A DNA stretch of 64,000 nucleotides from the NCBI RefSeq assembly GCF_024227435.1, contig NZ_CP100445.1:248001-312000 (forward strand). The letters are read 5' to 3'. A model generated the notes under the pieces. It was given only the letters and a program-made list of their open reading frames with translations. It was not told the origin of the DNA and ran no database searches. Source of the stretch: Natrinema caseinilyticum. GTDB taxonomy: Archaea > Halobacteriota > Halobacteria > Halobacteriales > Natrialbaceae. This document shows positions 1 to 64,000 of this stretch, one piece after another. Each line of letters opens with the position of its first letter. Positions within the stretch are counted from its first letter, which is position 1. The translations under genes were made by a program, and so were the position numbers.

Positions 1-2
1 GC

Positions 3-1322
3 CTCATTCTCCCGAAATTCGTCGGCCGCAAGCTCTTCGGATTCAAGTTCATCGTCTACTCGACGATCGCGATCGGGGTTCTCTCCTTTAGCGTCTGGGC
101 ACATCACATGTTCGTGACCGGCGTCGATCCTCGCGTCCGAGCGAGTTTCATGGCCACCTCGGTCGCGATCGCCGTCCCGAGCGCGATCAAAGTCTTCAAC
201 TGGATTACCACCATGTGGAACGGCGACGTCAGGCTCGCAGCGCCGACGATACTCTGTGTCGGCTCGATCGGGATGTTCATCGTCGGCGGTGTGACCGGCA
301 TCTTTCTCGCCGTCATCCCGGTCGACATCGTGTACCACGGCACCTACTACGTCGTCGGACACTTCCACCTCATCCTCATGGGGATCATCCCCCTCATGAT
401 GTTCGCTGCGAGCTACTACTGGTATCCGCTCCTCACCGGTCGGATGTACGACCGACGGCTCGCGCTGTTCCAGTCGACGCTGCTCGTCGCCGGCTCCGCG
501 CTCACGTTCATGACGCTGCTGGCGCTCGGATTTTTGGAGCTGCCTCGCCGGTATGCGACGTACCCCCCACAGTACTCGGGGTTGCAGGTCGTCGCCACAG
601 TCGGTGCGTTCATCGTCGGTATCAGCGTCCTCATGTGGCTGTACAACATGCTCTGGTCGTACTTCCGGGGAAGCCCCCTCGAGACCAGCGATCCGTGGGA
701 GCTGAAGGCGACCGAGCAGTTCACGCCCGAGTGGCAGTGGTTCGAGGACAGACTCGAGCGCGAGCGCGGTATTCCACCGAGCGAACCGGCGGAGATTCGG
801 CCCTCGTACGTCCCCGCGCGTGAAGTTCGGCCGCCGTCGCTCTACGGCCGAATCGCGCCGGTGGCACGGACCGTCGCGAGCGACGCGGGTGCGGGCGCGA
901 CCGGCGGATTCGTCGGCACGATGCTCATGTCGGGTATCCTCTTCGCCGCGGTGATCCTCGGCGCGTTCGACCTCGAGTCCTTCGCGAATCTCGCCACGCT
1001 CGTCGGACTCCCCTCGAGCGTCGCCCTCGGGTACGGGCTGTTTCTCGTCGGCGGGATGACGGTCTGGTCCCTGCTGTTTCTCTCGCTACGGGAGTACCTG
1101 CCCGGCGAACTCACCCTCGTCACGGGGCTGTGGTACGCGACGGTGATCGCCTCCGGGTTCGCGATCGCGTTCTACTCCGGCCAGAGAGGCCTCGAGCTGG
1201 TCGCGTATCTCGTCTTCGTCTTGCTCGCCCACTGGCTGTACGGACTGGGTCTCGCGGGGACGATCACGTACCTCGGCGGCCGCAGGCGCCGTCCGTCGAC
1301 CGGGGAGACCGATCGAGAATGA
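3..1322 (+). CDS. Heme-copper terminal oxidase subunit I (5' end outside window)
   Basis: This is the C-terminal part of the catalytic subunit of a cytochrome c/quinol oxidase, which reduces oxygen to water and pumps protons across the cell membrane. The frame is open from base 3, so the start lies left of the window. Visible motifs are WAHHMFVTG, with the two adjacent CuB histidines (bases 87-119), and VVGHFHLILMG, with the high-spin and low-spin heme histidines (around 350-382). Several membrane helices follow. After the usual end of the family there is a charged linker (about 680-840) and then about four more predicted membrane segments before an Arg-rich tail. The next gene overlaps its stop (ATGA). 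Assignment to subunit I is certain. Whether the electron donor is halocyanin or quinol cannot be read here. Confidence 0.95.
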   Translation, partial: LILPKFVGRKLFGFKFIVYSTIAIGVLSFSVWAHHMFVTGVDPRVRASFMATSVAIAVPSAIKVFNWITTMWNGDVRLAAPTILCVGSIGMFIVGGVTGIFLAVIPVDIVYHGTYYVVGHFHLILMGIIPLMMFAASYYWYPLLTGRMYDRRLALFQSTLLVAGSALTFMTLLALGFLELPRRYATYPPQYSGLQVVATVGAFIVGISVLMWLYNMLWSYFRGSPLETSDPWELKATEQFTPEWQWFEDRLERERGIPPSEPAEIRPSYVPAREVRPPSLYGRIAPVARTVASDAGAGATGGFVGTMLMSGILFAAVILGAFDLESFANLATLVGLPSSVALGYGLFLVGGMTVWSLLFLSLREYLPGELTLVTGLWYATVIASGFAIAFYSGQRGLELVAYLVFVLLAHWLYGLGLAGTITYLGGRRRRPSTGETDRE

Positions 1323-1903
1323 GCGCAGATGAAGACGACCCTCGCGGTCCGACCGGTCCGGAGGCGGCCGAGGACGCGGGGCCGGTCGGGCCGACGCTCG
1401 AGTCCGAATCGTTGCTGCTGACCTACGCCGCACCGTTTCTCGGCGTTCTCTTGATCGCCGTCGGTCTTCCCCTCTCGATCGTCGGCGGCTACGTCGTGGT
1501 TCAGGACCGGGTCGGACTCTGTGGCGAGCCGTCGATCACGGCCACGCCGGTCGACCAGTACGACCGCTTTCCGGAAACCGTCGAGGAACTCCCCGCGGAG
1601 GATCTGACGGCCGCCGAGCGACGGGCCCTCGAGGAAGCGATCGAGAGCCCGCTCAGGGAGGGGACGATCGAGGGAGACGTCGCGAACCGCGATGCACTGC
1701 TCGATGGAGTAGTCATCGCCTTCGAGGGAGAGTCCTACTACGTTCAGATCACGTCCCAGAACTCCTGTCTCGAGGTCGAGCCGCTGTTGTTTCCGATCGG
1801 CGGGGTCGCGATCATCGTCGGTATCGTGGGCGTCCTGACGCCGCCGATCTACCGGAAACTGGCCGGCTTCGAGGAACGGATCCGGGGAGAGCGGCCGGAG
1901 TGA
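1319..1903 (+). CDS. Two-helix membrane protein behind oxidase subunit I
   Basis: This is a 194-residue protein of unknown function. The ATG overlaps the stop of the oxidase gene (ATGA), so it is probably translationally coupled and made with the oxidase. It has an acidic N-terminus, one membrane helix near residues 35-60, an outside domain of about 90 residues that contains two Cys (one in GLCGEP, one in NSCLEV), and a second helix near residues 160-182 followed by a basic tail. The two Cys could form a disulfide in the external domain. I infer an accessory role for the oxidase from position only. I do not recognise a named family. Confidence 0.75.
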   Translation: MSADEDDPRGPTGPEAAEDAGPVGPTLESESLLLTYAAPFLGVLLIAVGLPLSIVGGYVVVQDRVGLCGEPSITATPVDQYDRFPETVEELPAEDLTAAERRALEEAIESPLREGTIEGDVANRDALLDGVVIAFEGESYYVQITSQNSCLEVEPLLFPIGGVAIIVGIVGVLTPPIYRKLAGFEERIRGERPE

Positions 1904-2278
1904 CCGATCTCCCGAATCGATCGGGTGACGGGCGAGTCGACGCGGCGCTCGGTCCTCGGGAGGGCTGCGGGGGCCGATTGGAACTCGTGGTGAGAGCGGT
2001 GCCAGTTGAAACGGGCCAACCGCCTCGTCGGAATACGATATTCCCGGCCCAGTCGTTCGAGCGCCTCGCCTCCTCGTCGATGCTCTTCGACCGTCACCTC
2101 GTCCCGTCGGTCCGGTTCCTGGAAGACGGTCCGCGTGCCCGCCCAGATCGAGCGGCACGACCCCATTTGACTGTCGCGAACCTCGCGGAAACTCGGTACC
2201 GTCGGTAGGGGCCCGAGGGGACAGCGACCGCAGACCGGGGTTTTTTCCGCTCGCCGTGGTACGGGCAGGTCCCCCGAG
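1904..2278. other. Intergenic stretch without a convincing gene
   Basis: Frames are open on both strands because the DNA is GC-rich. Their translations are rich in Arg/Pro and show no domain, membrane helix or acidic bias like that of the neighbours. I see no clear RNA structure. Confidence 0.5.
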
Positions 2279-2470
2279 GTGACCCGAGTGGGATCTCACG
2301 ACGACGAACAACGAGCGGCGGCGACGTGCAAGCGCTGCGGGGAGATCGGCATCGTCCAGGTGTTGTCCGACGACAGTCTGTTGCCACTCGGCCAATCGAC
2401 CTTCTGTGACTGCGACCAGCCGATGCTCGAGGTGTTCGAGACCGATCCCGACGCCGACGACCGCTCGTAG
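2279..2470 (+). CDS. Small zinc-binding protein, CxxC type
   Basis: This 63-residue acidic protein has CKRC near residue 17 and CDCD near residue 43, which together make a plausible four-Cys zinc site. Small proteins with two CxxC-like knuckles are very common in haloarchaea, and most have no assigned role. A GTG start is assumed. The gene ends about 30 bases before the 3' end of the convergent oxidase subunit III gene. Confidence 0.6.
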   Translation: MTRVGSHDDEQRAAATCKRCGEIGIVQVLSDDSLLPLGQSTFCDCDQPMLEVFETDPDADDRS

Positions 2471-2500
2471 AGACGTGCGACCGGTCCGAGCCGTCGGCCA

Positions 2501-3445
2501 TCACGCGGACACGGACGCGCCGACGTAGAGGACCACGACGAGAAAGACCCAGACGAAATCCACGAAGTGCCAGTACAGCGACACGGTCGCGATCGACGTG
2601 TCACGATCGGGCCCGTAGTGACCGCGAAGCGCCCGCCAGCAGAGCGTCGCGATCCCGAGGACGCCAAGCGTAACGTGGAGGCCGTGGAGTCCGGTCAGGC
2701 CGAAGAAGGCGCTCCCGAAAACGCCGCTCGAGAGGGAAAACCCCTCTGTGGCGACGAACTCGTAGTACTCGTAGGCCTGGCCGGCGAGGAAGACGATGCC
2801 GAGCGCGAGCGTCGTTCCGAGCAGTCCGAGAAAGCGCCGGCGGTTGTCCCCCTCGAGTGCCTCGTGGGCGTAGTGGAGGGTGACGCTGCTGGTCAGGAGC
2901 AACGCGGTGTTGACGACGACGAGCGAACCCACAAGCGGCGGTAACTCCTCCGGTGGCCACGTTCCGATCCTGACGAAGAAGTAATAGACGAACAGCGCGC
3001 CGAACGTCGAAACGTCGGTCGCGAGAAAGAGCAGCGTCGTCGAGACGTACGACCGGCGTGATGTCGGCCCGGGCCGCGCGTCTCGAGCGGGGGCCAGAAA
3101 CGCCTGCTCGACCCAGCCGGCCACACCGCCTAACAGGACGATCGTTCCGAGGACGGCGAGGGGAACGCCGACCACAGAGGGGCCGACGTCGGTCTCGCGG
3201 CCGAAGATATAGATCCCGAAGCCGGCGTAGAGCCCGGCGGCCCCGGCGGCTGCGATCAGCGGCCAGCGGCTGCGGTGGTGGTCGTGATCGTCGTGATCTC
3301 CACGGCTGCGGCGGTCGCCGTGCGCCCCACGGTCGCTGTGGTCGCCGGACTCTTCGGATGGTTCTCCCCCTCGAACTCGGTGGCCCGTGTCATCGGTCCG
3401 GAGATCGGTCTCGTCGCGCGGCGCTCCGGATGCACCAGCGTCCAT
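2501..3445 (-). CDS. Cytochrome c oxidase subunit III
   Basis: This 314-residue protein has an acidic N-terminal region of about 60 residues ending in a His/Asp run (DHDDHDHH), followed by seven predicted membrane helices. Family marks are FLATDVSTFGALFVYYF, the EYYEF motif after AGQAY, GLTGLHGLHVTLG and the C-terminal YWHFVDFVWVFLVVVLY. Subunit III stabilises subunit I and supports proton uptake; it binds no metal. The N-terminal His cluster is unusual and might bind metal, but it may be only low-complexity sequence. The gene faces the subunit I gene and lies about 1.1 kb from it, so it belongs to the same oxidase locus but a separate transcript. Confidence 0.93.
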   Translation of the reverse strand: MDAGASGAPRDETDLRTDDTGHRVRGGEPSEESGDHSDRGAHGDRRSRGDHDDHDHHRSRWPLIAAAGAAGLYAGFGIYIFGRETDVGPSVVGVPLAVLGTIVLLGGVAGWVEQAFLAPARDARPGPTSRRSYVSTTLLFLATDVSTFGALFVYYFFVRIGTWPPEELPPLVGSLVVVNTALLLTSSVTLHYAHEALEGDNRRRFLGLLGTTLALGIVFLAGQAYEYYEFVATEGFSLSSGVFGSAFFGLTGLHGLHVTLGVLGIATLCWRALRGHYGPDRDTSIATVSLYWHFVDFVWVFLVVVLYVGASVSA

Positions 3446-3515
3446 ATCGCCGCTTCCACATCGAGGACGAAAAAGGATCGCCGCTCGAGTGGCGGTAGGG
3501 GGTCACTACAGGGCG

Positions 3516-4901
3516 TTAGTAGAAATACTCGTCTTCCGATAGCTGGACGTAGCGGCCGTCGCGGTAGCCGAACTTTCGCCGTTTGTACGTCGTGAGGATC
3601 TTCGCCGCGTCGATCCCGGCGCTATATCGCCTGTCGATCAGGACGTTGTCGCCGCTGGCGTCTTGCATGTCGGTCACCGTGTCGAACGCCCAATCCCAGT
3701 CGTCGGGGCCGTAGTCAGCGACGATATCCGCGAAGGCGACGTTCCGAAGGATCTCGTCGCCGATGGCGCGCTTCCAGACGTCGTTGTAGTTCTCGAGCGA
3801 GTCCGTCGCGGCGAGTCGGCCGGCGATTTTGCCGGTCCGGACGGCGACGTGGTAACCGCCCTCGTGGAACGCGGACGTCGTTCCCATCGCGCCGCCGGCC
3901 ACCGCGATGTTCGCGGCGACGGGCGACTCGATCGGTCGCGTCGAAGAGATGGGATACGTCTCGGTCCCCTTCGATTTCCCGCGGTCCTGGACGCGCGGAA
4001 AGTCCGCTTCGATGTCGTACTCGTCGCCGTACTCCTGTTCCAGAAGCCGGCTGATGTACTCGGCGCCGGAGGGGATTTTCTCGTCCTCGGGGCGCAGTAG
4101 CTTGTAGGAGCCGGGACTGTCGACGTCCGTGAGGGACATCCCGATGGGCATCGTGAGGCCGACGCGCGCGACGGTGCCGTCGTTCGGAAAGATCCACGGG
4201 TAAGCGGTTTCGCCGGGCATGTATCCCCACCAGAACTTGAGTCGATCCTCTTCGAACACCTCGTCCGGGAACTCGCGGTACTCCTGGTAGGCGATGTGGT
4301 TGGCGTTCGGCGGCGAGAGGTAGTCCGACACGCTCCGGCCGGGGGCCGTGAACTGATCGAGTGCTTCGAGGGTCACCCGCCGTTGTGGGCCGTCGGCGAG
4401 GACGACGTATTGCGCCTCGAGTTCGTCGCCGTTCGACAGCGTCAGCGTGTGGGTCGGTCCCGCGGACCCGGTCGCTCGCAGGTCCGTTTCGAGGCCCCTG
4501 ACGCCGGTGCCGACCCGCAGGTCGGCTCCCGCGTCACTCGCTCGCTCGTGGAGCCAGTCGTCCATCCGCGTGCGGTTAAACGTGTAGCCGAACTTCGGGT
4601 AGTTGGCCTCGATTCCCGTCGTTCGGAGTTCGACCGAACTGCTCGGCCCGATGAACTCCGTCGCCTCGAGTTCCTGGAGAACGACCCCGTCGGGAATCTC
4701 GCGGTAATCGAACTCCATGATATCGACCCAGTAATCGAGCATCCCTGCGGCGTCGGTCGAGTCCGGCCCCAGTCCCTCGCGGTCCTCTCGAGGCACTCCC
4801 TGCTCGAAGAGGACCGTTTCGGCGCCGTGGGCCGCAGCCTGCTCGGCCGCGGACGCACCAGCGGGGCCGCCGCCGACGACAGCGACGTCTAAGCGTTCCA
4901 T
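3516..4901 (-). CDS. Geranylgeranyl-reductase-family flavoprotein
   Basis: This 461-residue protein opens with a Rossmann dinucleotide motif (VAVVGGGPAGASAA, residues 6-19). It carries the middle motif VVLADGP and the late GGAMGTTSAFHEGGYHVAVRTG, as in FAD-dependent geranylgeranyl reductases. In haloarchaea these enzymes saturate the isoprenoid chains of archaeal lipids or of menaquinone. The motif PxxYxWxFP, typical of the family around the substrate cavity, appears as TAYPWIFPNDG. It is transcribed alone, with its promoter in the gap before the divergent dehydrogenase. The exact substrate (lipid or quinone side chain) cannot be decided here, since haloarchaea carry several paralogues. Confidence 0.82.
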   Translation of the reverse strand: MERLDVAVVGGGPAGASAAEQAAAHGAETVLFEQGVPREDREGLGPDSTDAAGMLDYWVDIMEFDYREIPDGVVLQELEATEFIGPSSSVELRTTGIEANYPKFGYTFNRTRMDDWLHERASDAGADLRVGTGVRGLETDLRATGSAGPTHTLTLSNGDELEAQYVVLADGPQRRVTLEALDQFTAPGRSVSDYLSPPNANHIAYQEYREFPDEVFEEDRLKFWWGYMPGETAYPWIFPNDGTVARVGLTMPIGMSLTDVDSPGSYKLLRPEDEKIPSGAEYISRLLEQEYGDEYDIEADFPRVQDRGKSKGTETYPISSTRPIESPVAANIAVAGGAMGTTSAFHEGGYHVAVRTGKIAGRLAATDSLENYNDVWKRAIGDEILRNVAFADIVADYGPDDWDWAFDTVTDMQDASGDNVLIDRRYSAGIDAAKILTTYKRRKFGYRDGRYVQLSEDEYFY

Positions 4902-5148
4902 ACGGGGTTGAGACTCGTTGAGCCATTATAAAAACTGCGAGGCGAATTTCGTCCAAATCGCCACGGTCCCCGCTTTCCCGGCGACGACGCCAGTGGAGTG
5001 GGGCGGGTGCGCCCGTCCGACGGAGCGAGTATCGTCGACCGGAGCCTCTCTGCGGGCCCGCCGCCGTTCGGAATTCGGCTCCCGGTCGTCGGTACACGGT
5101 CGTGCCGCGAGACGAACGCTTTTGACCGCACTGGACGAGTCGATGGAC

Positions 5149-6120
5149 ATGAGCGACGCTGACACACCGGACGTTCTCGTGCTTCGGAAAGGCACTCACG
5201 GGACACCGATCGAACAGTACGCGGACGCGATCCGCGACCGACTCCCGGATCGCACCGTCTCCCTCGCGCGAACCCCGGCCGACGAGCGCGAGGCGATCCG
5301 GACCGCTCGCTTCGTGACGGGCATGACCCTCGAGGAGGACCTCGTCGCCGCCGCTGAGAAACTCGAGGTCTTCGCCTGTGCCTACGCGGGAACCGGGCAC
5401 CTCCCCCTCGACTCGCTCGCGGAGCGGGGCGTCGCGGTGACCAACGCATCGGGCGTTCACGGTCCGAACATCGGCGAACACGTTCTGGGGACGATTCTCC
5501 ATTTCACCCGGCGATTCCACGTTGGCGCGCGCCGGCAGCGTCGCCGCGAGTGGCGCCACTACAAGGCTCACGAACTCCAGGGCTCGACCGTCACCGTCGT
5601 CGGACTCGGTGCGATCGGAACGGCGGTCTGCGATCGGCTCGAGCCGTTCGGCGTCGAGACGATCGGCGTCCGCTTCACGCCGGAGAAGGGCGGGCCGACG
5701 GACGAGATGATCGGCTTCGAAGGCGACGCGTTCGACGACGCGCTCGCGCGGACGGACTACCTCGTTCTCGCCTGTCCGCTCACGGAGACGACCCGAGGAC
5801 TGATCGACGAGGACGCGTTCGTCACGATGGATCCCGGGGCTGTGCTGGTCAACATCGCCCGCGGGCCGGTCGTCGAAACCGACGCGCTCGTCGACGCGTT
5901 GCGCTCGAACTGGATCCGCGGTGCCTCACTCGACGTGACCGATCCCGAGCCGTTGCCCGAGGAGCATCCGCTCTGGACGCTCGGGAACGTCCAGATCACC
6001 CCTCACAACGCCGGCCACACGCCGAAGTACTACGAACGATTGGCCGACATCGTCGCCGAAAACGTCCGTCGATTCGACGACGGAGACGTCGACGAACTCG
6101 AGAACCAGGTGCTGCCCTGA
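5149..6120 (+). CDS. D-2-hydroxyacid dehydrogenase (NAD-dependent)
   Basis: This protein of about 323 residues belongs to the D-isomer-specific 2-hydroxyacid dehydrogenases. The NAD-binding motif is VVGLGAIGTAVCDRL, and the catalytic set is visible: Arg in NIARGPVVE, Glu in DPEPLPEEH, and His in ITPHNAGHT. The early part (VLVLRKG, TGMTLEEDL) matches the substrate-binding lobe. An ATG at 5143 gives two more residues (MD). I prefer 5149, but both lie about 25-30 bases after the T-rich box at 5118-5124, so either could be a leaderless start. The substrate is unknown. Confidence 0.85.
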   Translation: MSDADTPDVLVLRKGTHGTPIEQYADAIRDRLPDRTVSLARTPADEREAIRTARFVTGMTLEEDLVAAAEKLEVFACAYAGTGHLPLDSLAERGVAVTNASGVHGPNIGEHVLGTILHFTRRFHVGARRQRRREWRHYKAHELQGSTVTVVGLGAIGTAVCDRLEPFGVETIGVRFTPEKGGPTDEMIGFEGDAFDDALARTDYLVLACPLTETTRGLIDEDAFVTMDPGAVLVNIARGPVVETDALVDALRSNWIRGASLDVTDPEPLPEEHPLWTLGNVQITPHNAGHTPKYYERLADIVAENVRRFDDGDVDELENQVLP

Positions 6121-6164
6121 TCGAATCGCTCCGACACCGACCGGGTCCCGCCCTCCGTCCGACG

Positions 6165-6173
6165 CACTTTTTT
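6165..6173 (+). terminator. Oligo-T transcription end after the dehydrogenase
   Basis: A run of six T lies about 45 bases after the stop codon in a GC-rich context. Archaeal RNA polymerase often terminates at such runs without a hairpin. Confidence 0.35.
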
Positions 6174-6244
6174 GGCCCCTTCCCCCGAATCCGGAGTATG
6201 GATCGCTCACCTGCCGACGCACTCGCTCGAGCGAGGGTCCCGCG

Positions 6245-6673
6245 ATGACACTTACGTTTGACGGGACGCTCCTCGTCCCAGTCGCCGATCCGGACGACGG
6301 CGAGCAGACCGCGACCGCACTGGCACCGCACCTCGAACCCTCGAGTACGGTGCTCGTCGTCAACGTGATCGAGAAAGCGGGCGGCGCACCCGACAAAGCC
6401 TCCGTCGAACAGCGGGAGGAGTACGCACAGGAGATTTTCGAGCGCGCGCGTGGGCCGCTCGAGGGACGGGCCGGGACCGTCGAGACGGCCGTCCTCTTCG
6501 GAACGAACGTCGTCGAAACGATCATGGACGCGGCGTCGGAACGCGCCGTCGATGCGGTTGTCTTCGAACCGCGCGAGGGAAACCGGTTCGCCGAACTGCT
6601 CACCGGCGACGTCGCGCGACGACTGGTCAAGCGCGCGTCGGTTCCGGTCGTCGCGCTGCCCCGCGAGGGGTGA
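6245..6673 (+). CDS. UspA-family universal stress protein
   Basis: This 142-residue single-domain protein has the order expected of the family: a beta strand (LLVPVAD), a long helix, VLVVNVIEK, a linker helix, VDAVVFEPREGN and the final strand VPVVALPREG. The usual ATP-binding signature G-x2-G-x9-G-(S/T) is poorly kept (EPREGNRFAELLTGDVARRLVKRASVPV), so ATP binding is doubtful. Its role in stress tolerance is known only for the family. It is monocistronic and lies tail-to-tail with asd. Confidence 0.85.
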   Translation: MTLTFDGTLLVPVADPDDGEQTATALAPHLEPSSTVLVVNVIEKAGGAPDKASVEQREEYAQEIFERARGPLEGRAGTVETAVLFGTNVVETIMDAASERAVDAVVFEPREGNRFAELLTGDVARRLVKRASVPVVALPREG

Positions 6674-6722
6674 CCTCGAAGTCGATACAACCAGAGACGA
6701 CCGAATCTCGACGGTACCTGCC

Positions 6723-7757
6723 CTAGAGGTAGCCGTTCTCGAGCAATAGTTCGCCGTTCAACACGCTCGCGCCGGCGGCACCGCGGATCGTGTTGTGCGC
6801 GAGGCAGTTGAACTGCAGGCCGAACGGCGATTCTTGCAGTCCGCCCGCGGCGATGGCCATTCCGTCGCCGAGCGTGCGATCCATCCGCGGTTGCGGACGA
6901 TCGGGTTCGTCGAACACGTGGATGAGCGGGTCGGGCGACGAACGGAGGTCGAGCGATGGGTACTCGCTCATTGCCGCGGCCGCCTCGTCGGTGGTCAGGT
7001 CCTCTGCAGTCTCGACCCAGACGTTCTCGAGGTGGCCGTCGATCGTCGGAATGCGATTGCACGAGGCCGAGACGGCCATGCCGTTCAGCGACAGCGACGC
7101 GCCATCGAAGTCACCCAGCAGCTTACGGGATTCGGTCTCGAGCTTTTCTTCCTCGCTGCCGATGTAGGGGATGGCGTTGTCGATGATCTCCATCGAACTG
7201 ACGCCGTCGTACCCCGCGCCGGAGACGGCCTGCAGCGTCGAGACGTGGACCTTCTCGAGGCCGTAGTCGGCCAGGGCCGCGAGCGTCGGGACGAACGTGA
7301 TCGTCGAACAGTTGGGGTTTTTGACCATCGCACCGTCCCAGCCGCGTCGATCGCGTTGCACCTCGAGCAGGTCGATGTGGTCCGCGTTCACCTCGGGAAT
7401 CACGAGGGGAATGTCGTCGTCCATCCGACCGTTCGAGGAGTTCGAGGAGACGACGTAGCCGGCCTCGCAGAACGGCGGTTCGACCTCCGCGCCGATGCTC
7501 GATGGAAGCGACGAAAACAGGAGGTCGACGTCGTCGGGGACCTCGTCGGGGTCGGTCGCCGTGACGGTGGTGTCGGCGACGTCGTCGGGGATCGGGCTGT
7601 CGACGCGCCACTTTGCGGCCTCTCGATACGTCTTGCCAGCGCTCGACTCACTCGCGGTCAGTGCCGCGATCTCGAAGTCTGGATGCGGGTCGAGCAACTG
7701 AATCAGTCGTTGTCCAACGGCGCCGGTTGCACCGAGTACGCCTACTCGTACTGCCAT
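6723..7757 (-). CDS. asd: Aspartate-semialdehyde dehydrogenase
   Basis: This 344-residue enzyme makes aspartate semialdehyde from aspartyl phosphate with NADPH, for lysine, threonine and methionine synthesis. It shows VGVLGATGAVGQRLIQLL (NADP motif, residues 4-21), SNSSNGRM, and the catalytic Cys in VKNPNCSTITF, all as in the archaeal/fungal type. The start MAVRVGV is chosen because the upstream in-frame residues (a Lys/Arg-rich stretch back to 7811) do not belong to the fold. The gene is monocistronic. Confidence 0.95.
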   Translation of the reverse strand: MAVRVGVLGATGAVGQRLIQLLDPHPDFEIAALTASESSAGKTYREAAKWRVDSPIPDDVADTTVTATDPDEVPDDVDLLFSSLPSSIGAEVEPPFCEAGYVVSSNSSNGRMDDDIPLVIPEVNADHIDLLEVQRDRRGWDGAMVKNPNCSTITFVPTLAALADYGLEKVHVSTLQAVSGAGYDGVSSMEIIDNAIPYIGSEEEKLETESRKLLGDFDGASLSLNGMAVSASCNRIPTIDGHLENVWVETAEDLTTDEAAAAMSEYPSLDLRSSPDPLIHVFDEPDRPQPRMDRTLGDGMAIAAGGLQESPFGLQFNCLAHNTIRGAAGASVLNGELLLENGYL

Positions 7758-8048
7758 TTCCGGCCACTCCGAGTCGTGTCCGCAAAACCGTTTGGGTTTT
7801 CGGTAGCGCATGTCAACCCACGGAATTACAGGGGTTTGAGACGAAGGGCCTCGGCGGTATGCGTGGAAGGACGCCGGTGGCGGGAGTCTCGGTGATGGAG
7901 ACCCCGTCCGACACCGTCCTCACAGAGATATCGGCATCGCTCCCGTTCGTGGCGTTTCGACACGCCGTCGCCCCGGATGCGACGGCCGTTCGTCGTTCGA
8001 CTGGCGATGGGGGTCCGTCGACACCGGTTCACGGCGTCCGGATAGAAG
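7758..8048. other. Intergenic region between asd and the small membrane protein
   Basis: Open frames exist but their translations show no family features. Promoters for both flanking genes must lie here. No repeat or RNA gene is seen. Confidence 0.45.
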
Positions 8049-8059
8049 ATATTAAGAAA
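8049..8059 (+). promoter_or_regulatory. TATA-like box of the small membrane protein transcript
   Basis: The AT-rich box ATATTAAGAAA lies about 25-30 bases before the ATG at 8082, the distance expected for a leaderless haloarchaeal transcript starting at that ATG rather than at 8132. Confidence 0.5.
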
Positions 8060-8081
8060 CGGGAGTGGCACCTAGAAGCCG

Positions 8082-8135
8082 ATGCACTACCGACAGGACC
8101 GACTCGAGGCCGCCGACGAGAGGTGGTCCCGATGA
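8082..8135 (+). CDS. Possible 17-residue leader peptide
   Basis: The ATG at 8082 begins a frame of 17 codons (MHYRQDRLEAADERWSR) whose TGA overlaps the ATG of the next gene at 8132 (ATGA). It sits at the right distance from the box at 8049-8059 to be the first codon of a leaderless mRNA. It may couple translation of the membrane protein. It could also be chance; nothing shows that the peptide itself has a function. Confidence 0.35.
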   Translation: MHYRQDRLEAADERWSR

Positions 8136-8389
8136 CGAGTTCGACCACGAACACGAGCGACCGGGGGCTGTTCGAGACGAATTTCAGTATCGGCGCAACG
8201 GCCGTCGCAGCAGTCGCTGCGTTGCTGGCCGTTTTCTTCGCCTGGTTGGGGTACACCGACGGCATCGTGCCGGTTGTCGGGTATCAGATGAACATTCTGA
8301 CGGGAATGGTCGGCATGCTGTTCGGGGCGGGTATCGCACTCGTCGCGTTCGTCATGGCCGCTTACATGGAACCCGGATTCGAGGAGTGA
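8132..8389 (+). CDS. Small two-helix membrane protein
   Basis: This 85-residue protein has a Ser/Thr-rich N-terminus and two hydrophobic helices (about residues 22-42 and 48-72, the second Gly-rich: GMVGMLFGAGIALVAFVMAAY), ending in an acidic tail. It resembles small conserved membrane proteins common in haloarchaea, for which no role is known. Its start overlaps the stop of an upstream 17-codon frame. Confidence 0.7.
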   Translation: MTSSTTNTSDRGLFETNFSIGATAVAAVAALLAVFFAWLGYTDGIVPVVGYQMNILTGMVGMLFGAGIALVAFVMAAYMEPGFEE

Positions 8390-8570
8390 GGACGCGGTCT
8401 GCCGGTATCGGTCGAGGCTATTTTCAGCACCGTCGGTGGTACCGATCTGGGCGAGTCCCTGCGTGTTCCCGCCCGACGATGCGACGAGTGATTCCGCCGA
8501 CTGTGCGTTGCCGTGACTCGCGCTGTGGCTCGCAATCGCTCGGGACGACGGATCGTGGACAAAAACCGAC

Positions 8571-8762
8571 TTACGCGGGTACTTCGGCGCCTTTCTTTCG
8601 GGTTACGTAGCCAGCGATTCGATTCCGGACGCCCTTGGAATCGACGTTCGTGAGTTTCTCGACGCTTTCTTTGTTCTGTTCGAAGTCGGTCGTGAACGCC
8701 TCCGGGTACCGTTCCAGGAGGAGGTTCCCGGTCTTCTTGACGTAGGCCGGTTTGATTGCCAT
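8571..8762 (-). CDS. rps17e: Ribosomal protein S17e
   Basis: This 63-residue protein matches archaeal S17e over its full length: MAIKPAYVKKTGNLLLERYP at the start, then TDFEQNKESVEKLTNVDSKG and RNRIAGYVTRK. It is a component of the small ribosomal subunit shared by archaea and eukaryotes. It is monocistronic, with a clear TATA box 27 bases upstream. Confidence 0.97.
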   Translation of the reverse strand: MAIKPAYVKKTGNLLLERYPEAFTTDFEQNKESVEKLTNVDSKGVRNRIAGYVTRKKGAEVPA

Positions 8763-8785
8763 GGAGGGATTTCCGTCTAGAGACT

Positions 8786-8793
8786 CTTATAAC
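8786..8793 (-). promoter_or_regulatory. TATA box of rps17e
   Basis: The sequence TTATAA lies 25-30 bases before the S17e ATG on the minus strand, which fits a leaderless transcript. Confidence 0.6.
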
Positions 8794-8914
8794 GCACCAT
8801 TTCTACTGGTGGCCGCCGACGAGTCGCCGAGCGTTTGCTCGGTAAACGCGGCGGACGCAGGTCCCGAGACGGTCCGTCCTCCGGCGTCGCGGCTTCCGGA
8901 CGACGACGTGGATA

Positions 8915-10144
8915 TCAGTCGTCGGGTCGGCTGACACCGAGTACGATCGCGATTCGTCTCGCGAGACCCGCCTCGAGGACGTCGGTTACGAGAATCACGA
9001 GAAAGACCGTCCCGAGCAAGAGATCCGCACCCGCGGGATCGGACGGCGGAGTCCTCGTCCGCAGGCGAATGGCGAACAGGGTCGCGACCGATGCGGGAAC
9101 GATCCCGCGGGGCCCGACGAAGCTCATGAACGCCCGCTCGCGGAACGAGAACCCTTCGTCTCCGGCCGTCGAAACGAAGACGGAAAGCGGTCGGAGCACG
9201 AGCATCACGACCACGACCACCGCGAGTCCGGCGAGCCCCAGCGCGCGGACCTCGGAGAACTCGAGCAGCGCAGCGAGGACGATGAACACGAACGAGAGGA
9301 CCAGCAGCGTCACGTCTCGATTGAATCGCCGGATGCTGTCCCGGTGTGGCAACTCGAGGTTTCCGAGCGTGAAGCCCGCGGTCGCTGCAGCCGCGATACC
9401 GGCCTCCGAAAAGACGGAGTCCGCGATCGCGAACGCCATGATCGCTCCAGCGAAGATGAGAAGTCGCGCCGCCTGCGGTACCTCCTGGGCCGGAAGGTCG
9501 ACCCGTGTGAGGAGATACCAGACGACGCCCGCGATCACGAATCCGGTCGCGATCCCCATCCCGAGTCGTTCGATGAACAGGAACACGTACCCCCGCGGCG
9601 AGAGTTCGACGGCCGTCATCGCTTTGAAGAGGACGATCGCGAGGATCGCGGCGGTGACGTCGTTGACGATCCCCTCGACCTCGAGGGCGGTCGCGACCTC
9701 CTCTCGAACCGAAACGACGGCGAGAATCGGCGTGATGACCGTCGGGCCGGTGGCCACGAGTAACGCACCGACGAGAAACGCGATGTCCCAGCTCGCACCG
9801 AGCAGGAGCCGAACGACTAGGGCGGTTCCGAAGAACGACACGCCCGCACCGATCGTGACCAAGCGCCCCACCGCTCTCGGGGCGTTTCGAACGATCTCTC
9901 CCTCGAGCCGAAACGAGCCCTCGAAGACGATGAGCGCGACGCTCACCCCGACGATGGTCGAGAGCGCTCCCCCGAACGTGTCGGCCGTGATGATACCGAG
10001 GCCTTCGGGACCGATCGCGACGCCGGCGACGATGAGAAACAGGACGCTCGGGACGCGATATTTGGCCGCGAGAAACTGGGCTACAACGCCGAATCCGACG
10101 ATCGCCGAGATGAGTGCGACGAGTTCGAGGTCGACGTGGATAGA
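8915..10144 (-). CDS. Cation/proton antiporter, CPA1 (NhaP) type
   Basis: This integral membrane protein of about 409 residues has roughly 12-13 hydrophobic helices. The core motif region reads GATGPTVITPIL-like (LLVATGPTVITPILAVV) and is followed by EVEGIVNDVTAAILAIV, which carries the ND pair typical of electroneutral CPA1 Na+/H+ exchangers. FVGPRGIVPASVA near the end is also characteristic. It should export Na+ in exchange for H+. I chose the GTG at 10144 because it begins the hydrophobic protein directly and is preceded by GGAGGT at about 10155-10160. An ATG at 10231 would add 29 polar residues not typical of the family. Confidence 0.85.
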   Translation of the reverse strand, partial: SIHVDLELVALISAIVGFGVVAQFLAAKYRVPSVLFLIVAGVAIGPEGLGIITADTFGGALSTIVGVSVALIVFEGSFRLEGEIVRNAPRAVGRLVTIGAGVSFFGTALVVRLLLGASWDIAFLVGALLVATGPTVITPILAVVSVREEVATALEVEGIVNDVTAAILAIVLFKAMTAVELSPRGYVFLFIERLGMGIATGFVIAGVVWYLLTRVDLPAQEVPQAARLLIFAGAIMAFAIADSVFSEAGIAAAATAGFTLGNLELPHRDSIRRFNRDVTLLVLSFVFIVLAALLEFSEVRALGLAGLAVVVVVMLVLRPLSVFVSTAGDEGFSFRERAFMSFVGPRGIVPASVATLFAIRLRTRTPPSDPAGADLLLGTVFLVILVTDVLEAGLARRIAIVLGVSRPDD

Positions 10145-10499
10145 CACTCGTTCACTGACCTCCGGGACCGCGACACTCGGCGTGGCGTTCGTCGGACGTA
10201 TTGACGATCTCCAGGCGCTGGCTTGATGCATCGACCGCCATCAGACGTTCTTGCACTCCCACGCCCAGTGGTAAAATCTTCGTCCCGTGTTGGCCCAGAC
10301 TGTTCACCCGCGATGGATTTTTTCTCGTATAGGGAGACGACGGTGATCCGGTCGAGCCGACCAATGTGTCGCTCGGCCCGCACTGTCGCGACGTACGAAA
10401 CTCGGCACGCGTCCTAGACGAGCCGATACACCTCTCGCCTTCCGGATCAGCATGGTGCTCCGACGAAACGGGACCGTCACGGCTCGAGGGAACCGCGAT
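10145..10499. other. Gap with no supported gene
   Basis: The stretch holds the ribosome-binding sequence and possible promoter of the antiporter. No conserved coding frame, tRNA or repeat is seen. Confidence 0.45.
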
Positions 10500-11186
10500 T
10501 CACCACGACGAGTGTTTGCGCACGCGCTCGAGCGCCTCGCGTTCGCGCGGCCCGCCGGCGCGGTCGACGACCGAAGCGGCGTACGCGAGCCGGTCCCGGA
10601 GGTCTTCCTCGTCGTAGTCGTCGACGTCGAGCCGTGAGGCGGCGACCGTCGCCTCGACGACGGCCCCGAACCCGCGGTCGATCGTCGGGACCGTCTCGCG
10701 TTCGATCCGCGACTCGAGGGGCCGAAGTGCCCATTCTTCCCAGTCGGTGTCACCGTCGGTCCCGGCGTCGACCCGTTCGACGGCGACGCGGGTCCACGCG
10801 CAGGCGGATTCGAGGACCGGCTCGCTGGATTCGACGATCGAGAGCGCGGCATCTGCGAAGGTGACGGGATCGTCGACGAACTGGACGTAGCCCTCGCCCT
10901 GCCGGTGGAAGTTTCGGCGGGTCCGCGTGTTGCCCCACGTTCGCGCGGTGACGGGATCGCCGGCGTAGAGACCGAGCGCGGCGGCGTTCCACAGCCCGTT
11001 GGGCCCGAGCGTCGTCACGAGCGTTTCGGTGACGCCGGAGAGGGCGACGGGCCACTCGGCAGATCCACCGTCGTCGTTGCTGTCGGCCGATCCTCCCTCG
11101 CCGTCGGCGACGAGCGAGCCGAACCCGTCGTCGCCGTTACCGTGGCCAGTGCGATCGCTCGACTGCGGGTCCCGGTCGTCGCTCAC
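10500..11186 (-). CDS. DUF447-family protein (putative flavin-binding)
   Basis: This 228-residue protein has an acidic N-terminal extension of about 45 residues (DGGSAD-type low complexity), then WPVALSGVTETLVTTLGPNG and the block around ARTWGNTRTRRNFHRQGEGYVQFVDDP. These match DUF447 (PF04289), a split-barrel fold for which structures with bound FMN are known. The GTG start overlaps the stop of the CitG-like gene (GTGA), so the two are co-translated. The same two families are found near each other in other archaea, which suggests a joint step in some cofactor or nucleotide pathway. The actual reaction is unknown. Confidence 0.75.
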   Translation of the reverse strand: MSDDRDPQSSDRTGHGNGDDGFGSLVADGEGGSADSNDDGGSAEWPVALSGVTETLVTTLGPNGLWNAAALGLYAGDPVTARTWGNTRTRRNFHRQGEGYVQFVDDPVTFADAALSIVESSEPVLESACAWTRVAVERVDAGTDGDTDWEEWALRPLESRIERETVPTIDRGFGAVVEATVAASRLDVDDYDEEDLRDRLAYAASVVDRAGGPREREALERVRKHSSW

Positions 11187-12034
11187 GGTTCGACCGCCCC
11201 GTGTTCGAGCGCGATGAACAACCCCGCGGCAGTGATGTCCGCCGTCGTCCCGGGATTGATTCCGCGGGCGACGAGATCGTCCGCGAAGGAGTCGACGGCC
11301 GTCGGATTCGTCTCGAGTGCGTCCGCCTCGACCAGGTCCGCTGCACGGTCGGTCACCGCTCGAGCCGTCGCCTCGTCGTGGCGGGTCGTCACGAGCGTGT
11401 CGGACCGCTCGGCGAGCAGCGAGAGGAACACCGCGGCGGCCCGATCCGAGACCGGGCCGTCCCTCTCGGCGAGTCGCTCGGCCGCGGCGAACGAGCGTTC
11501 GAACCCTCGAACCCACTCGCGAGCGACGTCGTCCCCCGGGACGCTTCGGTCCAGGACGTCGTATAGCGTCAGTCCGCGCTCCTCGAGCGCCGGGATCGCA
11601 TCCGCGCCCCGTCGGACGTCGAGCGCGGCCATCTCTGCGGGCGGGTCGGGGACCGCGACGTCGACGTACTCGAAGGCACGGTAGAACGCCGCCGCGTCGC
11701 TGACCGTCGTGTCTCGGACGACGGCCTCCGCAACGGGTTGTGACACCTCCTTGCGAGCGGCCCTGACGAGCGGGACGAGCAGCAACAGCGACCCGAACTG
11801 CGTATTCCCGCCCGTCTGAGCGGACATCCCCTCGATCGCGTGCTCGAACGCGGGACCGACCGCCGCCCCGTTGGCCGCTAACTCGAGTCCGCCCCGCGCC
11901 CCCACCGCCCCCGCGAGAAAGTGATCGAACCGCAGGTCCGGCAGGTCGCGACGTCGGTCGACGTTGCCAGGCTTGGGCGTTCCCGCCACCTCGAGGAGGA
12001 GCGCCAGTTCCGCGTTCGCTTCCGGCGATCGCAT
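11183..12034 (-). CDS. CitG-like triphosphoribosyl-dephospho-CoA synthase family protein
   Basis: This 283-residue protein shows the CitG/MdcB marks GTPKPGNVDR (residues about 18-27), MSAQTGGNTQFGSLLLLVPL and the C-terminal GINPGTTADITAAGLF. In bacteria this family makes the prosthetic group of citrate lyase or malonate decarboxylase. No lyase genes are present here, and haloarchaea are not known to have them, so the substrate is probably different. It is the first gene of a two-gene unit with the DUF447 gene, overlapping by four bases. The start MRSPEAN is chosen because upstream codons encode an Arg/Pro-rich non-family stretch. Confidence 0.8.
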   Translation of the reverse strand: MRSPEANAELALLLEVAGTPKPGNVDRRRDLPDLRFDHFLAGAVGARGGLELAANGAAVGPAFEHAIEGMSAQTGGNTQFGSLLLLVPLVRAARKEVSQPVAEAVVRDTTVSDAAAFYRAFEYVDVAVPDPPAEMAALDVRRGADAIPALEERGLTLYDVLDRSVPGDDVAREWVRGFERSFAAAERLAERDGPVSDRAAAVFLSLLAERSDTLVTTRHDEATARAVTDRAADLVEADALETNPTAVDSFADDLVARGINPGTTADITAAGLFIALEHGAVEP

Positions 12035-12166
12035 ACGTCTCGCTGCGTGCCGGGGCGGCTTAGGGGTAGGGGGTTGGCTGTCGTCGCGATCGCCACCGGT
12101 CGGCTGTCGCCGCTGGGCGGTCCGCCACAGGTCGTCGGACGTCGGCCGGGTTCGGCGTCCCGTCGA

Positions 12167-12173
12167 TTTAATA
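12167..12173 (+). promoter_or_regulatory. TATA-like box of the cupin gene
   Basis: TTTAATA lies 23-29 bases before the cupin ATG at 12196, consistent with a leaderless transcript. Confidence 0.55.
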
Positions 12174-12195
12174 CCGATACCGGACACCATCCACT

Positions 12196-12540
12196 ATGGG
12201 TTACGATATCGCAACCAAAACGGACCCCGAATCCGTCGTCCCGGAGGAATGGGGCGGCATGTGGTTCCTCAAGGACGAACTCGAGACGACTGACCTCGGC
12301 ATCTCGGTGCTCGAACTCGAGCCCGACGGGAAGGGGAAAGAACACGACGAAACTCACACGGGTCAAGAGGAGGTGTACTTCGTCGTCGCGGGGACGGTCG
12401 ATATCGAACTGCCCGATTCGGACGAGACGGTGACGCTCGAGGCGGACGACGCGATCCGACTCGATTCCGAGGTGACGCGCCAGATTCACAACCGCGGCGA
12501 CGGGCGGGCGAAGCTCGTGTTGGTCGGCGCACCGCTGTAG
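12196..12540 (+). CDS. Single-domain cupin protein
   Basis: This 114-residue protein carries cupin motif 1 (EHDETHTGQEEVYFVVAGTVDIEL) and motif 2 (DDAIRLDSEVTRQIHNRG). Motif 1 keeps its two His and Glu ligands (H50, H54, E58 approximately), and motif 2 keeps the His, so a divalent metal site is likely. The reaction is unknown; many such proteins are dioxygenases, isomerases or binding proteins. It is transcribed alone and divergently from the CitG-like gene. Confidence 0.8.
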   Translation: MGYDIATKTDPESVVPEEWGGMWFLKDELETTDLGISVLELEPDGKGKEHDETHTGQEEVYFVVAGTVDIELPDSDETVTLEADDAIRLDSEVTRQIHNRGDGRAKLVLVGAPL

Positions 12541-12668
12541 CTGTGTCGCTGACCGGACTCGTCCGGGAGCCGACTTCCGTTTCGAGGCTCGTCCAGGCTG
12601 GTTCCAGTTCCACGAGGATGTCGAAAACGGGTCGAATCGCACGTCGTGCAGTCCGGTCCGTCGAGCGG

Positions 12669-13106
12669 TCAGCGGTCCGTCGATTCCCCTTGCACGATCG
12701 TGAGCCAGAACTCCTCGATTTCCTGGACGAATTCGATGAAATCTTCGGGTTCGACCGGCTTCTGGCTGTAGTGATCGGCGTCGATGCCGTGTGATTTGAC
12801 GATTTCTTCTCCCATGTCGGAACTCGTGAGGATGACGACGGGAAGGTCCCGTAACGCCGGCTCGTTTTTCAGTTCGGAAAGCACTTCGATGCCGCTCTTT
12901 CCGGGTAGTTGTGGTTCGAGTAGAACGAGATCCGGATCGGTCGCGTCCTCGTAGTCTCCGCGTTGATGGACGAAATCGAGCGCCGCGTCGCCGTCGGAAA
13001 CGGTGGCGATGCTATTCGTGAGATTTGCTTCGTCGAACGATTCGGTAAAGAGACGTGTGTCGCCGGGGTTTGGTTCCACCAACAGGATGTCGATCGGATC
13101 GTTCAT
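12669..13106 (-). CDS. Receiver-only response regulator lacking the phospho-acceptor Asp
   Basis: This 145-residue protein matches the Rcp1-like single-domain receivers common in haloarchaea (ILLVEPNPGDTRLF, VVILTSSD, YSQKPVEPEDF). Two positions differ from an active receiver. The phosphorylation site, normally in LLDLNLP, reads LLEPQLPGK, with Glu at residue 64. The acidic pocket, normally VEDNPGD, reads VEPNPGD. The Thr (about 94) and Lys (about 116) are kept. A Glu at this site often mimics the phosphorylated state, so the protein may act without a histidine kinase. No kinase gene is adjacent. Confidence 0.85.
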   Translation of the reverse strand: MNDPIDILLVEPNPGDTRLFTESFDEANLTNSIATVSDGDAALDFVHQRGDYEDATDPDLVLLEPQLPGKSGIEVLSELKNEPALRDLPVVILTSSDMGEEIVKSHGIDADHYSQKPVEPEDFIEFVQEIEEFWLTIVQGESTDR

Positions 13107-13204
13107 AGGAACCACAGGCCAGTAGTTTGGCTGTGAGCGACCAGTACGATAAAACGATTGGTTCCGGCGGTCGAGGGCGCGGTTCTTTCGAGATGCTCGC
13201 GCCG

Positions 13205-13996
13205 CTACCGGATTCGCCCGTCCGATGAGCGGGGGTATCGAGCCGTCTCGAGGCTGCCCGGTCGATCGACCGCGGCGGCGACTCGCTCGAGGACCGCGGG
13301 GTTGTCGCTCGGCCGGCCGACGCTGACCGCGTCGGCACCGTACTCGAGATACTCGCGAACGGTGTCCTCGTCGCGGACGCCGTTGTTGGCGATGACGAAG
13401 AGATCGGTCGCCTCGGCCACCTCGGCGATCACCGACTCGGTATCCATCGCATCGACGTGGACGAAGTCGGCACCCGCAGCTTCGAGGGTCCGTGTGAGCG
13501 TCGCCAGGTCGACGCCTACCACCTCGGCACGGACCTTTATCCCGACCGTAACGCCGGTATCGGCCGCCCGGTCGACGTAATCGGCGAGACGCGCGCCGTC
13601 TCGCAGGAGCGCCTCGCCACAGCCGACGGTACAGAGTTCGTCCTGCCGACAGTGAGCGTTGATCTCGAGATAGGCACCGTGATCCCGGCAGACGCGGGCA
13701 GCGTCGGCGATCGGTTCGATGGTCGTGCTCCGGACGTTGAACGCCGGTTGAATCGGGACGTCCGTCAGCGCCGCGAGTTGACGGTCGATAAAGGCGATCG
13801 GATCGGCCGGGAGGAACTCGGATCTGTCGCGTTCGACGAGGCGGCGTGCTGCCGCCCTGGACTCCGCATCGAGGGCGATCCCCCCCAGGAACGCCGCACC
13901 CGCGTATCGCGCCCCGGCCCGCGCCCAATCGGCGTCCGCCTCGCCACTGAGGCTCGCGAGGGCGAGCGCCGGTGTAAACGACACTGATCCGGCCAT
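13205..13996 (-). CDS. Dus-like TIM-barrel protein near cofD
   Basis: This 263-residue protein is similar in layout to tRNA-dihydrouridine synthases and dihydroorotate-dehydrogenase-type flavin barrels. It has a Cys-containing block (NAHCRQDELCTVGCGEALL, where Dus has its NxGCP..), VGIKVRAEV, FVHVDAMDTE, FVIANNGVRD and the phosphate-binding GADAVSVGR. It is shorter than bacterial Dus and lacks the C-terminal RNA-binding domain. Three Cys in close spacing are notable. The stop lies 3 bases from the end of cofD on the same strand, so they form one unit with cofD upstream. Whether it modifies tRNA or a small molecule is open. Confidence 0.7.
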   Translation of the reverse strand: MAGSVSFTPALALASLSGEADADWARAGARYAGAAFLGGIALDAESRAAARRLVERDRSEFLPADPIAFIDRQLAALTDVPIQPAFNVRSTTIEPIADAARVCRDHGAYLEINAHCRQDELCTVGCGEALLRDGARLADYVDRAADTGVTVGIKVRAEVVGVDLATLTRTLEAAGADFVHVDAMDTESVIAEVAEATDLFVIANNGVRDEDTVREYLEYGADAVSVGRPSDNPAVLERVAAAVDRPGSLETARYPRSSDGRIR

Positions 13997-13999
13997 CGT

Positions 14000-14992
14000 T
14001 CAACTGACGCGGGAAATCGCGCTTTCGACCGCGCGAATCACGTGGCTGGCGTCTTCGCGCGAGTTGATTTCGATATCGGTCCGGACCGTCGGCCGGTTGA
14101 AGTCGGCGTCGTCGGTCGTGTCGATCACGAACGCGTCAGCGAACGGGTACGCGGTGGCCAGTCCCTCCGTGCTCGGGTCGGCGTTGACGGCCTCCATGAG
14201 ATCCTCCGCGGGTCCGGAGAAGGCGTCGCCGCCGAGGAACGGCGAGACGGCAACGACGGTCGTCTGGGCGAGCGCGTCGGCCACGCCCGGCAGCGCGAGC
14301 ATCGGCCCGATACTGGTGACCGGGTTCGAGGGCCCGATGACGACGGTGTCCCGGAGGGCGTCGAGGACGCCCGGTGCGGGCTCGGCCTTCGAGGAGCCGC
14401 GGAACTCGACCGTTTTGACGGTCGGTTCGCCGTTACGACCGACCCAGTACTCCTGAAAGTGCATGAGTCCCTGGTCCGTGTGGACGAGGCTGGCGATGGG
14501 ATCGTTGCTCATCGGAAGCAAGTCGATCGTCAGTCCGAACGCGCCGGCGAGTTGCTGGGTCACCTCGCCCAGCGTCTGGCCCTCGTCCAGGAGGCTCGTT
14601 CGTGAGATGTGGATGGCTCGGTCGCGGTCACCGATCGTCATGAATTCCGCGACCCCGGAGAACCGCCGCCAGTTTGCGAGCCGCCGACTGTCGGTCTGTT
14701 TCTCTTCCGGGAGGTATTTCGGCCCCTTCGAGAGTCCTGCGGCCTCCGCGATGTCCATCAGCGCCGAGTTGGTTCGGTGCGTGTCACCGTCGATTCCCCA
14801 CCACGTCTCGCGATCGAGAACACCACCACCCTGAAACAGCAGCGTATCGACGTCAGGCGAGACGATGAGTCCGCCGAGTTCGATGTCGTCGCCCGTATTG
14901 GCGACAACCGTGGTCTCCTCCGGCGAGAACGCGGCGGCTGCACCGTCGAGCAGCTTCGGCGTCCCAGTGCCCCCGGAAAGGATGGTTACCAT
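14000..14992 (-). CDS. cofD: 2-phospho-L-lactate transferase (F420 biosynthesis)
   Basis: This protein of about 330 residues opens with [17 protein letters not shown], the nucleotide-binding start of CofD, followed by [21 protein letters not shown] and [14 protein letters not shown]. CofD transfers the lactyl (or enolpyruvyl) phosphate from LPPG to the deazaflavin Fo, giving F420-0. The ATG at 14992 is preferred over a GTG at 14998 because it matches family N-termini and sits about 25-30 bases after the TTAAGT box at 15013-15018 (minus strand). A luciferase-like protein at the right edge of the window could be one user of F420. Confidence 0.93.
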
Positions 14993-15083
14993 ACGCACAA
15001 CTCTCGAGCGAGGCTACTTAATCGCTTTCGGCCGCGACGAACGATTGCCGACGATCTGCCGACGGCCGCTCGAGGAGCGTGGA

Positions 15084-16517
15084 TCAGTCGGCGTCCGTCC
15101 GCGGAGGGACGTTGGTGTTCGACCGGAACAGGTTCTCCGGATCGTACGTCGTCTTGACCTCGACCAGCCGATCGTAGTTGTCGCCGTAGAGTAGTTTTAC
15201 GGGGTCTTCGTTCAGCCCCGGGAAGTTGCCGTAGCGGCCAGAGGCGACCGGCAGCGCCTGCACGTCGGCGAACACGTCGCGGGCCCAGTCCACGTTCGCG
15301 TCGTCGTCATCGGCCTCTTCCCAGTTCGCCTCGACGGTGAGCATGTACGGCTTGTCCCGGTGCCAATACGCGGTCGAGTCCTGCGGAACGTCGGCGACCG
15401 CGTCGCCTAAGTGCCAGCAATCGACCGTCGACAGCGCCGACGGACTCGAGTCGTTGTACCGAACCATGAGGTCGAAGACCTCGTCGGTGAGTTCGTCGAG
15501 GAAGATCGACTTCCAGTAGTACCGCAGCCCGTCCGGGTAGTCCTCGTCGAGCATCGACTGGAGGTCGGCGTAGGCCATCGGCCCGCTCATGTCGGCGATG
15601 GGCGTCGCGACCTCGCGAAGCGGTTCGAAGACCTCGCCGTCGGTAGCCGACTCGCCGCGGGCGGAACCGAGGAACACGATCGCCGGTTCGTCCCACGTCT
15701 CCGCGGGGAACTCCTCGAGTTCGGGGACGTGGGCGGTGAACGCGAGGACGCCGGCGTCTCGCGGCGCGGTCTCGGTCCACTCCCGGAAGGCCGAAAGCGC
15801 CGCGTCGGCGTCGTCGGCGTGGTACCAGACAAAGAACGCGTACACCTGGGGGCCGACCTCGTGGAGGGCGTACTCGAACGACGTGACGACGCCGAAGTTG
15901 CCGCCCCCGCCGCGGACCGCCCAGAAGAGATCCTCGTTCCGCGCTTCGCTGGCGGTGCGTCTCTTCCCGTCCGCCGTCACGATGTCGACGCTGATCAAGT
16001 TGTCCAGCGCCAGTCCGTACTCGCGGCTCAGGTGCCCGTAGCCGCCGTTGAGCGTCAGGCCGGCGATCCCGGTCTGGGACACGGCTCCGAGGGCCGTCGC
16101 CAGTCCGAACGCCTGCGTTTCGCGGTCGACGTCGCCCAGCGTCGCGCCGCCTTCGGCGTAGACGGTCTCCGCCTCGCGGTTGACCCGAACACCGTTCATC
16201 TCCGTGAGATCGACCACGATCCCGCCGTCGCAGACGGCCGTCCCGGCCACGTTGTGCCCGCCGCCCCGCACGGCGAGCGGCAGGTCGTGCTCGCGAGCGA
16301 AGGTCACCGCCGCGACGACGTCGCAGACCCCGGCACAGCGCGCGACGAGCGCCGGATACCGCTCGATCATGCCGTTCCAGATCGCTCGAGCGGCGTCGTA
16401 CTCCTCGTCGGACGGAGAGACCACGTCGCCGCGAAATCCCGCGACGAAGGACCGAACGTCGTCGCTCGGCAGGTCGTGAAACGCAGCTTCGCCTTCTCGT
16501 CGTTGCACTGTTCCCAT
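15084..16517 (-). CDS. FAD-linked oxidase, berberine-bridge-enzyme type (copy 1)
   Basis: This 477-residue protein belongs to the PCMH-type FAD oxidoreductases with a C-terminal BBE domain. It has PLAVRGGGHNVAGTAV, with the His that usually binds FAD covalently, then GLTLNGGYGHLSREYGLALDNL, FWAVRGGGGNFGVVTSFEY, and the C-terminal NYDRLVEVKTTYDPENLFR that closes the flavin site. The second covalent Cys of bicovalent members is not evident. Such enzymes oxidise sugars, alkaloids or other alcohols with O2; the substrate here is unknown. It is divergent from a close paralogue at 16773. The start MGTVQRREG lies about 28 bases from the TATA box at 16544-16550. Confidence 0.87.
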   Translation of the reverse strand: MGTVQRREGEAAFHDLPSDDVRSFVAGFRGDVVSPSDEEYDAARAIWNGMIERYPALVARCAGVCDVVAAVTFAREHDLPLAVRGGGHNVAGTAVCDGGIVVDLTEMNGVRVNREAETVYAEGGATLGDVDRETQAFGLATALGAVSQTGIAGLTLNGGYGHLSREYGLALDNLISVDIVTADGKRRTASEARNEDLFWAVRGGGGNFGVVTSFEYALHEVGPQVYAFFVWYHADDADAALSAFREWTETAPRDAGVLAFTAHVPELEEFPAETWDEPAIVFLGSARGESATDGEVFEPLREVATPIADMSGPMAYADLQSMLDEDYPDGLRYYWKSIFLDELTDEVFDLMVRYNDSSPSALSTVDCWHLGDAVADVPQDSTAYWHRDKPYMLTVEANWEEADDDDANVDWARDVFADVQALPVASGRYGNFPGLNEDPVKLLYGDNYDRLVEVKTTYDPENLFRSNTNVPPRTDAD

Positions 16518-16543
16518 ACCCCACGGTAGGCGCCCCACGGAGA

Positions 16544-16550
16544 TATAATA
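16544..16550 (-). promoter_or_regulatory. TATA box of FAD-linked oxidase copy 1
   Basis: The AT-rich TATAATA lies 27-33 bases before the ATG at 16517 on the minus strand. The surrounding 20 bases are unusually AT-rich for this DNA. Confidence 0.55.
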
Positions 16551-16734
16551 GTAGTATATCTAACACGATGATCAATCGGGTAGATATGTCCGATATCGCG
16601 CCGGTCGTTCGTATCGCGAGGGCGGCAAATGGTCGGAGACGCATCCGTTCTGTCCGATCGAGCCATGCGATGACGCGCCAGTTCTCGAGTCTCTCTCGTC
16701 CGCCGGAGCTACTATAATTGTTAGTCATGTGAAA

Positions 16735-16740
16735 CTATAA
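16735..16740 (+). promoter_or_regulatory. TATA-like box and leader of FAD-linked oxidase copy 2
   Basis: CTATAA lies 33-38 bases before the ATG at 16773. A GAGGA sequence at 16765-16769 is close enough to act as a ribosome-binding site, so this mRNA may have a short leader, unlike copy 1. Confidence 0.4.
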
Positions 16741-16772
16741 GCTCGGGTGAGGCGTAGAAACTGTGAGGAACA

Positions 16773-18170
16773 ATGTCAGTGACTGCCACACCAATAGACG
16801 ACGGTGTAATTGACGGTCTCGGCGAGAGACTCCATGGCGAGTTACTTCGCCCGGGGGATCTCGGCTACGACGACGCCCGAGCGATATGGAACGGCATGAT
16901 CGACCGCCGACCGGCGCTCATCGTGCGAGCGATGGGTGTTTCGGACGTGATCGCGGCGGTGGCTTTCGCCCGTGAGTACGACATGTTGCTCGCGATCCGC
17001 GGCGCTGGACACAACATCGCGGGGAACGCGGTCTGCGACGACGGGTTGATGCTCGATCTCTCGGCGATGCGGTCGGTTCGCGTCGATCCGGAGGAGCGGA
17101 CGGCTCGCGTCGAGCCCGGGGCGACCCTCGCAGACTTCGACCACGAGGCGCAGGCGTTCGGGCTGGCGACGCCGCTCGGGATCAACTCGACGACCGGCGT
17201 CGCGGGGCTCACGCTCGGTGGCGGGTTCGGCTGGATCACTCGCAAGTACGGATTGACCGTGGATAACCTGCGCTCCGTCGACATCGTCACCGCGGACGGC
17301 GAACTGCGACACGCGAGCGAGGACGAAAACCCCGATCTCTTCTGGGCGGTCCGCGGCGGGGGCGGCAACTTCGGCGTCGTCACGTCGTTCGAGTTCGCCC
17401 TCCACGAGGTCGGTCCCGAGGTGCTCGCGGGGATGGTCGTCTATCACGGTGCGGACGCGCCAGCCGTCCTCCGGCACGTGCGAGACTTCAACGAGACTGC
17501 GCCGGATGAGTCGACCGTCTGGGTCGTCTTGCGCAAGGCACCGCCGCTTCCGTTCCTTCCCGAACCCATCCACGGTGAAGACGTGATCGTCGTGGTCCCG
17601 TTCTACGCCGGGGACGTCACCGAGGGCGAAGGAGTGCTGGCTCCGATTCGGGAGTACGGCGAACCGATCGCCGATACCGTCAGTCCGCGCCAGTACACGA
17701 CGTTCCAGCAAGCGTTCGATCCGCTCCTCACCGAGGGCGTCCGGAACTACTGGAAGTCACACAACTTCCGAGAGATTTCGGACGACGCTATCGATACTGT
17801 GGTCGAATACGCGCGGGACCTCCCGTCGCCGCTCTCCGAAATCTTCTTCGGACAGCTCGGCGGCGCGATGGGCCGGGTACCGGCGGACGCGACTGCGTTC
17901 CCGCACCGCGACGCAGCGTACGGGATGAACGTCCACACGCGCTGGGAGGATCCCGCCATGGACGACGAGTGCATCGATTGGTCCCGGGAGTTCTTCGATG
18001 CGATGGCGCCGTACGCGACCGGCGGCGTCTACGTGAACTTCATCAGCGAACGCGAGGGTGAAGAGGCCCTCGCCTACGGGGAGAACCACGATCGGCTGGT
18101 CGAGGTGAAGACGACGTACGATCCGGAGAACCTGTTCCGGATGAACCAGAACGTCGAACCAGCCCGCTAA
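16773..18170 (+). CDS. FAD-linked oxidase, berberine-bridge-enzyme type (copy 2)
   Basis: This 465-residue paralogue of the gene at 15084-16517 has the same domain order and nearly the same motifs: AIRGAGHNIAGNAVCDDGL with the FAD His, GLTLGGGFGWITRKYGLTVDNLRSVDIVTADG, FWAVRGGGGNFGVVTSFEF, and the C-terminal HDRLVEVKTTYDPENLFRMN. It differs in the substrate lobe (about residues 230-400), so the two probably act on different or successive substrates. The two genes are divergent with a 255-base shared control region, which suggests duplication followed by inversion. Confidence 0.87.
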   Translation: MSVTATPIDDGVIDGLGERLHGELLRPGDLGYDDARAIWNGMIDRRPALIVRAMGVSDVIAAVAFAREYDMLLAIRGAGHNIAGNAVCDDGLMLDLSAMRSVRVDPEERTARVEPGATLADFDHEAQAFGLATPLGINSTTGVAGLTLGGGFGWITRKYGLTVDNLRSVDIVTADGELRHASEDENPDLFWAVRGGGGNFGVVTSFEFALHEVGPEVLAGMVVYHGADAPAVLRHVRDFNETAPDESTVWVVLRKAPPLPFLPEPIHGEDVIVVVPFYAGDVTEGEGVLAPIREYGEPIADTVSPRQYTTFQQAFDPLLTEGVRNYWKSHNFREISDDAIDTVVEYARDLPSPLSEIFFGQLGGAMGRVPADATAFPHRDAAYGMNVHTRWEDPAMDDECIDWSREFFDAMAPYATGGVYVNFISEREGEEALAYGENHDRLVEVKTTYDPENLFRMNQNVEPAR

Positions 18171-18173
18171 TTC

Positions 18174-18181
18174 CCCTTTTT
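18174..18181 (+). terminator. Oligo-T end after FAD-linked oxidase copy 2
   Basis: A CCCC followed by T5 lies within 10 bases after the stop codon at 18170, in the 38-base gap before the convergent gene. Confidence 0.35.
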
Positions 18182-18208
18182 GGACCGCCACCGCCCGTTT
18201 TCGAACCG

Positions 18209-19762
18209 CTAGTCGCCGATCCAGTCCGCGAAACTCCCCTCGAGCAACGTTTCGGCCTGCCGAGCGACGTACTCCTGTTGCATTCGCTCGACCGCGTCGG
18301 CGAACCGTGTCCCCTCCTCGAGCCCTGCTCTCACCCGCGCTCGTTTCCAGCCGGCCGGCGTCACACCCTGGCGGACACGGCGTCGAAGCGGGTAGAGATA
18401 CTTCGCTGCGTCTTCCTCGCGAAGCCCGCGGTTCGTGAGTCCGTCCTCGGCGTGGGCCAGCAGGTCCTCGTAGAGCGCGAGTCCGTCGGTCGTCTCCTTG
18501 CCGTCGTTGGTGATCCAGGTCAGGTCGGCCTCGAGACCGTCCGTCATCGCGGCGTAGAAGTTCTCCCGGGCGATCTGCCAGTCGAGTTCGAGGACGGGAT
18601 GCTCGAGACGGGTCAGACTCTCCATCAGGCCGGCGAAGGCGGCGAGAAAGGACACGGAATCCCGAACCGTCGGCTGGGCGGGGATCGGTCGGAACTCGAT
18701 ACGAGCGTTGGCGGCCGACCGCGTCGGGCCGCCGAAGACGGGGCGAACCCACCGCCAGTAGGTGCCGTGTTTGCGACTGAAGTGCGGGAACTGGTCGTCG
18801 AAGCGCTCGCCGGACTCGACCGGCATCGGCACGATGGTTTCGTCGTCGGCGATTCGGTCGATCGCATCGTCGACCGTCTCCAAATCGTCCGGGAATCGGA
18901 CCTTCCCGTCGCCGGTCGTGGGATCGTTCAGGACGGTTTCGAAGACGCTGATCCGATGTTCCATCCAGCCGTCGCGGAGGATCTCGTCGGCGGACGCGTC
19001 GTCGTCGTAGAGATCCGGCGGGAAGAACGGGGAGTTGACGCCGAGCGCGAGGAGCGGACCCGCGATTCGGAGCGCGTAATTGAAGTACGTCGAAAGGTCG
19101 GGCGCGTGGGGGACCTGATAGTGCGGTTGAATCGACGTGATGAGGCTCTCCGGCATGACCGTGTCGGCCTGGACGGAGACGTGGGGCGCTTCGATGCGCA
19201 TCCCCGCGGAATCGGCCTGCTCCGTGTTTGCCATCGCGTGATAGCGCGCGGAATCGCTCATGTTCGTCGCGATTCGGATCCCGCGTTCGGTTCCGTCGGC
19301 CGCGAGTGCGGTTCGTTCGACGCTATCGGTGAGGTAGGTGCCCGCTGTCTCGCCCTCGGGTGGGATCGTCCACATCGCGTCGCTGACGAGTCGCATCCGC
19401 TCGGACTGCGTCACGTTGAGCGCCGCCCGTAGGCGCGCTTTCACCTCCGACTCCTGGGCGGCCAGCCCGGGTGCGTTCAGCGGCTGCGGGCTGGTCGTCA
19501 TTTCCGCGTTGTGCAATCCGAGTTCCTTTTCGAAGCCGATCAGTTCGAGTAGCCGTCGTGGAACCCGCCGCAACGCGCAGCCGTCGGCTTTGACGGCGTA
19601 GAACTCGTACTCGAGGCCGACGATCGCCTGCGGGTTGTCGAACACCCCCTCCTCGACGGCGTCTTTGATCACCTCGGCGTCCGCCTCGGCCCGCTCCCGA
19701 AAGTCGACGGCGTCGACGGACAACACGTCAGCGACGCGTTCGGCGAGTTCCTCCTCTGGCAT
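18209..19762 (-). CDS. GCS2-like carboxylate-amine ligase, large form
   Basis: This 517-residue protein contains the marks of the glutamate-cysteine ligase 2 / carboxylate-amine ligase fold: AIVGLEYEFYAV (residues about 45-56, catalytic acids), LHNAEMTTSPQPL, HVSVQAD, and NARIEFRPIPAQPTVRDS late in the chain. The usual GshA-like proteins of haloarchaea are about 360 residues, so this form is longer at both ends, with a helical C-terminal part (LYPLRRRVRQGVTPAGWKRARV). It probably joins a carboxylate and an amine with ATP; substrates are unknown. It is monocistronic and divergent from the DNA ligase gene. Confidence 0.75.
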   Translation of the reverse strand: MPEEELAERVADVLSVDAVDFRERAEADAEVIKDAVEEGVFDNPQAIVGLEYEFYAVKADGCALRRVPRRLLELIGFEKELGLHNAEMTTSPQPLNAPGLAAQESEVKARLRAALNVTQSERMRLVSDAMWTIPPEGETAGTYLTDSVERTALAADGTERGIRIATNMSDSARYHAMANTEQADSAGMRIEAPHVSVQADTVMPESLITSIQPHYQVPHAPDLSTYFNYALRIAGPLLALGVNSPFFPPDLYDDDASADEILRDGWMEHRISVFETVLNDPTTGDGKVRFPDDLETVDDAIDRIADDETIVPMPVESGERFDDQFPHFSRKHGTYWRWVRPVFGGPTRSAANARIEFRPIPAQPTVRDSVSFLAAFAGLMESLTRLEHPVLELDWQIARENFYAAMTDGLEADLTWITNDGKETTDGLALYEDLLAHAEDGLTNRGLREEDAAKYLYPLRRRVRQGVTPAGWKRARVRAGLEEGTRFADAVERMQQEYVARQAETLLEGSFADWIGD

Positions 19763-19911
19763 ACCACCCAGTGGGGACGCGAACGCCTTTAAACACGGCC
19801 TTCCATCGTCGGCGGCCGATCGTGAACGCGCCGCGGAGTGATCGCCTCTCGGCTATCGCACCCGCTTTCGTCTCCGAATCGTTTTAGGCTCCGAGGTGAG
19901 AGACACCGTCG

Positions 19912-21645
19912 ATGGAGTTCGCCACGTTCGCCGACCGCGCCGGGACGATCGAAGCCGAATCCGCAGATCTCGAGATCGTCGCTCACGTCCGCGAACTGCT
20001 CGCGGTCGCCGGCGACGACCTCGAGGTGGTCGCGCGTTTCGCCCAGGGGCGGGTGTTCCCGGCCTGGGACTCGACGACGCTCGACGTCGGACCGAGCGCG
20101 TGTTACGAGGCGATCGCCCGCGCGGCCGGGACCAACGTGGGTGCCGAGGACGTCGAGGACACGCTCGCGTCGGTCGGGGAGATCGGTGCCGTGGCGGCCA
20201 GCTACGATTTCGGCGGCCAGCGCGGGCTGGGTGCGTTTACGAGCGCTGGTGGCGGACCCGCTGGCGGTGGCGACGACCTCACCGTCCGCGAGGTCGCCGA
20301 CACGCTCGAAGGCCTCGCGGCCGCCGAAGGCTCGGGCAGTCAGGACCGCAAAGTCGACTTGCTCTTCGGACTGTTCAATCGGTGCTCGAGCGAAGAAGCC
20401 CGCTACCTCGCCCGACTCGTCCTCTCGGAGATGCGCATCGGTGTCGGCGAGGGAACGGTCCGAGACGCGATCGCCGACGCCTTCGACGTGCCCGGTGATC
20501 GGGTCGAGCGCGCCCTGCAGGTCTCGAACGATTACGGGCGAGTGGCCCGGATCGCGAGGGACGACGGGATCGAGGGACTGGACGCGATGGACCTCGAGGT
20601 CGGCCGCCCCGTCCAGGCGATGCTCGCTCAGGCGGGGACGGTGACGGACGCGCTGGGGGAGTGGGACGAAGCCGGCGTCGAGTGGAAATACGACGGGGCA
20701 CGGATCCAATTGCATCACGAACCCGCCGACGCCGACGGGCCCGGCGAGTCCGGCGAAACCAGAGTCTTCTCGAGAAACATGGAGGACGTCACCGAGGCCC
20801 TTCCCGAAGTGGTCGAGTTCGCCCGGGAGACGCTCGCGGTACCCGCGATCCTCGACGGCGAAGTCGTCGCGGTCGACGACGACGGGACGCCGCTCCCGTT
20901 TCAGGCGGTCCTCAAGCGATTTCGGCGAAAACACGACGTCGCGAAGGCTCGCGAGGACGTCACCGTTCGGCCGGTCTTCTTCGATTGCCTGCACGCCGAC
21001 GGCGCGGACCTGCTCGAGGAACCGTTGACGACGCGCCACGAACGGCTCCGCTCGGTCCTGGTCGATTCGGAGGCGGAGACGGATCGTCTCGGGGACGACG
21101 AAATCGATGGGCTCTCGCTCCTGTGGGAATCCGCCGATCCCGACCAGATCGAGTCGATCGACACCGAGGCGCTGGAATCGGGACACGAAGGCATCATGCT
21201 GAAAGACCCAGGGTCGACGTACACACCGGGCCGCCGGGGCAAGAACTGGCGCAAGCGCAAACCCGACGTCGAGACGCTCGATTGCGTCGTGACGGGCGCC
21301 GAGTGGGGCGAGGGGCGGCGGGCGACGTTCCTCGGGACCTTCGAACTCTCGGTGCGTGCTGGCGAGTCCCTCGAGACGGTCGGGAAGGTCGCGACCGGCA
21401 TCACCGACGAGAAACTCGCCGAGTTGACCGACCTGCTCGAGCCCCATATCGCTGCCGAGGAGGGACAGAACGTGAACATAGAACCCGCCGCCGTCTTCGA
21501 GGTCGGCTACGAGGAGATCCAGTCGTCGCCGACCTATTCGTCGGGCTACGCGCTTCGATTCCCTCGGTTCGTCGGCGTCCGGTCCGACAAGGACCCCGCG
21601 GATGCGGACACGCTCGAGCGACTCGAGCGACTCCGAGGGCGGTGA
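19912..21645 (+). CDS. lig: ATP-dependent DNA ligase (archaeal type)
   Basis: This 577-residue ligase seals Okazaki fragments and repair nicks. Domains in order are an all-helical DNA-binding domain (about 1-225), the adenylation domain with motif I EWKYDGARIQLH (Lys about 262), motif III SRNMEDVTEALPE, motif IV AILDGEVVAVDDDG, and the OB domain with KDPGSTYTPGRRGKNWRKRKP (motifs V/VI). The ending ALRFPRFVGVRSDKDPADADT contains the PCNA-independent C-terminal motif usual for archaea. The start is 19912, where the protein begins MEFATFADRA. Confidence 0.95.
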   Translation: MEFATFADRAGTIEAESADLEIVAHVRELLAVAGDDLEVVARFAQGRVFPAWDSTTLDVGPSACYEAIARAAGTNVGAEDVEDTLASVGEIGAVAASYDFGGQRGLGAFTSAGGGPAGGGDDLTVREVADTLEGLAAAEGSGSQDRKVDLLFGLFNRCSSEEARYLARLVLSEMRIGVGEGTVRDAIADAFDVPGDRVERALQVSNDYGRVARIARDDGIEGLDAMDLEVGRPVQAMLAQAGTVTDALGEWDEAGVEWKYDGARIQLHHEPADADGPGESGETRVFSRNMEDVTEALPEVVEFARETLAVPAILDGEVVAVDDDGTPLPFQAVLKRFRRKHDVAKAREDVTVRPVFFDCLHADGADLLEEPLTTRHERLRSVLVDSEAETDRLGDDEIDGLSLLWESADPDQIESIDTEALESGHEGIMLKDPGSTYTPGRRGKNWRKRKPDVETLDCVVTGAEWGEGRRATFLGTFELSVRAGESLETVGKVATGITDEKLAELTDLLEPHIAAEEGQNVNIEPAAVFEVGYEEIQSSPTYSSGYALRFPRFVGVRSDKDPADADTLERLERLRGR

Positions 21646-21808
21646 CCGTCGACCGCGGTTCGACCGACCAGCGGTTGGTACGACGCGGGGTGACGCCGAA
21701 ACGGGATCGACACCGGAATATCGGTCGAACCGGCGGAACAGCCGCGAACCCGGTCGAACCGATGTGACGGCCACGATCGATCTCTGATTGATTACTGTCT
21801 AATATGGA

Positions 21809-21817
21809 AAGAAATAT
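21809..21817 (+). promoter_or_regulatory. TATA-like box of the small membrane protein at 21843
   Basis: The sequence AAATATATT sits 26-34 bases before the ATG at 21843. It supports that ATG over the ATG at 21804, which lies upstream of the box. Confidence 0.5.
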
Positions 21818-21842
21818 ATTGCCGTTCTCGACTAGTCTACGC

Positions 21843-22037
21843 ATGCCCTCTCCGTTCGAAAACCCGGTTATCCGTTACGGGATGGGATTCGGTAGCGCCG
21901 TAATCCTCACAGTCGTCGCGTTCACCGTTCTCGATGGTCTGGCCCGCTGGATCGTCCTCGGCATGGCAGTGCTCGAGATTCTCGTCGTCCCGCAGATTCT
22001 GAAACTGGCCACGGAAAACGCCGCGGAAACGGCGTGA
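21843..22037 (+). CDS. Small two-helix membrane protein
   Basis: This 64-residue protein has two hydrophobic segments (about residues 12-32 and 34-52; FGSAVILTVVAFTVLDGL and ARWIVLGMAVLEILVVPQIL) and an acidic end. The start MPSPFENPVIRYG is favoured by the upstream AT-rich box. Similar short membrane proteins are widespread in haloarchaea without assigned function. No operon partner is evident. Confidence 0.65.
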   Translation: MPSPFENPVIRYGMGFGSAVILTVVAFTVLDGLARWIVLGMAVLEILVVPQILKLATENAAETA

Positions 22038-22222
22038 CAATCGGTCGAATGGCCCGCTATCGTACGGACCGTTTCCACCGTTCACGCTCCAGAACCCGCA
22101 CGACGGTCGGCGACGTGGCGGTCGCCGTGTCCTCCCGCCCGGGCCAGCAGAGCGGACGCTCGTCTCGGCGCGGCCGACCACATGTAAGCACCCTTAAGAG
22201 CCACGGGAAATTGAATTCGCGT

Positions 22223-23374
22223 ATGCAACCGCGCGACCTGTCCGATCACGTCGCCTACGAGGCGGGTCGAGGAATCGAGGAAGTCGCCCGCGAACTCGGG
22301 CGCGACCCCTCCGAATTCGTCAAGCTCGCGTCGAACGAGAACCCACACGGCCCCTCGCCGGCAGCGGCCGTGGCAATCCGCGAGACAGCCTCGAGCGTCA
22401 GTTCCTACCCGAAAGCCGCACACGCCGACCTCACGGCTGCCGTCGCCGACCGCTGGGACGTCGCCGACGCACAGGTCTGGCTGGCCAACGGTGGCGACGG
22501 TGCGATCGATTACCTCCATCGGGCCACGCTCGAGTCGGGAGACGACGTCCTCGTTCCCGCACCAGGGTTCGCCTACTACGGGATGAGTTCCCGCTTCCAC
22601 CACGGCGACGTCCGCGAGTACGAACTCTCTCGGGCCCGCAACTTCGACCAGGACGCGGACACCGTCCTCGAAGCGTACGAGGACGAACGGGTCGTCTGGC
22701 TCACCAGCCCGCACAATCCGACCGGATCGACCATCGCGCTCGAGCAAATCGACCGGCTCGCCGACGAAACCGACGAGGAAACGCTGATCGTCGTCGACGA
22801 GGCGTACGGTGAGTTCGCCGACCGGGACAGCGCCGTGACCCTCATCGAGGGTCGAGACGGATACGACGCCCGGACTGACGTCGCCGTATTACGCACGTTC
22901 TCAAAGGCGTACGGACTGGCCGGCGTCCGACTCGGGTACGCCGTCGTCCCCCAGGCGTGGGCGGATGCCTACGCGCGCGTGAACACACCGTTTGCAGCGA
23001 GCGAACTCGCGTGCCGGGCCGGCCTCGGCGCCATCGAAGACGAAGAACACGTCGTCCGGACGGTCGAAACGGCCCGCGAGTCCCGCGAGTACATGCGCGA
23101 GAACATCGATGCCCACGTCTGGGAGAGCGAAGGGAATTTCGTCCTCGTCGACGTCGACGACGCCTCGACCGTGGCCGAAACGATGCAAGAGCGGGGTGTC
23201 ATCGTCCGCGACTGTTCGAGTTTCGGCCTGCCGGGGTGTATCCGCATCACCTGCGGCACCGAGACCGAAACCGAACGAGCAGTCGAGACGCTCAACGACG
23301 CGCTCACCGATCTGGGTCTCGGGGCGGATAGCGCCGACGAACCGGACACGGGTCCGGAGGTGGCAGACCCATGA
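22223..23374 (+). CDS. hisC: Histidinol-phosphate aminotransferase
   Basis: This 383-residue PLP enzyme of histidine synthesis swaps the amino group between glutamate and imidazole-acetol phosphate. It shows KLASNENPHGPSPAA, VWLTSPHNPTGSTIA, VVDEAYGEFAD and the PLP-binding Lys in RTFSKAYGLAGVRLGYAV. The C-terminal GCIRITCGTETE binds phosphate. The start MQPRDLSDHVAYEAG is preceded by a CTTAAG box about 30 bases upstream. Its stop overlaps the start of the kinase gene (ATGA), and the three genes to 24527 form one operon. Confidence 0.95.
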   Translation: MQPRDLSDHVAYEAGRGIEEVARELGRDPSEFVKLASNENPHGPSPAAAVAIRETASSVSSYPKAAHADLTAAVADRWDVADAQVWLANGGDGAIDYLHRATLESGDDVLVPAPGFAYYGMSSRFHHGDVREYELSRARNFDQDADTVLEAYEDERVVWLTSPHNPTGSTIALEQIDRLADETDEETLIVVDEAYGEFADRDSAVTLIEGRDGYDARTDVAVLRTFSKAYGLAGVRLGYAVVPQAWADAYARVNTPFAASELACRAGLGAIEDEEHVVRTVETARESREYMRENIDAHVWESEGNFVLVDVDDASTVAETMQERGVIVRDCSSFGLPGCIRITCGTETETERAVETLNDALTDLGLGADSADEPDTGPEVADP

Positions 23375-23916
23375 GGATCGCGGTCACGGGCACCCCCGGA
23401 ACCGGAAAAACGACCGCGACGAGCCTGTTCGAGTCCAGACGAGCCGAAACTGATCGCGGCGAAGTCAGCCCCGATCTCGAGGTGATTCACCTCAACAGCG
23501 TCATCGAGGACGAGGCGTTCTACACGGACGTCGACGCCGACCGCGAGAGCGTGGTTGCCGATCTCGAGGCGCTCGGGGCGTGGCTCGAGGACCGTGACGA
23601 CGTCGTGATCGAGTCTCACCTCGCCCATCACTTCGAGGCCGACCGAGTTGCCGTCCTCCGGTGTCACCCGGACACGCTCGCGGAGCGACTGCTCGAGCGC
23701 GGCGAGAGCGAGCGGAAGGCCCGAGAGAACGCTGAAAGCGAGGCGCTGGACGTTATCCTGTCGGAAGCGGTCGCGGAACACGGCCGCGAGTCGGTCTACG
23801 AGATCGACACGACGGACCGGGGCCCCGAGGACGTCGCCGGCGATCTCGCGGCCGTCGCGGCGGGGACGCGCGAACCGAGCGCCGGCGAGGTCGACTTCGT
23901 GGGGTATCTGACATGA
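23371..23916 (+). CDS. Putative adenylate kinase (archaeal AK6/Fap7-like)
   Basis: This 181-residue P-loop protein has the Walker A motif AVTGTPGTGKTT (residues 4-15), an acidic LID region (RGESERKARENAESEALD) and DRDDVVIESHLAHHF, where AK6 proteins have their NMP-binding DxxH..H. Homologues are broad NMP kinases also tied to ribosome maturation in eukaryotes and archaea. It overlaps both neighbours by four bases (ATGA at each end), so the operon is tightly coupled. It is probably an adenylate-type kinase; the ribosome link is inference from the family. Confidence 0.82.
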   Translation: MRIAVTGTPGTGKTTATSLFESRRAETDRGEVSPDLEVIHLNSVIEDEAFYTDVDADRESVVADLEALGAWLEDRDDVVIESHLAHHFEADRVAVLRCHPDTLAERLLERGESERKARENAESEALDVILSEAVAEHGRESVYEIDTTDRGPEDVAGDLAAVAAGTREPSAGEVDFVGYLT

Positions 23917-24527
23917 CGCTGGACAAGTTTCGTCCATACGTGTCGCGGTTTCTCGATCCGTTCGTCACCGGGTTCGACCGGGTCGGAATGACGCCCAACG
24001 GGGTGAGCGTAATCGCGTTCGGAATGGCCGTCCTGGCCGCGGCGGCCTTCGCCCTCGGTGGGCGCGGAGAACCCACGTGGTACGCCGTTGCGGCGGCGCT
24101 GGTCTTTTGCAACGGCTGGCTCGACATCGTCGACGGTGCGCTCGCGCGCGAACAGGAAGTCGCCTCGGCGGGCGGCGATTTGCTCGATCACGTCCTCGAC
24201 CGGTACGCGGACATCGTCGTCATCGCCGGACTGGCAGCGGGACTCGAGGACTATCTGCTCGGCTTCCTCGCCGTAACCGGCGTCGTGATGACCTCGTATC
24301 TCGGAACGCAAGCCCAGGCGGTCGGTCTCGACCGAGTCTACGGTGGACTCGTCGGTCGTGCGGACCGGCTGGCGATCATCGGACTCGTCGGATTTCTCGC
24401 GTATCCGCTCGCTGGGACGACTCTCGGCGGGTTTTCGATCGTGGGCTGGCTCCTGATTTTCCTCGCGGTCGTCGGCCACGTGACCGCACTCCAGCGGTTT
24501 TACTACTCCTGGGCCGCACTCGATTGA
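23913..24527 (+). CDS. CDP-alcohol phosphatidyltransferase family protein
   Basis: This 204-residue membrane enzyme carries the full signature D-x2-DG-x2-AR-x8-G-x3-D-x3-D as DIVDGALAREQEVASAGGDLLDHVLD (shown as key residues D, DG, AR, G, D, D, bases about 24121-24200). It has about five or six helices. Enzymes of this family put a polar head group (inositol phosphate, glycerol phosphate or serine) on CDP-archaeol in lipid synthesis. Which head group is used cannot be told from the sequence. It is the last gene of the hisC operon and is followed within 10 bases by an IS-type hairpin. Confidence 0.88.
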   Translation: MTLDKFRPYVSRFLDPFVTGFDRVGMTPNGVSVIAFGMAVLAAAAFALGGRGEPTWYAVAAALVFCNGWLDIVDGALAREQEVASAGGDLLDHVLDRYADIVVIAGLAAGLEDYLLGFLAVTGVVMTSYLGTQAQAVGLDRVYGGLVGRADRLAIIGLVGFLAYPLAGTTLGGFSIVGWLLIFLAVVGHVTALQRFYYSWAALD

Positions 24528-24560
24528 CATCCTCCCCGCCCTAAAGGGCGAGGCGTTCTC
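24526..24560. mobile_element. IS200/IS605-type end hairpin, without transposase
   Basis: The sequence reads GACATCCTCCCCGCCC, TAAA, then GGGCGAGG. It has a five-pair stem CGCCC/GGGCG and the flanking GACATCCTCCCC that is typical of the subterminal ends of IS200/IS605 (TnpB-carrying) elements. No tnpA or tnpB frame is beside it, so it is a solo end or scar. It begins two bases before the stop of the CDP-alcohol transferase gene and may now serve as its terminator. Confidence 0.5.
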
Positions 24561-24628
24561 CTCGCGCTTCGTAATCGCTCGCTCCGTCGTCTCAGCACCC
24601 ATTTCTCCGATTCGGGACCGCGCCGTAT

Positions 24629-24637
24629 GCTTTATCC
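24629..24637 (+). promoter_or_regulatory. TATA box of the aMBF1 gene
   Basis: GCTTTATCC is centred about 28 bases before the ATG at 24661. Confidence 0.5.
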
Positions 24638-24660
24638 CTCGCCACGATATAGGGTCTCAC

Positions 24661-25209
24661 ATGGTTCAGTGCGAGATGTGTGGGGCCGAGACGTCGTCCC
24701 CGAAGACCATCAAAGTCGAGGGCGCGAAGTTAGACGTGTGTTCGAACTGTACCGACTTCGGAACCGAGGTGAAACAGCCCGCGAGTTCGAGTGCGTCCAC
24801 GAAGTACTCGACCGGTTCGAGTTCGTCGTCCTCGAGCGGTGGCGGTCAGTCCGCCGGCTCGAGTACCGGCTCGTCGAGTTCGAGTAGCTCGAGCCAGCGC
24901 CGCCGGACGGACATGTTCGACGACATGGAAGAACTCGCGACTGACTACGACGACCGGGTCCGCAACGCCCGCGAGAGCAAGGGGCTCAGTCAGTCCGATC
25001 TCGCGAACGAACTCAACGAGAAAGCGAGCCTGATCCGTAAGATCGAGCGCGGTGATACGCTCCCGAGCGACCGCGTGCAGTCGAAACTCGAAAACTACCT
25101 CGATATCGATCTGAGCGCGGAGGGGAGTTCCGGCGGGGACTCGGAGTGGTCCGGCGGCTCCTCGACGGGGAGTTACACCCTCGGCGACGTCGTCAAGCGC
25201 AAGGACTGA
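24661..25209 (+). CDS. mbf1: Archaeal multiprotein bridging factor 1
   Basis: This 182-residue protein has an N-terminal zinc ribbon (CEMCG at residues 4-8 and CSNC at 28-31), a long Ser/Gly linker (about 40-80), then a helix-turn-helix of the Cro/HTH_3 type (VRNARESKGLSQSDLANELNEKASLIRKIERGD). The layout is that of aMBF1, a conserved archaeal factor that associates with the small ribosomal subunit and the basal transcription machinery. The Ser-rich linker is much longer than in non-halophiles. It is monocistronic. Confidence 0.92.
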   Translation: MVQCEMCGAETSSPKTIKVEGAKLDVCSNCTDFGTEVKQPASSSASTKYSTGSSSSSSSGGGQSAGSSTGSSSSSSSSQRRRTDMFDDMEELATDYDDRVRNARESKGLSQSDLANELNEKASLIRKIERGDTLPSDRVQSKLENYLDIDLSAEGSSGGDSEWSGGSSTGSYTLGDVVKRKD

Positions 25210-25283
25210 CCCGCCGTCGTCGACGTCGAATTCGACACTAACGACTCGGAAGCTATTTCTTTCGTGCGGGAGGGGTTGGCGAT

Positions 25284-25928
25284 ATGTTCGTCCTCGTTAA
25301 CCTGAAGACGTATCCGTGTGATCCGGTCGCCGTTGCGGAGGCCGTCCGCGACGTCGACGATACCACAGACGCTCGCCTGGCCGTCGCGCCACAGGCGGCG
25401 CATTTGGAACGGGTTGCCGATACGGGCGCGGAGACGTGGGCCCAACACGTCGATTCGGTCGAGTACGGGAGCAACACCGGCCACACGCTCGCGGAGGCTG
25501 CCGTCGACGCCGGTGCGGTCGGGACGCTGATCAACCACTCCGAGCGACGACTGAAACTGGCAGCGATCGACGGATCGGTCAGGGCGGCCGAGCGGGCCGG
25601 TCTCGAGACGGTCGTCTGCGCGAACAATCCGGCCCAGATCGGCGCGGCCGCGGCCCTGGGTCCGGATGCCGTCGCCGTCGAACCGCCTGCACTCATCGGG
25701 ACCGGCACACCGGTCAGCCAGGCCGATCCCGACGTCGTCGAGGACGCCGTCGAGGCGGCCGAAAACGTCGATTCGGACGTCTCGGTTCTCTGTGGTGCGG
25801 GAATCAGCACGGGCGAAGACGTCGTCGCGGCCGGCGATCTCGGCGCCGAGGGCGTTTTGCTGGCGAGCGGGGTCGCCAAAGCGGACGATCCCACGGCCGC
25901 ACTCGAGAATCTGGTCGAACCGCTGTAA
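25284..25928 (+). CDS. tpiA: Triosephosphate isomerase (archaeal short type)
   Basis: This 214-residue enzyme interconverts glyceraldehyde 3-phosphate and dihydroxyacetone phosphate. The catalytic residues are visible: Lys in VNLKTYP (residue about 7), His in LINHSERR, and Glu in [11 protein letters not shown]. The phosphate loop GAGISTG and [12 protein letters not shown] complete the barrel. Its length matches the compact archaeal type, which is shorter than the bacterial enzyme of about 250 residues. It is preceded by the T-rich box CTATTTCTTT about 28 bases upstream. Confidence 0.95.
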
Positions 25929-25992
25929 ACCGTCGACACTGGCGCTCTTCTGCGGCTGGGACGGGTTCGTGACGCGGTTCCAGCGGCGACCG

Positions 25993-25999
25993 ACTTATC
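25993..25999 (+). promoter_or_regulatory. TATA-like box of the interrupted gene at 26024
   Basis: ACTTATC lies 25-31 bases before the ATG at 26024, showing that the gene still has a normal promoter although its frame is broken. Confidence 0.45.
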
Positions 26000-26023
26000 C
26001 CCGTCTCCGCCGAAGGAATCGAT

Positions 26024-26476
26024 ATGACTGACGACGGACCCGGTCCGGAGCGAGACGCCGACATCGCGGCGGGTATCGCGTCTGACGAGCGTCCCGTGAC
26101 CGTCGCCCTCGAGAACCGATTGATGAGCCACGGGATTTACGTTACCACCGCCACGTGAACGGGCGAGGCTGACCCGCCCGTCGACGACGGGACCGGATTA
26201 ACCCTCGAGTACGAAACCGTCTCCAACGCCACCGCGGTCACGAGCGACGAAGTCGGGGCGGTGGTTCGGGCGCTTCTTTCGATCGGTGACGAACGAGAGT
26301 GGACCCCGGGCCGACTCGATGCGACGTCACTGACGACCGACGGTACCGTCCGCGGACGGTGGCGCGTCGAGCGCGAGTGGTTCGAGCGACTCGGAACGGA
26401 GCTTTCGCAGGTCGAATTCTCCCGTCGCGTTCTCACAACTATCGAAAGTCACCGACGAGATCGGGACAGTTGTTGA
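26024..26476 (+). pseudogene. Small acidic protein gene interrupted by one in-frame TGA
   Basis: The frame from the ATG at 26024 runs 151 codons to the TGA at 26474, but codon 45 is TGA (26156-26158), directly after YVTTAT. The same frame remains fully open for the next 105 codons, with coding-like composition (LEYETVSNA, VVRALLSIGDEREWTPGRL, WRVEREWFERLGTELS). One C-to-T change (CGA to TGA) would explain it. A GTG at 26261 could restart the last 71 residues. It resembles small conserved haloarchaeal proteins of unknown role. A sequencing error is also possible. Confidence 0.7.
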
Positions 26477-26535
26477 ATGCGAACCGGGAGATAGATTAAT
26501 AATGACTCACACACCTGATTATTGTAGACTATCCG

Positions 26536-27174
26536 ATGAGTGGAGAACAGGTGTTCGTTTCACACGCTCCCGACGACCTCAGCCTCGTTCAGGACCTGTT
26601 CTCCACGGTCAAGAACTTCCCATTTGGCGTTCATATCACACTCGAGGAGATCGAATCGGGTCGCTTCCGAAAGCGACTCGAGGGTCGTCTCGCCAACAGT
26701 GACGTCGTCGTCGCCATCCTGACCGAGGACGCGACCGATAATACGTGGATCGACCAGGAAATCGGGTACGCGGTGGCCAAAGGGATTCTGGTGTTGCCGT
26801 TGAGCGACGAGGGGGTGAGTCGCCGCGGCTACATCAGCGACGTCGAGGGCGTGACGATCGATCGAAACAATCTCTCGTTTACCATCTTCAATCTCCTCTG
26901 TCGGTTGCGAAGCGAACTCGCACCACTAGGGGCGCTGTCGGTTCCGAACTGGTATATCCGGTTTCCGTGTACGGTCCCCGACTGCGGCCACCCGGTCACG
27001 CTCGAACTCGAGCAGGGACAGACGAAACTCTGGAAACTCCACGCCCACGGAAAATACCTGACGACGTCGTGTGAGGTTTGCGAGTCGACGTACTACTTCA
27101 ACCCGGCGACGATCGGATTCCTGGGTCGGGAAGACGGAATTAGCCGTCAATCGGCTTCCCGGAGCCGTTCGTAG
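26536..27174 (+). CDS. TIR-domain protein with C-terminal zinc ribbon
   Basis: This 212-residue protein begins with a TIR (Toll/interleukin-receptor) fold of the prokaryotic TIR_2 kind. It has strand A with VFVSHAPDD (residues 6-14), the BB-loop region, SDVVVAILTEDA, and WIDQEIGYAVAKG, where Glu75 sits at the NAD-cleaving Glu of TIR enzymes. Residues about 140-195 form a separate unit with C145, C150, C179 and C182, which look like zinc ligands. Bacterial and archaeal TIR proteins often cleave NAD+ or make signal nucleotides in anti-phage defence, so that role is likely but not shown. The zinc unit could sense nucleic acid or a partner. It lies between two genes that each carry a TGA. Confidence 0.8.
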   Translation: MSGEQVFVSHAPDDLSLVQDLFSTVKNFPFGVHITLEEIESGRFRKRLEGRLANSDVVVAILTEDATDNTWIDQEIGYAVAKGILVLPLSDEGVSRRGYISDVEGVTIDRNNLSFTIFNLLCRLRSELAPLGALSVPNWYIRFPCTVPDCGHPVTLELEQGQTKLWKLHAHGKYLTTSCEVCESTYYFNPATIGFLGREDGISRQSASRSRS

Positions 27175-27842
27175 GCGTCCGTGACGAGTTTAAACGCCGA
27201 CTTGCTCCCGCTTTTCGTGTCGGGATGGGCTCGTTTGACCTGGTCGTGAAACGCTGCTCGCAGTTCCTCGTCGGTCGCGTTCGCACTCACGCCGAGGATG
27301 TCGCGGGCCCTCGTCTTGCGGATGTCGACTGCGGCGACGACTCCTCGTTTCTCGGCCTCCGCTTTGCAATCGTGACAGAGCCACTCGGTGCGCTCGTCGA
27401 TGGTGGTGACGCGGAAGGGTTCCTCGGATGCGTGTTCGCGACACTGGCTACAGAGCGTTCAGTCGTCGGTTTCGTTCACATCCGGCGTGTCGCCCGAGTC
27501 GGTCTCCCCGGTCGACGCCCCACCGACGGAGCGGTCCGCATCGTCGCCGCTGCGGTCTCGCGCTTCGGCGACGCAGGTCGGACAGCAGGTGAGGGTAGTC
27601 CCGTCGTCGGGTACGACGTCCTCGAGGTCGATAAGAAGGACGGAGCGGGTGCAACCGTCGCAGTTGTCCCGACGCTGATCGAGTGATTCGCCCTTCCGTG
27701 CCGCGGCTCTGGCGTAGGGTTCGCAGTCCTGACAACAGACGACTCGTTCGCCGTCCGGCATCGTCACCGTCGTTCCGTTCTCAGGTGCAATCGTTCGGCT
27801 ACACCCTTCACAACCGGCGCGTCGGTCACCGACGACAGCCAT
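27147..27842 (-). pseudogene. Zinc-ribbon/J-domain protein interrupted by one in-frame TGA
   Basis: A single frame runs from ATG 27842 to the stop at 27147, broken only by TGA at 27459-27461. The first 127 codons hold three Cys pairs (GCEGC, CCQDC, CDGC..CCPTC) and an acidic linker ending NETDD. After the TGA come TLCSQC, a partner LCHDC and a J-domain (ARDILGVSANATDEELRAAF, then the HPD motif in RAHPDTKSGSK and FKLVTDAYERL). The second half has no start codon before the J-domain, so it must have been one protein of about 230 residues, a DnaJ-type co-chaperone with zinc ribbons. The TGA is a nonsense change or a sequencing error. Confidence 0.75.
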
Positions 27843-28190
27843 CACTGGAACGATTTGATCTATTCCCTATTAGTTCTTTTTGCTGACAATCGCGCGTGCG
27901 TAACCGTCGATCGAAACGATCGGCATCGAATTCGAACGCGCGAGTGTAGGATCTGCTTACCGAATGTCACCGAACGGATCGGTCGGTCGGCGTTCGTGAA
28001 CGGCGACGATAACAAAGTGCCCTCGAACCGACCACCCACTCGTGCGAGGCGATCCTCGCACGGAGACGCTCTGTCCGTTGGATGGCGCTCGGCGATCAGT
28101 CGTCGCCGAGTTCCTCCTCTCCTGTCAGATTAGACGTGGCGCTCGATTCGAATCGGGAAACCAATAGTCCCTGGGCCCCGACTCTCGCGT
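27843..28190. other. Intergenic region between two divergent genes
   Basis: It holds the AT-rich promoter side of the J-domain gene (27850-27890) and the leader of the DUF3054 gene. Open frames here have no protein-like features. Confidence 0.45.
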
Positions 28191-28616
28191 ATGGACACGG
28201 CAGTTCGATCCGAGAGGAACGCCGACCGGTTCGACCGCGAACGGGTCGTCACGGCGGTTGTCGACGTCGGGTTGGTGGTCGCCCTGGTCCTGCTCGGGAA
28301 CATCGAGCACGGCGGTAATCCGATCGCCGAGCCGCTCGAATCGCTCGGCACTGTGACACCGTTCGTGATCGGATGGGTTTCGGTGGCGCTCCTCGCGGGG
28401 ATTTACACGCGCGACCGCCCCCTGGACCCGGACGGAGTTCGACTGGCGGCCGTCACCTGGATCGCAGCGGCGAACGTGGGACTCATGCTTCGGGCTTCCT
28501 CGCTGTTCGACGGGGGAACGACCTGGCCATTCCCGCTCGTGATAACGGGAATCGGACTGATCGCCCTGCTGGGCTGGCGACTCGGCTACCGTCTCTACCG
28601 TCGTAGGCTGGCGTGA
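28191..28616 (+). CDS. DUF3054-family membrane protein
   Basis: This 141-residue protein has four predicted membrane helices. The sequence features NIEHGGNPIAEPLESLGTVTPFVIGW and a Trp-rich end (WPFPLVITGIGLIALLGWRLGYRLYRRR) match DUF3054, a family of actinobacterial and haloarchaeal membrane proteins of unknown function. It is transcribed alone. Confidence 0.8.
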   Translation: MDTAVRSERNADRFDRERVVTAVVDVGLVVALVLLGNIEHGGNPIAEPLESLGTVTPFVIGWVSVALLAGIYTRDRPLDPDGVRLAAVTWIAAANVGLMLRASSLFDGGTTWPFPLVITGIGLIALLGWRLGYRLYRRRLA

Positions 28617-28863
28617 GGTTTCGTTCTGGCCCGTCGCTTTATCCGCGCTCGTTTTGCAACGAAGTCAGACAACGATTTCGGGAGCCGTCTCGGCGTCGTT
28701 CCTTTCGAAGCCGTACGTGGCCGATCGTGCATCCCGTGGTGGGAGAACGAGGTCGGCGATTGTTAATTAGCGCATTCTGAGGCCGGAAATAATGGCGTCA
28801 TAAGTTATGGGAATTCATAGCCTTGGCCACTAGTTAGAAACGCATCTACCACGAGCCGATTAT

Positions 28864-28889
28864 GGGGAACACTTATATGCCTGTTCCTC
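28864..28889 (+). promoter_or_regulatory. Inverted repeat around a TATA box
   Basis: GGGGAACA (28864-28871) and TGTTCCTC (28882-28889) are inverted copies, seven of eight matching, around CTTATATGCC. The TTATAT core is about 31 bases before the ATG at 28907, so a protein bound to the repeat would cover the TATA box. It looks like a repressor operator. Confidence 0.55.
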
Positions 28890-28906
28890 ATAGTATAGAA
28901 TAGATT

Positions 28907-29122
28907 ATGACTGGATATTACGACCTAGTTCTCGGCCTCATCCCAGTCGCACTGCTCGGTGTTACTGCAGCCCTGACGTTCGTGGGACTATCGATAACCG
29001 CCGCGGTGCCGCTCGGTTCGTTCGTCGCGATGGGAATCATCGGTCACGCGATGTTCGTCAACACCCCCGCAAACGGTTCCGACGAGGCCCAGTCTACGCG
29101 TCCCCCGCTCAACGCGGACTGA
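28907..29122 (+). CDS. Small two-helix membrane protein
   Basis: This 71-residue protein has two helices (about residues 7-28 and 30-50; LVLGLIPVALLGVTAALTFVGL and AAVPLGSFVAMGIIGHAMFV) and a polar C-terminal tail. Short membrane proteins of this kind are widespread in haloarchaea without known role. The promoter at 28864-28889 has a palindrome around the TATA box, so its expression is probably regulated. Confidence 0.7.
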   Translation: MTGYYDLVLGLIPVALLGVTAALTFVGLSITAAVPLGSFVAMGIIGHAMFVNTPANGSDEAQSTRPPLNAD

Positions 29123-29606
29123 ATTTTCCAGTCACTCTTCTCGACACTCCGTTCCGTTCGATTTTGCGTTTCCTCTCCATTTCCCGCCGACGGCCGTTTC
29201 CCACGGCGTGTTTCTCCCTCTCGCGGATGGTGCGGCCCCCGAAATTCCGATCGACTCTCACCGCGAGGAAACCGTTCCCCAGAGACCGGCCTGATCGGTG
29301 GCGAGAACTTCCCCGCGGTATCGGTCCGGCACCTGCCGAAGTGTGACTGCGGTGGTTCGAGTGGAACGGGCCCCGCTCTGCTCGTCACACCCCGGTTCTC
29401 GCCGCGCCACATTTCGAAGCCAGCAGCGTCACGTCACGCCTCCGAGTCACCGGCGGAGCGACCGAGCGACGCAGCTGAGTGCGTCGTGGAGGTTTGATCG
29501 AAAACGCGATTTCCGCTCGTCCGCTGCGGGACCGTCTCGGGTCTCGAACCCGGACACGACGGTACCCACCGGGCCGAGGGTACTCGACGACGCGGGCTCG
29601 AGCCCG
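29123..29606. other. Long gap without a supported gene
   Basis: About 480 bases lie between the small membrane protein and the 3' end of the HMGCS-like gene. The frames are Arg/Ser/Pro-rich, and no repeat, tRNA or conserved motif is seen. Confidence 0.4.
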
Positions 29607-31034
29607 TTACTCGCCCGCCGGTCGAATCTTGAACCCGTACCGCGTGACGCCTTCCTGCGTGTAGATGCGGCGGATCGTCGTCTCGACCCGGTCGCCGACC
29701 GAAAAGGCAGCGGGAGCAGCGTCGGTGCCCATCGCCGGTGCGCTGACGGTTCCGTCGCCGTCCTCCGTCTCGAGTGCGACGATCGTGGCCGCGAAGTCAC
29801 CGGAGCGAGCTTGCTGTTCCGCGAACTCCGGCGGCGCACCGCCCTGCGAGATCGTCGTGACGGCCTCGATCGTGCCTTCGGCCGCGAGTTCGACGGGTTC
29901 GTAGTCGGCGAGCGCGCCGCAGTCGTCACACGCGCCTTCCGGCGGGAACGACAGCGCTCCGCACTCCGTACAGCGTCCGGCCTCGAGCCGGTATCGCTGC
30001 GGGATCGAGCGCCGCCAGGAGGGGACGCTCACGTACGCGCCGCCGCCCGACGGGGGTCCGGTGGTCACGACGCCACGCTGGCGCAGATACTCGGCATACG
30101 AGAGGGGCTCGTCGCCCTCGAGTGCCGTCGCAGCCGGTACGTTCCCGTCGGCTGTGACGACGAAGGCATCGGCACTCGCTCCGCTCCCGTGGGAAACCGC
30201 GAGGACTGAGCCGTAGCCGTCGGAAAGCGCCACGGCGAGTGACATCGGGACGCTCGCGGCGCCGAGGTCGCCCAGTTCGTGGACCGTTGCGGCGGCCTGA
30301 ATTTCGTCGGTGCCGACGCCGGCCGCGCCAGCCGCCCGGTAGGGAAGTTTCCCGTCGGGCGCCTGGATCGCGGCGGCTTCGGGATCGGGCTCGACCTCCA
30401 GCCCGTCGACTGCGCCGCCGATCGTCTCGGTGAAGGCCTGTCGGTCGTACTGAGTGACCCCCAGCGTCCGGGTTTCGTCTTCCCCGGTCGTTCGGAATCG
30501 AGTTCCCGGATACGGCGCGGAATACTCCGCGCGGTCGACGATTTCCGCCGGACCGTCGCGCTCCAAGACGAACGCCGCTGCGCCGGCACTGGCGGCGTGA
30601 TCGATGCCGTCGTCCGGGTCGCCCTTCGGTGCGTCGGCTGCGACGACGAGGGCGGTGGTCGAATCGGCAGCGAGCGCGTCTTGCCCGGCCCAGAGCGCGC
30701 GCGTTCCGGCCCGGGTGCTTCCGGTGAACACCTGTCCGGCACTCGACTCCGTGAGGGCGAGCATCGCACCGAGGCGCGCGGTGAGGTCGTCTTCGGCTTC
30801 CGGTGGCCGCGACGATGCGAATCCGAGCCAGTCGACCGACGACGGATCGGTCTCGGCGGCCTCGAGCGCTCGGGTCGCTGCCTCGTAGGCCATCGTCAGG
30901 GCGTCTTCGTCGGCGGACGCGACGGCTTTCTCGCTCACGCCGGCCGCGTTGAACTGCCCCCAGGCCTCCTGGAACGCCTCGGCGCTGATGCGGAATCGCG
31001 GCGCGTACGTTCCGACGCCGGTGATCGCGCTCAT
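29607..31034 (-). CDS. HMG-CoA-synthase-like thiolase-fold protein fused to DUF35
   Basis: This 475-residue protein starts MSAITGVGTYAPRFRIS like archaeal HMG-CoA synthases (thiolase fold to about residue 310) and ends with a DUF35 unit: rubredoxin-like zinc ribbon C355, C358, C369, C372, then an OB fold. In true HMG-CoA synthases the loop FACKAGT carries the catalytic Cys; here it reads STRAGT with Thr107, and no Cys is near. It may therefore be a non-catalytic partner. Archaeal thiolase, HMGCS and DUF35 proteins form one complex, and the thiolase gene here overlaps by four bases, so this gene probably encodes the scaffold of a related complex for another acyl-CoA reaction. Confidence 0.83.
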   Translation of the reverse strand: MSAITGVGTYAPRFRISAEAFQEAWGQFNAAGVSEKAVASADEDALTMAYEAATRALEAAETDPSSVDWLGFASSRPPEAEDDLTARLGAMLALTESSAGQVFTGSTRAGTRALWAGQDALAADSTTALVVAADAPKGDPDDGIDHAASAGAAAFVLERDGPAEIVDRAEYSAPYPGTRFRTTGEDETRTLGVTQYDRQAFTETIGGAVDGLEVEPDPEAAAIQAPDGKLPYRAAGAAGVGTDEIQAAATVHELGDLGAASVPMSLAVALSDGYGSVLAVSHGSGASADAFVVTADGNVPAATALEGDEPLSYAEYLRQRGVVTTGPPSGGGAYVSVPSWRRSIPQRYRLEAGRCTECGALSFPPEGACDDCGALADYEPVELAAEGTIEAVTTISQGGAPPEFAEQQARSGDFAATIVALETEDGDGTVSAPAMGTDAAPAAFSVGDRVETTIRRIYTQEGVTRYGFKIRPAGE

Positions 31035-32209
31035 GCGTTCACCTCCGTTTCCTTCTCGAAGACGTGGACGACTGCCGCACCGCCGCTGCCGCCGACGTTG
31101 TGGGTCAGTCCCCGCGTCGGATTCTCGACCTGTCGCTCGCCGGCGTTCCCGGAGAGCTGTTTGTACGCCTCGACGACCTGTCCGGCACCCGTCGCGCCGA
31201 TCGGATGACCTTTCGACTTGAGCCCGCCGGAGGTGTTGACCGGGAGGTCGCCGCCGAGTTCGGTCTTCCCCGACTCGATGAGCGTGCCGGCCTCCCCTTT
31301 CTCGCAGAACCCGAGGTCCTCGTAGGCCAGCAGTTCCGCGATGGCGAAACAGTCGTGAACTTCTGCGAAGTCGAGGTCGTCGGGTGAGACGTCGGCCATC
31401 TCGTAGGCCGATTCGGCGGCCCGCTGGCTCGCGGGCACCTCGGCGTACGAGTCGCGCTGGAACAATCCGACGGTGTCGCTGCCGGCACCGACGCCGGCCA
31501 CCCGAATCGGATCGTCGGTGTACTCGTCGACGACGTCCTCGCTGACGATCAGCGCGCAGGCCGCGCCGTCGGAGGTCGGACAGCAGTGATAGAGATTGAG
31601 CGGGTCCGCGACGACGGGTGCCGACTGTGCGTCCTCGAGCGAACACTCGAAACCGAGCTGTGCGTGGGGGTTTTTGGACCCGTTCGAGTGGTTCTTGACG
31701 GCGACTTGCGAGAGGTGTTCGCGCGTGGTCCCGTACTGTTCCATGTGAACGCTGGCCATCTGGGCGTACACGCCGGAGAACGTGGTGCCGGAGAGTCGTT
31801 CCCACTCGGTCTCACCGGAGACGCCGAGCCAGTACTTCGTCGCGTCGGAACTCATGTCCGACATGATCTCGAACCCGCCCGCGAGTGCGACGTCGGCCAT
31901 CCCCGATTTGACGGCCTGGACCGCCTGTCGAACCGCGAACCCGCTGGCCGCGCAGGCGTTTTCGACACGCGTCGTTGGAACGCCGTCGAGCCCGACGTGT
32001 TCGGTCACCGCCGGGCCGGAGAGACCGAGCTGGCGACCACCGACGCCGAGGTTGCCCACGAAGGCCTCGTCCACGTCTGCTGCCTCGAGTCCCTTCGGTA
32101 CGCTGCCTGTTGCCGCTTCGAACGCCGTCCGGAACAGCGACCGGTAGCTTTCCGACGGGAAAGCCCCGTAGTCGGACTGCCCCGCACCGACGAGATATGC
32201 GTCGCGCAT
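31031..32209 (-). CDS. Thiolase-family acetyl-CoA acyltransferase
   Basis: This 392-residue protein is of the SCP2-type thiolase class. The nucleophile Cys is C86 in VENACAASGFA. The second active-site parts are present: HDCFAIAE and GHPIGATGAGQ, with the general-base His. It should condense or cleave acyl-CoA units. It is upstream of and overlaps the HMGCS-like/DUF35 gene (ATGA), which fits a shared complex in which thiolase and partner pass an intermediate. The start MRDAYLVGAGQSDYG is typical for the class. The physiological substrate is unknown. Confidence 0.88.
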   Translation of the reverse strand: MRDAYLVGAGQSDYGAFPSESYRSLFRTAFEAATGSVPKGLEAADVDEAFVGNLGVGGRQLGLSGPAVTEHVGLDGVPTTRVENACAASGFAVRQAVQAVKSGMADVALAGGFEIMSDMSSDATKYWLGVSGETEWERLSGTTFSGVYAQMASVHMEQYGTTREHLSQVAVKNHSNGSKNPHAQLGFECSLEDAQSAPVVADPLNLYHCCPTSDGAACALIVSEDVVDEYTDDPIRVAGVGAGSDTVGLFQRDSYAEVPASQRAAESAYEMADVSPDDLDFAEVHDCFAIAELLAYEDLGFCEKGEAGTLIESGKTELGGDLPVNTSGGLKSKGHPIGATGAGQVVEAYKQLSGNAGERQVENPTRGLTHNVGGSGGAAVVHVFEKETEVNA

Positions 32210-32422
32210 ACTCGCCGTTCGTGTATCCAGGTGAAATAAGTGTACGGTCTCATCACACATCACGTCTCAGACCGCTGAAATCACCGGTAAGCGTCCTGTT
32301 CTAATACGAATAGGTGGCGAACAAATTCAAGCTCGTTCGTATAACAGCGAATCTCTCTCCGCGGTCGAACTCCGTTCATTGCGTCTGAGACGCGACGCGG
32401 GATTCAAGCGTCTCGTCACCGT

Positions 32423-33430
32423 ATGTCGGATATGTCACGCGCGGACGAGCTCGTTTCCGCCCTCGAGGCGACCGACTCGCTCGTGATCGTCTGTCACGAC
32501 AATCCGGACCCGGACTGTCTCGCCAGCGCGCTCGCACTCGAGTCGATCGCGTTCGAACAGGATGTCGACCAGGTGACGATCGCCTACGGCGGCGAGATCT
32601 CGCATCAGCAAAACCGCGCGTTCGTCAACATGCTCGATATCAGCCTCCGGATGCTATCGCGTACCGATATCGACGACTACGATACGATCAGTTTCGTCGA
32701 TCACACCAGGCCGGGAGTGAACACGGAGGTTCCGGCGAACGTCACCCCCGACATCGTCGTCGACCACCACCCTGGCGAATCGAGCCGGGCCGGGTTCGAA
32801 GACGTCCGCACCGACTACGGTGCGACGGCGACTATCTTCGTCGAGTACCTGTGCGACCTCGGGATCGACCTCACGGAGCGACTCGCCTCGGCGCTGCTCT
32901 TCGCGCTCCATCGAGAGCGACTCGATTTCGTCCGCGAACCGACGCGACGCGAGTACGAGGCGGCACTGGCGGTCTACTCGGACGCCAACCTCGAGATGCT
33001 GGAGCAACTGTACGGAAGCGCGTTCACACCGGGGACGCTCGACGCGATCGGCCGTGCCATCGTCAGTCGGGAACGCCGCGGATCGGCGATGATCGCGAGC
33101 GTCGGCAAAACGACCGAGACGGATGCGCTCCCACAGGCGGCGGACTACTTGCTCAATCTCGAGGGTGTGGATACGGTGTTGGCCTACGGGATCATCGGCG
33201 ACGCGATTCGCTTGAGCGGTCGCTCGATCGATCCGCGGGTCAATATGGGCCAGACACTGCGAACCGCGTTCGACGAACTGGGTTCGGTCGGCGGCCACCA
33301 CGACATGGCTGGCGGCCGAATCGAACTCGGACTCTTCGCCGACGACGAGGGTGACGCGGCCGAACTGCTCGAGTTCGTCGGCAGTCGACTCACGCGGCGA
33401 TTCTTCGATGCACTGAACCTCGATCAATGA
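32423..33430 (+). CDS. DHH-family phosphoesterase (nanoRNase/pAp phosphatase-like)
   Basis: This 335-residue protein has the motifs of the DHH/DHHA1 superfamily: HDNPDPDCLASALAL (metal site), SFVDHTRPG, VVDHHPGESS, and the C-terminal GGHHDMAGGRI of DHHA1. Enzymes of this kind hydrolyse short oligoribonucleotides, pAp or cyclic dinucleotides with Mn2+. The N-terminus MSDMSRADELVSALE allows a start one Met later. It is monocistronic. The exact substrate is not fixed by the sequence. Confidence 0.88.
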   Translation: MSDMSRADELVSALEATDSLVIVCHDNPDPDCLASALALESIAFEQDVDQVTIAYGGEISHQQNRAFVNMLDISLRMLSRTDIDDYDTISFVDHTRPGVNTEVPANVTPDIVVDHHPGESSRAGFEDVRTDYGATATIFVEYLCDLGIDLTERLASALLFALHRERLDFVREPTRREYEAALAVYSDANLEMLEQLYGSAFTPGTLDAIGRAIVSRERRGSAMIASVGKTTETDALPQAADYLLNLEGVDTVLAYGIIGDAIRLSGRSIDPRVNMGQTLRTAFDELGSVGGHHDMAGGRIELGLFADDEGDAAELLEFVGSRLTRRFFDALNLDQ

Positions 33431-33523
33431 GGTCGCTCAATCCGCGCAGGTCACTCTTCAGGAGCGCGTGTCCGACCGTCGGCCACTCGGTCGGCCAAGC
33501 GGGACCGACGCTCGGCGACGTCC

Positions 33524-33988
33524 TCAGTCGATATCGATCGAGTGCGCCTCGTCCGTCGGTTCTCGCTTGGGCAGTCGGATCGTCAGAATGCCGTTGTTGA
33601 CGCTGGCCCGGACCGTGTCGGCGTCGACCGATTCGGGGAGGCGAATCTGACGGCTGAACGATTCCAGTTCTCGTTCGCGTCGGATGTAATTCTCTTCGTC
33701 GCCGCCGATATCCTCCGCGCGTTCGCGGTTGCCGGAGAGAGCGAGCGTCTCCCCGGAGAGGCGCAACTCGAGGTCGTCGCTTTCGTACCCCGGAACGTCG
33801 GCGGTGACGACGAACTCGTCCCCCTCGTCTGCGAGGTCGATACTCGTCGCCGCGGCGCCCACCGAGAGGTCGAGTTGGCTCCGGTTGTCGAGTTGCGTTT
33901 CCCACGAACGTGCTGCCGTCTCGAGCTGGCGGTTCAGTCGGTTCAGCAGGGCTTCGAGTCCGTCGAACGGACGGGGCCTGTCTGACAT
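33524..33988 (-). CDS. Hsp20/alpha-crystallin small heat-shock protein
   Basis: This 154-residue protein has a helical N-terminal arm (FDGLEALLNRLNRQLETAARSWE) and the alpha-crystallin domain: EFVVTADVPGYESDDLELRLSGETLALSG, then RRERELESFSRQIRLPESVDADTVRASVNNGILTIRLPK, where the usual A-x-x-x-NGVL signature reads ASVNNGILTI. Such proteins hold unfolding proteins in solution. A T6 run 30 bases upstream (34017-34022, minus strand) is the likely TATA element. The start codon is covered by a 12-bp palindrome. Confidence 0.93.
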   Translation of the reverse strand: MSDRPRPFDGLEALLNRLNRQLETAARSWETQLDNRSQLDLSVGAAATSIDLADEGDEFVVTADVPGYESDDLELRLSGETLALSGNRERAEDIGGDEENYIRRERELESFSRQIRLPESVDADTVRASVNNGILTIRLPKREPTDEAHSIDID

Positions 33989-33998
33989 GGTATACCAT
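33987..33998 (-). promoter_or_regulatory. 12-bp palindrome over the hsp20 start codon
   Basis: ATGGTATACCAT is a perfect palindrome that overlaps the first codon of the small heat-shock gene. It could be a protein-binding site or a hairpin in the mRNA 5' end. Confidence 0.4.
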
Positions 33999-34134
33999 AT
34001 GTAGGTGACCGACCGCGAAAAAAGCCACTTTCGGACGACGTGATCCTCGTCCAATTCGACATGTTATCGCGGCGGATGCGGCAGAACCAACGGGTTGGCT
34101 GGTCGTTTTTAGGCTGTCGCTCGTACGGCGGAAT

Positions 34135-34824
34135 ATGACGGAAGCACTGTTCGTCGTCAGCGAGGAAGGGTACTGGGGAGAAGAATGCGTCGAGCCCCTC
34201 GAGACGCTTTCTGAAGCGGGAATCGAGATTACGGTCGCGACCCCGTCGGGGAGTCCGCCGGTGATCGACGAACGATCGATCGATCCCGACCAGGTCGGCG
34301 AAGAAACCGCCGAGCACGTCCGTGAGGTCCACGAGACCGACGAGCGACTGAACGATCCGATCCCGGTCGCACAGGCCGACGCCGAGGGGTACGACGCCGT
34401 CGTCTTCCCCGGCGGCCACGGCACGGCGTGGGACATCAACCAGGACAAACACGCCCGCGGACTCCTCCGCGATATCGTCGAGGGCGACGGCAAGGCGCTC
34501 GTCGTCTGTCACGCCGTCGGCATGCTCGCGTTCGCCCGCGACAGCCACGGCGCGTTCATCGTCAACGGTCGCGACGTGACCGGATTCCCCAACGAGTGGG
34601 AGGAGGGCATCGTCGACGAGGCGGACCGAATGCCCGACGGTCGCAAGCTGCCCTACTGGGTCGAAGACGAAGTGACGGCGGCGGGTGGCAACTGGGACGC
34701 CGAACTCGACGCCGACACCAGCGTCACCGTCGACGGCGACCTCATCACCGGCCGCGGCCCCGGCTCCTCGAGCGCGGCCGCCGAAACCCTGCTCGAAGAA
34801 CTCGGCATCGAACTCGAGGCCTGA
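34135..34824 (+). CDS. DJ-1/PfpI-family protein (Hsp31-like)
   Basis: This 229-residue protein has the class I glutamine-amidotransferase-like fold. The nucleophile elbow reads LVVCHAVGML with Cys about 125, the acidic residue lies in SEEGYWGEE, and the helper loop reads VVFPGGHGTAWD. Hsp31-type members act as glyoxalases or deglycases or as holding chaperones, which suits its position next to Hsp20. It is divergent from hsp20, with about 145 bases between. Confidence 0.88.
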   Translation: MTEALFVVSEEGYWGEECVEPLETLSEAGIEITVATPSGSPPVIDERSIDPDQVGEETAEHVREVHETDERLNDPIPVAQADAEGYDAVVFPGGHGTAWDINQDKHARGLLRDIVEGDGKALVVCHAVGMLAFARDSHGAFIVNGRDVTGFPNEWEEGIVDEADRMPDGRKLPYWVEDEVTAAGGNWDAELDADTSVTVDGDLITGRGPGSSSAAAETLLEELGIELEA

Positions 34825-34963
34825 ACTGACCGCGCTCCGAATCGCGTCGGCGATTGTCCCGTTTCTCTGCGTTGGTCAGAGACGGTACCGGTTCCTGCCG
34901 ACGACTCCGGGACGGAACGTCTCTCCGCAAATCGTTCGCGGACGAGGCTCCAAATCAGTCCCT

Positions 34964-34971
34964 TTTTACAC
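34964..34971 (+). promoter_or_regulatory. TATA-like box of the small acidic protein
   Basis: CTTTTTAC lies about 25 bases before the ATG at 34993. Confidence 0.45.
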
Positions 34972-34992
34972 GCCGCCGGGGAAGCACCCCCT

Positions 34993-35196
34993 ATGAGCTT
35001 CGAGGAAGACGACCGCGTCGTTCTGCACGACGAGCACAGCGAATTCGACGGCGAAACCGGCACCGTAACCCAGACGATGGAGTCGATGTTCGGTGACGTC
35101 ACGTACACCATCAGCTTCGACGACGGTCAGGAGGCCGGCGTCCCCGAGGACGACCTCGAGGCGGCCGACGACGTTGCGGACGCGGACGAGGAGTAG
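34993..35196 (+). CDS. Small acidic KOW/DUF1918-like protein
   Basis: This 67-residue beta-rich protein reads like a single small barrel: EDDRVVLHDEHSEFDGETGTVTQT, then DVTYTISFDDGQEAGVPEDDL. The G-x-G-x-V turn and length resemble KOW or DUF1918-type barrels found in haloarchaea. The C-terminus is almost all Asp/Glu/Ala. A nucleic-acid or protein contact role is possible; nothing more can be said. Confidence 0.7.
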   Translation: MSFEEDDRVVLHDEHSEFDGETGTVTQTMESMFGDVTYTISFDDGQEAGVPEDDLEAADDVADADEE

Positions 35197-35337
35197 CCAC
35201 CGCGTGCGGGCCGGCGCTGTCGCTCGGGACCGGCCACCGAATGGCACCACTGAATCGAACCGTCGCCACAATCCAGTCCGACACGACCGAGTCCGGCCCA
35301 CTACCGGCCCGATAACGCACATCACTTCGACCCGCAG

Positions 35338-35775
35338 ATGCCACAGATCCCGTTACACTACGTCGATTTGCGAACGTTCTGCTACGCCACCGAGGACGAA
35401 AAGCGCGTCGAGCAAGCGCTTCGGACCTTTCTCCCGGAGGAATTCGAAATCGACCGCGCCGAGAGCGAGGGCCACTACGGCGACCGCATCCTCGTCCTCT
35501 CGGCCCGCGTCGAGAAGGCGGACGACGTCCGACACGTCCTCTCGCGTCTCGCGGACCTCGAGACGTTCGACCAGTTGATCGACGAACTCGACGAGCGGGT
35601 CACCGAGAACACCGAACTGTTTCTGCGATTCGACAAACAGGCCGCCTTCGAAGGAGCGGTCCGCCTCGGCGACGGCATCACGTTCCGTGCGAAGGTCGAG
35701 GCCTATCCCGCGAAGAAAGAACAGGCGGTCGAAAACGCCAGAGCGGTCCTCGAGCGGCTTCGGGACGAGGAGTAG
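35338..35775 (+). CDS. RNA-binding protein of the COG1325 type
   Basis: This 145-residue protein matches archaeal RNA-binding, exosome-associated-type proteins (IPLHYVDLRTFCYATEDEKRVEQALRTFLP, then HYGDRILVLSARVEKADDVRHVL and FLRFDKQAAFEGAVRLG..ITFRAKVEAYPAK). The family is conserved in archaea with two similar alpha-beta halves. Its RNA partner is unknown. It is probably transcribed alone. Confidence 0.8.
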   Translation: MPQIPLHYVDLRTFCYATEDEKRVEQALRTFLPEEFEIDRAESEGHYGDRILVLSARVEKADDVRHVLSRLADLETFDQLIDELDERVTENTELFLRFDKQAAFEGAVRLGDGITFRAKVEAYPAKKEQAVENARAVLERLRDEE

Positions 35776-35938
35776 CCACGTGAATCGAGAGGCGCCCCGT
35801 CCACCGAGACGCAGTCTCCGGACGTCGAGACTGTGCCGACGTCGGCCGAAACGTGACTGACCACAGCCGCCTGTGCCGTTCGATATCGCCGGCACTGGCC
35901 CGGATACGGGGTCCGTTTCGCCGATTGCAAAGCCCTTT

Positions 35939-35952
35939 TGACTGGCCAGTCA
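35939..35952. promoter_or_regulatory. 14-bp palindrome, likely TetR operator
   Basis: TGACTGGCCAGTCA is a perfect palindrome 26-39 bases before the ATG of the TetR gene, where it overlaps the expected TATA/BRE region (CTTTTGACTGG). TetR proteins usually bind such sites and repress their own operon. Confidence 0.65.
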
Positions 35953-35977
35953 GTAAGTTCGAGTAGTACCTTCCTGA

Positions 35978-36679
35978 ATGACGGACGAGACGATTGCGGA
36001 TCTCATGGAGGCGACGTACCGAGCGCTGTGCAAACACGGCTACGCGGAGCTGACGATGCAGGATATCGCCGCCGAATCGGACAAGAGCAAGGGGACGTTG
36101 CACTACCACTTCGAGGGCAAACAGGACCTCCTCGAGTCGTTTCTGGAGTATCTGCTGGAGGAATTCGAGGCGCGAACCGAGACGACTCCGGGCGAGACGC
36201 CGGCCGAACGACTCCACGAGTTTCTCGACGAACTGCTGACGCCGGCCGACGAGGACTCCGCCGAAGAATTTCGAACGGCGCTGCTCGAGATCAAGGCCCA
36301 GTCGCCGTACAACGACGCCTACCGCGAGCGTCTTGGCGAGTTCGACAGCGCGCTCCACGACCGAATCGCGGGCCTCGTCGCGGACGGCCGCGAGGCGGGG
36401 GAATTTCGCGAGGACGTCGACCCGGACGAGACGGCAGATTTCCTGGTGACGCTGTTCAACGGCGCGCAGACGCGAGCGGCCGCGGTCGATCGGTCACCCG
36501 AACTGACGAAATGTCACGTCCACGCGTACATCGACGAAACGCTTCGACCGACTGACTCGAGCGAACGAGGTGACGGGGCCGCGAGTTGCGCCGAGTGGCG
36601 GACTGAAACGGAGACGGACGTGGAGGCGAAATCGGAGACGGACGTGGAGGCGGAGACGGACACGGAGGCGGGCGAATGA
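35978..36679 (+). CDS. TetR/AcrR-family repressor of the MATE operon
   Basis: This 233-residue protein has an N-terminal helix-turn-helix (ALCKHGYAELTMQDIAAESDKSKGTLHYHFEGKQDLLESF, residues about 15-55, TetR_N) and a helical ligand domain. A Glu/Thr-rich tail follows, with an internal repeat of ETDVEA (bases about 36610-36675). Its stop overlaps the MATE start (ATGA), and a palindrome lies in its promoter. By analogy it senses a toxic compound and releases its own operon. Confidence 0.9.
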   Translation: MTDETIADLMEATYRALCKHGYAELTMQDIAAESDKSKGTLHYHFEGKQDLLESFLEYLLEEFEARTETTPGETPAERLHEFLDELLTPADEDSAEEFRTALLEIKAQSPYNDAYRERLGEFDSALHDRIAGLVADGREAGEFREDVDPDETADFLVTLFNGAQTRAAAVDRSPELTKCHVHAYIDETLRPTDSSERGDGAASCAEWRTETETDVEAKSETDVEAETDTEAGE

Positions 36680-38151
36680 GTCTCCTCGATCGGCTCGTCA
36701 GCTGGTTTCAGCGGCGGGTCTACGGACGATTCACGGGACTGTTCAAGGGTCGAGACGAGTTCGATCTGACCTCGGGTGACATCGCTCGGCCGCTGTTCTA
36801 CCTGTCGCTGCCAATTATCGTGACGAACTTGCTGCAGACCGCGTACAACCTCATCGACACGTTCTGGCTCGGCCAGTACAGCACGGAGGCGCTGGCGGCG
36901 ATCAGTTTCGCGTTCCCGATGGTGTTCCTGTTGATCTCGGTCGGAATGGGACTGTCCGTCGCCGGGAGCGTCCTCGTCGCTCAGCATATCGGCGCGGACG
37001 AGGAAGCCGAGGCGGAATACGCCGCCTCTCAGACCGTCGCGCTGTCGCTGCTCGGCGCAGTGATCCTCGGACTCGTCGGCTACGTCTTCGTCGAGGAACT
37101 GCTCGGCCTCCTCGGCGCATCGCAGGACGTGTTGCCGCTGGCGACCGAGTACATGCAGGTCATCTCGCTCGGCATGGCCTTCATGTTCGGCTTTTTCGTC
37201 TTTATCGCGCTCATGCGGGGCTACGGCGACACGATCACACCGATGCTGGTCATGTTCGGCTCCGTCCTCCTCAACGTCGTCCTCGACCCCTTCCTGATCT
37301 TCGGCTGGGGTCCGTTTCCCGAACTGGGCATTCAGGGCGCGGCTATCGCGACGGTCTTCTCGCGGGCCCTCGCGCTCGCCGTCGGGCTGGCGATCATGTT
37401 TCGCGGGGCCCGGGGCGTCCGCATCCGGCTCCGACAGATGCGCCCCGATCTCTCCTTCGCGAAAAAGCTCGTCGGGATCGGGTTTCCGGCATCGATCGAG
37501 GGCATGGGTCGCGCGCTCTCGATCAACTTACTACTGGTGATCGTCGGATTCTTTCCCACGTACGTCGTCGCCGCGTACGGAATCGGGACGCGGGTGTTCT
37601 CGGTGATCTTCCTCCCGGCGATCGCGGTCGCCCGCGGCGTCGAGACGATGACCGGCCAGAACGTCGGCGCGGGCAAACCGGAGCGAGCGAAAGCCGCCGC
37701 CGACTTCGCGGCTCGAACCACGTTCATCGTCCTCGGCGCGCTGGGAGTCGTCGCGTGGGTCGGCGCAGAGCCGATCATCGCCGCGTTCACCGACGACGCG
37801 CAGGTCATCGAGGTCGGCGTGACGTTCCTCCGGTACGTCGCGCCATCGTTCGGTTTCATCGGCGTCATGCGGGCCTACAACGGCAGCTTCCGGGGGACCG
37901 GAAAGACGCTCACCGCGGCCGGGATCGTGCTGGTGATCTACGGTCTCGTGCGCCTTCCCATCGCGGCGACGCTCTCGCAATCGGCCCTCGGCTATCGGGG
38001 GATCTGGCTCGCGTTCGCCGCGTCGAACGTCCTCGGTGCCGGTCTCGCCTACGGCTGGTACCGCCGGGGAACCTGGCGTCGCGTCGACGTGACCGGCGGG
38101 CCTGCCGCTCCCGGCCTGGGCGACGACGTCGAACCGAGTACCGACGATTGA
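36676..38151 (+). CDS. MATE-family multidrug efflux protein
   Basis: This 491-residue membrane protein has twelve predicted helices in two MatE halves (PLFYLSLPIIVTNLLQTAYNLIDTFWLGQYST in the first, GIGFPASIEGMGRALSINLLL in the second). MATE proteins export cationic drugs against a Na+ or H+ gradient. It is translated from a start overlapping the TetR stop. The TetR regulator and palindrome upstream make it a regulated efflux operon. A GGCGTTTTTGCC stretch about 60 bases after the stop may end transcription. Confidence 0.93.
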   Translation: MSLLDRLVSWFQRRVYGRFTGLFKGRDEFDLTSGDIARPLFYLSLPIIVTNLLQTAYNLIDTFWLGQYSTEALAAISFAFPMVFLLISVGMGLSVAGSVLVAQHIGADEEAEAEYAASQTVALSLLGAVILGLVGYVFVEELLGLLGASQDVLPLATEYMQVISLGMAFMFGFFVFIALMRGYGDTITPMLVMFGSVLLNVVLDPFLIFGWGPFPELGIQGAAIATVFSRALALAVGLAIMFRGARGVRIRLRQMRPDLSFAKKLVGIGFPASIEGMGRALSINLLLVIVGFFPTYVVAAYGIGTRVFSVIFLPAIAVARGVETMTGQNVGAGKPERAKAAADFAARTTFIVLGALGVVAWVGAEPIIAAFTDDAQVIEVGVTFLRYVAPSFGFIGVMRAYNGSFRGTGKTLTAAGIVLVIYGLVRLPIAATLSQSALGYRGIWLAFAASNVLGAGLAYGWYRRGTWRRVDVTGGPAAPGLGDDVEPSTDD

Positions 38152-38237
38152 GCCCACACGATACCCCCGCTCCTCGAGCAGCGATCACTGCGTCGTCGAA
38201 CGGGGCGTTTTTGCCGTCCGCGCCAGAGACGTGAGGT

Positions 38238-40007
38238 ATGCACGTTTCTGTCGTGGCCGACGATCCGGTTCGAGAGGCAGTCGTCGCCGCACTCGACGAC
38301 GTCGATATCGACGTTCGCGAGACCGACCCGGGGGCGCTGGTCGACGCGCGCTTCGCCGTCGTCGGCGACGTCGTCGGTTCGTCGTCGTTCGACCGGGCGA
38401 ACGAAGCCGCACGTGAAGGCTCCACGCCGTGGATAGCGGTCGAAATTGGCGGCGTCGGCGGCCACTCGTTACCGGCCGTCGATGCCGCCGTAACCGGCTT
38501 TGCGCCCGCGACCGGCTGTTTCGACTGTCTCCGCGCCAGAGTCACGTCGAACACAGAGGCCGAGGACGTAGCGGAGAGGCCCCAGGCAGATCGGAGCGCA
38601 GCGCGACTCGCCGGGGCGATCGCCGGTCGGGAGTGCGTCCGCGTCCTCTCGGGGGACGACGGCTCGATCGTCGGGCAGGTTCGAGAAGTTCCACACGCTC
38701 GACGGCCCTTGTTGCCAGTCCCCGGTTGCGAGTGCAGCGATGGGTCGCGAGATCGGACGCTCGACCGAGACGCCGACACGCTCTCGCTCGATGAGGCCGT
38801 CGAGCACGCGGAAAGCGCGATCGACGACCGGATCGGCCCGGTATCGAGCATCGGCGAAATCGAATCCTTCCCGGCCCCCTACTATCTCGCGACGGTCGCG
38901 GATACGACGGCGTTTAGCGACGCGAGCGCCCCGCAGCAGGCGGCCGGCGTCGCGGACGACTGGAACGCGGCGCTGATGAAAGCCGTCGGCGAGGGCCTCG
39001 AGCGATACTGTGCCGGCGTCTATCGCGATTCAGACTTCGTCCACGGACGCGAGACCGATCTCGAAAACGCGGTTCCCCCGACGGCGCTCGTCCGGCCGGC
39101 GGACGCGCCCGCCTACGATTCGAGCGACGGACACCGCTGGGTTCCAGCCGAGAATCTGGAGACCGGCGAACCGGCGCACTTGCCAGCGGCGGCGGTCCAG
39201 TTCCCGCAACCGGGTGCGGAACTGGTTCCGCCGATCACGACCGGCCTGGGCCTCGGCTCCTCGACGGTCGACGCCCTGCTATCCGGGCTGACCGAGGTAC
39301 TCGAGCGTGACGCGACGATGCTCGCCTGGTACTCGACGTTCGAGCCTCTCGGGCTATCGGTCGATCAGCAGGCGTTCGAGACGCTCGAGCGACGCGCCCG
39401 GAGCGAAGGCTTATCCGTGACGCCGCTCCTCGTCACCCAGGATATCGACGTCCCCGTCGTGGCAGTGGCGGTCCATCGCGATCCGGACGGGTTCGACGGG
39501 CGAGCGTCGGATTCGGCCGCCGGTGGCGCCTGGCCGGCGTTCGCAGTCGGCTCGGCCGCCGGTCTCGACGCCGCTGCGGCCGCGACGTCGGCGCTCGAGG
39601 AAGCACTGCAGAACTGGCTGGAACTGCGGAGTCTCGGTCCCGAAGACGCTGCCGACGCGGGCGGCGCGATCGGCGAGTACGCGTCGTTCCCCGACCGCGC
39701 GCGGGCGTTCGTCGACGTCGAGCCCGCAGTCCCAGCGGCCAGCGTCGGGCCCGATTCCGTCCCGACCGGGCTCGATCGTCTCGAGTCGCTGTGTGCGCGG
39801 ACGGTCGACGCGGGATTGACACCGTACGCGACGCGATTGACGACTCGCGACGTCGATCAGATCGGGTTCGAGGCCGTTCGTGTCGTCGTTCCCGGCGCAC
39901 AGCCGCTTTTTACCAGTGACCCCTTCTTCGGCGATCGAGCGGAAGACGTCCCACGAGACCTCGGCTTCGAACCGAACCTCGAGCGGGCGTTTCATCCGTA
40001 TCCGTGA
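38238..40007 (+). CDS. YcaO-type protein with E1-like N-terminal zinc region
   Basis: This 589-residue protein has a short N-terminal Rossmann-like part with four Cys, C94/C97 (TGCFDCLRA) and C164/C166 (PGCECSDG), as in the zinc site of TOMM cyclodehydratase partners. The YcaO domain follows with its ATP/Mg motifs MKAVGEGLERYC, LTEVLERDATMLAW and ALEEALQNWLELR. YcaO enzymes use ATP to activate peptide backbone amides, making azolines or thioamides. The C-terminus HPYP is short and less Pro-rich than in azoline-forming enzymes. No precursor peptide, dehydrogenase or TfuA gene is adjacent, so its target is open. Confidence 0.82.
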   Translation: MHVSVVADDPVREAVVAALDDVDIDVRETDPGALVDARFAVVGDVVGSSSFDRANEAAREGSTPWIAVEIGGVGGHSLPAVDAAVTGFAPATGCFDCLRARVTSNTEAEDVAERPQADRSAARLAGAIAGRECVRVLSGDDGSIVGQVREVPHARRPLLPVPGCECSDGSRDRTLDRDADTLSLDEAVEHAESAIDDRIGPVSSIGEIESFPAPYYLATVADTTAFSDASAPQQAAGVADDWNAALMKAVGEGLERYCAGVYRDSDFVHGRETDLENAVPPTALVRPADAPAYDSSDGHRWVPAENLETGEPAHLPAAAVQFPQPGAELVPPITTGLGLGSSTVDALLSGLTEVLERDATMLAWYSTFEPLGLSVDQQAFETLERRARSEGLSVTPLLVTQDIDVPVVAVAVHRDPDGFDGRASDSAAGGAWPAFAVGSAAGLDAAAAATSALEEALQNWLELRSLGPEDAADAGGAIGEYASFPDRARAFVDVEPAVPAASVGPDSVPTGLDRLESLCARTVDAGLTPYATRLTTRDVDQIGFEAVRVVVPGAQPLFTSDPFFGDRAEDVPRDLGFEPNLERAFHPYP

Positions 40008-40138
40008 CTGGCGCGAACGGTCGCGTCCCGCTGGTCCGCGTTCGACGGCTCTCTCGCCCGTCGGTCGCGACGTCGTCGCTCACCGCGCGTCACGCGGTGC
40101 GGCCGTGACGCGCCGACGGTCCGCCTTCTCCTGCGAGA

Positions 40139-40645
40139 TTATCCCGTCTCAGAATCGGTGGTCGTGCCGTTCGTCTCAGAACCGGTCGCATTGTCGGTCG
40201 TCTCGACACCACCCGTTTCGGGTTCGCCGGCTGGACCGGATCCTCCACCGTCTTCCCGCTGGATGTCCAGTTTCAGACCGTCGTCGGGGATCCGGACGAC
40301 GACGAGGGTCGTACTCGGCGTGATCGTTCCTTCTTTGACTGCCAACCGCTCGCCGTCCTGTCCCAACTTCGTCGCGCGAAAGAGCTGTTCCGTCGCGTCG
40401 AGATGGGGCGACGTCGCCGATTGACCGGCCGTGATCGTGTAACTCTCGTCGTACGTTTGGCGGTCCGTCTCCGGATCGTAGGCCTCGAGCGTGAGGTTGT
40501 AGTACTGCTCCGCCTCGCTGTAGATCTCGACCGGCACCAGGCCCCGGAAATTCCCCTGGTAGTGTTCCTGTAGCGCCTCGACGCAACCGGAGAGGCTCAC
40601 GGTGGCGGCGACCCCGACGGAACGAAGTACCCTACGACGGTTCAC
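40139..40645 (-). CDS. Twin-arginine lipoprotein of unknown function
   Basis: This 168-residue protein begins NRRRVLRSVGVAATVSLSGC, with a twin-arginine motif directly followed by a lipobox Cys at about residue 20, so it should be exported folded and anchored by lipid. The mature part is beta-rich (LVPVEIYSEAEQYYNLTLEAYD, TTLVVVRIPDDGLKLDI) and ends in a Thr/Gly/Glu-rich tail. A GTG start at 40645 is assumed. It faces the YcaO gene tail-to-tail. Confidence 0.75.
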   Translation of the reverse strand: MNRRRVLRSVGVAATVSLSGCVEALQEHYQGNFRGLVPVEIYSEAEQYYNLTLEAYDPETDRQTYDESYTITAGQSATSPHLDATEQLFRATKLGQDGERLAVKEGTITPSTTLVVVRIPDDGLKLDIQREDGGGSGPAGEPETGGVETTDNATGSETNGTTTDSETG

Positions 40646-40759
40646 GTGCGGCGTTCGGGGTCGCACGACTGTAGGCGTTACTCTTCGTCCTTTGCTCCCT
40701 TGATCGTGATTGTCATCCTCTTCCATGAGATTTTTGAGTCGAGAGACGAATATCGGTTC

Positions 40760-41236
40760 ATGGAGAAAATCGCAATCGATGACGTCGACGTCGAAGTCAA
40801 TCCGATGGAAGTCCACTCGGTCAGACGGCCGGTCTCTGACGCGCTCGGATTTTCCGACTTCGCGATGAATTACTTCGAACTCGAGCCCGGCGAGTCGTTC
40901 TCCGGCGGACTGCACACCCATCACGATCAGGAAGAGGTTTTTTACATTCAGCAGGGAACTGCGACCTTCGACACCGAAGAGGGGGAGATCGCCGTGGACG
41001 AAGCGGAAGTAGTTCGATTTGCACCGGGCGACTTCCAGCACGGCTATAACGATACCGAGGAACGGGTCGTCGGCTTCGCATTCGGCGCGCCGAAGTCGAA
41101 ACACGACTGGGATCAGATCGAGTCGATGGTCTACTGCCAGGAATGCGAAGACGAACTCGGCCACGGCCTCGAACTCACTGATGACCAGGCGTTTCAGCTC
41201 ACGTGTACCGAGTGTGGAACCACGTTTACGCTCTGA
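40760..41236 (+). CDS. Cupin with C-terminal zinc ribbon
   Basis: This 158-residue protein has a cupin barrel (GGLHTHHDQEEVFYIQQGTATFDT with metal-ligand His and Glu, and FAPGDFQHGYN) and a short C-terminal zinc ribbon, CQECED..(about 30 residues)..CTECG. The cupin-ribbon union is found in haloarchaea; its substrate is unknown. The ATG at 40760 is preferred because codons before it do not fit the cupin. It is divergent from the lipoprotein gene. Confidence 0.8.
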   Translation: MEKIAIDDVDVEVNPMEVHSVRRPVSDALGFSDFAMNYFELEPGESFSGGLHTHHDQEEVFYIQQGTATFDTEEGEIAVDEAEVVRFAPGDFQHGYNDTEERVVGFAFGAPKSKHDWDQIESMVYCQECEDELGHGLELTDDQAFQLTCTECGTTFTL

Positions 41237-41418
41237 ATTCCGCCCTCTGGCAAATTTCTGCCGTCTGAGCGCGTGGACAGACGTCGGCGACAGACGAGTC
41301 ACGGCGGTAGACGGGTGCGGGCCACACGGGTCGCGGCGTCACACGGGGCGGCCTCGTCGCCGACCGGGTGTCGGAAATTAGCCGGAACCTTTTCACGAGG
41401 GACCGAAAGGATCTACGT

Positions 41419-42030
41419 ATGGCTACAGCAGACAGTTCGGCCGTGGGGATCGACACGACGCTTTTCATCACCGTCTCCGGGCCGCCGGGATGCGGGGCGA
41501 CGACGCTCTGTGAGCGTCTCTCAGAGGAAATGAATTGCCCGTTCGTCTCCGGTGGCGACATCTTCCGCGAACTCGCCGACGACCGCGACATGAGTCTCAA
41601 CCAGCTCACCGCGAAAGCGGACGAATCCGACGAGATCGATCGCGCGCTCGACCAGCGACTCCAGCAGATCGCCGAACAGTGGGGGATGGCCAACAAGCCG
41701 TTCATTCTCGAGTCCCGGTTGGCGGGCTGGCTGGCCGGTGAGCGAGCGGATCTCCGCATCTGGCTCGATGCGCCGGAAGACGTCCGTCTCGAGCGCATCG
41801 CCGATCGCGTCGAAACAGAAGCCGAAATGCGCGTTCGCGAGGTCAGCGAAGCCGGTCGCTACAGATCCTATTACGAGATCGATATCGACGACCGCGGGTT
41901 CTACGACTTGCATATCAATACCGCCCGCTGGTCCAAGAACGGCGTGTTCGCTCTCGTCCGCACCGCTATCGAGGAGTACGATCCCGAACTCGATGAGGGG
42001 GCCTTCACTACGCCCGCCGTAGATCTGTAG
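41419..42030 (+). CDS. Cytidylate-kinase-family protein
   Basis: This 203-residue P-loop kinase has Walker A VSGPPGCGATTLCERL (residues about 17-32), a substrate region FVSGGDIFRELADDRDMSLNQLT, and RSYYEIDIDDRGFYDLHINT, as in archaeal CMP kinases. Usual archaeal Cmk has GPPGSGKTT; here the P-loop Lys is replaced (GPPGCGATT, Ala in the Lys place), so phosphoryl transfer may be weak or changed. Otherwise the motif order is that of Cmk. It is monocistronic. Confidence 0.8.
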   Translation: MATADSSAVGIDTTLFITVSGPPGCGATTLCERLSEEMNCPFVSGGDIFRELADDRDMSLNQLTAKADESDEIDRALDQRLQQIAEQWGMANKPFILESRLAGWLAGERADLRIWLDAPEDVRLERIADRVETEAEMRVREVSEAGRYRSYYEIDIDDRGFYDLHINTARWSKNGVFALVRTAIEEYDPELDEGAFTTPAVDL

Positions 42031-42205
42031 CGGTCATCTCGACTCATCGACCGCTCGAACGGGGCCGTTCTCGGACACCCGAAAAGCGACGGAAGGCGGG
42101 CCAGGGACGATGCGCCGCAGGAAAACGTCGTCGGATTCATCACAATAGCGCCTTCTGTCGGGTGGTCGGGTCACCGCTCGAGTCAGGTGAGCCCCGGCCG
42201 GAGGA

Positions 42206-43708
42206 TCACTCGCTGTCCGGCGAGTAGTTCGGTGCCTCGTCGGTGATCACGACGTCGTGGGCGTGGCTTTCGGCCTGTCCGGCCGCAGAGACGCGAACAA
42301 ACTCCGCCCGCTCTTTGAACGACGGAATCGTCTCCGCGCCGACGTAGCCCATCCCCGATTGCATCCCGCCCGCGAGCTGGTGGAGTTCGGACTTGAGCGT
42401 TCCCTTGTACGGCGTCGCGGCTTCGACGCCCTCCGGAACGTACTCGTCGTCCTCGTCGGGTTCCTCTTTGAGGTACCGGTCGCTGTCGCCGGATTTCATC
42501 GCGCCGACGGATCCCATGCCGCGGTATTGCTTGTACTTCTTTCCGTTCATCGTGACGACTCGACCCGGCGCTTCGTCGGTTCCAGCGAAGTAAGAGCCGA
42601 GCATGACCGCATCGGCACCGGCGGCGACCGCCTTGATAGCGTCACCGGAGTAGCGGATGCCGCCGTCGGCGATCACAGGGACGTCGTGATCAGCGGCGAC
42701 GTCCGCGACCTGCGCGACGGCCGTGATCTGTGGCATCCCGGATCCCGAGACGACCCGGGTTGTACAGATCGATCCCGGACCGATTCCCACTTTCAGCCCG
42801 TCGGCGAAACCGACCAGGTCCGCGGCCGCCTCACGGGTTCCGATGTTGCCGACCACGACGTCAGCGTCGACGGACTCTTTGATCTCTCGAGCACCGTCGA
42901 CGACGTTCAGGTTGTGTGCGTGCGCGGTATCGATAAACAGGACGTCCGCACCGGCCTCGTCGGCCGCGAGCGCACGATCCGACTCGAACGGGCTGACGGC
43001 GACGCCACAGCGAAGCCGCCCGTCGGCGTCTCGAACGGCTTCCTTGTATTCTCGACGCTGGAGGATGCCCTGCATCGTGACGAGCCCGACCAGCAAGTTC
43101 TGATCGTCGACGACCGGAACGCGCTCGATCTTGTGATCGTACATCAGATCGAACGCGTCACGCGCGTCGATATCCTGGTGGGCCGTGATAACCTCGTCCG
43201 TCATCGCTTCGGTGACCGGATCGTCCTCGTTGACCTCGAGGTGCGGCCGGATGTCGGTACTCGAGATGATCCCCAGTACTTCGCCGTTCGTGTTGACGAC
43301 GGGTGCGCCGCCGACGCCCTGCCGGGCCATCAGTTCGTCGACTTCGCGAACGGTCATCTCCGGGTCCGCGGTGACTACCGAGTCGAGGGGGATGATGAGT
43401 TCGTCAGCGCTTTTGACACGCTCGATTTCCTCGACCATCTCGTCGACGTTCATATTTCGATGGAGAACGCCGAGGCCGCCGTGGCGTGCCATCGCGATGG
43501 CCATGTCGCTTTCGGTAACCGTGTCCATCGCCGCCGAGAGGATCGGGACGGAAACCTCGACGTTCTTCGAAACGCGTGACGTGAGATCCGCGTCGTCGGG
43601 TTCGACACGACTTTCCTTCGGCCGGAGAAGGACGTCGTCGAACGTTAGCGCTTCCGGTACCTGAAGTTTCGAAGAATAGGGCTCGTGCTCGGGAACGTCG
43701 TTCGCCAT
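42206..43708 (-). CDS. guaB: Inosine-5'-monophosphate dehydrogenase
   Basis: This 500-residue enzyme oxidises IMP to XMP with NAD+ in guanine nucleotide synthesis. It has TFDDVLLRPKESRV at the start, a two-CBS regulatory insert (about residues 95-215), and the catalytic loop GIGPGSICTTRVVSGSGMPQ with the active-site Cys. The substrate motif VIADGGIRYSGDAIKA and the flap KYKQYRGMGSVGAM follow. The start MANDVPEHEP is chosen over in-frame upstream codons that do not fit. Expression probably starts in the gap that also holds the 23-bp repeats. Confidence 0.96.
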   Translation of the reverse strand: MANDVPEHEPYSSKLQVPEALTFDDVLLRPKESRVEPDDADLTSRVSKNVEVSVPILSAAMDTVTESDMAIAMARHGGLGVLHRNMNVDEMVEEIERVKSADELIIPLDSVVTADPEMTVREVDELMARQGVGGAPVVNTNGEVLGIISSTDIRPHLEVNEDDPVTEAMTDEVITAHQDIDARDAFDLMYDHKIERVPVVDDQNLLVGLVTMQGILQRREYKEAVRDADGRLRCGVAVSPFESDRALAADEAGADVLFIDTAHAHNLNVVDGAREIKESVDADVVVGNIGTREAAADLVGFADGLKVGIGPGSICTTRVVSGSGMPQITAVAQVADVAADHDVPVIADGGIRYSGDAIKAVAAGADAVMLGSYFAGTDEAPGRVVTMNGKKYKQYRGMGSVGAMKSGDSDRYLKEEPDEDDEYVPEGVEAATPYKGTLKSELHQLAGGMQSGMGYVGAETIPSFKERAEFVRVSAAGQAESHAHDVVITDEAPNYSPDSE

Positions 43709-43918
43709 GTAAACCGTCCGGTCCCCCTGGCAAAAAACGTTGCGAGATGAACGCGGGTGTGTACGGTTGACGGGGCTCTCAGCGGCTGATCTACTCACGT
43801 GTCACAGCGGGCACGTCGGCTGGAGACGACGGTGTCGTGTCGTTTAGCGGCCTGTTCATTGCGGTCGGTTACTTTAGCAGGTGGACGAACGTCGTCGCTC
43901 GCTCACCGTCATTCCGCA

Positions 43919-44102
43919 CATCCCCGTGCCGTCACTCCACGCATCCCCGTGCCGTCACTCCACGCATCCCCGTGCCGCCACTCCACGCATCCCCGTGCCG
44001 CCACTCCACGCATCCCCGTGCCGCCACTCCACGCATCCCCGTGCCGCCACTCCACGCATCCCCGTGCCGCCACTCCACGCATCAGCGTGCCGCCACTCCA
44101 CG
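43919..44102. repeat. Eight tandem copies of a 23-bp repeat
   Basis: The unit is CATCCCCGTGCC, then G(T/C)CACTCCACG, repeated head-to-tail without spacers from 43919 to 44102. Copies 1 and 2 have GTCAC, copies 3 to 7 GCCAC, and copy 8 has CATCAGCG at its start. Copies 3 to 7 are identical. Since 23 is not a multiple of three, all six frames are open, which creates false reading frames. It lies in the non-coding gap between guaB and the DUF5794-type gene. Confidence 0.93.
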
Positions 44103-44188
44103 TATCGACAGTACCGAATCGAATCGACGAATTCAGCGCCAATATGCCGACCAGTTGTGTTCATTTTCCTCCGATTGTGACCGTTACT

Positions 44189-44202
44189 GACGAATATTCG
44201 TC
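44189..44202. promoter_or_regulatory. 14-bp AT-centred palindrome
   Basis: GACGAATATTCGTC is a perfect palindrome between the repeat block and the DUF5794-type gene. A TTTATT box lies 30 bases further. It may bind a dimeric regulator. No target is known. Confidence 0.45.
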
Positions 44203-44467
44203 GAGTCGTGAAACGCTCTCTCACACAACGTTTATTGAGAGTCCGCTCGTCTTTATGAATATGTACGCTGTGAGTACAGCCGCAGCCCGAATCGTCGGCC
44301 GGACGAGCTCCGACTCCGCCTTCATTGCCGAATTCGGGAATTTCACATCGAAACTCACAGCACCCGTCACGAATGCCAATGGGAACGACTGGTGTCCGGA
44401 CCGGTCGGTACGGGATTGTCCATCCTCTCACCCACGGGCCTCGGGTTACGGCCATCGGCCCTGACCG

Positions 44468-45388
44468 ATGAGTACGTCACAGCATCCGGTTGCGCTCCGG
44501 ATGGAGCGCATCGTCGGGGGTGACGCCAGGCTCCTCGCGCTGGTCATGATGCTCCCCTTAGTCGATGGCGTCTTCCCCGCGCTGATCCTCGCAGACGCCC
44601 TCAGCGATCCGCTCGGCGCAATTCAGGTCGGGTTGCTGATATTCGGCGGGAGCGCCACCGTCGCCGTCATCCTCGCCGACATGGACGGTACCCCCCGCGA
44701 GCAGGCAGCCGTCGTCTTACTCGTCGGAGTGCCGTTGATCCTCCTCGCGGCGCTGGAAGCCGCGCTCTCGCCCGCTATCGAGAGCGTCATCGACATCGTC
44801 ATCTTCGAGCGGTTCGCAGCCCTCGTCATCGCAACCATCGCGGCGAAGACCGCCAGCGCGACCATCGGCGAGTATCTGCCGAATCCCGTCGTCGTCCTCG
44901 GACTGGGGCTGATCGCGAGCATCGACCCCTCCAGCGCAACGTTCGAGGTGATGACCGATCCTGCCCTCGTCGCCCACGCGACCCTTGCGGCAGCAGTCGG
45001 CGTGGCCTTCGCACTGACCGTCGCCCTCCTCGGGCCCTACCTCCGAGAGTACATGGACATCGACCGATTCCGCTTCGGAAGTGCGGTTGCGCTGGGCTTG
45101 CTCCCACTGTCACTGCTCGGCATGGCCTTCGGCCAGGCGCCGCTTGCCGCCCTCGTAGTCGCCGCCCTGTTCGCCGTCGACCCGTCGTTCACCGGGACCG
45201 ACAGCACGAACGCGAGTTCTGATTCCGATGCCGACGACGCGACCGTTCAGATGGGGACGCTGACGGATGGCGGTGCCGGCGACCGACCGACCGAGCACGA
45301 CTCGAGGAGTTCTCAGAGCGAGGACGAACCGGGAACGTATCCGAGTGACGATGCGACGGATACGGCGGGTCGAGCCCCCTGGCTGTAG
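44468..45388 (+). CDS. DUF5794-like multi-helix membrane protein
   Basis: This 306-residue protein has seven or so hydrophobic helices over residues 20-240 (LLALVMMLPLVDGVFPALILAD, VGLLIFGGSATVAVILADMDG, NPVVVLGLGLIASIDP). A long Ser/Asp/Glu-rich tail of about 65 residues lies on one side of the membrane. It resembles DUF5794, a haloarchaeal family of unknown role. The gene is alone, downstream of the 23-bp repeat block. Confidence 0.8.
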   Translation: MSTSQHPVALRMERIVGGDARLLALVMMLPLVDGVFPALILADALSDPLGAIQVGLLIFGGSATVAVILADMDGTPREQAAVVLLVGVPLILLAALEAALSPAIESVIDIVIFERFAALVIATIAAKTASATIGEYLPNPVVVLGLGLIASIDPSSATFEVMTDPALVAHATLAAAVGVAFALTVALLGPYLREYMDIDRFRFGSAVALGLLPLSLLGMAFGQAPLAALVVAALFAVDPSFTGTDSTNASSDSDADDATVQMGTLTDGGAGDRPTEHDSRSSQSEDEPGTYPSDDATDTAGRAPWL

Positions 45389-45445
45389 CCCGATTCTATC
45401 TCGAATCGAAACCACTTTAGGCAGGATACGCCAACGGAAATACGC

Positions 45446-45620
45446 GGGGTCGTGGCCAAGCCAGGCATGGCGACTGACTCCAGAGGCACCGCGCCCGGGA
45501 CGACACTCCAGACTGATATACTGATCGGACACCTGATCAGTGTCCGTGTGATGACCCTCTGGAGTTCCGAGGCGCACCGGAGATATCAGTCGATCGGGGG
45601 TTCAAATCCCTCCGACCCCA
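45446..45620 (+). tRNA. tRNA-Trp (CCA) with a 101-base intron
   Basis: Exon 1 is 45446-45483 and exon 2 is 45585-45620. The acceptor stem GGGGTCG pairs with CGACCCC, and the discriminator is A45620. The anticodon CCA is 45480-45482, and the anticodon stem ACTGA/TCAGT closes only after the intron (45484-45584, inserted after position 37) is removed. Mature length is 74 without CCA, which is not encoded. The T arm GGGGGTTCAAATCCC is normal. The intron is the known box C/D type that guides methylation of its own tRNA. Confidence 0.95.
45484..45584 (+). ncRNA. Box C/D guide RNA inside the tRNA-Trp intron
   Basis: The intron holds GTGATGA (box C-like, 45548-45554) followed by CCTCTGGAG and CCGA. 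CCTCTGGAG is complementary to CTCCAGAGG across the anticodon of the precursor, as expected for methylation of C34. A second guide, ACTGATAT, precedes a CTGA box and pairs with ATATCAGT at exon 2, which fits the U39 site. In Haloferax such an intron directs both 2'-O-methylations; the pairing seen here supports the same job. Confidence 0.85.
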
Positions 45621-45686
45621 TACAGCCTTTAACTCTACCGGATTCGTACGAATTGGAATTGTCGGAAGTGAAATAATTGCGCCGAG

Positions 45687-45872
45687 GTGGTCGGCGTGAC
45701 GATTTCCGAGGCAGATGCGGAACGCCTTCGGCAGAATCAGTCGGCCAATCCGCTGCCGACGAAGAGCCGGGAATTTCGGTGCACCGAGTGCGGTGCGCGC
45801 TGTACGTTGCTGCTCGACGGTCAGTCAGACGATAGTACTGCATTGATCGTTCTCGCCAAAAAGAACGAATAA
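45687..45872 (+). CDS. Small protein with one CxxC knuckle
   Basis: This protein of about 60 residues has an N-terminal polar helix (ISEADAERLRQNQ) and CTECGARCTLLLDG near the middle, giving three Cys. A GTG at 45696 (VTISEAD) is an alternative start and sits better behind the AATAATT box at 45671-45677. The gene lies between tRNA-Trp and the UspA gene. Function is unknown. Confidence 0.5.
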   Translation: MVGVTISEADAERLRQNQSANPLPTKSREFRCTECGARCTLLLDGQSDDSTALIVLAKKNE

Positions 45873-45944
45873 CAGCGTTTCGCTCCAATTCGTCGATTCA
45901 TTGTGATGACCACCCTTATCGGCTAGCTGAACGAAGGGTGTTCT

Positions 45945-46394
45945 ATGTACGACCAGATTCTACTCGCCACGGATGGCACGATTGCGTCGAAGAACGCGGA
46001 ATCCCATGCAATCGAACTCGCCGAGACACACAATGCTACCCTTCATACTCTATTCGTCGTCGATGAGAGCATCTATACGGCATACAGTGGGGACGAGTAT
46101 GTCGACGAGGCAGAGGGGCCTGAGCATGGACTCGAAGAACTCGGACAGGAAGCCATCGAGGAGGTCCGGAGTAGTGCGGAAGACAGTGGGGTCGAGATGA
46201 TCGGGGCAGTAAAACACGGACATCCTGTCGATACGATACTCGAGTACGGAGATCGGCAAGATATCGATATGGTCGTCCTCGGCACGAAACACCGGCCAGC
46301 GGAATACCGCGCGCTACTCGGGAGTGTAACCGAGCGCGTGCTTAGACTAACCACTCGGCCGACAGTCGTCGTGAAAACGGAAGTCGACGAATAA
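45945..46394 (+). CDS. UspA-family universal stress protein
   Basis: This 149-residue protein carries the full Usp pattern: YDQILLATDGTIASKNAESHAIELA, LHTLFVVDE, the middle helix, and DMVVLGTKHRPAEYRALLGSVTERVLRLTTRPTVVVKT. The ATP-binding motif G-x2-(H/R)-x9-G-S-V-T-E-R is kept, in contrast to the Usp at 6245. It stands at the border of the accessory region and is monocistronic. Confidence 0.9.
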   Translation: MYDQILLATDGTIASKNAESHAIELAETHNATLHTLFVVDESIYTAYSGDEYVDEAEGPEHGLEELGQEAIEEVRSSAEDSGVEMIGAVKHGHPVDTILEYGDRQDIDMVVLGTKHRPAEYRALLGSVTERVLRLTTRPTVVVKTEVDE

Positions 46395-46495
46395 ACCCGG
46401 AGACTCAGTAGGATTCTGACGCCCCGGGTTTCGAAGCGTCTGCTCGTCAATGAGGCAGTCGTGTACGTCCTCGGGGGCAGCTATTCGGATAGTCC

Positions 46496-46639
46496 CCTGT
46501 TATGGAAGTTACAAGGCTAAAACCCTGCCCTTCAGGACGGGGATACAGCCGACAACTCCTCCATTGACCACGCTTGCTGGCACTACTGGATATTCCACGC
46601 TCGGGTCGTTGCTTTTAATATCCAATTTCCCATAACAGG
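46496..46639. mobile_element. Small element bounded by 10-bp inverted repeats with an IS-type hairpin
   Basis: CCTGTTATGG at 46496-46505 is mirrored by CCATAACAGG at 46630-46639. Between them is an IS200/IS605-like end (CTAAAACCCTGCCCTTCAGGACGGGGATAC, key stem CCTGCCC/GGACGGGG at 46524-46542). No transposase frame fits in 144 bases. It looks like a miniature or deleted element. It sits directly before the fragment of a P-type ATPase gene. Confidence 0.45.
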
Positions 46640-46833
46640 TTATGAACACAGTCCGATGTTGGAGACGACCCGCACTTATCTACGCTCGTGATCACTTCGA
46701 TTCAAGCCTCACATTCCGCCATTCGTGTCAAATGGTGGTGTGTGGGAGTGACGGATTGTTCATCAACGGGAGCCAGCGTCTCGGCTGTCAAACGCAAACT
46801 TCCGATCTTGACGAGCCTGTCCGCGTCGAGCCG

Positions 46834-47073
46834 CTCTCGCATGCGGCGGCTATTCTAACGCCGATTGCCATCCTGCTGTCACCTGCTGTTGGTACGCTTC
46901 TGATGTCGTTGAGTACGGCAATCGCCGTCATCAACGCACAACTGCTCCGGCGCGTCGATCTGTCTCTCCCAAACCCACCTGGAGTGACATCACTAACTGA
47001 TGCTCAAACTGTAGACCGAGACTCCCCTACTCATAACAGGAGGAGAGTTTTCAGTGGAGACCTCTGTCTGTAG
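46834..47073 (+). pseudogene. C-terminal fragment of a P-type metal ATPase
   Basis: The frame shows SHAAAILTPIAILLSPAVGTLLMSLSTAIAVINAQLLRRVDL, the last two membrane helices and the NAQLLRR ending of P1B copper-type ATPases. Nothing of the catalytic part (DKTGT, CPC) is upstream, where the DNA is the small mobile element. The tail after the helices is not family-like. It is therefore a 3' relic of a deleted metal pump. A complete pump of another subclass lies at 55967. Confidence 0.7.
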
Positions 47074-48325
47074 TCGTCTCGGGATCGGTCTGGAGTGTCC
47101 AACGTAAGCGGAACGCTTGTACCAGTTCATAGAGCCACAAGATGACGAGTGCGGTATATCCGGGCCCGAAGAGATACGCTGACCACGACTGATCCTGATA
47201 GAAGAAGCCGACACCAACCACCAAAATTGCGATATTCCACACCCAGACCATCCACGTTGAGATCACTGACGGGATGTTTCCACCTGGGATGAGATCGGCG
47301 TCCAAATGCCCTTCGCGCAGGGCAGGGAGATTCCGGAAGTAGAGTAGCAGGCCGGCAAGTGCGATGGGGAGCGCCCACCCCACGAAGAAGAAGTGAAGCG
47401 CGCCGTCTTCGATATACGCCGGATCCACCCACTCGACGCCGAACAGAACGAACGGTGCGAACCCCGCCGGCCCGAGCATCCAGAACTGGGCTACCAGCAC
47501 TGACAACGCGATACCCGACCGGGAGTCTGTCGACCGATACGTCTGGACGAGGTTGTACAGGTACAGTGCAAATCCCGTCGCGAAGAGGACCAGCCCGGTC
47601 GCCGTGACTGTCCGGCCCATCCCGATCCAGGGGCCGGTAACCAGTGGAAAAATGCCGGCGACGAAGAACCACGCCGAGTAGTTCCGTAACCTCTCGCTGT
47701 AGAGATCGGTACCGAGCAGACGAGGAAAGAGGTCGTAGAGCGTGCCGATGGCCGCGAGCCCGAGAAAGCCCCACGCGTTAGCGTGGACGTGCGCTTCGCG
47801 TAATCCGAGCCAGCCGCCGGGAACCTGCCAGACGTGGGCGAACAGCCCGTACGCGTACGTGATACCCCAGAGGAACACGAAGACCGACACTAGGTACAGC
47901 CCGGTCGTCGCGTTCCACGCCCGATCGCTTTGCATAACCATCCGCAGCATCACTACCAGCAACCCGGCGACGAGGAGCCAGATCGCGATGAGTCCGCCAT
48001 CGAACGCCCAGGTGTGACCCCATCCGCGTCCGTACCACAGCAGGAGAAATCCACCGTTCAATCCGATGAAATTCAGCCAGTCGTAGTACTTCGAGGGAAG
48101 TGGACGCTCGAGTTTCCGAGCTGTGAGCTGGGGGAGCATTCCGAACAGGAGCTGCGTGAAGCCGCCGATCGTTACGAAGTGGATGTGACTCCACGAAACC
48201 CAGCCGAGACGCGGGACGAGATTGAACTGCTCGAGGCCGTGATAGACAGCCAATACGAGGCCAGCGAGCAGGAACAGCCCGCCTGCGAGGTGGAACGGGG
48301 TGAACCGAATCGGGTGGCGTGCCAT
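47051..48325 (-). CDS. Heme-copper-oxidase-subunit-I-like membrane protein
   Basis: This 424-residue protein has about 12 helices. It has His-rich helices reminiscent of heme-copper oxidases and NnrS-type proteins (SWSHIHFVTIGGFTQLLFGMLPQ, REAHVHANAWGFLGLAAIG, ALHFFFVGWALPI). It lacks the adjacent HH CuB pair of real oxidases (compare WAHHM at the left edge). It may be an oxidase-like protein with a reduced metal set. Its neighbours at 48516 and 49010 are small membrane proteins, and the 48516 protein repeats a HAHGN motif, so they may act together. The start MARHPIRFTPFHLAGG is chosen from the first typical residues. Confidence 0.7.
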   Translation of the reverse strand: MARHPIRFTPFHLAGGLFLLAGLVLAVYHGLEQFNLVPRLGWVSWSHIHFVTIGGFTQLLFGMLPQLTARKLERPLPSKYYDWLNFIGLNGGFLLLWYGRGWGHTWAFDGGLIAIWLLVAGLLVVMLRMVMQSDRAWNATTGLYLVSVFVFLWGITYAYGLFAHVWQVPGGWLGLREAHVHANAWGFLGLAAIGTLYDLFPRLLGTDLYSERLRNYSAWFFVAGIFPLVTGPWIGMGRTVTATGLVLFATGFALYLYNLVQTYRSTDSRSGIALSVLVAQFWMLGPAGFAPFVLFGVEWVDPAYIEDGALHFFFVGWALPIALAGLLLYFRNLPALREGHLDADLIPGGNIPSVISTWMVWVWNIAILVVGVGFFYQDQSWSAYLFGPGYTALVILWLYELVQAFRLRWTLQTDPETTTDRGLH

Positions 48326-48515
48326 AGTTACGCATACGGACGCAGGCCCGAAAGGAGTTCCTACGGATATCATAGCGTATATCGAATATTTTCGAGCTCA
48401 GTTAGCGTCTCGTGGGCGAATACGCTGATACAATTCAGAGACTATACTTTTCCAGCGATACCCTTCCCTCAATTCGCCTAATAACTATGTCGATGGTCAG
48501 TGATTCACACGCCAT

Positions 48516-48947
48516 ATGTCCGACTCGGCTACCGGGAAGTGGAACATCGGAATCGGCCTTGGAGTGATGGTCTTGTTCATGCTCTACGGGTTCTTTCTGA
48601 TCTATATGCGCGACTTCGCCCCGAGCCGTGAGGCCTGGATTGCGGGATCGAATGTGAGCCCGCACTTCGAGGCGCGCCTCGCGCACGCCCACGGAAACCT
48701 GTTTTCGTTGCTCAATATCGTCTTCGGGGCACTGCTCCTGTGGTTGCCCGTGCGCCAGCGTCGTGCCCGGTGGATCTCGCTCTTGGCGCTGGCCGGACTT
48801 CTCATGCCGATCGGTATCCTCTCGGAAATCTATCTCAATCTACCCCCCGTACTGGTTCTGGTCGGGGCAGCTTCAATTGTCGTGGCGACGGCGCTGTTCG
48901 CACTCGAACTCGTACGAATGGACATCGACGGTTCGAAATCCCTGTAA
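48516..48947 (+). CDS. Four-helix membrane protein with HAHGN motif
   Basis: This 143-residue protein has four helices (IGLGVMVLFMLYGFFLIYM; LFSLLNIVFGALLLWLPV; WISLLALAGLLMPIGILSEIY; VLVLVGAASIVVATALFALEL). The histidines in EARLAHAHGNLFSLLN, between helices 1 and 2, recall the HVHAN motif of the divergent oxidase-like protein at 47051. A heme or metal site shared by the two is possible. No family name is known to me. Confidence 0.65.
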   Translation: MSDSATGKWNIGIGLGVMVLFMLYGFFLIYMRDFAPSREAWIAGSNVSPHFEARLAHAHGNLFSLLNIVFGALLLWLPVRQRRARWISLLALAGLLMPIGILSEIYLNLPPVLVLVGAASIVVATALFALELVRMDIDGSKSL

Positions 48948-49009
48948 CTCGAGAGCATAGCGAAAATGTTCGAAGGTGAGTTTAATTGCTCGCAGTATAT
49001 ATAATATCC

Positions 49010-49397
49010 ATGGGACAAACAGTTAGCAGCTACATCGAGACAGACTCACTCACCACAACCCACTGGCTTGCGATATTGCTCGTCCTGATAACGGGAGTCA
49101 TCCACGTCTACGCCGGATTTATCGAAGGATGGATTCCCGTTTCGCTCGCAGGAGTCGGGTTCCTCGGCGCCGCCGTACTGTTCCTCTTAGATTATCGACG
49201 CTCCCTTCTCTATCTGGTGGGAATCGTCTATACGGCAGTACAGTTCCCGCTCTGGTACGTAGCAAACGTCGGCGAATTCAACGATGCTCGGGTACGTGGA
49301 CAAAGCGCTTCAGGCGGCACTTATCGTCGTTCTCGCGCACCTCTATTTGGAGGCACGAAGGGCCTCCGACCGGGATCGTGAAGCGACGGCCGCTTGA
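49010..49397 (+). pseudogene. Small membrane protein gene with a one-base frameshift
   Basis: From the ATG at 49010 the frame gives three helices (LAILLVLITGVIHVYAGFI and two more) up to VANVGEFN. After about 49283 the same frame becomes polar and Ser/Arg-rich. The +1 frame from 49284 gives MLGYVDKALQAALIVVLAHLYLEARRAS, the expected fourth helix, and ends at 49397. The total of 388 bases is 3n+1, so one extra base explains it. It is either a real mutation or a sequencing error. Confidence 0.65.
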
Positions 49398-49473
49398 GTA
49401 CTCGAACCGGTCACATTCCCGCCCATCTCGTGTGGGACGACATTGTGCGCGTTACGCTCCCTGGCGAGGTGTC

Positions 49474-49928
49474 TCAATCGTCTTGATACCCCTTTTCGAA
49501 GCCCCGGAATTCGGTTCGGTGGCCCTCCTCGTCGGCGAGAATCGTCACTGGAAGGTCTTCAGTGACCGGATCGTCAGCGTCCTCGGCAGCGTCGATGAGC
49601 GATCGATACGTCTCGATAGTGCCCTCTTCAGCGTCGAGAACGCCTCGGATAACCGAAAGCACGTTAGTCGAATCCTCGGGCGGTTGTAGCGAGTCCTGCT
49701 GTGGAGTGAACTCCGCCGAGCTGGGCGGTCGGGCGTCCAGTTGCTTGAGACGGTTCCTAAGTTGCTGGGCGTGGGTCAGTCCCTCCTGGATGTCTTGCTG
49801 GAGGCTCTGCTTGATCTCTTCGGCACGGACGCCGTCGAGGACGATCGCGTTCGTCTGGTAGTTCATCACGGCCTCCATCTCGTGCCGTAGGCCTTCTGGA
49901 GCAGGTCGATGACGCGGTCTGAGGTCAT
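49474..49928 (-). pseudogene. Ferritin-like protein gene with a one-base deletion
   Basis: The first frame reads MTSDRVIDLLQKAYG from ATG 49928 and is lost after about 49890. The second frame, starting near HEMEAVMNYQTNAIVLDGV, carries the rest to 49474 (VLDAEEGTIETYRSLIDAAED, DEEGHRTEFRGFEKGY). The 455 bases are 3n+2, which fits one missing base. The late ExxH (EEGH) metal motif is kept; the earlier ExxH position reads GLTH, with Gly for Glu, so the protein may also have lost its metal site. It belongs to ferritin/rubrerythrin-like four-helix proteins. Confidence 0.65.
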
Positions 49929-50120
49929 ACGAGTTATACTTCCATCCAGACGCCGAGATACCCGTCGCTGATTCCCGTTGTCCCAAAACGCGCTCAAAGG
50001 GCACGCAACCCCGGCTCGAGGTAGCGCCGGCCCCGTCGAACCCCCAGTAGTTAAGATACAGGCTATCACGGACAGTACTCGGGGGATGGATTAACGAGTT
50101 TGGGGACGTGTATCGTACAT

Positions 50121-50291
50121 ATGGCGTATCAATTCGAGTGTGCGGCCCCGGACTGCGTGTTCCTGATTCGAGCCGCGGACGAAGAAGAGGTCATCGCACA
50201 GGTCCAACGACATTCGGAAGAACGACACGAGAAATCCCCGCCGCCCGAGGGCGTAATCCGCGAGCGAATGGAGACCGTCGACGTCGAGTGA
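50121..50291 (+). CDS. DUF1059-family small protein
   Basis: This 56-residue protein (MAYQFECAAPDCVFLIRAADEEEVIAQVQRHSEERH) matches DUF1059: a Cys pair near the N-terminus (C7, C12) and a conserved HxxxxH helix. Function is unknown; such proteins often accompany metal or redox genes. The start is the ATG at 50121, since the codons before it do not fit. Confidence 0.75.
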   Translation: MAYQFECAAPDCVFLIRAADEEEVIAQVQRHSEERHEKSPPPEGVIRERMETVDVE

Positions 50292-50302
50292 TACTGCTGG
50301 AC

Positions 50303-50701
50303 TCAATCCCCTTCGAGCCAGGCACGGCGAAGTCGGTCGACTTCCGTGGACGTGACGTCGTCGCGTTCAACGGCTACCTCAATGTCCAAGTCGGTGACTG
50401 TGCCACGTTCGAGAACTCGCTGAAAGACGTCCTTGACGCCGGTAGCTGTCTCGTCACCGTTGACCGAATACCGGCCGCCCGCCACTTCTCCGAGGAGTTC
50501 GACCGTGTGCTTGAGGTCCACCTCGGACGGTGACTCGCCGACGTCCCAGAACACTGTCACATGCCTATCGCACTGGTTTATGGCAACTGGTTCGGGGACG
50601 ACATCGACGACTGCAATCTCGCCTGGGACTGTCTCTCGGAGTGATACCCGATTACGAACGTTCCGGAACGAGACCGTTACCGGAATAGACTGGTCAGGCA
50701 A
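50303..50701 (-). CDS. Conserved-looking protein without a good start codon
   Basis: The frame ends at 50303 and reads as a real protein: VTVSFRNVRNRVSLRETVPGEIAVVDVVPEPVAINQCD, TVFWDVGESPSEVDLKHTVELLGEVAGGRY, TVTDLDIEVAVERDDVTSTEVDRLRRAWLEG. Protein-like residues reach up to about 50755, directly behind the RND gene stop, but no ATG or GTG is found there; a TTG at 50701 is the first start inside. The true start may be lost or non-standard. It probably belongs with the RND exporter. Function is unknown. Confidence 0.5.
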   Translation of the reverse strand: MPDQSIPVTVSFRNVRNRVSLRETVPGEIAVVDVVPEPVAINQCDRHVTVFWDVGESPSEVDLKHTVELLGEVAGGRYSVNGDETATGVKDVFQRVLERGTVTDLDIEVAVERDDVTSTEVDRLRRAWLEGD

Positions 50702-50753
50702 GATGTAGGGGCGGTGAATCGCACGCGTCGCGTCAAGATTGACCGTGAGTGCG

Positions 50754-53615
50754 TTACTGTTCGATTCCGCCGGTGACCGTGTCGGCCCTTTCCGTGACCG
50801 TGTTATGGCCCATGAACCGGGCCCAGACGACCAGCAGGCTCGGAAGGACGAACACGCTGGCGAGAAACGCAAAAACGATCGTCAGCGCGGTGATGAAGCC
50901 GAACGACTGAAGGAACGGCAGGATCGCGACGAGCAACACGGCGAATCCGCTGGCAGTCGTCGCCGCGCTCGACAGCAGGGCGCCGCCGGTCCCGGTTACG
51001 GTCTCGTGTAACGCCGCCGCAACCGTTTTTGCCTCGGAAAGTTCTTGATTGAACCGCTCGCTGATGTGGAGACTGTAGTCGACACCGAGCCCGATGGTGA
51101 GCCCAGTAATCATACCAGTGACGATATTGAACGGAATGTCAAGCAGCGCCATCGTCCCGAGCACCCACGTCAAGGTGAACCCGACAGGCACGATCGTGAC
51201 GATGCCAAGTGACGCGCTCTCTTCCGTGAGCCGGTAGGCTACCGCGAGGACGACAAGTACCGACAGTAGCGCAACGACAAGACTCAGGAGCGCCGTCTCC
51301 GCGAGCTGGTCGGCCGTGATTTGGTTGACGATGACGTCACCCGTCGCAGTCACGGAAATACCATCCCCGTCGGCGTCGTCGGCAATCCACTCCATCTGGT
51401 CGCGGACGACATCGTCGTTGACTCCACTGTCGACGGTCACGACCATCCGGACGGCCTGGTACTCACCGTCTTCCCGGTGGACGACATCGGCGGCCTCCTC
51501 GGGTGCAACCCGGTAGAGTTCGTCGTAGACAGCGGTCACGTTCTCGTCGGGGATGCCGTCGCCGTCGGTGTCGGCGACCGACAGCGTCCGGTTGAACGAC
51601 TCGTTGTCCGCCGCGACGCGGGCCATCACTGTGATCGGATCGGTCACTGCGGGCTTACCGTCGGCGTATGTCGCCGTCGCCGACATGTCGCTTGCGTTCG
51701 TGCGTGCGGCGTCGAGCCGGTCGAGTGCCGCAGGATCAGTCACGTCGCCTCTGACGAGTATTGTGGCTGTGGTGTCCTGTCTGACGAAGTCCCGGTCGAG
51801 CGTATCGATTGCCGTTCCCGCAGTGTACGTCCCGGGCGCGATCGGACCGGGGAGGTCTTTCAACCAGTCGTCGGGATCCTCCGCGAGGAAGTCTGACCGT
51901 TCGAAGTTGGCGTCGATATCTGTCGCTCCGTACGCACCCGTAGCGCTGACGAGGAGCGCAACGGCGATGACGACGTAGGGTGCCTTCGTCGCTAGTGTCG
52001 CACCCGTATCCAGTAGGCGATTGATCAGCCCGCCCCCGGTTCCGACCGCAGGTTTCACTCGGTCAATTCCCCGGCGTTCGAGCAGTTCGTCGAGTTCGAC
52101 TTTCAGCGCCGGAATGAGAAGACCGAAGACGAGAAGCGTTGCCACGATACCGATGGCGCTGACGACGCCGAGTTCGCGGAAGACCCCGAGCGGGCTCGTG
52201 AGGTTCGAGAGGAAGCCGATGACGGTCGTCGTAGTGACGTAGACGAGTGCAATCCCGACACTCCCGAGTGCGACAGCCATGGCACGAGTGGGTGGTATTT
52301 CGCTGGACCCGTGGGCCTCGCGATAACGCATCACGACATGGAGGCCATAGTCGATAGAGAGGCCGATCAACAGGACGAGCACGACGATGAACGGCTGGCT
52401 GAATGCGATGTCGAACCACCCCATCACACCGAACGTCCACACGAGGACGAGAGCGATCCCGAGGAGGCCGAGCACGATGTCGAGCAGGTCCCGGTAGACG
52501 ACCACGAGCACGAGCAAGACGAACGCGATTGCCAGCGGGCCGACCAGCAGGACACTGTCGATCATCGAGCCCGTAATCTCCGTCGAGACGATCCCGTCAC
52601 CGTAGATCAAGATGGACATCGAGTCGTCCGGCGCTAGGTCCGTCATGGCGGCCTGCGCGTCTTCGATCTCGTCTGGCGCGTCACCGGGCGCGAACGACCC
52701 GCCTGCAGTCTCCTGGGTTACGACGAGCAGCGTCGCGTTTGTCTCAGTGGATTCTGGTTCGTAGTAGTCGGGCATGAAGGCGAGTGCCCGTGCCGACTGG
52801 TTCGAATCTCCGCCCAGTACATCCGCGATGAGGGTCTCGACTTCCGAATCGTTCAGCGATCGGAGTTCCTCGGTCTGATTCTCAAGTGTGGGGTCGAGGT
52901 TCGCTAACTCCCTCTTGTCCTCGGCGAGGCTTGCGTACTCGTCCGCGAGTATCTGTTCCGTGACGTTCCTCGTACTGTCTCTTGTCTCGTTTTGAGCCGC
53001 AGCCATCGCAGTTCTGTCGGTCGTTGCGTTTCTGTCAGTCGATTCGCGTCGCTCCTCGACAGCGTCTGCGAACAGAGCGTAATCCTCCTCGGTGAGGGTC
53101 ACTGACGTGTTGGCGTCGACGGCATCGAACGCGGATCGGACGCTCGCGTTCGGGTTGCTTGCGAGCGAATTGAGGGTACCCGCGAGTTCCGCTTCTGTCC
53201 TAGCCAATTCGTGTTCGCGAGTCTGAAGCGCAGTGGCCCGGTCGTCGCGGATTGTTGCGGTCGCGACTAAGTTTGCGACACTTTGGGTGGAGTCGTTCTC
53301 GACGAGTGTCTCGTTGATTGTTTCGTTGGTTTGGAGCGCTCGCTCGTATTCGAGCATGGAAACGAGCGTCTCCTTATCGAGGACGTCGTCGTCCTGGACG
53401 ATGACCTGTGCGGATGTCGTGTCCGTCGTCCCGCTAGAGAAATTTGCGTCGACGTAATCGAGGGCACCAGCCTCGTCGGCGTCGGTCTGGAACTGGTCGA
53501 GCGATGTCGAGCGGTCGACCATCGGCACTCCAGCGGCGACAATCGCGGACGCGATGAGCATGACCGCGATGACGAGCCGTGCATTGTCCGTGATCCACTC
53601 GCTCGTGTCGAACAT
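50754..53615 (-). CDS. RND-superfamily (MMPL-type) exporter
   Basis: This 953-residue membrane protein has two repeats, each with one helix, a large outside loop (about residues 30-330 and 560-690) and five further helices. The helix clusters read LLVGPLAIAFVLLVLVVVYRDLL and GLSIDYGLHVVMRYRE in the first half and VVALLSVLVVLAVAYRL and GLGVDYSLHISERFN in the second. The (S/G)xD-Y(G/S)LHxxxR motifs carry the proton-relay Asp. The outside loop is rich in Asn/Thr/Asp. MMPL-like archaeal members export lipids, quinones or drugs; the substrate here is unknown. A divergent regulator lies at 53892. Confidence 0.9.
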   Translation of the reverse strand: MFDTSEWITDNARLVIAVMLIASAIVAAGVPMVDRSTSLDQFQTDADEAGALDYVDANFSSGTTDTTSAQVIVQDDDVLDKETLVSMLEYERALQTNETINETLVENDSTQSVANLVATATIRDDRATALQTREHELARTEAELAGTLNSLASNPNASVRSAFDAVDANTSVTLTEEDYALFADAVEERRESTDRNATTDRTAMAAAQNETRDSTRNVTEQILADEYASLAEDKRELANLDPTLENQTEELRSLNDSEVETLIADVLGGDSNQSARALAFMPDYYEPESTETNATLLVVTQETAGGSFAPGDAPDEIEDAQAAMTDLAPDDSMSILIYGDGIVSTEITGSMIDSVLLVGPLAIAFVLLVLVVVYRDLLDIVLGLLGIALVLVWTFGVMGWFDIAFSQPFIVVLVLLIGLSIDYGLHVVMRYREAHGSSEIPPTRAMAVALGSVGIALVYVTTTTVIGFLSNLTSPLGVFRELGVVSAIGIVATLLVFGLLIPALKVELDELLERRGIDRVKPAVGTGGGLINRLLDTGATLATKAPYVVIAVALLVSATGAYGATDIDANFERSDFLAEDPDDWLKDLPGPIAPGTYTAGTAIDTLDRDFVRQDTTATILVRGDVTDPAALDRLDAARTNASDMSATATYADGKPAVTDPITVMARVAADNESFNRTLSVADTDGDGIPDENVTAVYDELYRVAPEEAADVVHREDGEYQAVRMVVTVDSGVNDDVVRDQMEWIADDADGDGISVTATGDVIVNQITADQLAETALLSLVVALLSVLVVLAVAYRLTEESASLGIVTIVPVGFTLTWVLGTMALLDIPFNIVTGMITGLTIGLGVDYSLHISERFNQELSEAKTVAAALHETVTGTGGALLSSAATTASGFAVLLVAILPFLQSFGFITALTIVFAFLASVFVLPSLLVVWARFMGHNTVTERADTVTGGIEQ

Positions 53616-53856
53616 TACTGAAGACTCACCTTCGGTTTCGAAGACGTGAACGTGACACGAGACACAGCAGTTGCCACGTCACGCTTCACGCGAGACAGTT
53701 TACCGTCAATAGAAGTCCAGACGACGGGAAATTGAGAGTACGGTCCTATTGCCACGTATTCGTGGAGTATCGACATTACGTGTCTGTATACTCCTCGGCC
53801 GGTTAGTGATCAGTACGAATTGTCGAGGTGTGACCTAATATATTCGTAACTAGCGC

Positions 53857-53864
53857 TATTATAA
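53857..53864 (+). promoter_or_regulatory. TATA box of the HTH_10 regulator
   Basis: TATTATAA is centred about 31 bases before the ATG at 53892, in an AT-rich 276-base gap shared with the RND exporter. Confidence 0.55.
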
Positions 53865-53891
53865 GCGGTCTGTTAGGGTGACCTACCGACG

Positions 53892-54533
53892 ATGCCACAC
53901 GCGAAACTCGCGATAGATATTCCAGATCATACCTGGATTGGTGACCTCTCAACCACTCATCCGGAGGTAGTATTCCAGGTCGTTACGAGTATCCCAAGTG
54001 AAGAAACCGGTATTGGACTCGTCCGACTCGTTGCAACCGACCCGCTGCCTATCATCACCGACATTCAGGCTCGTGACGACATCGAGGACCTCGATCTGCT
54101 CTGGAAACACGACGACGAAGCGCTCCTCCAGATACAGACGGCGAATCCACTCCCGCTCCTCCCGGTCTGGCGGGCCGGCGTGCCGCTCAAGATGCCCTTC
54201 GATATCCAGGATGGGGAGGCCACGTGGGAGGTGACGACATCGACGAGTCGCCTCTCGAGCCTCCGCGACCACCTCGACGATATGGGTATCGGATTTTCTA
54301 TCGAGTACGTTCGTGAGATCGATGCGAGCCAGGCTGACCAATTGCTGACTAACCGCCAGCAAGAGGTGCTGATGGCCGCCGTCAAAGCCGGTTACTACCG
54401 CGCACCACGGGAATCGACGTTGGGTGACGTAGCCGAGACGCTCGGCGTCGCGAACGCAACGTGTAGCGATGTGCTCCATCGTGCCGAGGGCCACATCATC
54501 CACTGGTTCATCGAGGAGCACATGGAAGCGTAA
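53892..54533 (+). CDS. Bat-like HTH_10 transcription regulator
   Basis: This 213-residue protein has an N-terminal sensor-type beta region of about 145 residues without a recognised ligand site. The C-terminal HTH_10 domain reads LTNRQQEVLMAAVKAGYYRAPRESTLGDVAETLGVANATCSDVLHRAEGHIIHWF. It belongs to the large haloarchaeal family named after the bacterio-opsin activator. It is divergent from the RND exporter gene and probably controls it. Confidence 0.88.
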   Translation: MPHAKLAIDIPDHTWIGDLSTTHPEVVFQVVTSIPSEETGIGLVRLVATDPLPIITDIQARDDIEDLDLLWKHDDEALLQIQTANPLPLLPVWRAGVPLKMPFDIQDGEATWEVTTSTSRLSSLRDHLDDMGIGFSIEYVREIDASQADQLLTNRQQEVLMAAVKAGYYRAPRESTLGDVAETLGVANATCSDVLHRAEGHIIHWFIEEHMEA

Positions 54534-54651
54534 CTCGTCCCGGGTGTGCATCGACGGATGCGCACCACGCTACGATATTTGGTGCCGCGTTACGGAACCA
54601 TTCCCGGATCGGTCGGGCCAGAGACTTGCCACGGACGTTCGACGCCGACGG

Positions 54652-54870
54652 TTACTCCTCTGGGCCATCCTCCGGCACGAGTTGCTCCTGAAAGCGGGCA
54701 GTAGGAACGGGTTCGATACCTTCGGCTTCGAGTCTGCGGTTTTCCTGTTCGACTCGGACGCTGAGAAGCCGCTGAATTTCTCGCATCCGGAACGCCATCG
54801 TACGGAGCTCGTCGCGTTCGGAGGTTTCTGAACTTGGATCGTTATCGGATTGATCTGAAGTGTCACTCAT
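54652..54870 (-). CDS. Small acidic coiled-coil-like protein
   Basis: This 72-residue protein has an acidic Ser-rich N-terminus (SDTSDQSDNDPSSETS) and a helical middle (ERDELRTMAFRMREIQRLLSVRVEQENRRLEAEG) that could form a short coiled coil. A TAAATAAC box at 54892-54899 (minus strand) lies about 25 bases upstream. No family is recognised. Confidence 0.6.
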   Translation of the reverse strand: MSDTSDQSDNDPSSETSERDELRTMAFRMREIQRLLSVRVEQENRRLEAEGIEPVPTARFQEQLVPEDGPEE

Positions 54871-55009
54871 CGTGGTACTATTTCACAGGCTGTTATTTAG
54901 TACTCGGGTCGAAACACGGTTCCGAAGGGGTGATGGGAAGTCGAACGTGAAGAGGGACAGTGCACAGCTCAACTGATATCTTCGTACGGACGATGAGGTG
55001 ATTTTTGGG

Positions 55010-55546
55010 CTATCGCAGTTGGTCTCCCTTCTGATGGGCACGGACGAACGCGTGTCGGAAGACGTTCAGTAACACGTACGTCTCGTACTTCTGTGTCCGA
55101 CAGTGTTCACAGGGTTGCATATCCATACTAATATCTTCAATGACGTCGGCGTAGTTATCAGTCAACATGATCAGAGCATCCTCGATCTGGGGTTGTACCG
55201 CGTCAACCATCTCCTCGACTGCAGCGTCGGCCCCATCGGGAAGCGAGTAGGAGAGCACGATCGTGTTTGCGGCGTAGTACTTCGTAGTGCCACCGCGGCC
55301 CTCTTCGAACCGAACGACGTCTACGAGTCCGGCATCACGCAGTTCGTTGATGTGATGGCGGACGGTGTTCTCGGTACGATCGATGCCCCGATCGTCAAGT
55401 CGCTCGTGAACGTCGGTCGCCGTCAGCGTTTCGTCTGCGAGAATATCGAGGATCATCGCCCGCATCGGTTCGTCGATCGCGTCGGAGACGCGCGTATCTC
55501 GAACCGCGATGTCGTGGAGTTGATGATCGCCATCAAACGTGCTCAT
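55010..55546 (-). CDS. ArsR-like winged-helix regulator with a Cys pair
   Basis: This 178-residue protein has a winged helix in its first half (AIDEPMRAMILDILADETLTATDVHERLDDRGIDRTENTVRHHINELRDAGLVDVVRFEEGRGGTTKYYA) and a helical second half with CEHCRTQKYETYV, whose two Cys could sense a metal. It is divergent from the CopZ-like gene and the P-type ATPase, so it is the likely metal-responsive repressor of that operon. Confidence 0.85.
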   Translation of the reverse strand: MSTFDGDHQLHDIAVRDTRVSDAIDEPMRAMILDILADETLTATDVHERLDDRGIDRTENTVRHHINELRDAGLVDVVRFEEGRGGTTKYYAANTIVLSYSLPDGADAAVEEMVDAVQPQIEDALIMLTDNYADVIEDISMDMQPCEHCRTQKYETYVLLNVFRHAFVRAHQKGDQLR

Positions 55547-55744
55547 ATGCGGAACGAGGCAGGCACGCAGGGAAAAGGTGGTGGGTGACAGCGGGAAGAA
55601 CGCAGGCCACGGATAAGATTCGCGCCGGATCGAACCGACGAAAGCTCTAGACGACCCATTTGTCCATTCCTATGGGCTGTGTGCTTATTCAAACATATCA
55701 TCTAAAAAATACTTATTGTGATCTGGGCGCTACATGGAACCGGA

Positions 55745-55960
55745 ATGAGCGAAACGACCCAATTCCGTGTCTTGGACTTCGACTGTCCGACCTGTGCAAG
55801 CACTGTGGAACGAGCGCTCTCGAACGTCGAGGGCGTCGAATCCGTCGAGGTACACTACACGACCGGCCGCGTGGAGATCAACTACGACGACGTCCGCGCC
55901 GACCCCGACACGTTCGCACAGACAATCGAAAACCAGGGATACACGCCTCAAACCGCCTAA
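55745..55960 (+). CDS. CopZ-like heavy-metal-binding protein (HMA domain)
   Basis: This 71-residue HMA domain has the metal loop DFDCPTCASTVERAL (Cys13 and Cys16 approximately), the beta strands VESVEVHYTTGRVEINYD and the closing NQGYTP. It should bind a soft metal ion, most often Cu(I), and hand it to the pump whose gene starts 6 bases after its stop. The box AAATACTTATTG at about 55706-55717 is the probable promoter. Confidence 0.9.
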   Translation: MSETTQFRVLDFDCPTCASTVERALSNVEGVESVEVHYTTGRVEINYDDVRADPDTFAQTIENQGYTPQTA

Positions 55961-55966
55961 CGGTCC

Positions 55967-57901
55967 ATGAATACGCAATCAGCAAAACGGTATTACCGGA
56001 AACAGAGGAAGGCCATCGTCACTGCAACGAGCGGCCTGCTCTACGGTGGCGGCTGGAGCCTCGGGTATCTCACTAGCCTCGACACGGCGAGTGCTGTGAT
56101 CCTCATCCTCGCAGCGATCATCGGCGGCTACGACATCGCCAAGACCGCGTACCACGAGGTCACCAACCGGACGCTCGGCATCAAGACGCTGGTGACATTC
56201 GCTGCCGTCGGTGCCATCCTCATCGGGGAGTACTGGGAGGCTGCCGCTGTCGTCTTCCTGTTCAGTCTCGGCAGCTACCTCGAAGGGAGGACGATGCGCA
56301 AGACCCGCAACGCACTTCAGGAACTGCTGGAGATGACTCCCGAGACGGCCACCGTTCGCCGCGACGGAAAACAGCAGGAAGTACCTGCTCGCGAAGTCGA
56401 GGAGGACGAGGTCGTCATCGTCAAACCAGGCGAGAAAATCCCGGTCGACGGTGACGTTGTCGACGGCGAGAGTGCCGTCAACCAGGCACCGGTCACCGGG
56501 GAGAGCGCCCCGGTACACAAGGCCGACGGCGACGAGGTGTACGCCGGCACGGTCAACCAAGAGGGGGCCCTTGAGATCTGCACGACTGGTTCGGGCTCGG
56601 ATACGACACTCGAACGCATTATCCGCCGCGTCGAGAAAGCCCAGGAAGCCCAGTCACCGACGGAGAGCCTCATCGACCGGTTCGCCAAGTACTACACGCC
56701 GAGCGTGATTGTCCTGGCTATCGGCGCCTACGCCGTCACTCAGAACGCCATTCTATCGCTGACGCTCTTAGTGATCGGCTGTCCCGGCGCCCTCGTCATC
56801 GGACCGCCGGTCAGCATCGTCTCCGCCATCGGGAACGCCGCACGCTCTGGCGTCTTTATGAAGGGAGGCGAACACCTCGAACGGGCCAGCAAGATCGACC
56901 TCGTCGCCTTCGACAAGACGGGGACGCTCACGAAGGGCGAGACGACCGTCGCGGACGTCGAGGGATTCGGAACCGATGACGGTGAAGTGCTCGGACTCGC
57001 GGCGACCGCCGAGAAGAAGAGCGAACACCACCTCGCGGACGCCATCATCGACGCCGCCCACGAGCATTCACGGGCAGCCACCGACGGTGGCAGGACAGTG
57101 ATGGACGAGAGCGATACGAATCAGACGGCCAGGGGTGCCACGATGGAATCGATTCCCGATCCGGACGACTTCGAGGTGGTCTTCGGGAAGGGCGTCGTCG
57201 CTCACTACGACGGCCAGGAAATCATCGTCGGGAACCGTGCGCTGCTTGACGACCGTGGTATCGACGTCCCTGAAGCCATCGCTGACTACGTCCGTGGCCG
57301 CGAAGCGAGCGGCGCCACGACCGTCCATGTCGTTCGCGACGGGACTGTCATCGGCGTGATCGCGATGCGTGACGAACTCCGGGAGGCTGCCCCCGGCGTC
57401 GTCGCAGCGCTCCAGGACGCCGGCATCGAGACGGTGATGCTCACCGGCGACAACGAGCGGACCGCCGCCGCGGTCGCCGAAGAGGTCGGCATCGACGAGT
57501 ACCGTGCCGAACTGCTTCCCGAGGACAAGCAGACCGTCATCGAGGATCTCCAGGGCGACGGCCACGTCGTCGCGATGGTGGGCGATGGTATCAACGACGC
57601 TCCCTCGTTGGCGACTGCTGACGTGGGAATCGCTATGGGCGCTGCGGGGACGGACACCGCCATCGAGACGGCGGACATGGCGCTGATGGCCGACGACCTC
57701 GAACGCATCCCGTACGCGGTCACGCTGAGCAAAGCGACGCGGTGGAACGTCCTCGAGAACGTCGGGCTCGCGGTGCTGACCGTGATCGTTCTCCTCGCGG
57801 GCGTGCTCACGAGCTACGTCACCCTCGCCACCGGTATGCTGGTCCACGAGGCTAGCGTCCTCGCGGTCATCCTCAACGGAATGCGGCTACTCCGGTACTG
57901 A
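55967..57901 (+). CDS. P1B-type heavy-metal ATPase with CPG motif
   Basis: This 644-residue metal pump lacks an N-terminal HMA domain, which is supplied by the gene before it. It has the actuator TGES (NQAPVTGESAPV), the P-domain FDKTGTLTKG (Asp about 314), SEHHLADAI (the HP-like site of P1B), TGDNERTAAAVA and VGDGINDAPSLATAD. The membrane metal motif is CPG (VIGCPGALVIGPPVS) instead of the common CPC or SPC, so the metal cannot be set with confidence. It ends MLVHEASVLAVILNGMRLLRY. It forms an operon with CopZ and probably the FmdE-like gene. Confidence 0.93.
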   Translation: MNTQSAKRYYRKQRKAIVTATSGLLYGGGWSLGYLTSLDTASAVILILAAIIGGYDIAKTAYHEVTNRTLGIKTLVTFAAVGAILIGEYWEAAAVVFLFSLGSYLEGRTMRKTRNALQELLEMTPETATVRRDGKQQEVPAREVEEDEVVIVKPGEKIPVDGDVVDGESAVNQAPVTGESAPVHKADGDEVYAGTVNQEGALEICTTGSGSDTTLERIIRRVEKAQEAQSPTESLIDRFAKYYTPSVIVLAIGAYAVTQNAILSLTLLVIGCPGALVIGPPVSIVSAIGNAARSGVFMKGGEHLERASKIDLVAFDKTGTLTKGETTVADVEGFGTDDGEVLGLAATAEKKSEHHLADAIIDAAHEHSRAATDGGRTVMDESDTNQTARGATMESIPDPDDFEVVFGKGVVAHYDGQEIIVGNRALLDDRGIDVPEAIADYVRGREASGATTVHVVRDGTVIGVIAMRDELREAAPGVVAALQDAGIETVMLTGDNERTAAAVAEEVGIDEYRAELLPEDKQTVIEDLQGDGHVVAMVGDGINDAPSLATADVGIAMGAAGTDTAIETADMALMADDLERIPYAVTLSKATRWNVLENVGLAVLTVIVLLAGVLTSYVTLATGMLVHEASVLAVILNGMRLLRY

Positions 57902-57923
57902 TCCCAAAGACACACTATACACC

Positions 57924-58577
57924 ATGACAACGAGTGAAAATTCACCCGACGTCGATCAGACAAACTGGCGTGTCGATTACGAAAACGCTGAGCCGATTCG
58001 CATCCGTGATCCCGTCGCTGAAGCGCTGACAGTTCTCGAACCGAATGAGCCGTTCGTCATCACCTACAAGGACGTCGTGAAGGCTGCAGGCCACTCGTGT
58101 CCTACTGCCTCTGGTGCCTACCGGATCGCTCAGCTTGGATTAGACGCACTGTATCCAGACTGCACACCTGTCCGTGGAGAGATCGAGGTAACTGCAGGTG
58201 GACCGAAAGACGACCCGAGCTACGGCGTGATGTCGCGGATCGTCTCCTACGTGACGGGGGCGGCCGAAGAAGACGGGTTCGTAGGACTGGCAGGAGGATA
58301 CGGTGGCAGGCAGGACTCGCTTCACTTCGGCGACTTCGAGAGCGACGATCCAGCCTTCGGATTCACGAGAACCGACACCGATGAATCAGTTCGCGTGACG
58401 TACCACGTTGCCGACGTGCCGGCCGCCGGTCCCGCGACGCAGGCTCTCCAGAAACTGATCGATGGGACTGCGACCTCGGTGGAGCGTGATGCGTTCAGCG
58501 AAGCGTGGCACGGTCGTATCGAACGCATTCTGTCTGATGACGAGTTCTTCACGGTTGACCAGTCAGTACCGTCTTGA
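57924..58577 (+). CDS. FmdE-like protein behind the metal pump
   Basis: This 217-residue protein starts 22 bases after the ATPase stop. It has KAAGHSCPTASGAYRIAQLGLDALYP (residues about 50-75), which resembles the GH-x-CP metal loop of FmdE-type proteins, followed by GEIEVTAGGPKDDPSYGVMSRIVSYVTGAAEEDGFVGLAGGYGGRQD. FmdE-family proteins are tied to molybdenum or other metal enzymes, but haloarchaea lack formylmethanofuran dehydrogenase. Here its position suggests metal handling with the pump. This is inference from place. Confidence 0.7.
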   Translation: MTTSENSPDVDQTNWRVDYENAEPIRIRDPVAEALTVLEPNEPFVITYKDVVKAAGHSCPTASGAYRIAQLGLDALYPDCTPVRGEIEVTAGGPKDDPSYGVMSRIVSYVTGAAEEDGFVGLAGGYGGRQDSLHFGDFESDDPAFGFTRTDTDESVRVTYHVADVPAAGPATQALQKLIDGTATSVERDAFSEAWHGRIERILSDDEFFTVDQSVPS

Positions 58578-58636
58578 CTCGGAGCATCGCAGAACAACAT
58601 CGGGTAGAACCCTCGCAGCTGTTCACACATCGCCCG

Positions 58637-59695
58637 CTACTCGAATTCGAGTTGCTTCCATTCCATCCCGGTCGGATCCTCAGGTGGCTCGAGAGGGCTT
58701 GAGCGCAGGTCCGCTTTCACCGTCGGTTTGTTGTACGCTCGCGGTGCGATTTCGTTTGGCCCGTCGGGGTAGAACAGTGACGCGAGCAGTTGGATATGCC
58801 CACGTCCGACACAGAGTTCGCACTGCCCACCGCCGTACATACTGATGTCCTGCTCCGCACAGTACTCGATAGTCTCGAGAAGCGACCGGACAGTTCCGAA
58901 TCGCGATGGGACGATGGAACACCAGTCCGGCTCGAACGGCGCGTCACGGAGGTTGGCTGTGCTGTGGACCGACGCACCCAACGAGAGTCGATCTGAATCC
59001 TCCGCGAGCAGGTCGTGTACGTCGTCGGAGATGACAGGATCTGCCATGACGGCATCGGGGAACGTCCCGAAGACCCGGCGATAGAGCTCGGGATTCGGTG
59101 CTTGACTGTCGCCGTCTCCGTCGGACTGGCCGTTCAAATCGAGTACGCGGACCGCGTCGATCTCCGTGAGTCTCGCGAAGGTATCCGTGGTCCACCCATC
59201 GGTCGGCTCAAGCGCAAACTCGCAGGTGGGGTTGACTGCGAGTATTTCTTCGACTCGAGTCGTGTCCCCATCCGGGACCGGAGTACTAACGACGAATCGA
59301 ACCGGTGAGCGCTCCCGACCGAAGCGGGACGCCAGTGTCGTGTCGTTTTGCTTGAGGGCCAGGTCAAGTGCGGCACTCTCGATTGCCCAGCGTCGATACG
59401 ACCGTGAGACTTCGCGCTCGGGTGGCTTCGTCGGAAAGAGGTCGACGGCTTCGAGCGACTGCGAGAACTCGTCGAACGTATACTCGCCTGCGAAATCGAA
59501 CGGCAGTGTATCTGGCAACGCTTCGTGATCGATGGCCTCGTGAGTGATGTCTTCACCAGCGCCGAATTCATCTTCCAGCAGGACGAACGTTGAGGTGACG
59601 CGAGTCGTCTCGCCCACCATCTCTCGGCGACGGCTGGTCCGATCCGAAGCCGATATTGTCAACGGAAGGTCTGCGATGCGCTCGTACAGCGTCAT
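58637..59695 (-). CDS. Enolase-superfamily protein
   Basis: This 352-residue protein has the capping domain and a TIM barrel with RWAIESAALDLALKQ, VRVLDLNGQ, AVMADPVISDDVHDLL, LGASVHSTANL and the late YGGGQCELCVGRGHIQLLASLFYPDGPNEIAPR. This layout is that of muconate-lactonising or o-succinylbenzoate-synthase relatives. The usual metal-ligand trio (D..E..D/E) is not plain: the strands read LDLNG, MADPVIS and LGAS. It may have lost or changed activity. The start is the MTLYERIADLP codon at 59695. Confidence 0.7.
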   Translation of the reverse strand: MTLYERIADLPLTISASDRTSRRREMVGETTRVTSTFVLLEDEFGAGEDITHEAIDHEALPDTLPFDFAGEYTFDEFSQSLEAVDLFPTKPPEREVSRSYRRWAIESAALDLALKQNDTTLASRFGRERSPVRFVVSTPVPDGDTTRVEEILAVNPTCEFALEPTDGWTTDTFARLTEIDAVRVLDLNGQSDGDGDSQAPNPELYRRVFGTFPDAVMADPVISDDVHDLLAEDSDRLSLGASVHSTANLRDAPFEPDWCSIVPSRFGTVRSLLETIEYCAEQDISMYGGGQCELCVGRGHIQLLASLFYPDGPNEIAPRAYNKPTVKADLRSSPLEPPEDPTGMEWKQLEFE

Positions 59696-60095
59696 GTCGC
59701 GGTCCAGAGGGCACACGCGAGGGGCAGACCAACTCCCGTGCCAGTAATACGGTCGAATACACTCGCGGACGAACGCGACGAGCGGGCGTGGTGGGCCTGC
59801 TGTTCCATATTGGAGTATAGTGCAGTAATCACAAATCTATTGCGATCTATCCCCGTTAACGCTAACAACTACAAGGTAAATACCTCCGCCGTCAGACAAG
59901 GATGAAGGCGACACGGTGGGGAGCAACCGCCATTCAGAGGGCTGCGCCGAGTTTTCAACGCCCGCTTTAAGTGACAGGCGTTAGGTTATTGAGACAAGAA
60001 TCGGCCGGGACGGAGCGGATTCCGATCCGTCCTTCGGAGGCGCCCTGTCCGCCTACGAAACGAGATGATCTCCTACAGAAGAGCGACGATGAAAA
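59696..60095. other. 400-base gap with promoters only
   Basis: It contains AT-rich DNA around 59815-59880 that should hold the promoter of the enolase-like gene. No gene of convincing composition is present. Confidence 0.4.
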
Positions 60096-60995
60096 TTATT
60101 TCACGGTAACAGCCACAGGTACACTCTTCACATCGAAGACGTGCTCGTTCCCAGTAATCTTCTGCTCGAGCGTGTCCATCGCTTCGGCCATCCGTTTGTA
60201 GAGACGCTTCTCATCGATCGATGCGTCGGCACGTTCCGCTCGCGTTTTCGCATAATGGAGTCGGTTCGAGTGGAACACCGTCCAGTACTCCAGTCGTTCC
60301 GAACTGCTCAATCCCACGGTGTGATAGTTCTCCAGATCCAGCCAGACGTCCGTTGGTTCTGGCGAGAGACGCTTCGTGTGAGTCGGGAGTCGACGGCCGT
60401 GAGTACGATCGCTGCTCCCAGGGATGTCGTCAGTGAGATCGACGACCCACTCCATGTCCTCGTCCGGTGGATAGTGCAGATGCTGTCCGTCTTCGCAGCT
60501 TCGGACCAGGAGATAGCCACCGTCTCGAACGGCCTCCCAGAGGAGCGACAGCACGGATTCCTGGTTCCCGAGATGGTGAAATAGGTACGCGGCGAAGACC
60601 GGGTCGAACGTACCGATATCGGCGTCAGGGAGGTTGTTCACGTCGAGCCAGCGGTATTCGATGTTCGACGCCGCGTACTGGTCCTTGGCGATCTCGAGGG
60701 CATTTCGCGACTGGTCGATGGCGACGACATCGAAGTGGTCGTCGTTTCCGAACCGACTCTTGGTGACCGTTCCGTAGCCACATCCCGCGTCGAGGACGCG
60801 ATACGGTGGCTCGATGTCTCGCTCCTGAAGCTGGTCCACGATTCGCTCGATATTCCGGACGTCCTGTTCGCGATGAATTGCGGCAGACAGTTGCAGTCGA
60901 TCGTGATCCACCTCGACGTCGTACTCGCTCGGTCCATCGTGGTCCGACTCATCCAAAAACGGCTTCTGCGGGTCGGAAAGGAGCTCGTCCATCAT
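60096..60995 (-). CDS. SAM-dependent methyltransferase
   Basis: This 299-residue class I methyltransferase has motif I RVLDAGCGYGTVTKS (about residues 65-79), VVAIDQSRNALEIA, IEYRWLDVNNLPD and FDPVFAAYLFHHLGNQESVL. The start is the ATG at 60995, which overlaps the stop of the upstream unknown gene (ATGA). The substrate is unknown. The tight overlap suggests that the two proteins work together. Confidence 0.85.
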   Translation of the reverse strand: MMDELLSDPQKPFLDESDHDGPSEYDVEVDHDRLQLSAAIHREQDVRNIERIVDQLQERDIEPPYRVLDAGCGYGTVTKSRFGNDDHFDVVAIDQSRNALEIAKDQYAASNIEYRWLDVNNLPDADIGTFDPVFAAYLFHHLGNQESVLSLLWEAVRDGGYLLVRSCEDGQHLHYPPDEDMEWVVDLTDDIPGSSDRTHGRRLPTHTKRLSPEPTDVWLDLENYHTVGLSSSERLEYWTVFHSNRLHYAKTRAERADASIDEKRLYKRMAEAMDTLEQKITGNEHVFDVKSVPVAVTVK

Positions 60996-61450
60996 CCGAG
61001 AGAGGGACTGCTGGAGCCTGCTCTGTACTCTTCTGGCGTTTCGTACGTGAAGTACCCCGTCTTCCGGCACTCCTCCCTGAAGTCCTGGACGGCCGAAAAC
61101 GATTCTGGATCGAGCGTGCTCGTCGGAACGTTCTGCTCCGAGAACCCGATTATCGACGGCGTCTCCCCATCGAGTGCGAGCCGTCGCATCGTCTCGACGA
61201 GGCTCGTTTCGCCCATTCTCGTGTCGTCGACGGTCGTCCAGAACGTCCCCAGGACCGCGTCGATCTCCTCCTCGAGGTCGGCCTTCTCGAGATCGACGTG
61301 AACGGCAGATACCGGCTCGAGGTAGATATCCTGCTTGCGGCCGGTCGAGGAGTTCCAGTCGATGACGACGTCCTTTGCGATAGTTTGCTCCTGGCCGATA
61401 TCGTCGGCCATGGCGAGGAGGACGCGGTACACGGTGGCTTCAGTCGGCAT
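60992..61450 (-). CDS. Unknown protein coupled to the methyltransferase
   Basis: This 152-residue acidic protein has mixed alpha-beta character (ATVYRVLLAMADDIGQEQTIAKDVVIDWNSSTG, LEEEIDAVLGTFWTTVDDTRMGETSLVETMRRLALDGETPSIIGFSEQ). I recognise no family. Its last codon and stop overlap the methyltransferase start, so both come from one mRNA with coupled translation. The start MPTEATVYRV is chosen over a second Met four residues earlier. Confidence 0.6.
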   Translation of the reverse strand: MPTEATVYRVLLAMADDIGQEQTIAKDVVIDWNSSTGRKQDIYLEPVSAVHVDLEKADLEEEIDAVLGTFWTTVDDTRMGETSLVETMRRLALDGETPSIIGFSEQNVPTSTLDPESFSAVQDFREECRKTGYFTYETPEEYRAGSSSPSLG

Positions 61451-61663
61451 CTTTGATTCCAATACAAATTACTACGCAAAATGAGTGGCGGATCGGGGTT
61501 CGGGGAGACGCTATACGTGGTTTTGTTGAAATCTTCGGAGAGAGACTGTCTCGAGCAGTAATGTGACCGGTTTCATCCCCTTCCAAAATCACGGTTTCTC
61601 AGATCCGTTGATCAGACATTTCACGTGGCCTGGCGAGCTGTCGCTCGTTACTCTGTACATCCC

Positions 61664-61879
61664 TCATGACTGTCTCTTCAGACGCATCGCTCGCGTGAAC
61701 AGGCCAGCAGCCACCACAAAATACACGACTGCCGACACGTCGTTTGGGACAGGATCCGTGATGGTATCGGTTAGTGTTGCCACACCATACGCGAAGCTAA
61801 GCAGTGCAAGTCCGAGTTTCACACTCCATGGCAGACGGGATAAGAGGCCGACGCGTGAAGACGTTTTGTCAGTCGCCAT
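61664..61879 (-). CDS. Small two-helix membrane protein
   Basis: This 71-residue protein has two helices (LPWSVKLGLALLSFAYGVATLT and VSAVVYFVVAAGLFTRAMRL). The start MATDKTSSRVGL is chosen at 61879, downstream of the TTATAG/AAATCAAT AT-rich stretch at about 61899-61910. Function is unknown. Confidence 0.6.
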   Translation of the reverse strand: MATDKTSSRVGLLSRLPWSVKLGLALLSFAYGVATLTDTITDPVPNDVSAVVYFVVAAGLFTRAMRLKRQS

Positions 61880-62005
61880 ATATACTCGGAGGGGAGATTG
61901 ATTTATAGTGTTTCGGCCGGATCGAAAAATTAGATATACTCGCACACCGATCTAACGGCTGTTTTATCAGGAAAGCTATCGAGATTATAGTATTCCGAGG
62001 GAGGC

Positions 62006-62251
62006 TTATATGTCGGACGGGTCGAACTGCTCGAGGCCTTCCCGCTCCTCGTCCAATAACTCGCCCTGCAAGTATCGTCGACCGACGCCGGTGATGTGGT
62101 AGTACCCACCGGTCGCGTCTTTCTTCTCGATGAGTCCAGCGGCTTGCAAAATCCGGACGCGCTGCTGGATGGTCCCCTTGGTCGGATCCATGTTCCTGGC
62201 GATGGTCGCGGGCGGGGCCTGAAAGCGAGCGGCTTCGAGAAAGAGATCCGG
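62006..62251 (-). pseudogene. Winged-helix regulator lacking its N-terminus
   Basis: The frame reads PDLFLEAARFQAPPATIARNMDPTKGTIQQRVRILQAAGLIEKKDATGGYYHITGVGRRYLQGELLDEE, a PhiH1-repressor-like winged helix. It starts directly after a TGA that also ends the HTH_10 protein upstream in the same frame, and no start codon precedes the first helix. An ATG at 62191 would give only 61 residues without helix 1. It looks like a gene cut at its 5' end and joined to its neighbour. Confidence 0.6.
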
Positions 62252-62689
62252 TCAACTGTCGAGGATCCCTTCGAGAAGCGCTTCCTCGCCGCGTCTGAGT
62301 AGTTCGTTCGCCGTGCTCGGGGCGCAATCGAGTTCGTCCGCAATCTCTCTGTAGGATGCCTGTCGCGGCATCTCGTAAAATCCGAGTTCGTAAGCGACTT
62401 CGAGGGTTTTTCGTTGTCGGGACGTCAGCCACTCGATTGCGTCGTGTTGCTCGGGGGTGTACTGTCCTACCCACTCGACGGAGAGCGGGATCCGTTCTGT
62501 GACGTCGGTGAAGGCGGCCCGCAACGACTCGCTGGTGGCGATGACGGTGACGGCGACACCATCGTCGGTAATCGAGAGCGGTCGATCGAACAGGATTGCG
62601 TATTTTTCGGCAATAGCAAGCACTTCAGAGAGGCGTTGGACGAGGTGCGCACGCCAGCCGGGCGTGCGCGGCTCGTGCGTCAGCAACAT
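62252..62689 (-). CDS. HTH_10 (Bat-like) regulator, probably 5'-truncated
   Basis: This 145-residue protein has a sensor part (LVQRLSEVLAIAEKYAILFDRPLSITDDGVAVTVIATSES) and a full C-terminal HTH_10: LTSRQRKTLEVAYELGFYEMPRQASYREIADELDCAPSTANELLRRGEEALL. Family members are usually about 210 residues, so some 60 N-terminal residues may be missing. The first codons LLTHEPRTPGWRAHL read as the middle of a domain. It is followed in the same frame by the remains of another regulator. It may still be expressed. Confidence 0.6.
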   Translation of the reverse strand: MLLTHEPRTPGWRAHLVQRLSEVLAIAEKYAILFDRPLSITDDGVAVTVIATSESLRAAFTDVTERIPLSVEWVGQYTPEQHDAIEWLTSRQRKTLEVAYELGFYEMPRQASYREIADELDCAPSTANELLRRGEEALLEGILDS

Positions 62690-63053
62690 CCTCGTCGGAG
62701 TGCAGCGACTTACTTGCCTGGTACTGGTATTACGCGTACGACGACTACCACAACGAGGAGTTCACTGCTGAGCCAGAGTATGTAGCGGTTGGTCAAAAGC
62801 AGGGACAACTCAGTAAGCTACCACGCCCTGAAGGGCGTGGCGTTCCGCGTGGACTTTCCGTCCTAACTATCGAGGCTGTCCAGCGCCGATATCTCGTCGA
62901 CGGGGCAAGTCTCGCTGTCGAGCGTTTCGATCGCTTCTCCTTGGCGATAATGAACGTCTCGAGGAGGTCCTCTCACTTCGAGTCGGATGCATTCGCGCTC
63001 GAAGAATTCGATAGACAGGCTGGCGGTAGTCTCAGGAACGGAGCAGCAATGAG
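62690..63053. other. Gene-less scar with coding remnants
   Basis: On the plus strand 62700-62815 reads DLLAWYWYYAYDDYHNEEF and EPEYVAVGQKQGQLS, an aromatic-rich stretch with no start. On the minus strand a frame ending at 62863 reads LSIEFFERECIRLEV, HYRQGEAIETLD and CPVDEISALDSLDS without a start codon. An IS hairpin lies between them. These look like fragments of lost genes. Confidence 0.4.
62818..62843. mobile_element. IS200/IS605-type hairpin without transposase
   Basis: CCACGCCC, TGAA, GGGCGTGG is a perfect 8-bp stem with a four-base loop (62821-62840). It matches the GCCCTGAAGGGC type found at the ends of IS200/IS605 elements in haloarchaea. No tnpA or tnpB is present. Confidence 0.5.
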
Positions 63054-64000
63054 TTACGATGTTGATGGGGCAAACTCCGGAATCACTTCCCGACGATAGA
63101 GTTCGAGTTGCCCGATGCGTTCAGACGTCGGTCCGACCGGCATCAGAACGAACTTGGTACACCCGGCGGCGACGTAGTTCTGAATCGTGTCAACGCACTC
63201 CGCGGGGGTCCCGAACGCCGTACATTCCTCGAACGTCTCCCTGGAAATACTGAGGTCTCGGCGCTCGAGAACTCGTTCTTGAACTCGACGGGCTCGGTCC
63301 GGGTCCCGATCCACGTGAGACAGCAGAATCACACCGGCTTCGTCACGATCGACCTCTCGTCCGGCCGCCTCACAGTACTCCATCAACCGCTCCAGTTTCG
63401 TACCGAACTCCTGTGGCGACATCAAAGCCGGGAACCAGCCGTCACCGTACTCGGCAACTCTGCGCAGGGCCGCGTCACTATTCCCTCCGATCCAGATGTC
63501 CAGCGCCCCTCGAGCCGGCTTTGGGTTTACCGTCGCACCGTCGAGGTGATAGTGCTCTCCGTCGTAATCGACGTCGTCCTCGGTCCAGAGGCGTCTCAGG
63601 AGTTCGATCGCCTCTCGGAGGTGTTCGGCTCGCTGCTCGGGTGAAATACCCACGACTTCGCAGAGTCGGGGGTCGGCCCCGAGACCGACTGCCATGATCA
63701 CCCGGTCACGCCCTCCCGTGAGATAGTCCAGATTCGCGTAGGTGTTCGCTACGTCGACCGGGTTTCGAGCCGGGAGCGTCAATACGCTGGGCCCCATTTT
63801 GATGTCCTGGGTTCGCGCAGCGATCGCGGACATCAGGACGGTGGGGTCCAGTGCTGGGTGCTCGGACAGAACGTGATCGGGCATCCAGAGTGAATCGATT
63901 CCTAACTCGTCGGCCCGCTCGACGTACCGAAACAGCTCCTCGGGTTCGGGGCATCCGTCGTGAAACTGCCCGAGACCAACGCCGATGGCGATATCGTCCA
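63054..64000 (-). CDS. Luciferase-like (LLM class) oxidoreductase, 5' end outside window
   Basis: The frame is open to the right edge, giving at least 315 residues. It starts within AIGVGLGQFHDGCPEPEELFRYVERADELGIDSLWMPDH and continues with SAIAARTQDIKMGPSVLTLPARNPVDVANTYANLDYLTGGR and IWIGGNSDAALRRVAEYGDGWFP. This is the bacterial-luciferase-like fold; the GR/GxGxGW order resembles F420-dependent members. It probably oxidises or reduces a small molecule with F420 or FMN. CofD at 14000 shows that F420 is made. Confidence 0.88.
   Translation of the reverse strand, partial: DDIAIGVGLGQFHDGCPEPEELFRYVERADELGIDSLWMPDHVLSEHPALDPTVLMSAIAARTQDIKMGPSVLTLPARNPVDVANTYANLDYLTGGRDRVIMAVGLGADPRLCEVVGISPEQRAEHLREAIELLRRLWTEDDVDYDGEHYHLDGATVNPKPARGALDIWIGGNSDAALRRVAEYGDGWFPALMSPQEFGTKLERLMEYCEAAGREVDRDEAGVILLSHVDRDPDRARRVQERVLERRDLSISRETFEECTAFGTPAECVDTIQNYVAAGCTKFVLMPVGPTSERIGQLELYRREVIPEFAPSTS

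What the first reader, a model, noticed from the sequence alone, without database searches (positions are those of the whole stretch)
26536..27174. TIR-domain protein with its own zinc ribbon, unlinked to known defence genes
Seen: a TIR fold with a Glu (residue 75) at the NADase position, joined to a four-Cys unit (C145, C150, C179, C182). Known: prokaryotic TIR proteins act in Thoeris, TIR-Argonaute and related defence as NAD-cleaving enzymes. Inference: a single-gene TIR with a zinc sensor could be a compact defence or stress-death factor in a haloarchaeon. No ThsA, Argonaute or SIR2 partner lies nearby.
Basis: partly seen in the sequence, partly recalled or inferred. Interest (0 to 1): 0.7.

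Follow-up and report, generated by a model that had tools for sequence, protein, structure and literature searches.

The report
Core archaeal TIR enzyme with zinc domain
This gene makes a small protein that joins a TIR domain, of the kind that breaks down the cofactor NAD, to a zinc domain whose sequence resembles the oxidation switch of the bacterial chaperone Hsp33; relatives of it are standard genes of one family of salt-loving archaea and of many methane-producing archaea, so it is probably a stress- or metabolism-linked enzyme rather than an ordinary anti-virus island gene.

Summary
E75 and all four Cys are invariant in 34 diverse haloarchaeal relatives. The gene is not patchy or island-like: it is in 64 of 75 Natrialbaceae genomes, nearly always beside housekeeping genes (tpiA side), with a conserved promoter-like box and dN/dS 0.06-0.21, and is the only TIR_2 protein in 18 of 19 Natrinema genomes scanned. 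No copy was found in the phage or viral collections. The same two-domain protein (profile-profile E 1.5e-20, full length) occurs in 87 of 150 genomes sampled from a methanogen class; the 20 aligned keep the Glu and four Cys. The zinc domain is related in sequence to the Hsp33 redox-switch domain (profile E 7.5e-6 in the PDB; reverse search and Cys-preserving shuffles agree), though no structural match was found. Most likely: a chromosomal NAD-cleaving TIR enzyme regulated by its zinc domain, perhaps by redox. No activity was tested; defence is not excluded. I found no description of it in the papers searched.

The parts
26490..26504 (+). conserved promoter-like box GATAGATTAATAATG about 40 nt upstream of the ATG
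   Evidence: upstream regions of most relatives share this AT-rich box at the same distance; its use as a promoter is inferred
26536..27174 (+). TIR-ZR gene, 212 aa
26548..26919 (+). TIR domain, residues 5-128
   Evidence: Pfam TIR_2 residues 6-92; AF2 model and PDB matches
26746..26760 (+). WxxxE motif, W71 to E75 (putative catalytic Glu)
   Evidence: invariant in 34 diverse haloarchaeal sequences; Glu also invariant in 20 methanogen sequences, Trp not
26944..27135 (+). zinc domain, residues 137-200, Hsp33 redox-switch-like
26968..26985 (+). first Cys pair C145-x4-C150
   Evidence: invariant
27070..27081 (+). second Cys pair C179-x2-C182
   Evidence: invariant

Best explanation
It is a chromosomally fixed two-domain TIR enzyme found in several archaeal lineages (call it TIR-ZR). 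Inferred mechanism: the N-terminal TIR domain cleaves NAD+ (nicotinamide release, possibly with a cyclic ADP-ribose product in haloarchaea, where the WxxxE Trp is kept), and the C-terminal four-Cys domain, related in sequence to the redox-switch domain of the chaperone Hsp33, binds zinc and controls the TIR domain. In the simplest form, oxidants or zinc loss open the zinc domain and release TIR self-association and activity. Shown: architecture, invariant residues, fold of the TIR part, distribution, near-fixed neighbourhood in haloarchaea, purifying selection, Hsp33-domain sequence similarity. Inferred: NAD as substrate, zinc binding, redox gating, and a role in stress physiology rather than defence.
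For: TIR_2 above cut-off. Model matches TIR NADases: SPARTA Z 13.5, SARM1 Z 12.6, AbTir Z 12.3. E75 invariant in haloarchaea and methanogens; [quoted passage not shown] Zinc-domain profile against the PDB: Hsp33 1xjh E 7.5e-6 and 1i7f E 2.6e-4, next best 0.011. Reverse: an Hsp33 zinc-domain HMM ranks TIR-ZR 1-15 among 10,021 ORFs; all 36 TIR-ZR zinc domains beat the 95th percentile of Cys-preserving shuffles; profiles of two other local zinc proteins do not find Hsp33. Near-universal in the family and in similar gene order, dN/dS 0.06-0.21, one copy per genome.
Against: No activity, metal or redox data exist here. The fold alone fits deoxyribosyltransferases about as well (7o62 Z 12.7). Foldseek with the isolated zinc-domain model found no Hsp33 match, individual Hsp33-to-TIR-ZR scores are weak (best E 0.0057), and the first Cys pair (Cx4C or Cx2C) differs from Hsp33's CxC. 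The Trp of WxxxE is missing in methanogens. The gene is dispensable: 11 of 75 family genomes lack it and two congeners carry broken copies.
Confidence: 0.42

Rival explanations
1. A core antiviral or abortive-infection NADase: the zinc domain senses a viral nucleic acid or protein, or infection stress, and the TIR domain depletes NAD+.
For: Known prokaryotic TIR NADases are mostly defence proteins; best relatives in PADLOC and NCBIfam are Thoeris and retron TIRs. Lost or broken in some lineages, as defence genes often are.
Against: Nearly fixed place among housekeeping genes, near-universal in the family, strong purifying selection; no defence-specific gene among ten neighbours; none found in the phage and viral collections.
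Confidence: 0.2
2. A nucleotide-pool N-glycosidase (deoxyribosyltransferase or DNPH1-like) that cleans up damaged nucleotides; the TIR label reflects only the shared fold.
For: NDT 7o62 Z 12.7 and DNPH1 Z 11.7 rank with TIRs; sub-threshold Pfam NDT match over the Glu motif; housekeeping-like distribution.
Against: Pfam TIR_2 passes its cut-off and NDT does not; all 20 methanogen members match TIR_2, only 8 match NDT and weakly; PDB sequence-profile hits are mainly TIRs.
Confidence: 0.13
3. An RNA-directed NAD-cap remover: the zinc domain binds RNA and the TIR domain removes nicotinamide from NAD-capped RNA.
For: Archaeal TcpA and bacterial TIRs do this (PMC10937652); NAD-RNA occurs in Haloferax volcanii (PMC10663502).
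Against: The zinc domain is not basic (net charge about -4 to +2) and its best relative is Hsp33, not an RNA-binding ribbon.
Confidence: 0.1
4. A non-enzymatic TIR scaffold with a structural zinc ribbon.
For: Many TIR domains are scaffolds (general knowledge); Trp of WxxxE lost in methanogens.
Against: Glu kept in every aligned sequence of both lineages although the rest diverges to 25% identity.
Confidence: 0.12

Closest known systems
Prokaryotic TIR NADases (AbTir, BtTir, archaeal TcpA and TcpO)
   Same: TIR fold; WxxxE Glu, as in the bacterial examples aligned here
   Different: short and fused to a C-terminal four-Cys domain; nearly fixed chromosomal gene; activity not tested
Thoeris ThsB
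   Same: passes the Pfam ThsB_TIR cut-off
   Different: no ThsA-like neighbour; extra zinc domain; not in a defence locus
Hsp33 (HslO) redox-switch zinc domain
   Same: four-Cys domain with similar spacing before CxxC and significant profile similarity
   Different: fused to a TIR, not to a chaperone domain; Cx4C or Cx2C in place of CxC; redox response untested
Nucleoside 2-deoxyribosyltransferase / DNPH1
   Same: fold and Glu-containing motif
   Different: sequence match below the Pfam cut-off

Membership tests
TIR domain superfamily | sequence match above curated cut-off | tested here: met
   TIR_2 38.6 bits against 28; 20 of 20 methanogen members match TIR_2
TIR domain superfamily | TIR fold | tested here: met
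   Foldseek and VIA matches to TIR domains
TIR NADase | catalytic Glu of the alpha-C helix conserved | tested here: met
   E75 lies in predicted helix 70-81 and is invariant
TIR NADase | cleaves NAD+ | not testable with these tools
   needs an enzyme assay
Thoeris (ThsB) | encoded next to ThsA | tested here: not met
   ten neighbouring genes scanned with PADLOC, no ThsA; similar neighbourhood in most family loci
Thoeris (ThsB) | ThsA-like receptor elsewhere in the genome | tested here: inconclusive
   no STALD match in 29 genomes, but the control genomes did not ring either
SPARTA / TIR-Argonaute | TIR-APAZ fusion with short Argonaute | tested here: not met
   212-aa protein whose C-terminal part is the four-Cys domain; no Argonaute among the ten neighbours scanned
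Hsp33-type redox-switch zinc domain | significant sequence-profile similarity | tested here: met
   E 7.5e-6 forward, reciprocal ranking and shuffle control
Hsp33-type redox-switch zinc domain | same three-dimensional topology | tested here: inconclusive
   isolated domain model pLDDT 85, no significant Foldseek match to anything
Hsp33-type redox-switch zinc domain | CxC-x(about 30)-CxxC ligand pattern | tested here: not met
   Cx4C-x28-CxxC in haloarchaea, Cx2C-x27-CxxC in methanogens
Hsp33-type redox-switch zinc domain | zinc release and disulphide formation on oxidation | not testable with these tools
   needs biochemistry
Nucleoside 2-deoxyribosyltransferase | Pfam match above cut-off | tested here: not met
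   19.6 bits against 28.8

The most novel reading that the evidence does not exclude
A redox-gated TIR NADase: an Hsp33-type zinc switch that, on oxidation, turns on an NAD-consuming or cADPR-making TIR domain, kept as a chromosomal stress-response enzyme in haloarchaea and methanogens and used outside antiviral immunity.
Probability: 0.27. Interest if true: 0.8.

Novelty: new variant of a known kind. Interest (0 to 1): 0.58.

Why it matters
Most characterised prokaryotic TIR enzymes are antiviral or effector proteins (general knowledge). A TIR enzyme kept as an ordinary chromosomal gene across a haloarchaeal family and many methanogens points to a non-immune, possibly older, use of NAD cleavage, and its Hsp33-like domain suggests a specific trigger. 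Methanosarcina acetivorans, a genetically tractable species among the named control genomes, has a TIR_2 match, although I did not read that gene to confirm that it is TIR-ZR.

Tried and rejected
Defence-island reading: rejected as the default because of near-fixed synteny and near-universality. Phage, viral-contig and plasmid searches: no phage or viral match; one Natrinema 987-kb replicon carrying the same gene order, and four weak matches to other TIR proteins on bacterial plasmids. Literature on TIR with zinc ribbon, TIR in haloarchaea, methanogens or Methanosarcina, or TIR with Hsp33: nothing that describes this protein in the titles and abstracts returned. Foldseek and VIA with the zinc domain alone: no significant match. 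Early idea of a generic ribbon: halo-only and methanogen-only profiles gave only marginal Hsp33 hits (E 0.069 and 0.018); the combined profile was needed. Methanogen-only profile hits to designed TPR proteins are repeat artefacts. STALD search uninformative because its controls failed. Distance correlation was weak for TIR-ZR against TPI (r 0.33, against 0.76-0.79 for the hisC to MBF genes), so vertical inheritance rests on synteny, not on this test.

Full report
What is there. The window lies in a Natrinema-like haloarchaeal genome (G000, contig 1, 248001-312000). ORF 26536-27174 (+) encodes 212 aa. Residues 6-92 match Pfam TIR_2 above its cut-off, and an AlphaFold2 model built with 34 aligned sequences has pLDDT 81.5. 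The TIR part matches SPARTA, SARM1, AbTir and other TIR domains at Z 12-13.5, but also nucleoside 2-deoxyribosyltransferase (Z 12.7) and DNPH1 (Z 11.7), so fold alone does not fix the substrate. E75 lies in predicted helix 70-81 in a WxxxE motif, the motif on which NADase activity of most bacterial TIRs depends (PMC11374754). E75 and C145, C150, C179 and C182 are invariant in 34 sequences down to 44% identity.

Distribution in haloarchaea. Relatives are in 28 of 28 congeners (one frameshifted, one a fragment), 64 of 75 genomes of the family, 5 genomes of two other families, and no other genome of the 292 class genomes sampled. A Pfam TIR_2 scan finds this protein as the only TIR_2 protein in 18 of 19 Natrinema genomes scanned; one has a second. 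In most loci read, the order hisC - adenylate kinase - CDP-alcohol phosphatidyltransferase - MBF1-like regulator - tpiA - (small gene) - TIR-ZR is kept, often followed by a convergent zinc/J-domain gene; the two genomes of family f10 have another neighbourhood. In 11 family genomes the gene is missing while tpiA and its upstream genes remain. dN/dS against congeners is 0.06-0.21, and a box GATAGATTAATAATG about 40 nt upstream of the start is conserved in most relatives. None of this resembles a defence island; PADLOC finds no defence-specific gene among ten neighbours, and the phage and viral collections gave no relative.

The same protein in methanogens. A phylum search with the haloarchaeal profile found about 190-aa proteins matched over both domains. 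The ten full-length carriers that I tested all carry methyl-coenzyme M reductase, so they are methanogens or close kin. Aligned on their own (20 sequences), they keep the Glu and four Cys (Cx2C...Cx2C) but not the Trp. Profile-profile comparison with the haloarchaeal set gives probability 99.3% and E 1.5e-20 over the full length. Within the class of one of them, 87 of 150 genomes have a strong match (E below 1e-60). Their neighbourhoods differ from the haloarchaeal one and from each other; in four f33 genomes the gene lies upstream of what I read as a ribosomal protein operon. The protein therefore does not depend on one genomic partner.

The zinc domain. I found no Pfam or NCBIfam model that covers it above cut-off. 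A profile of 22 haloarchaeal and 14 methanogen zinc domains finds, among 177,635 PDB sequences, the Hsp33 redox-switch zinc domain first (1xjh E 7.5e-6; full-length 1i7f E 2.6e-4), clear of the next hit (0.011). Controls: an HMM of ten bacterial Hsp33 zinc domains ranks TIR-ZR at places 1-15 among 10,021 ORFs; the Pfam HSP33 model has its only match in two methanogen genomes inside TIR-ZR, at sub-threshold scores, while in two other genomes its weak best match lies elsewhere; all 36 TIR-ZR zinc domains score above the 95th percentile of shuffles that keep the Cys in place, and 89% above the 99th; profiles of two other zinc proteins from the same neighbourhood do not find Hsp33. Against: the TIR-ZR sequences are related to one another, so their ranks are not independent tests; no structural match; only the E. 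coli Hsp33 chains score significantly in the PDB, B. subtilis Hsp33 at 0.21; and the first Cys pair differs. I call the relationship likely but unproven. In 16 genomes searched, the domain occurs essentially only in TIR-ZR.

Mechanism. Most likely a chromosomal NAD-cleaving enzyme controlled by its zinc domain, with oxidation or zinc loss as a possible trigger. Hsp33's four reactive Cys are 232, 234, 265 and 268, and it is activated by oxidants (PMC8004198). The haloarchaeal Trp would favour a cyclic ADPR product, since W204 of AbTir is required for one, though Trp conservation is not decisive: TcpC keeps it and makes plain ADPR. NAD substrate, zinc binding and gating are inferences. Rivals are core antiviral NADase, nucleotide clean-up glycosidase, NAD-RNA processing and scaffold.

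Verdict. Observation confirmed. Interpretation partly supported: the catalytic-type TIR with a zinc unit is right and the sensor idea gains a specific lead, but the evidence points away from an ordinary defence gene.

Noticed in passing
window 26093-26473 (+): Small conserved family gene between tpiA and TIR-ZR has an in-frame TGA at 26156-26158 here; five other fetched loci also show an in-frame stop in it, two of them probably copies of the same gene.
   Followed up: partly
window 27147-27842 (-): Zinc/J-domain gene, a single annotated 226-aa protein in N. thermotolerans, is split in the window by an in-frame TGA at 27459-27461; no other fetched locus tested shows this. Its 3' end overlaps that of TIR-ZR by 28 bp.
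   Followed up: partly
L093 5852-6022; L094 and L068: TIR-ZR is decayed to a fragment in one congener (G023) and frameshifted in another (G024, Haloterrigena sp. H1).
   Followed up: no
G381 C1 352971-353144: A methanogen genome carries an extra stretch resembling the zinc domain alone, with an in-frame stop.
   Followed up: no
L117, L118, L119, L123: In these methanogen genomes TIR-ZR lies just upstream of a SPOUT-like gene and apparent ribosomal protein genes.
   Followed up: no
window 27147-27842 and TIR-ZR: The J-domain gene and TIR-ZR are often neighbours, but each occurs without the other in some genomes.
   Followed up: partly
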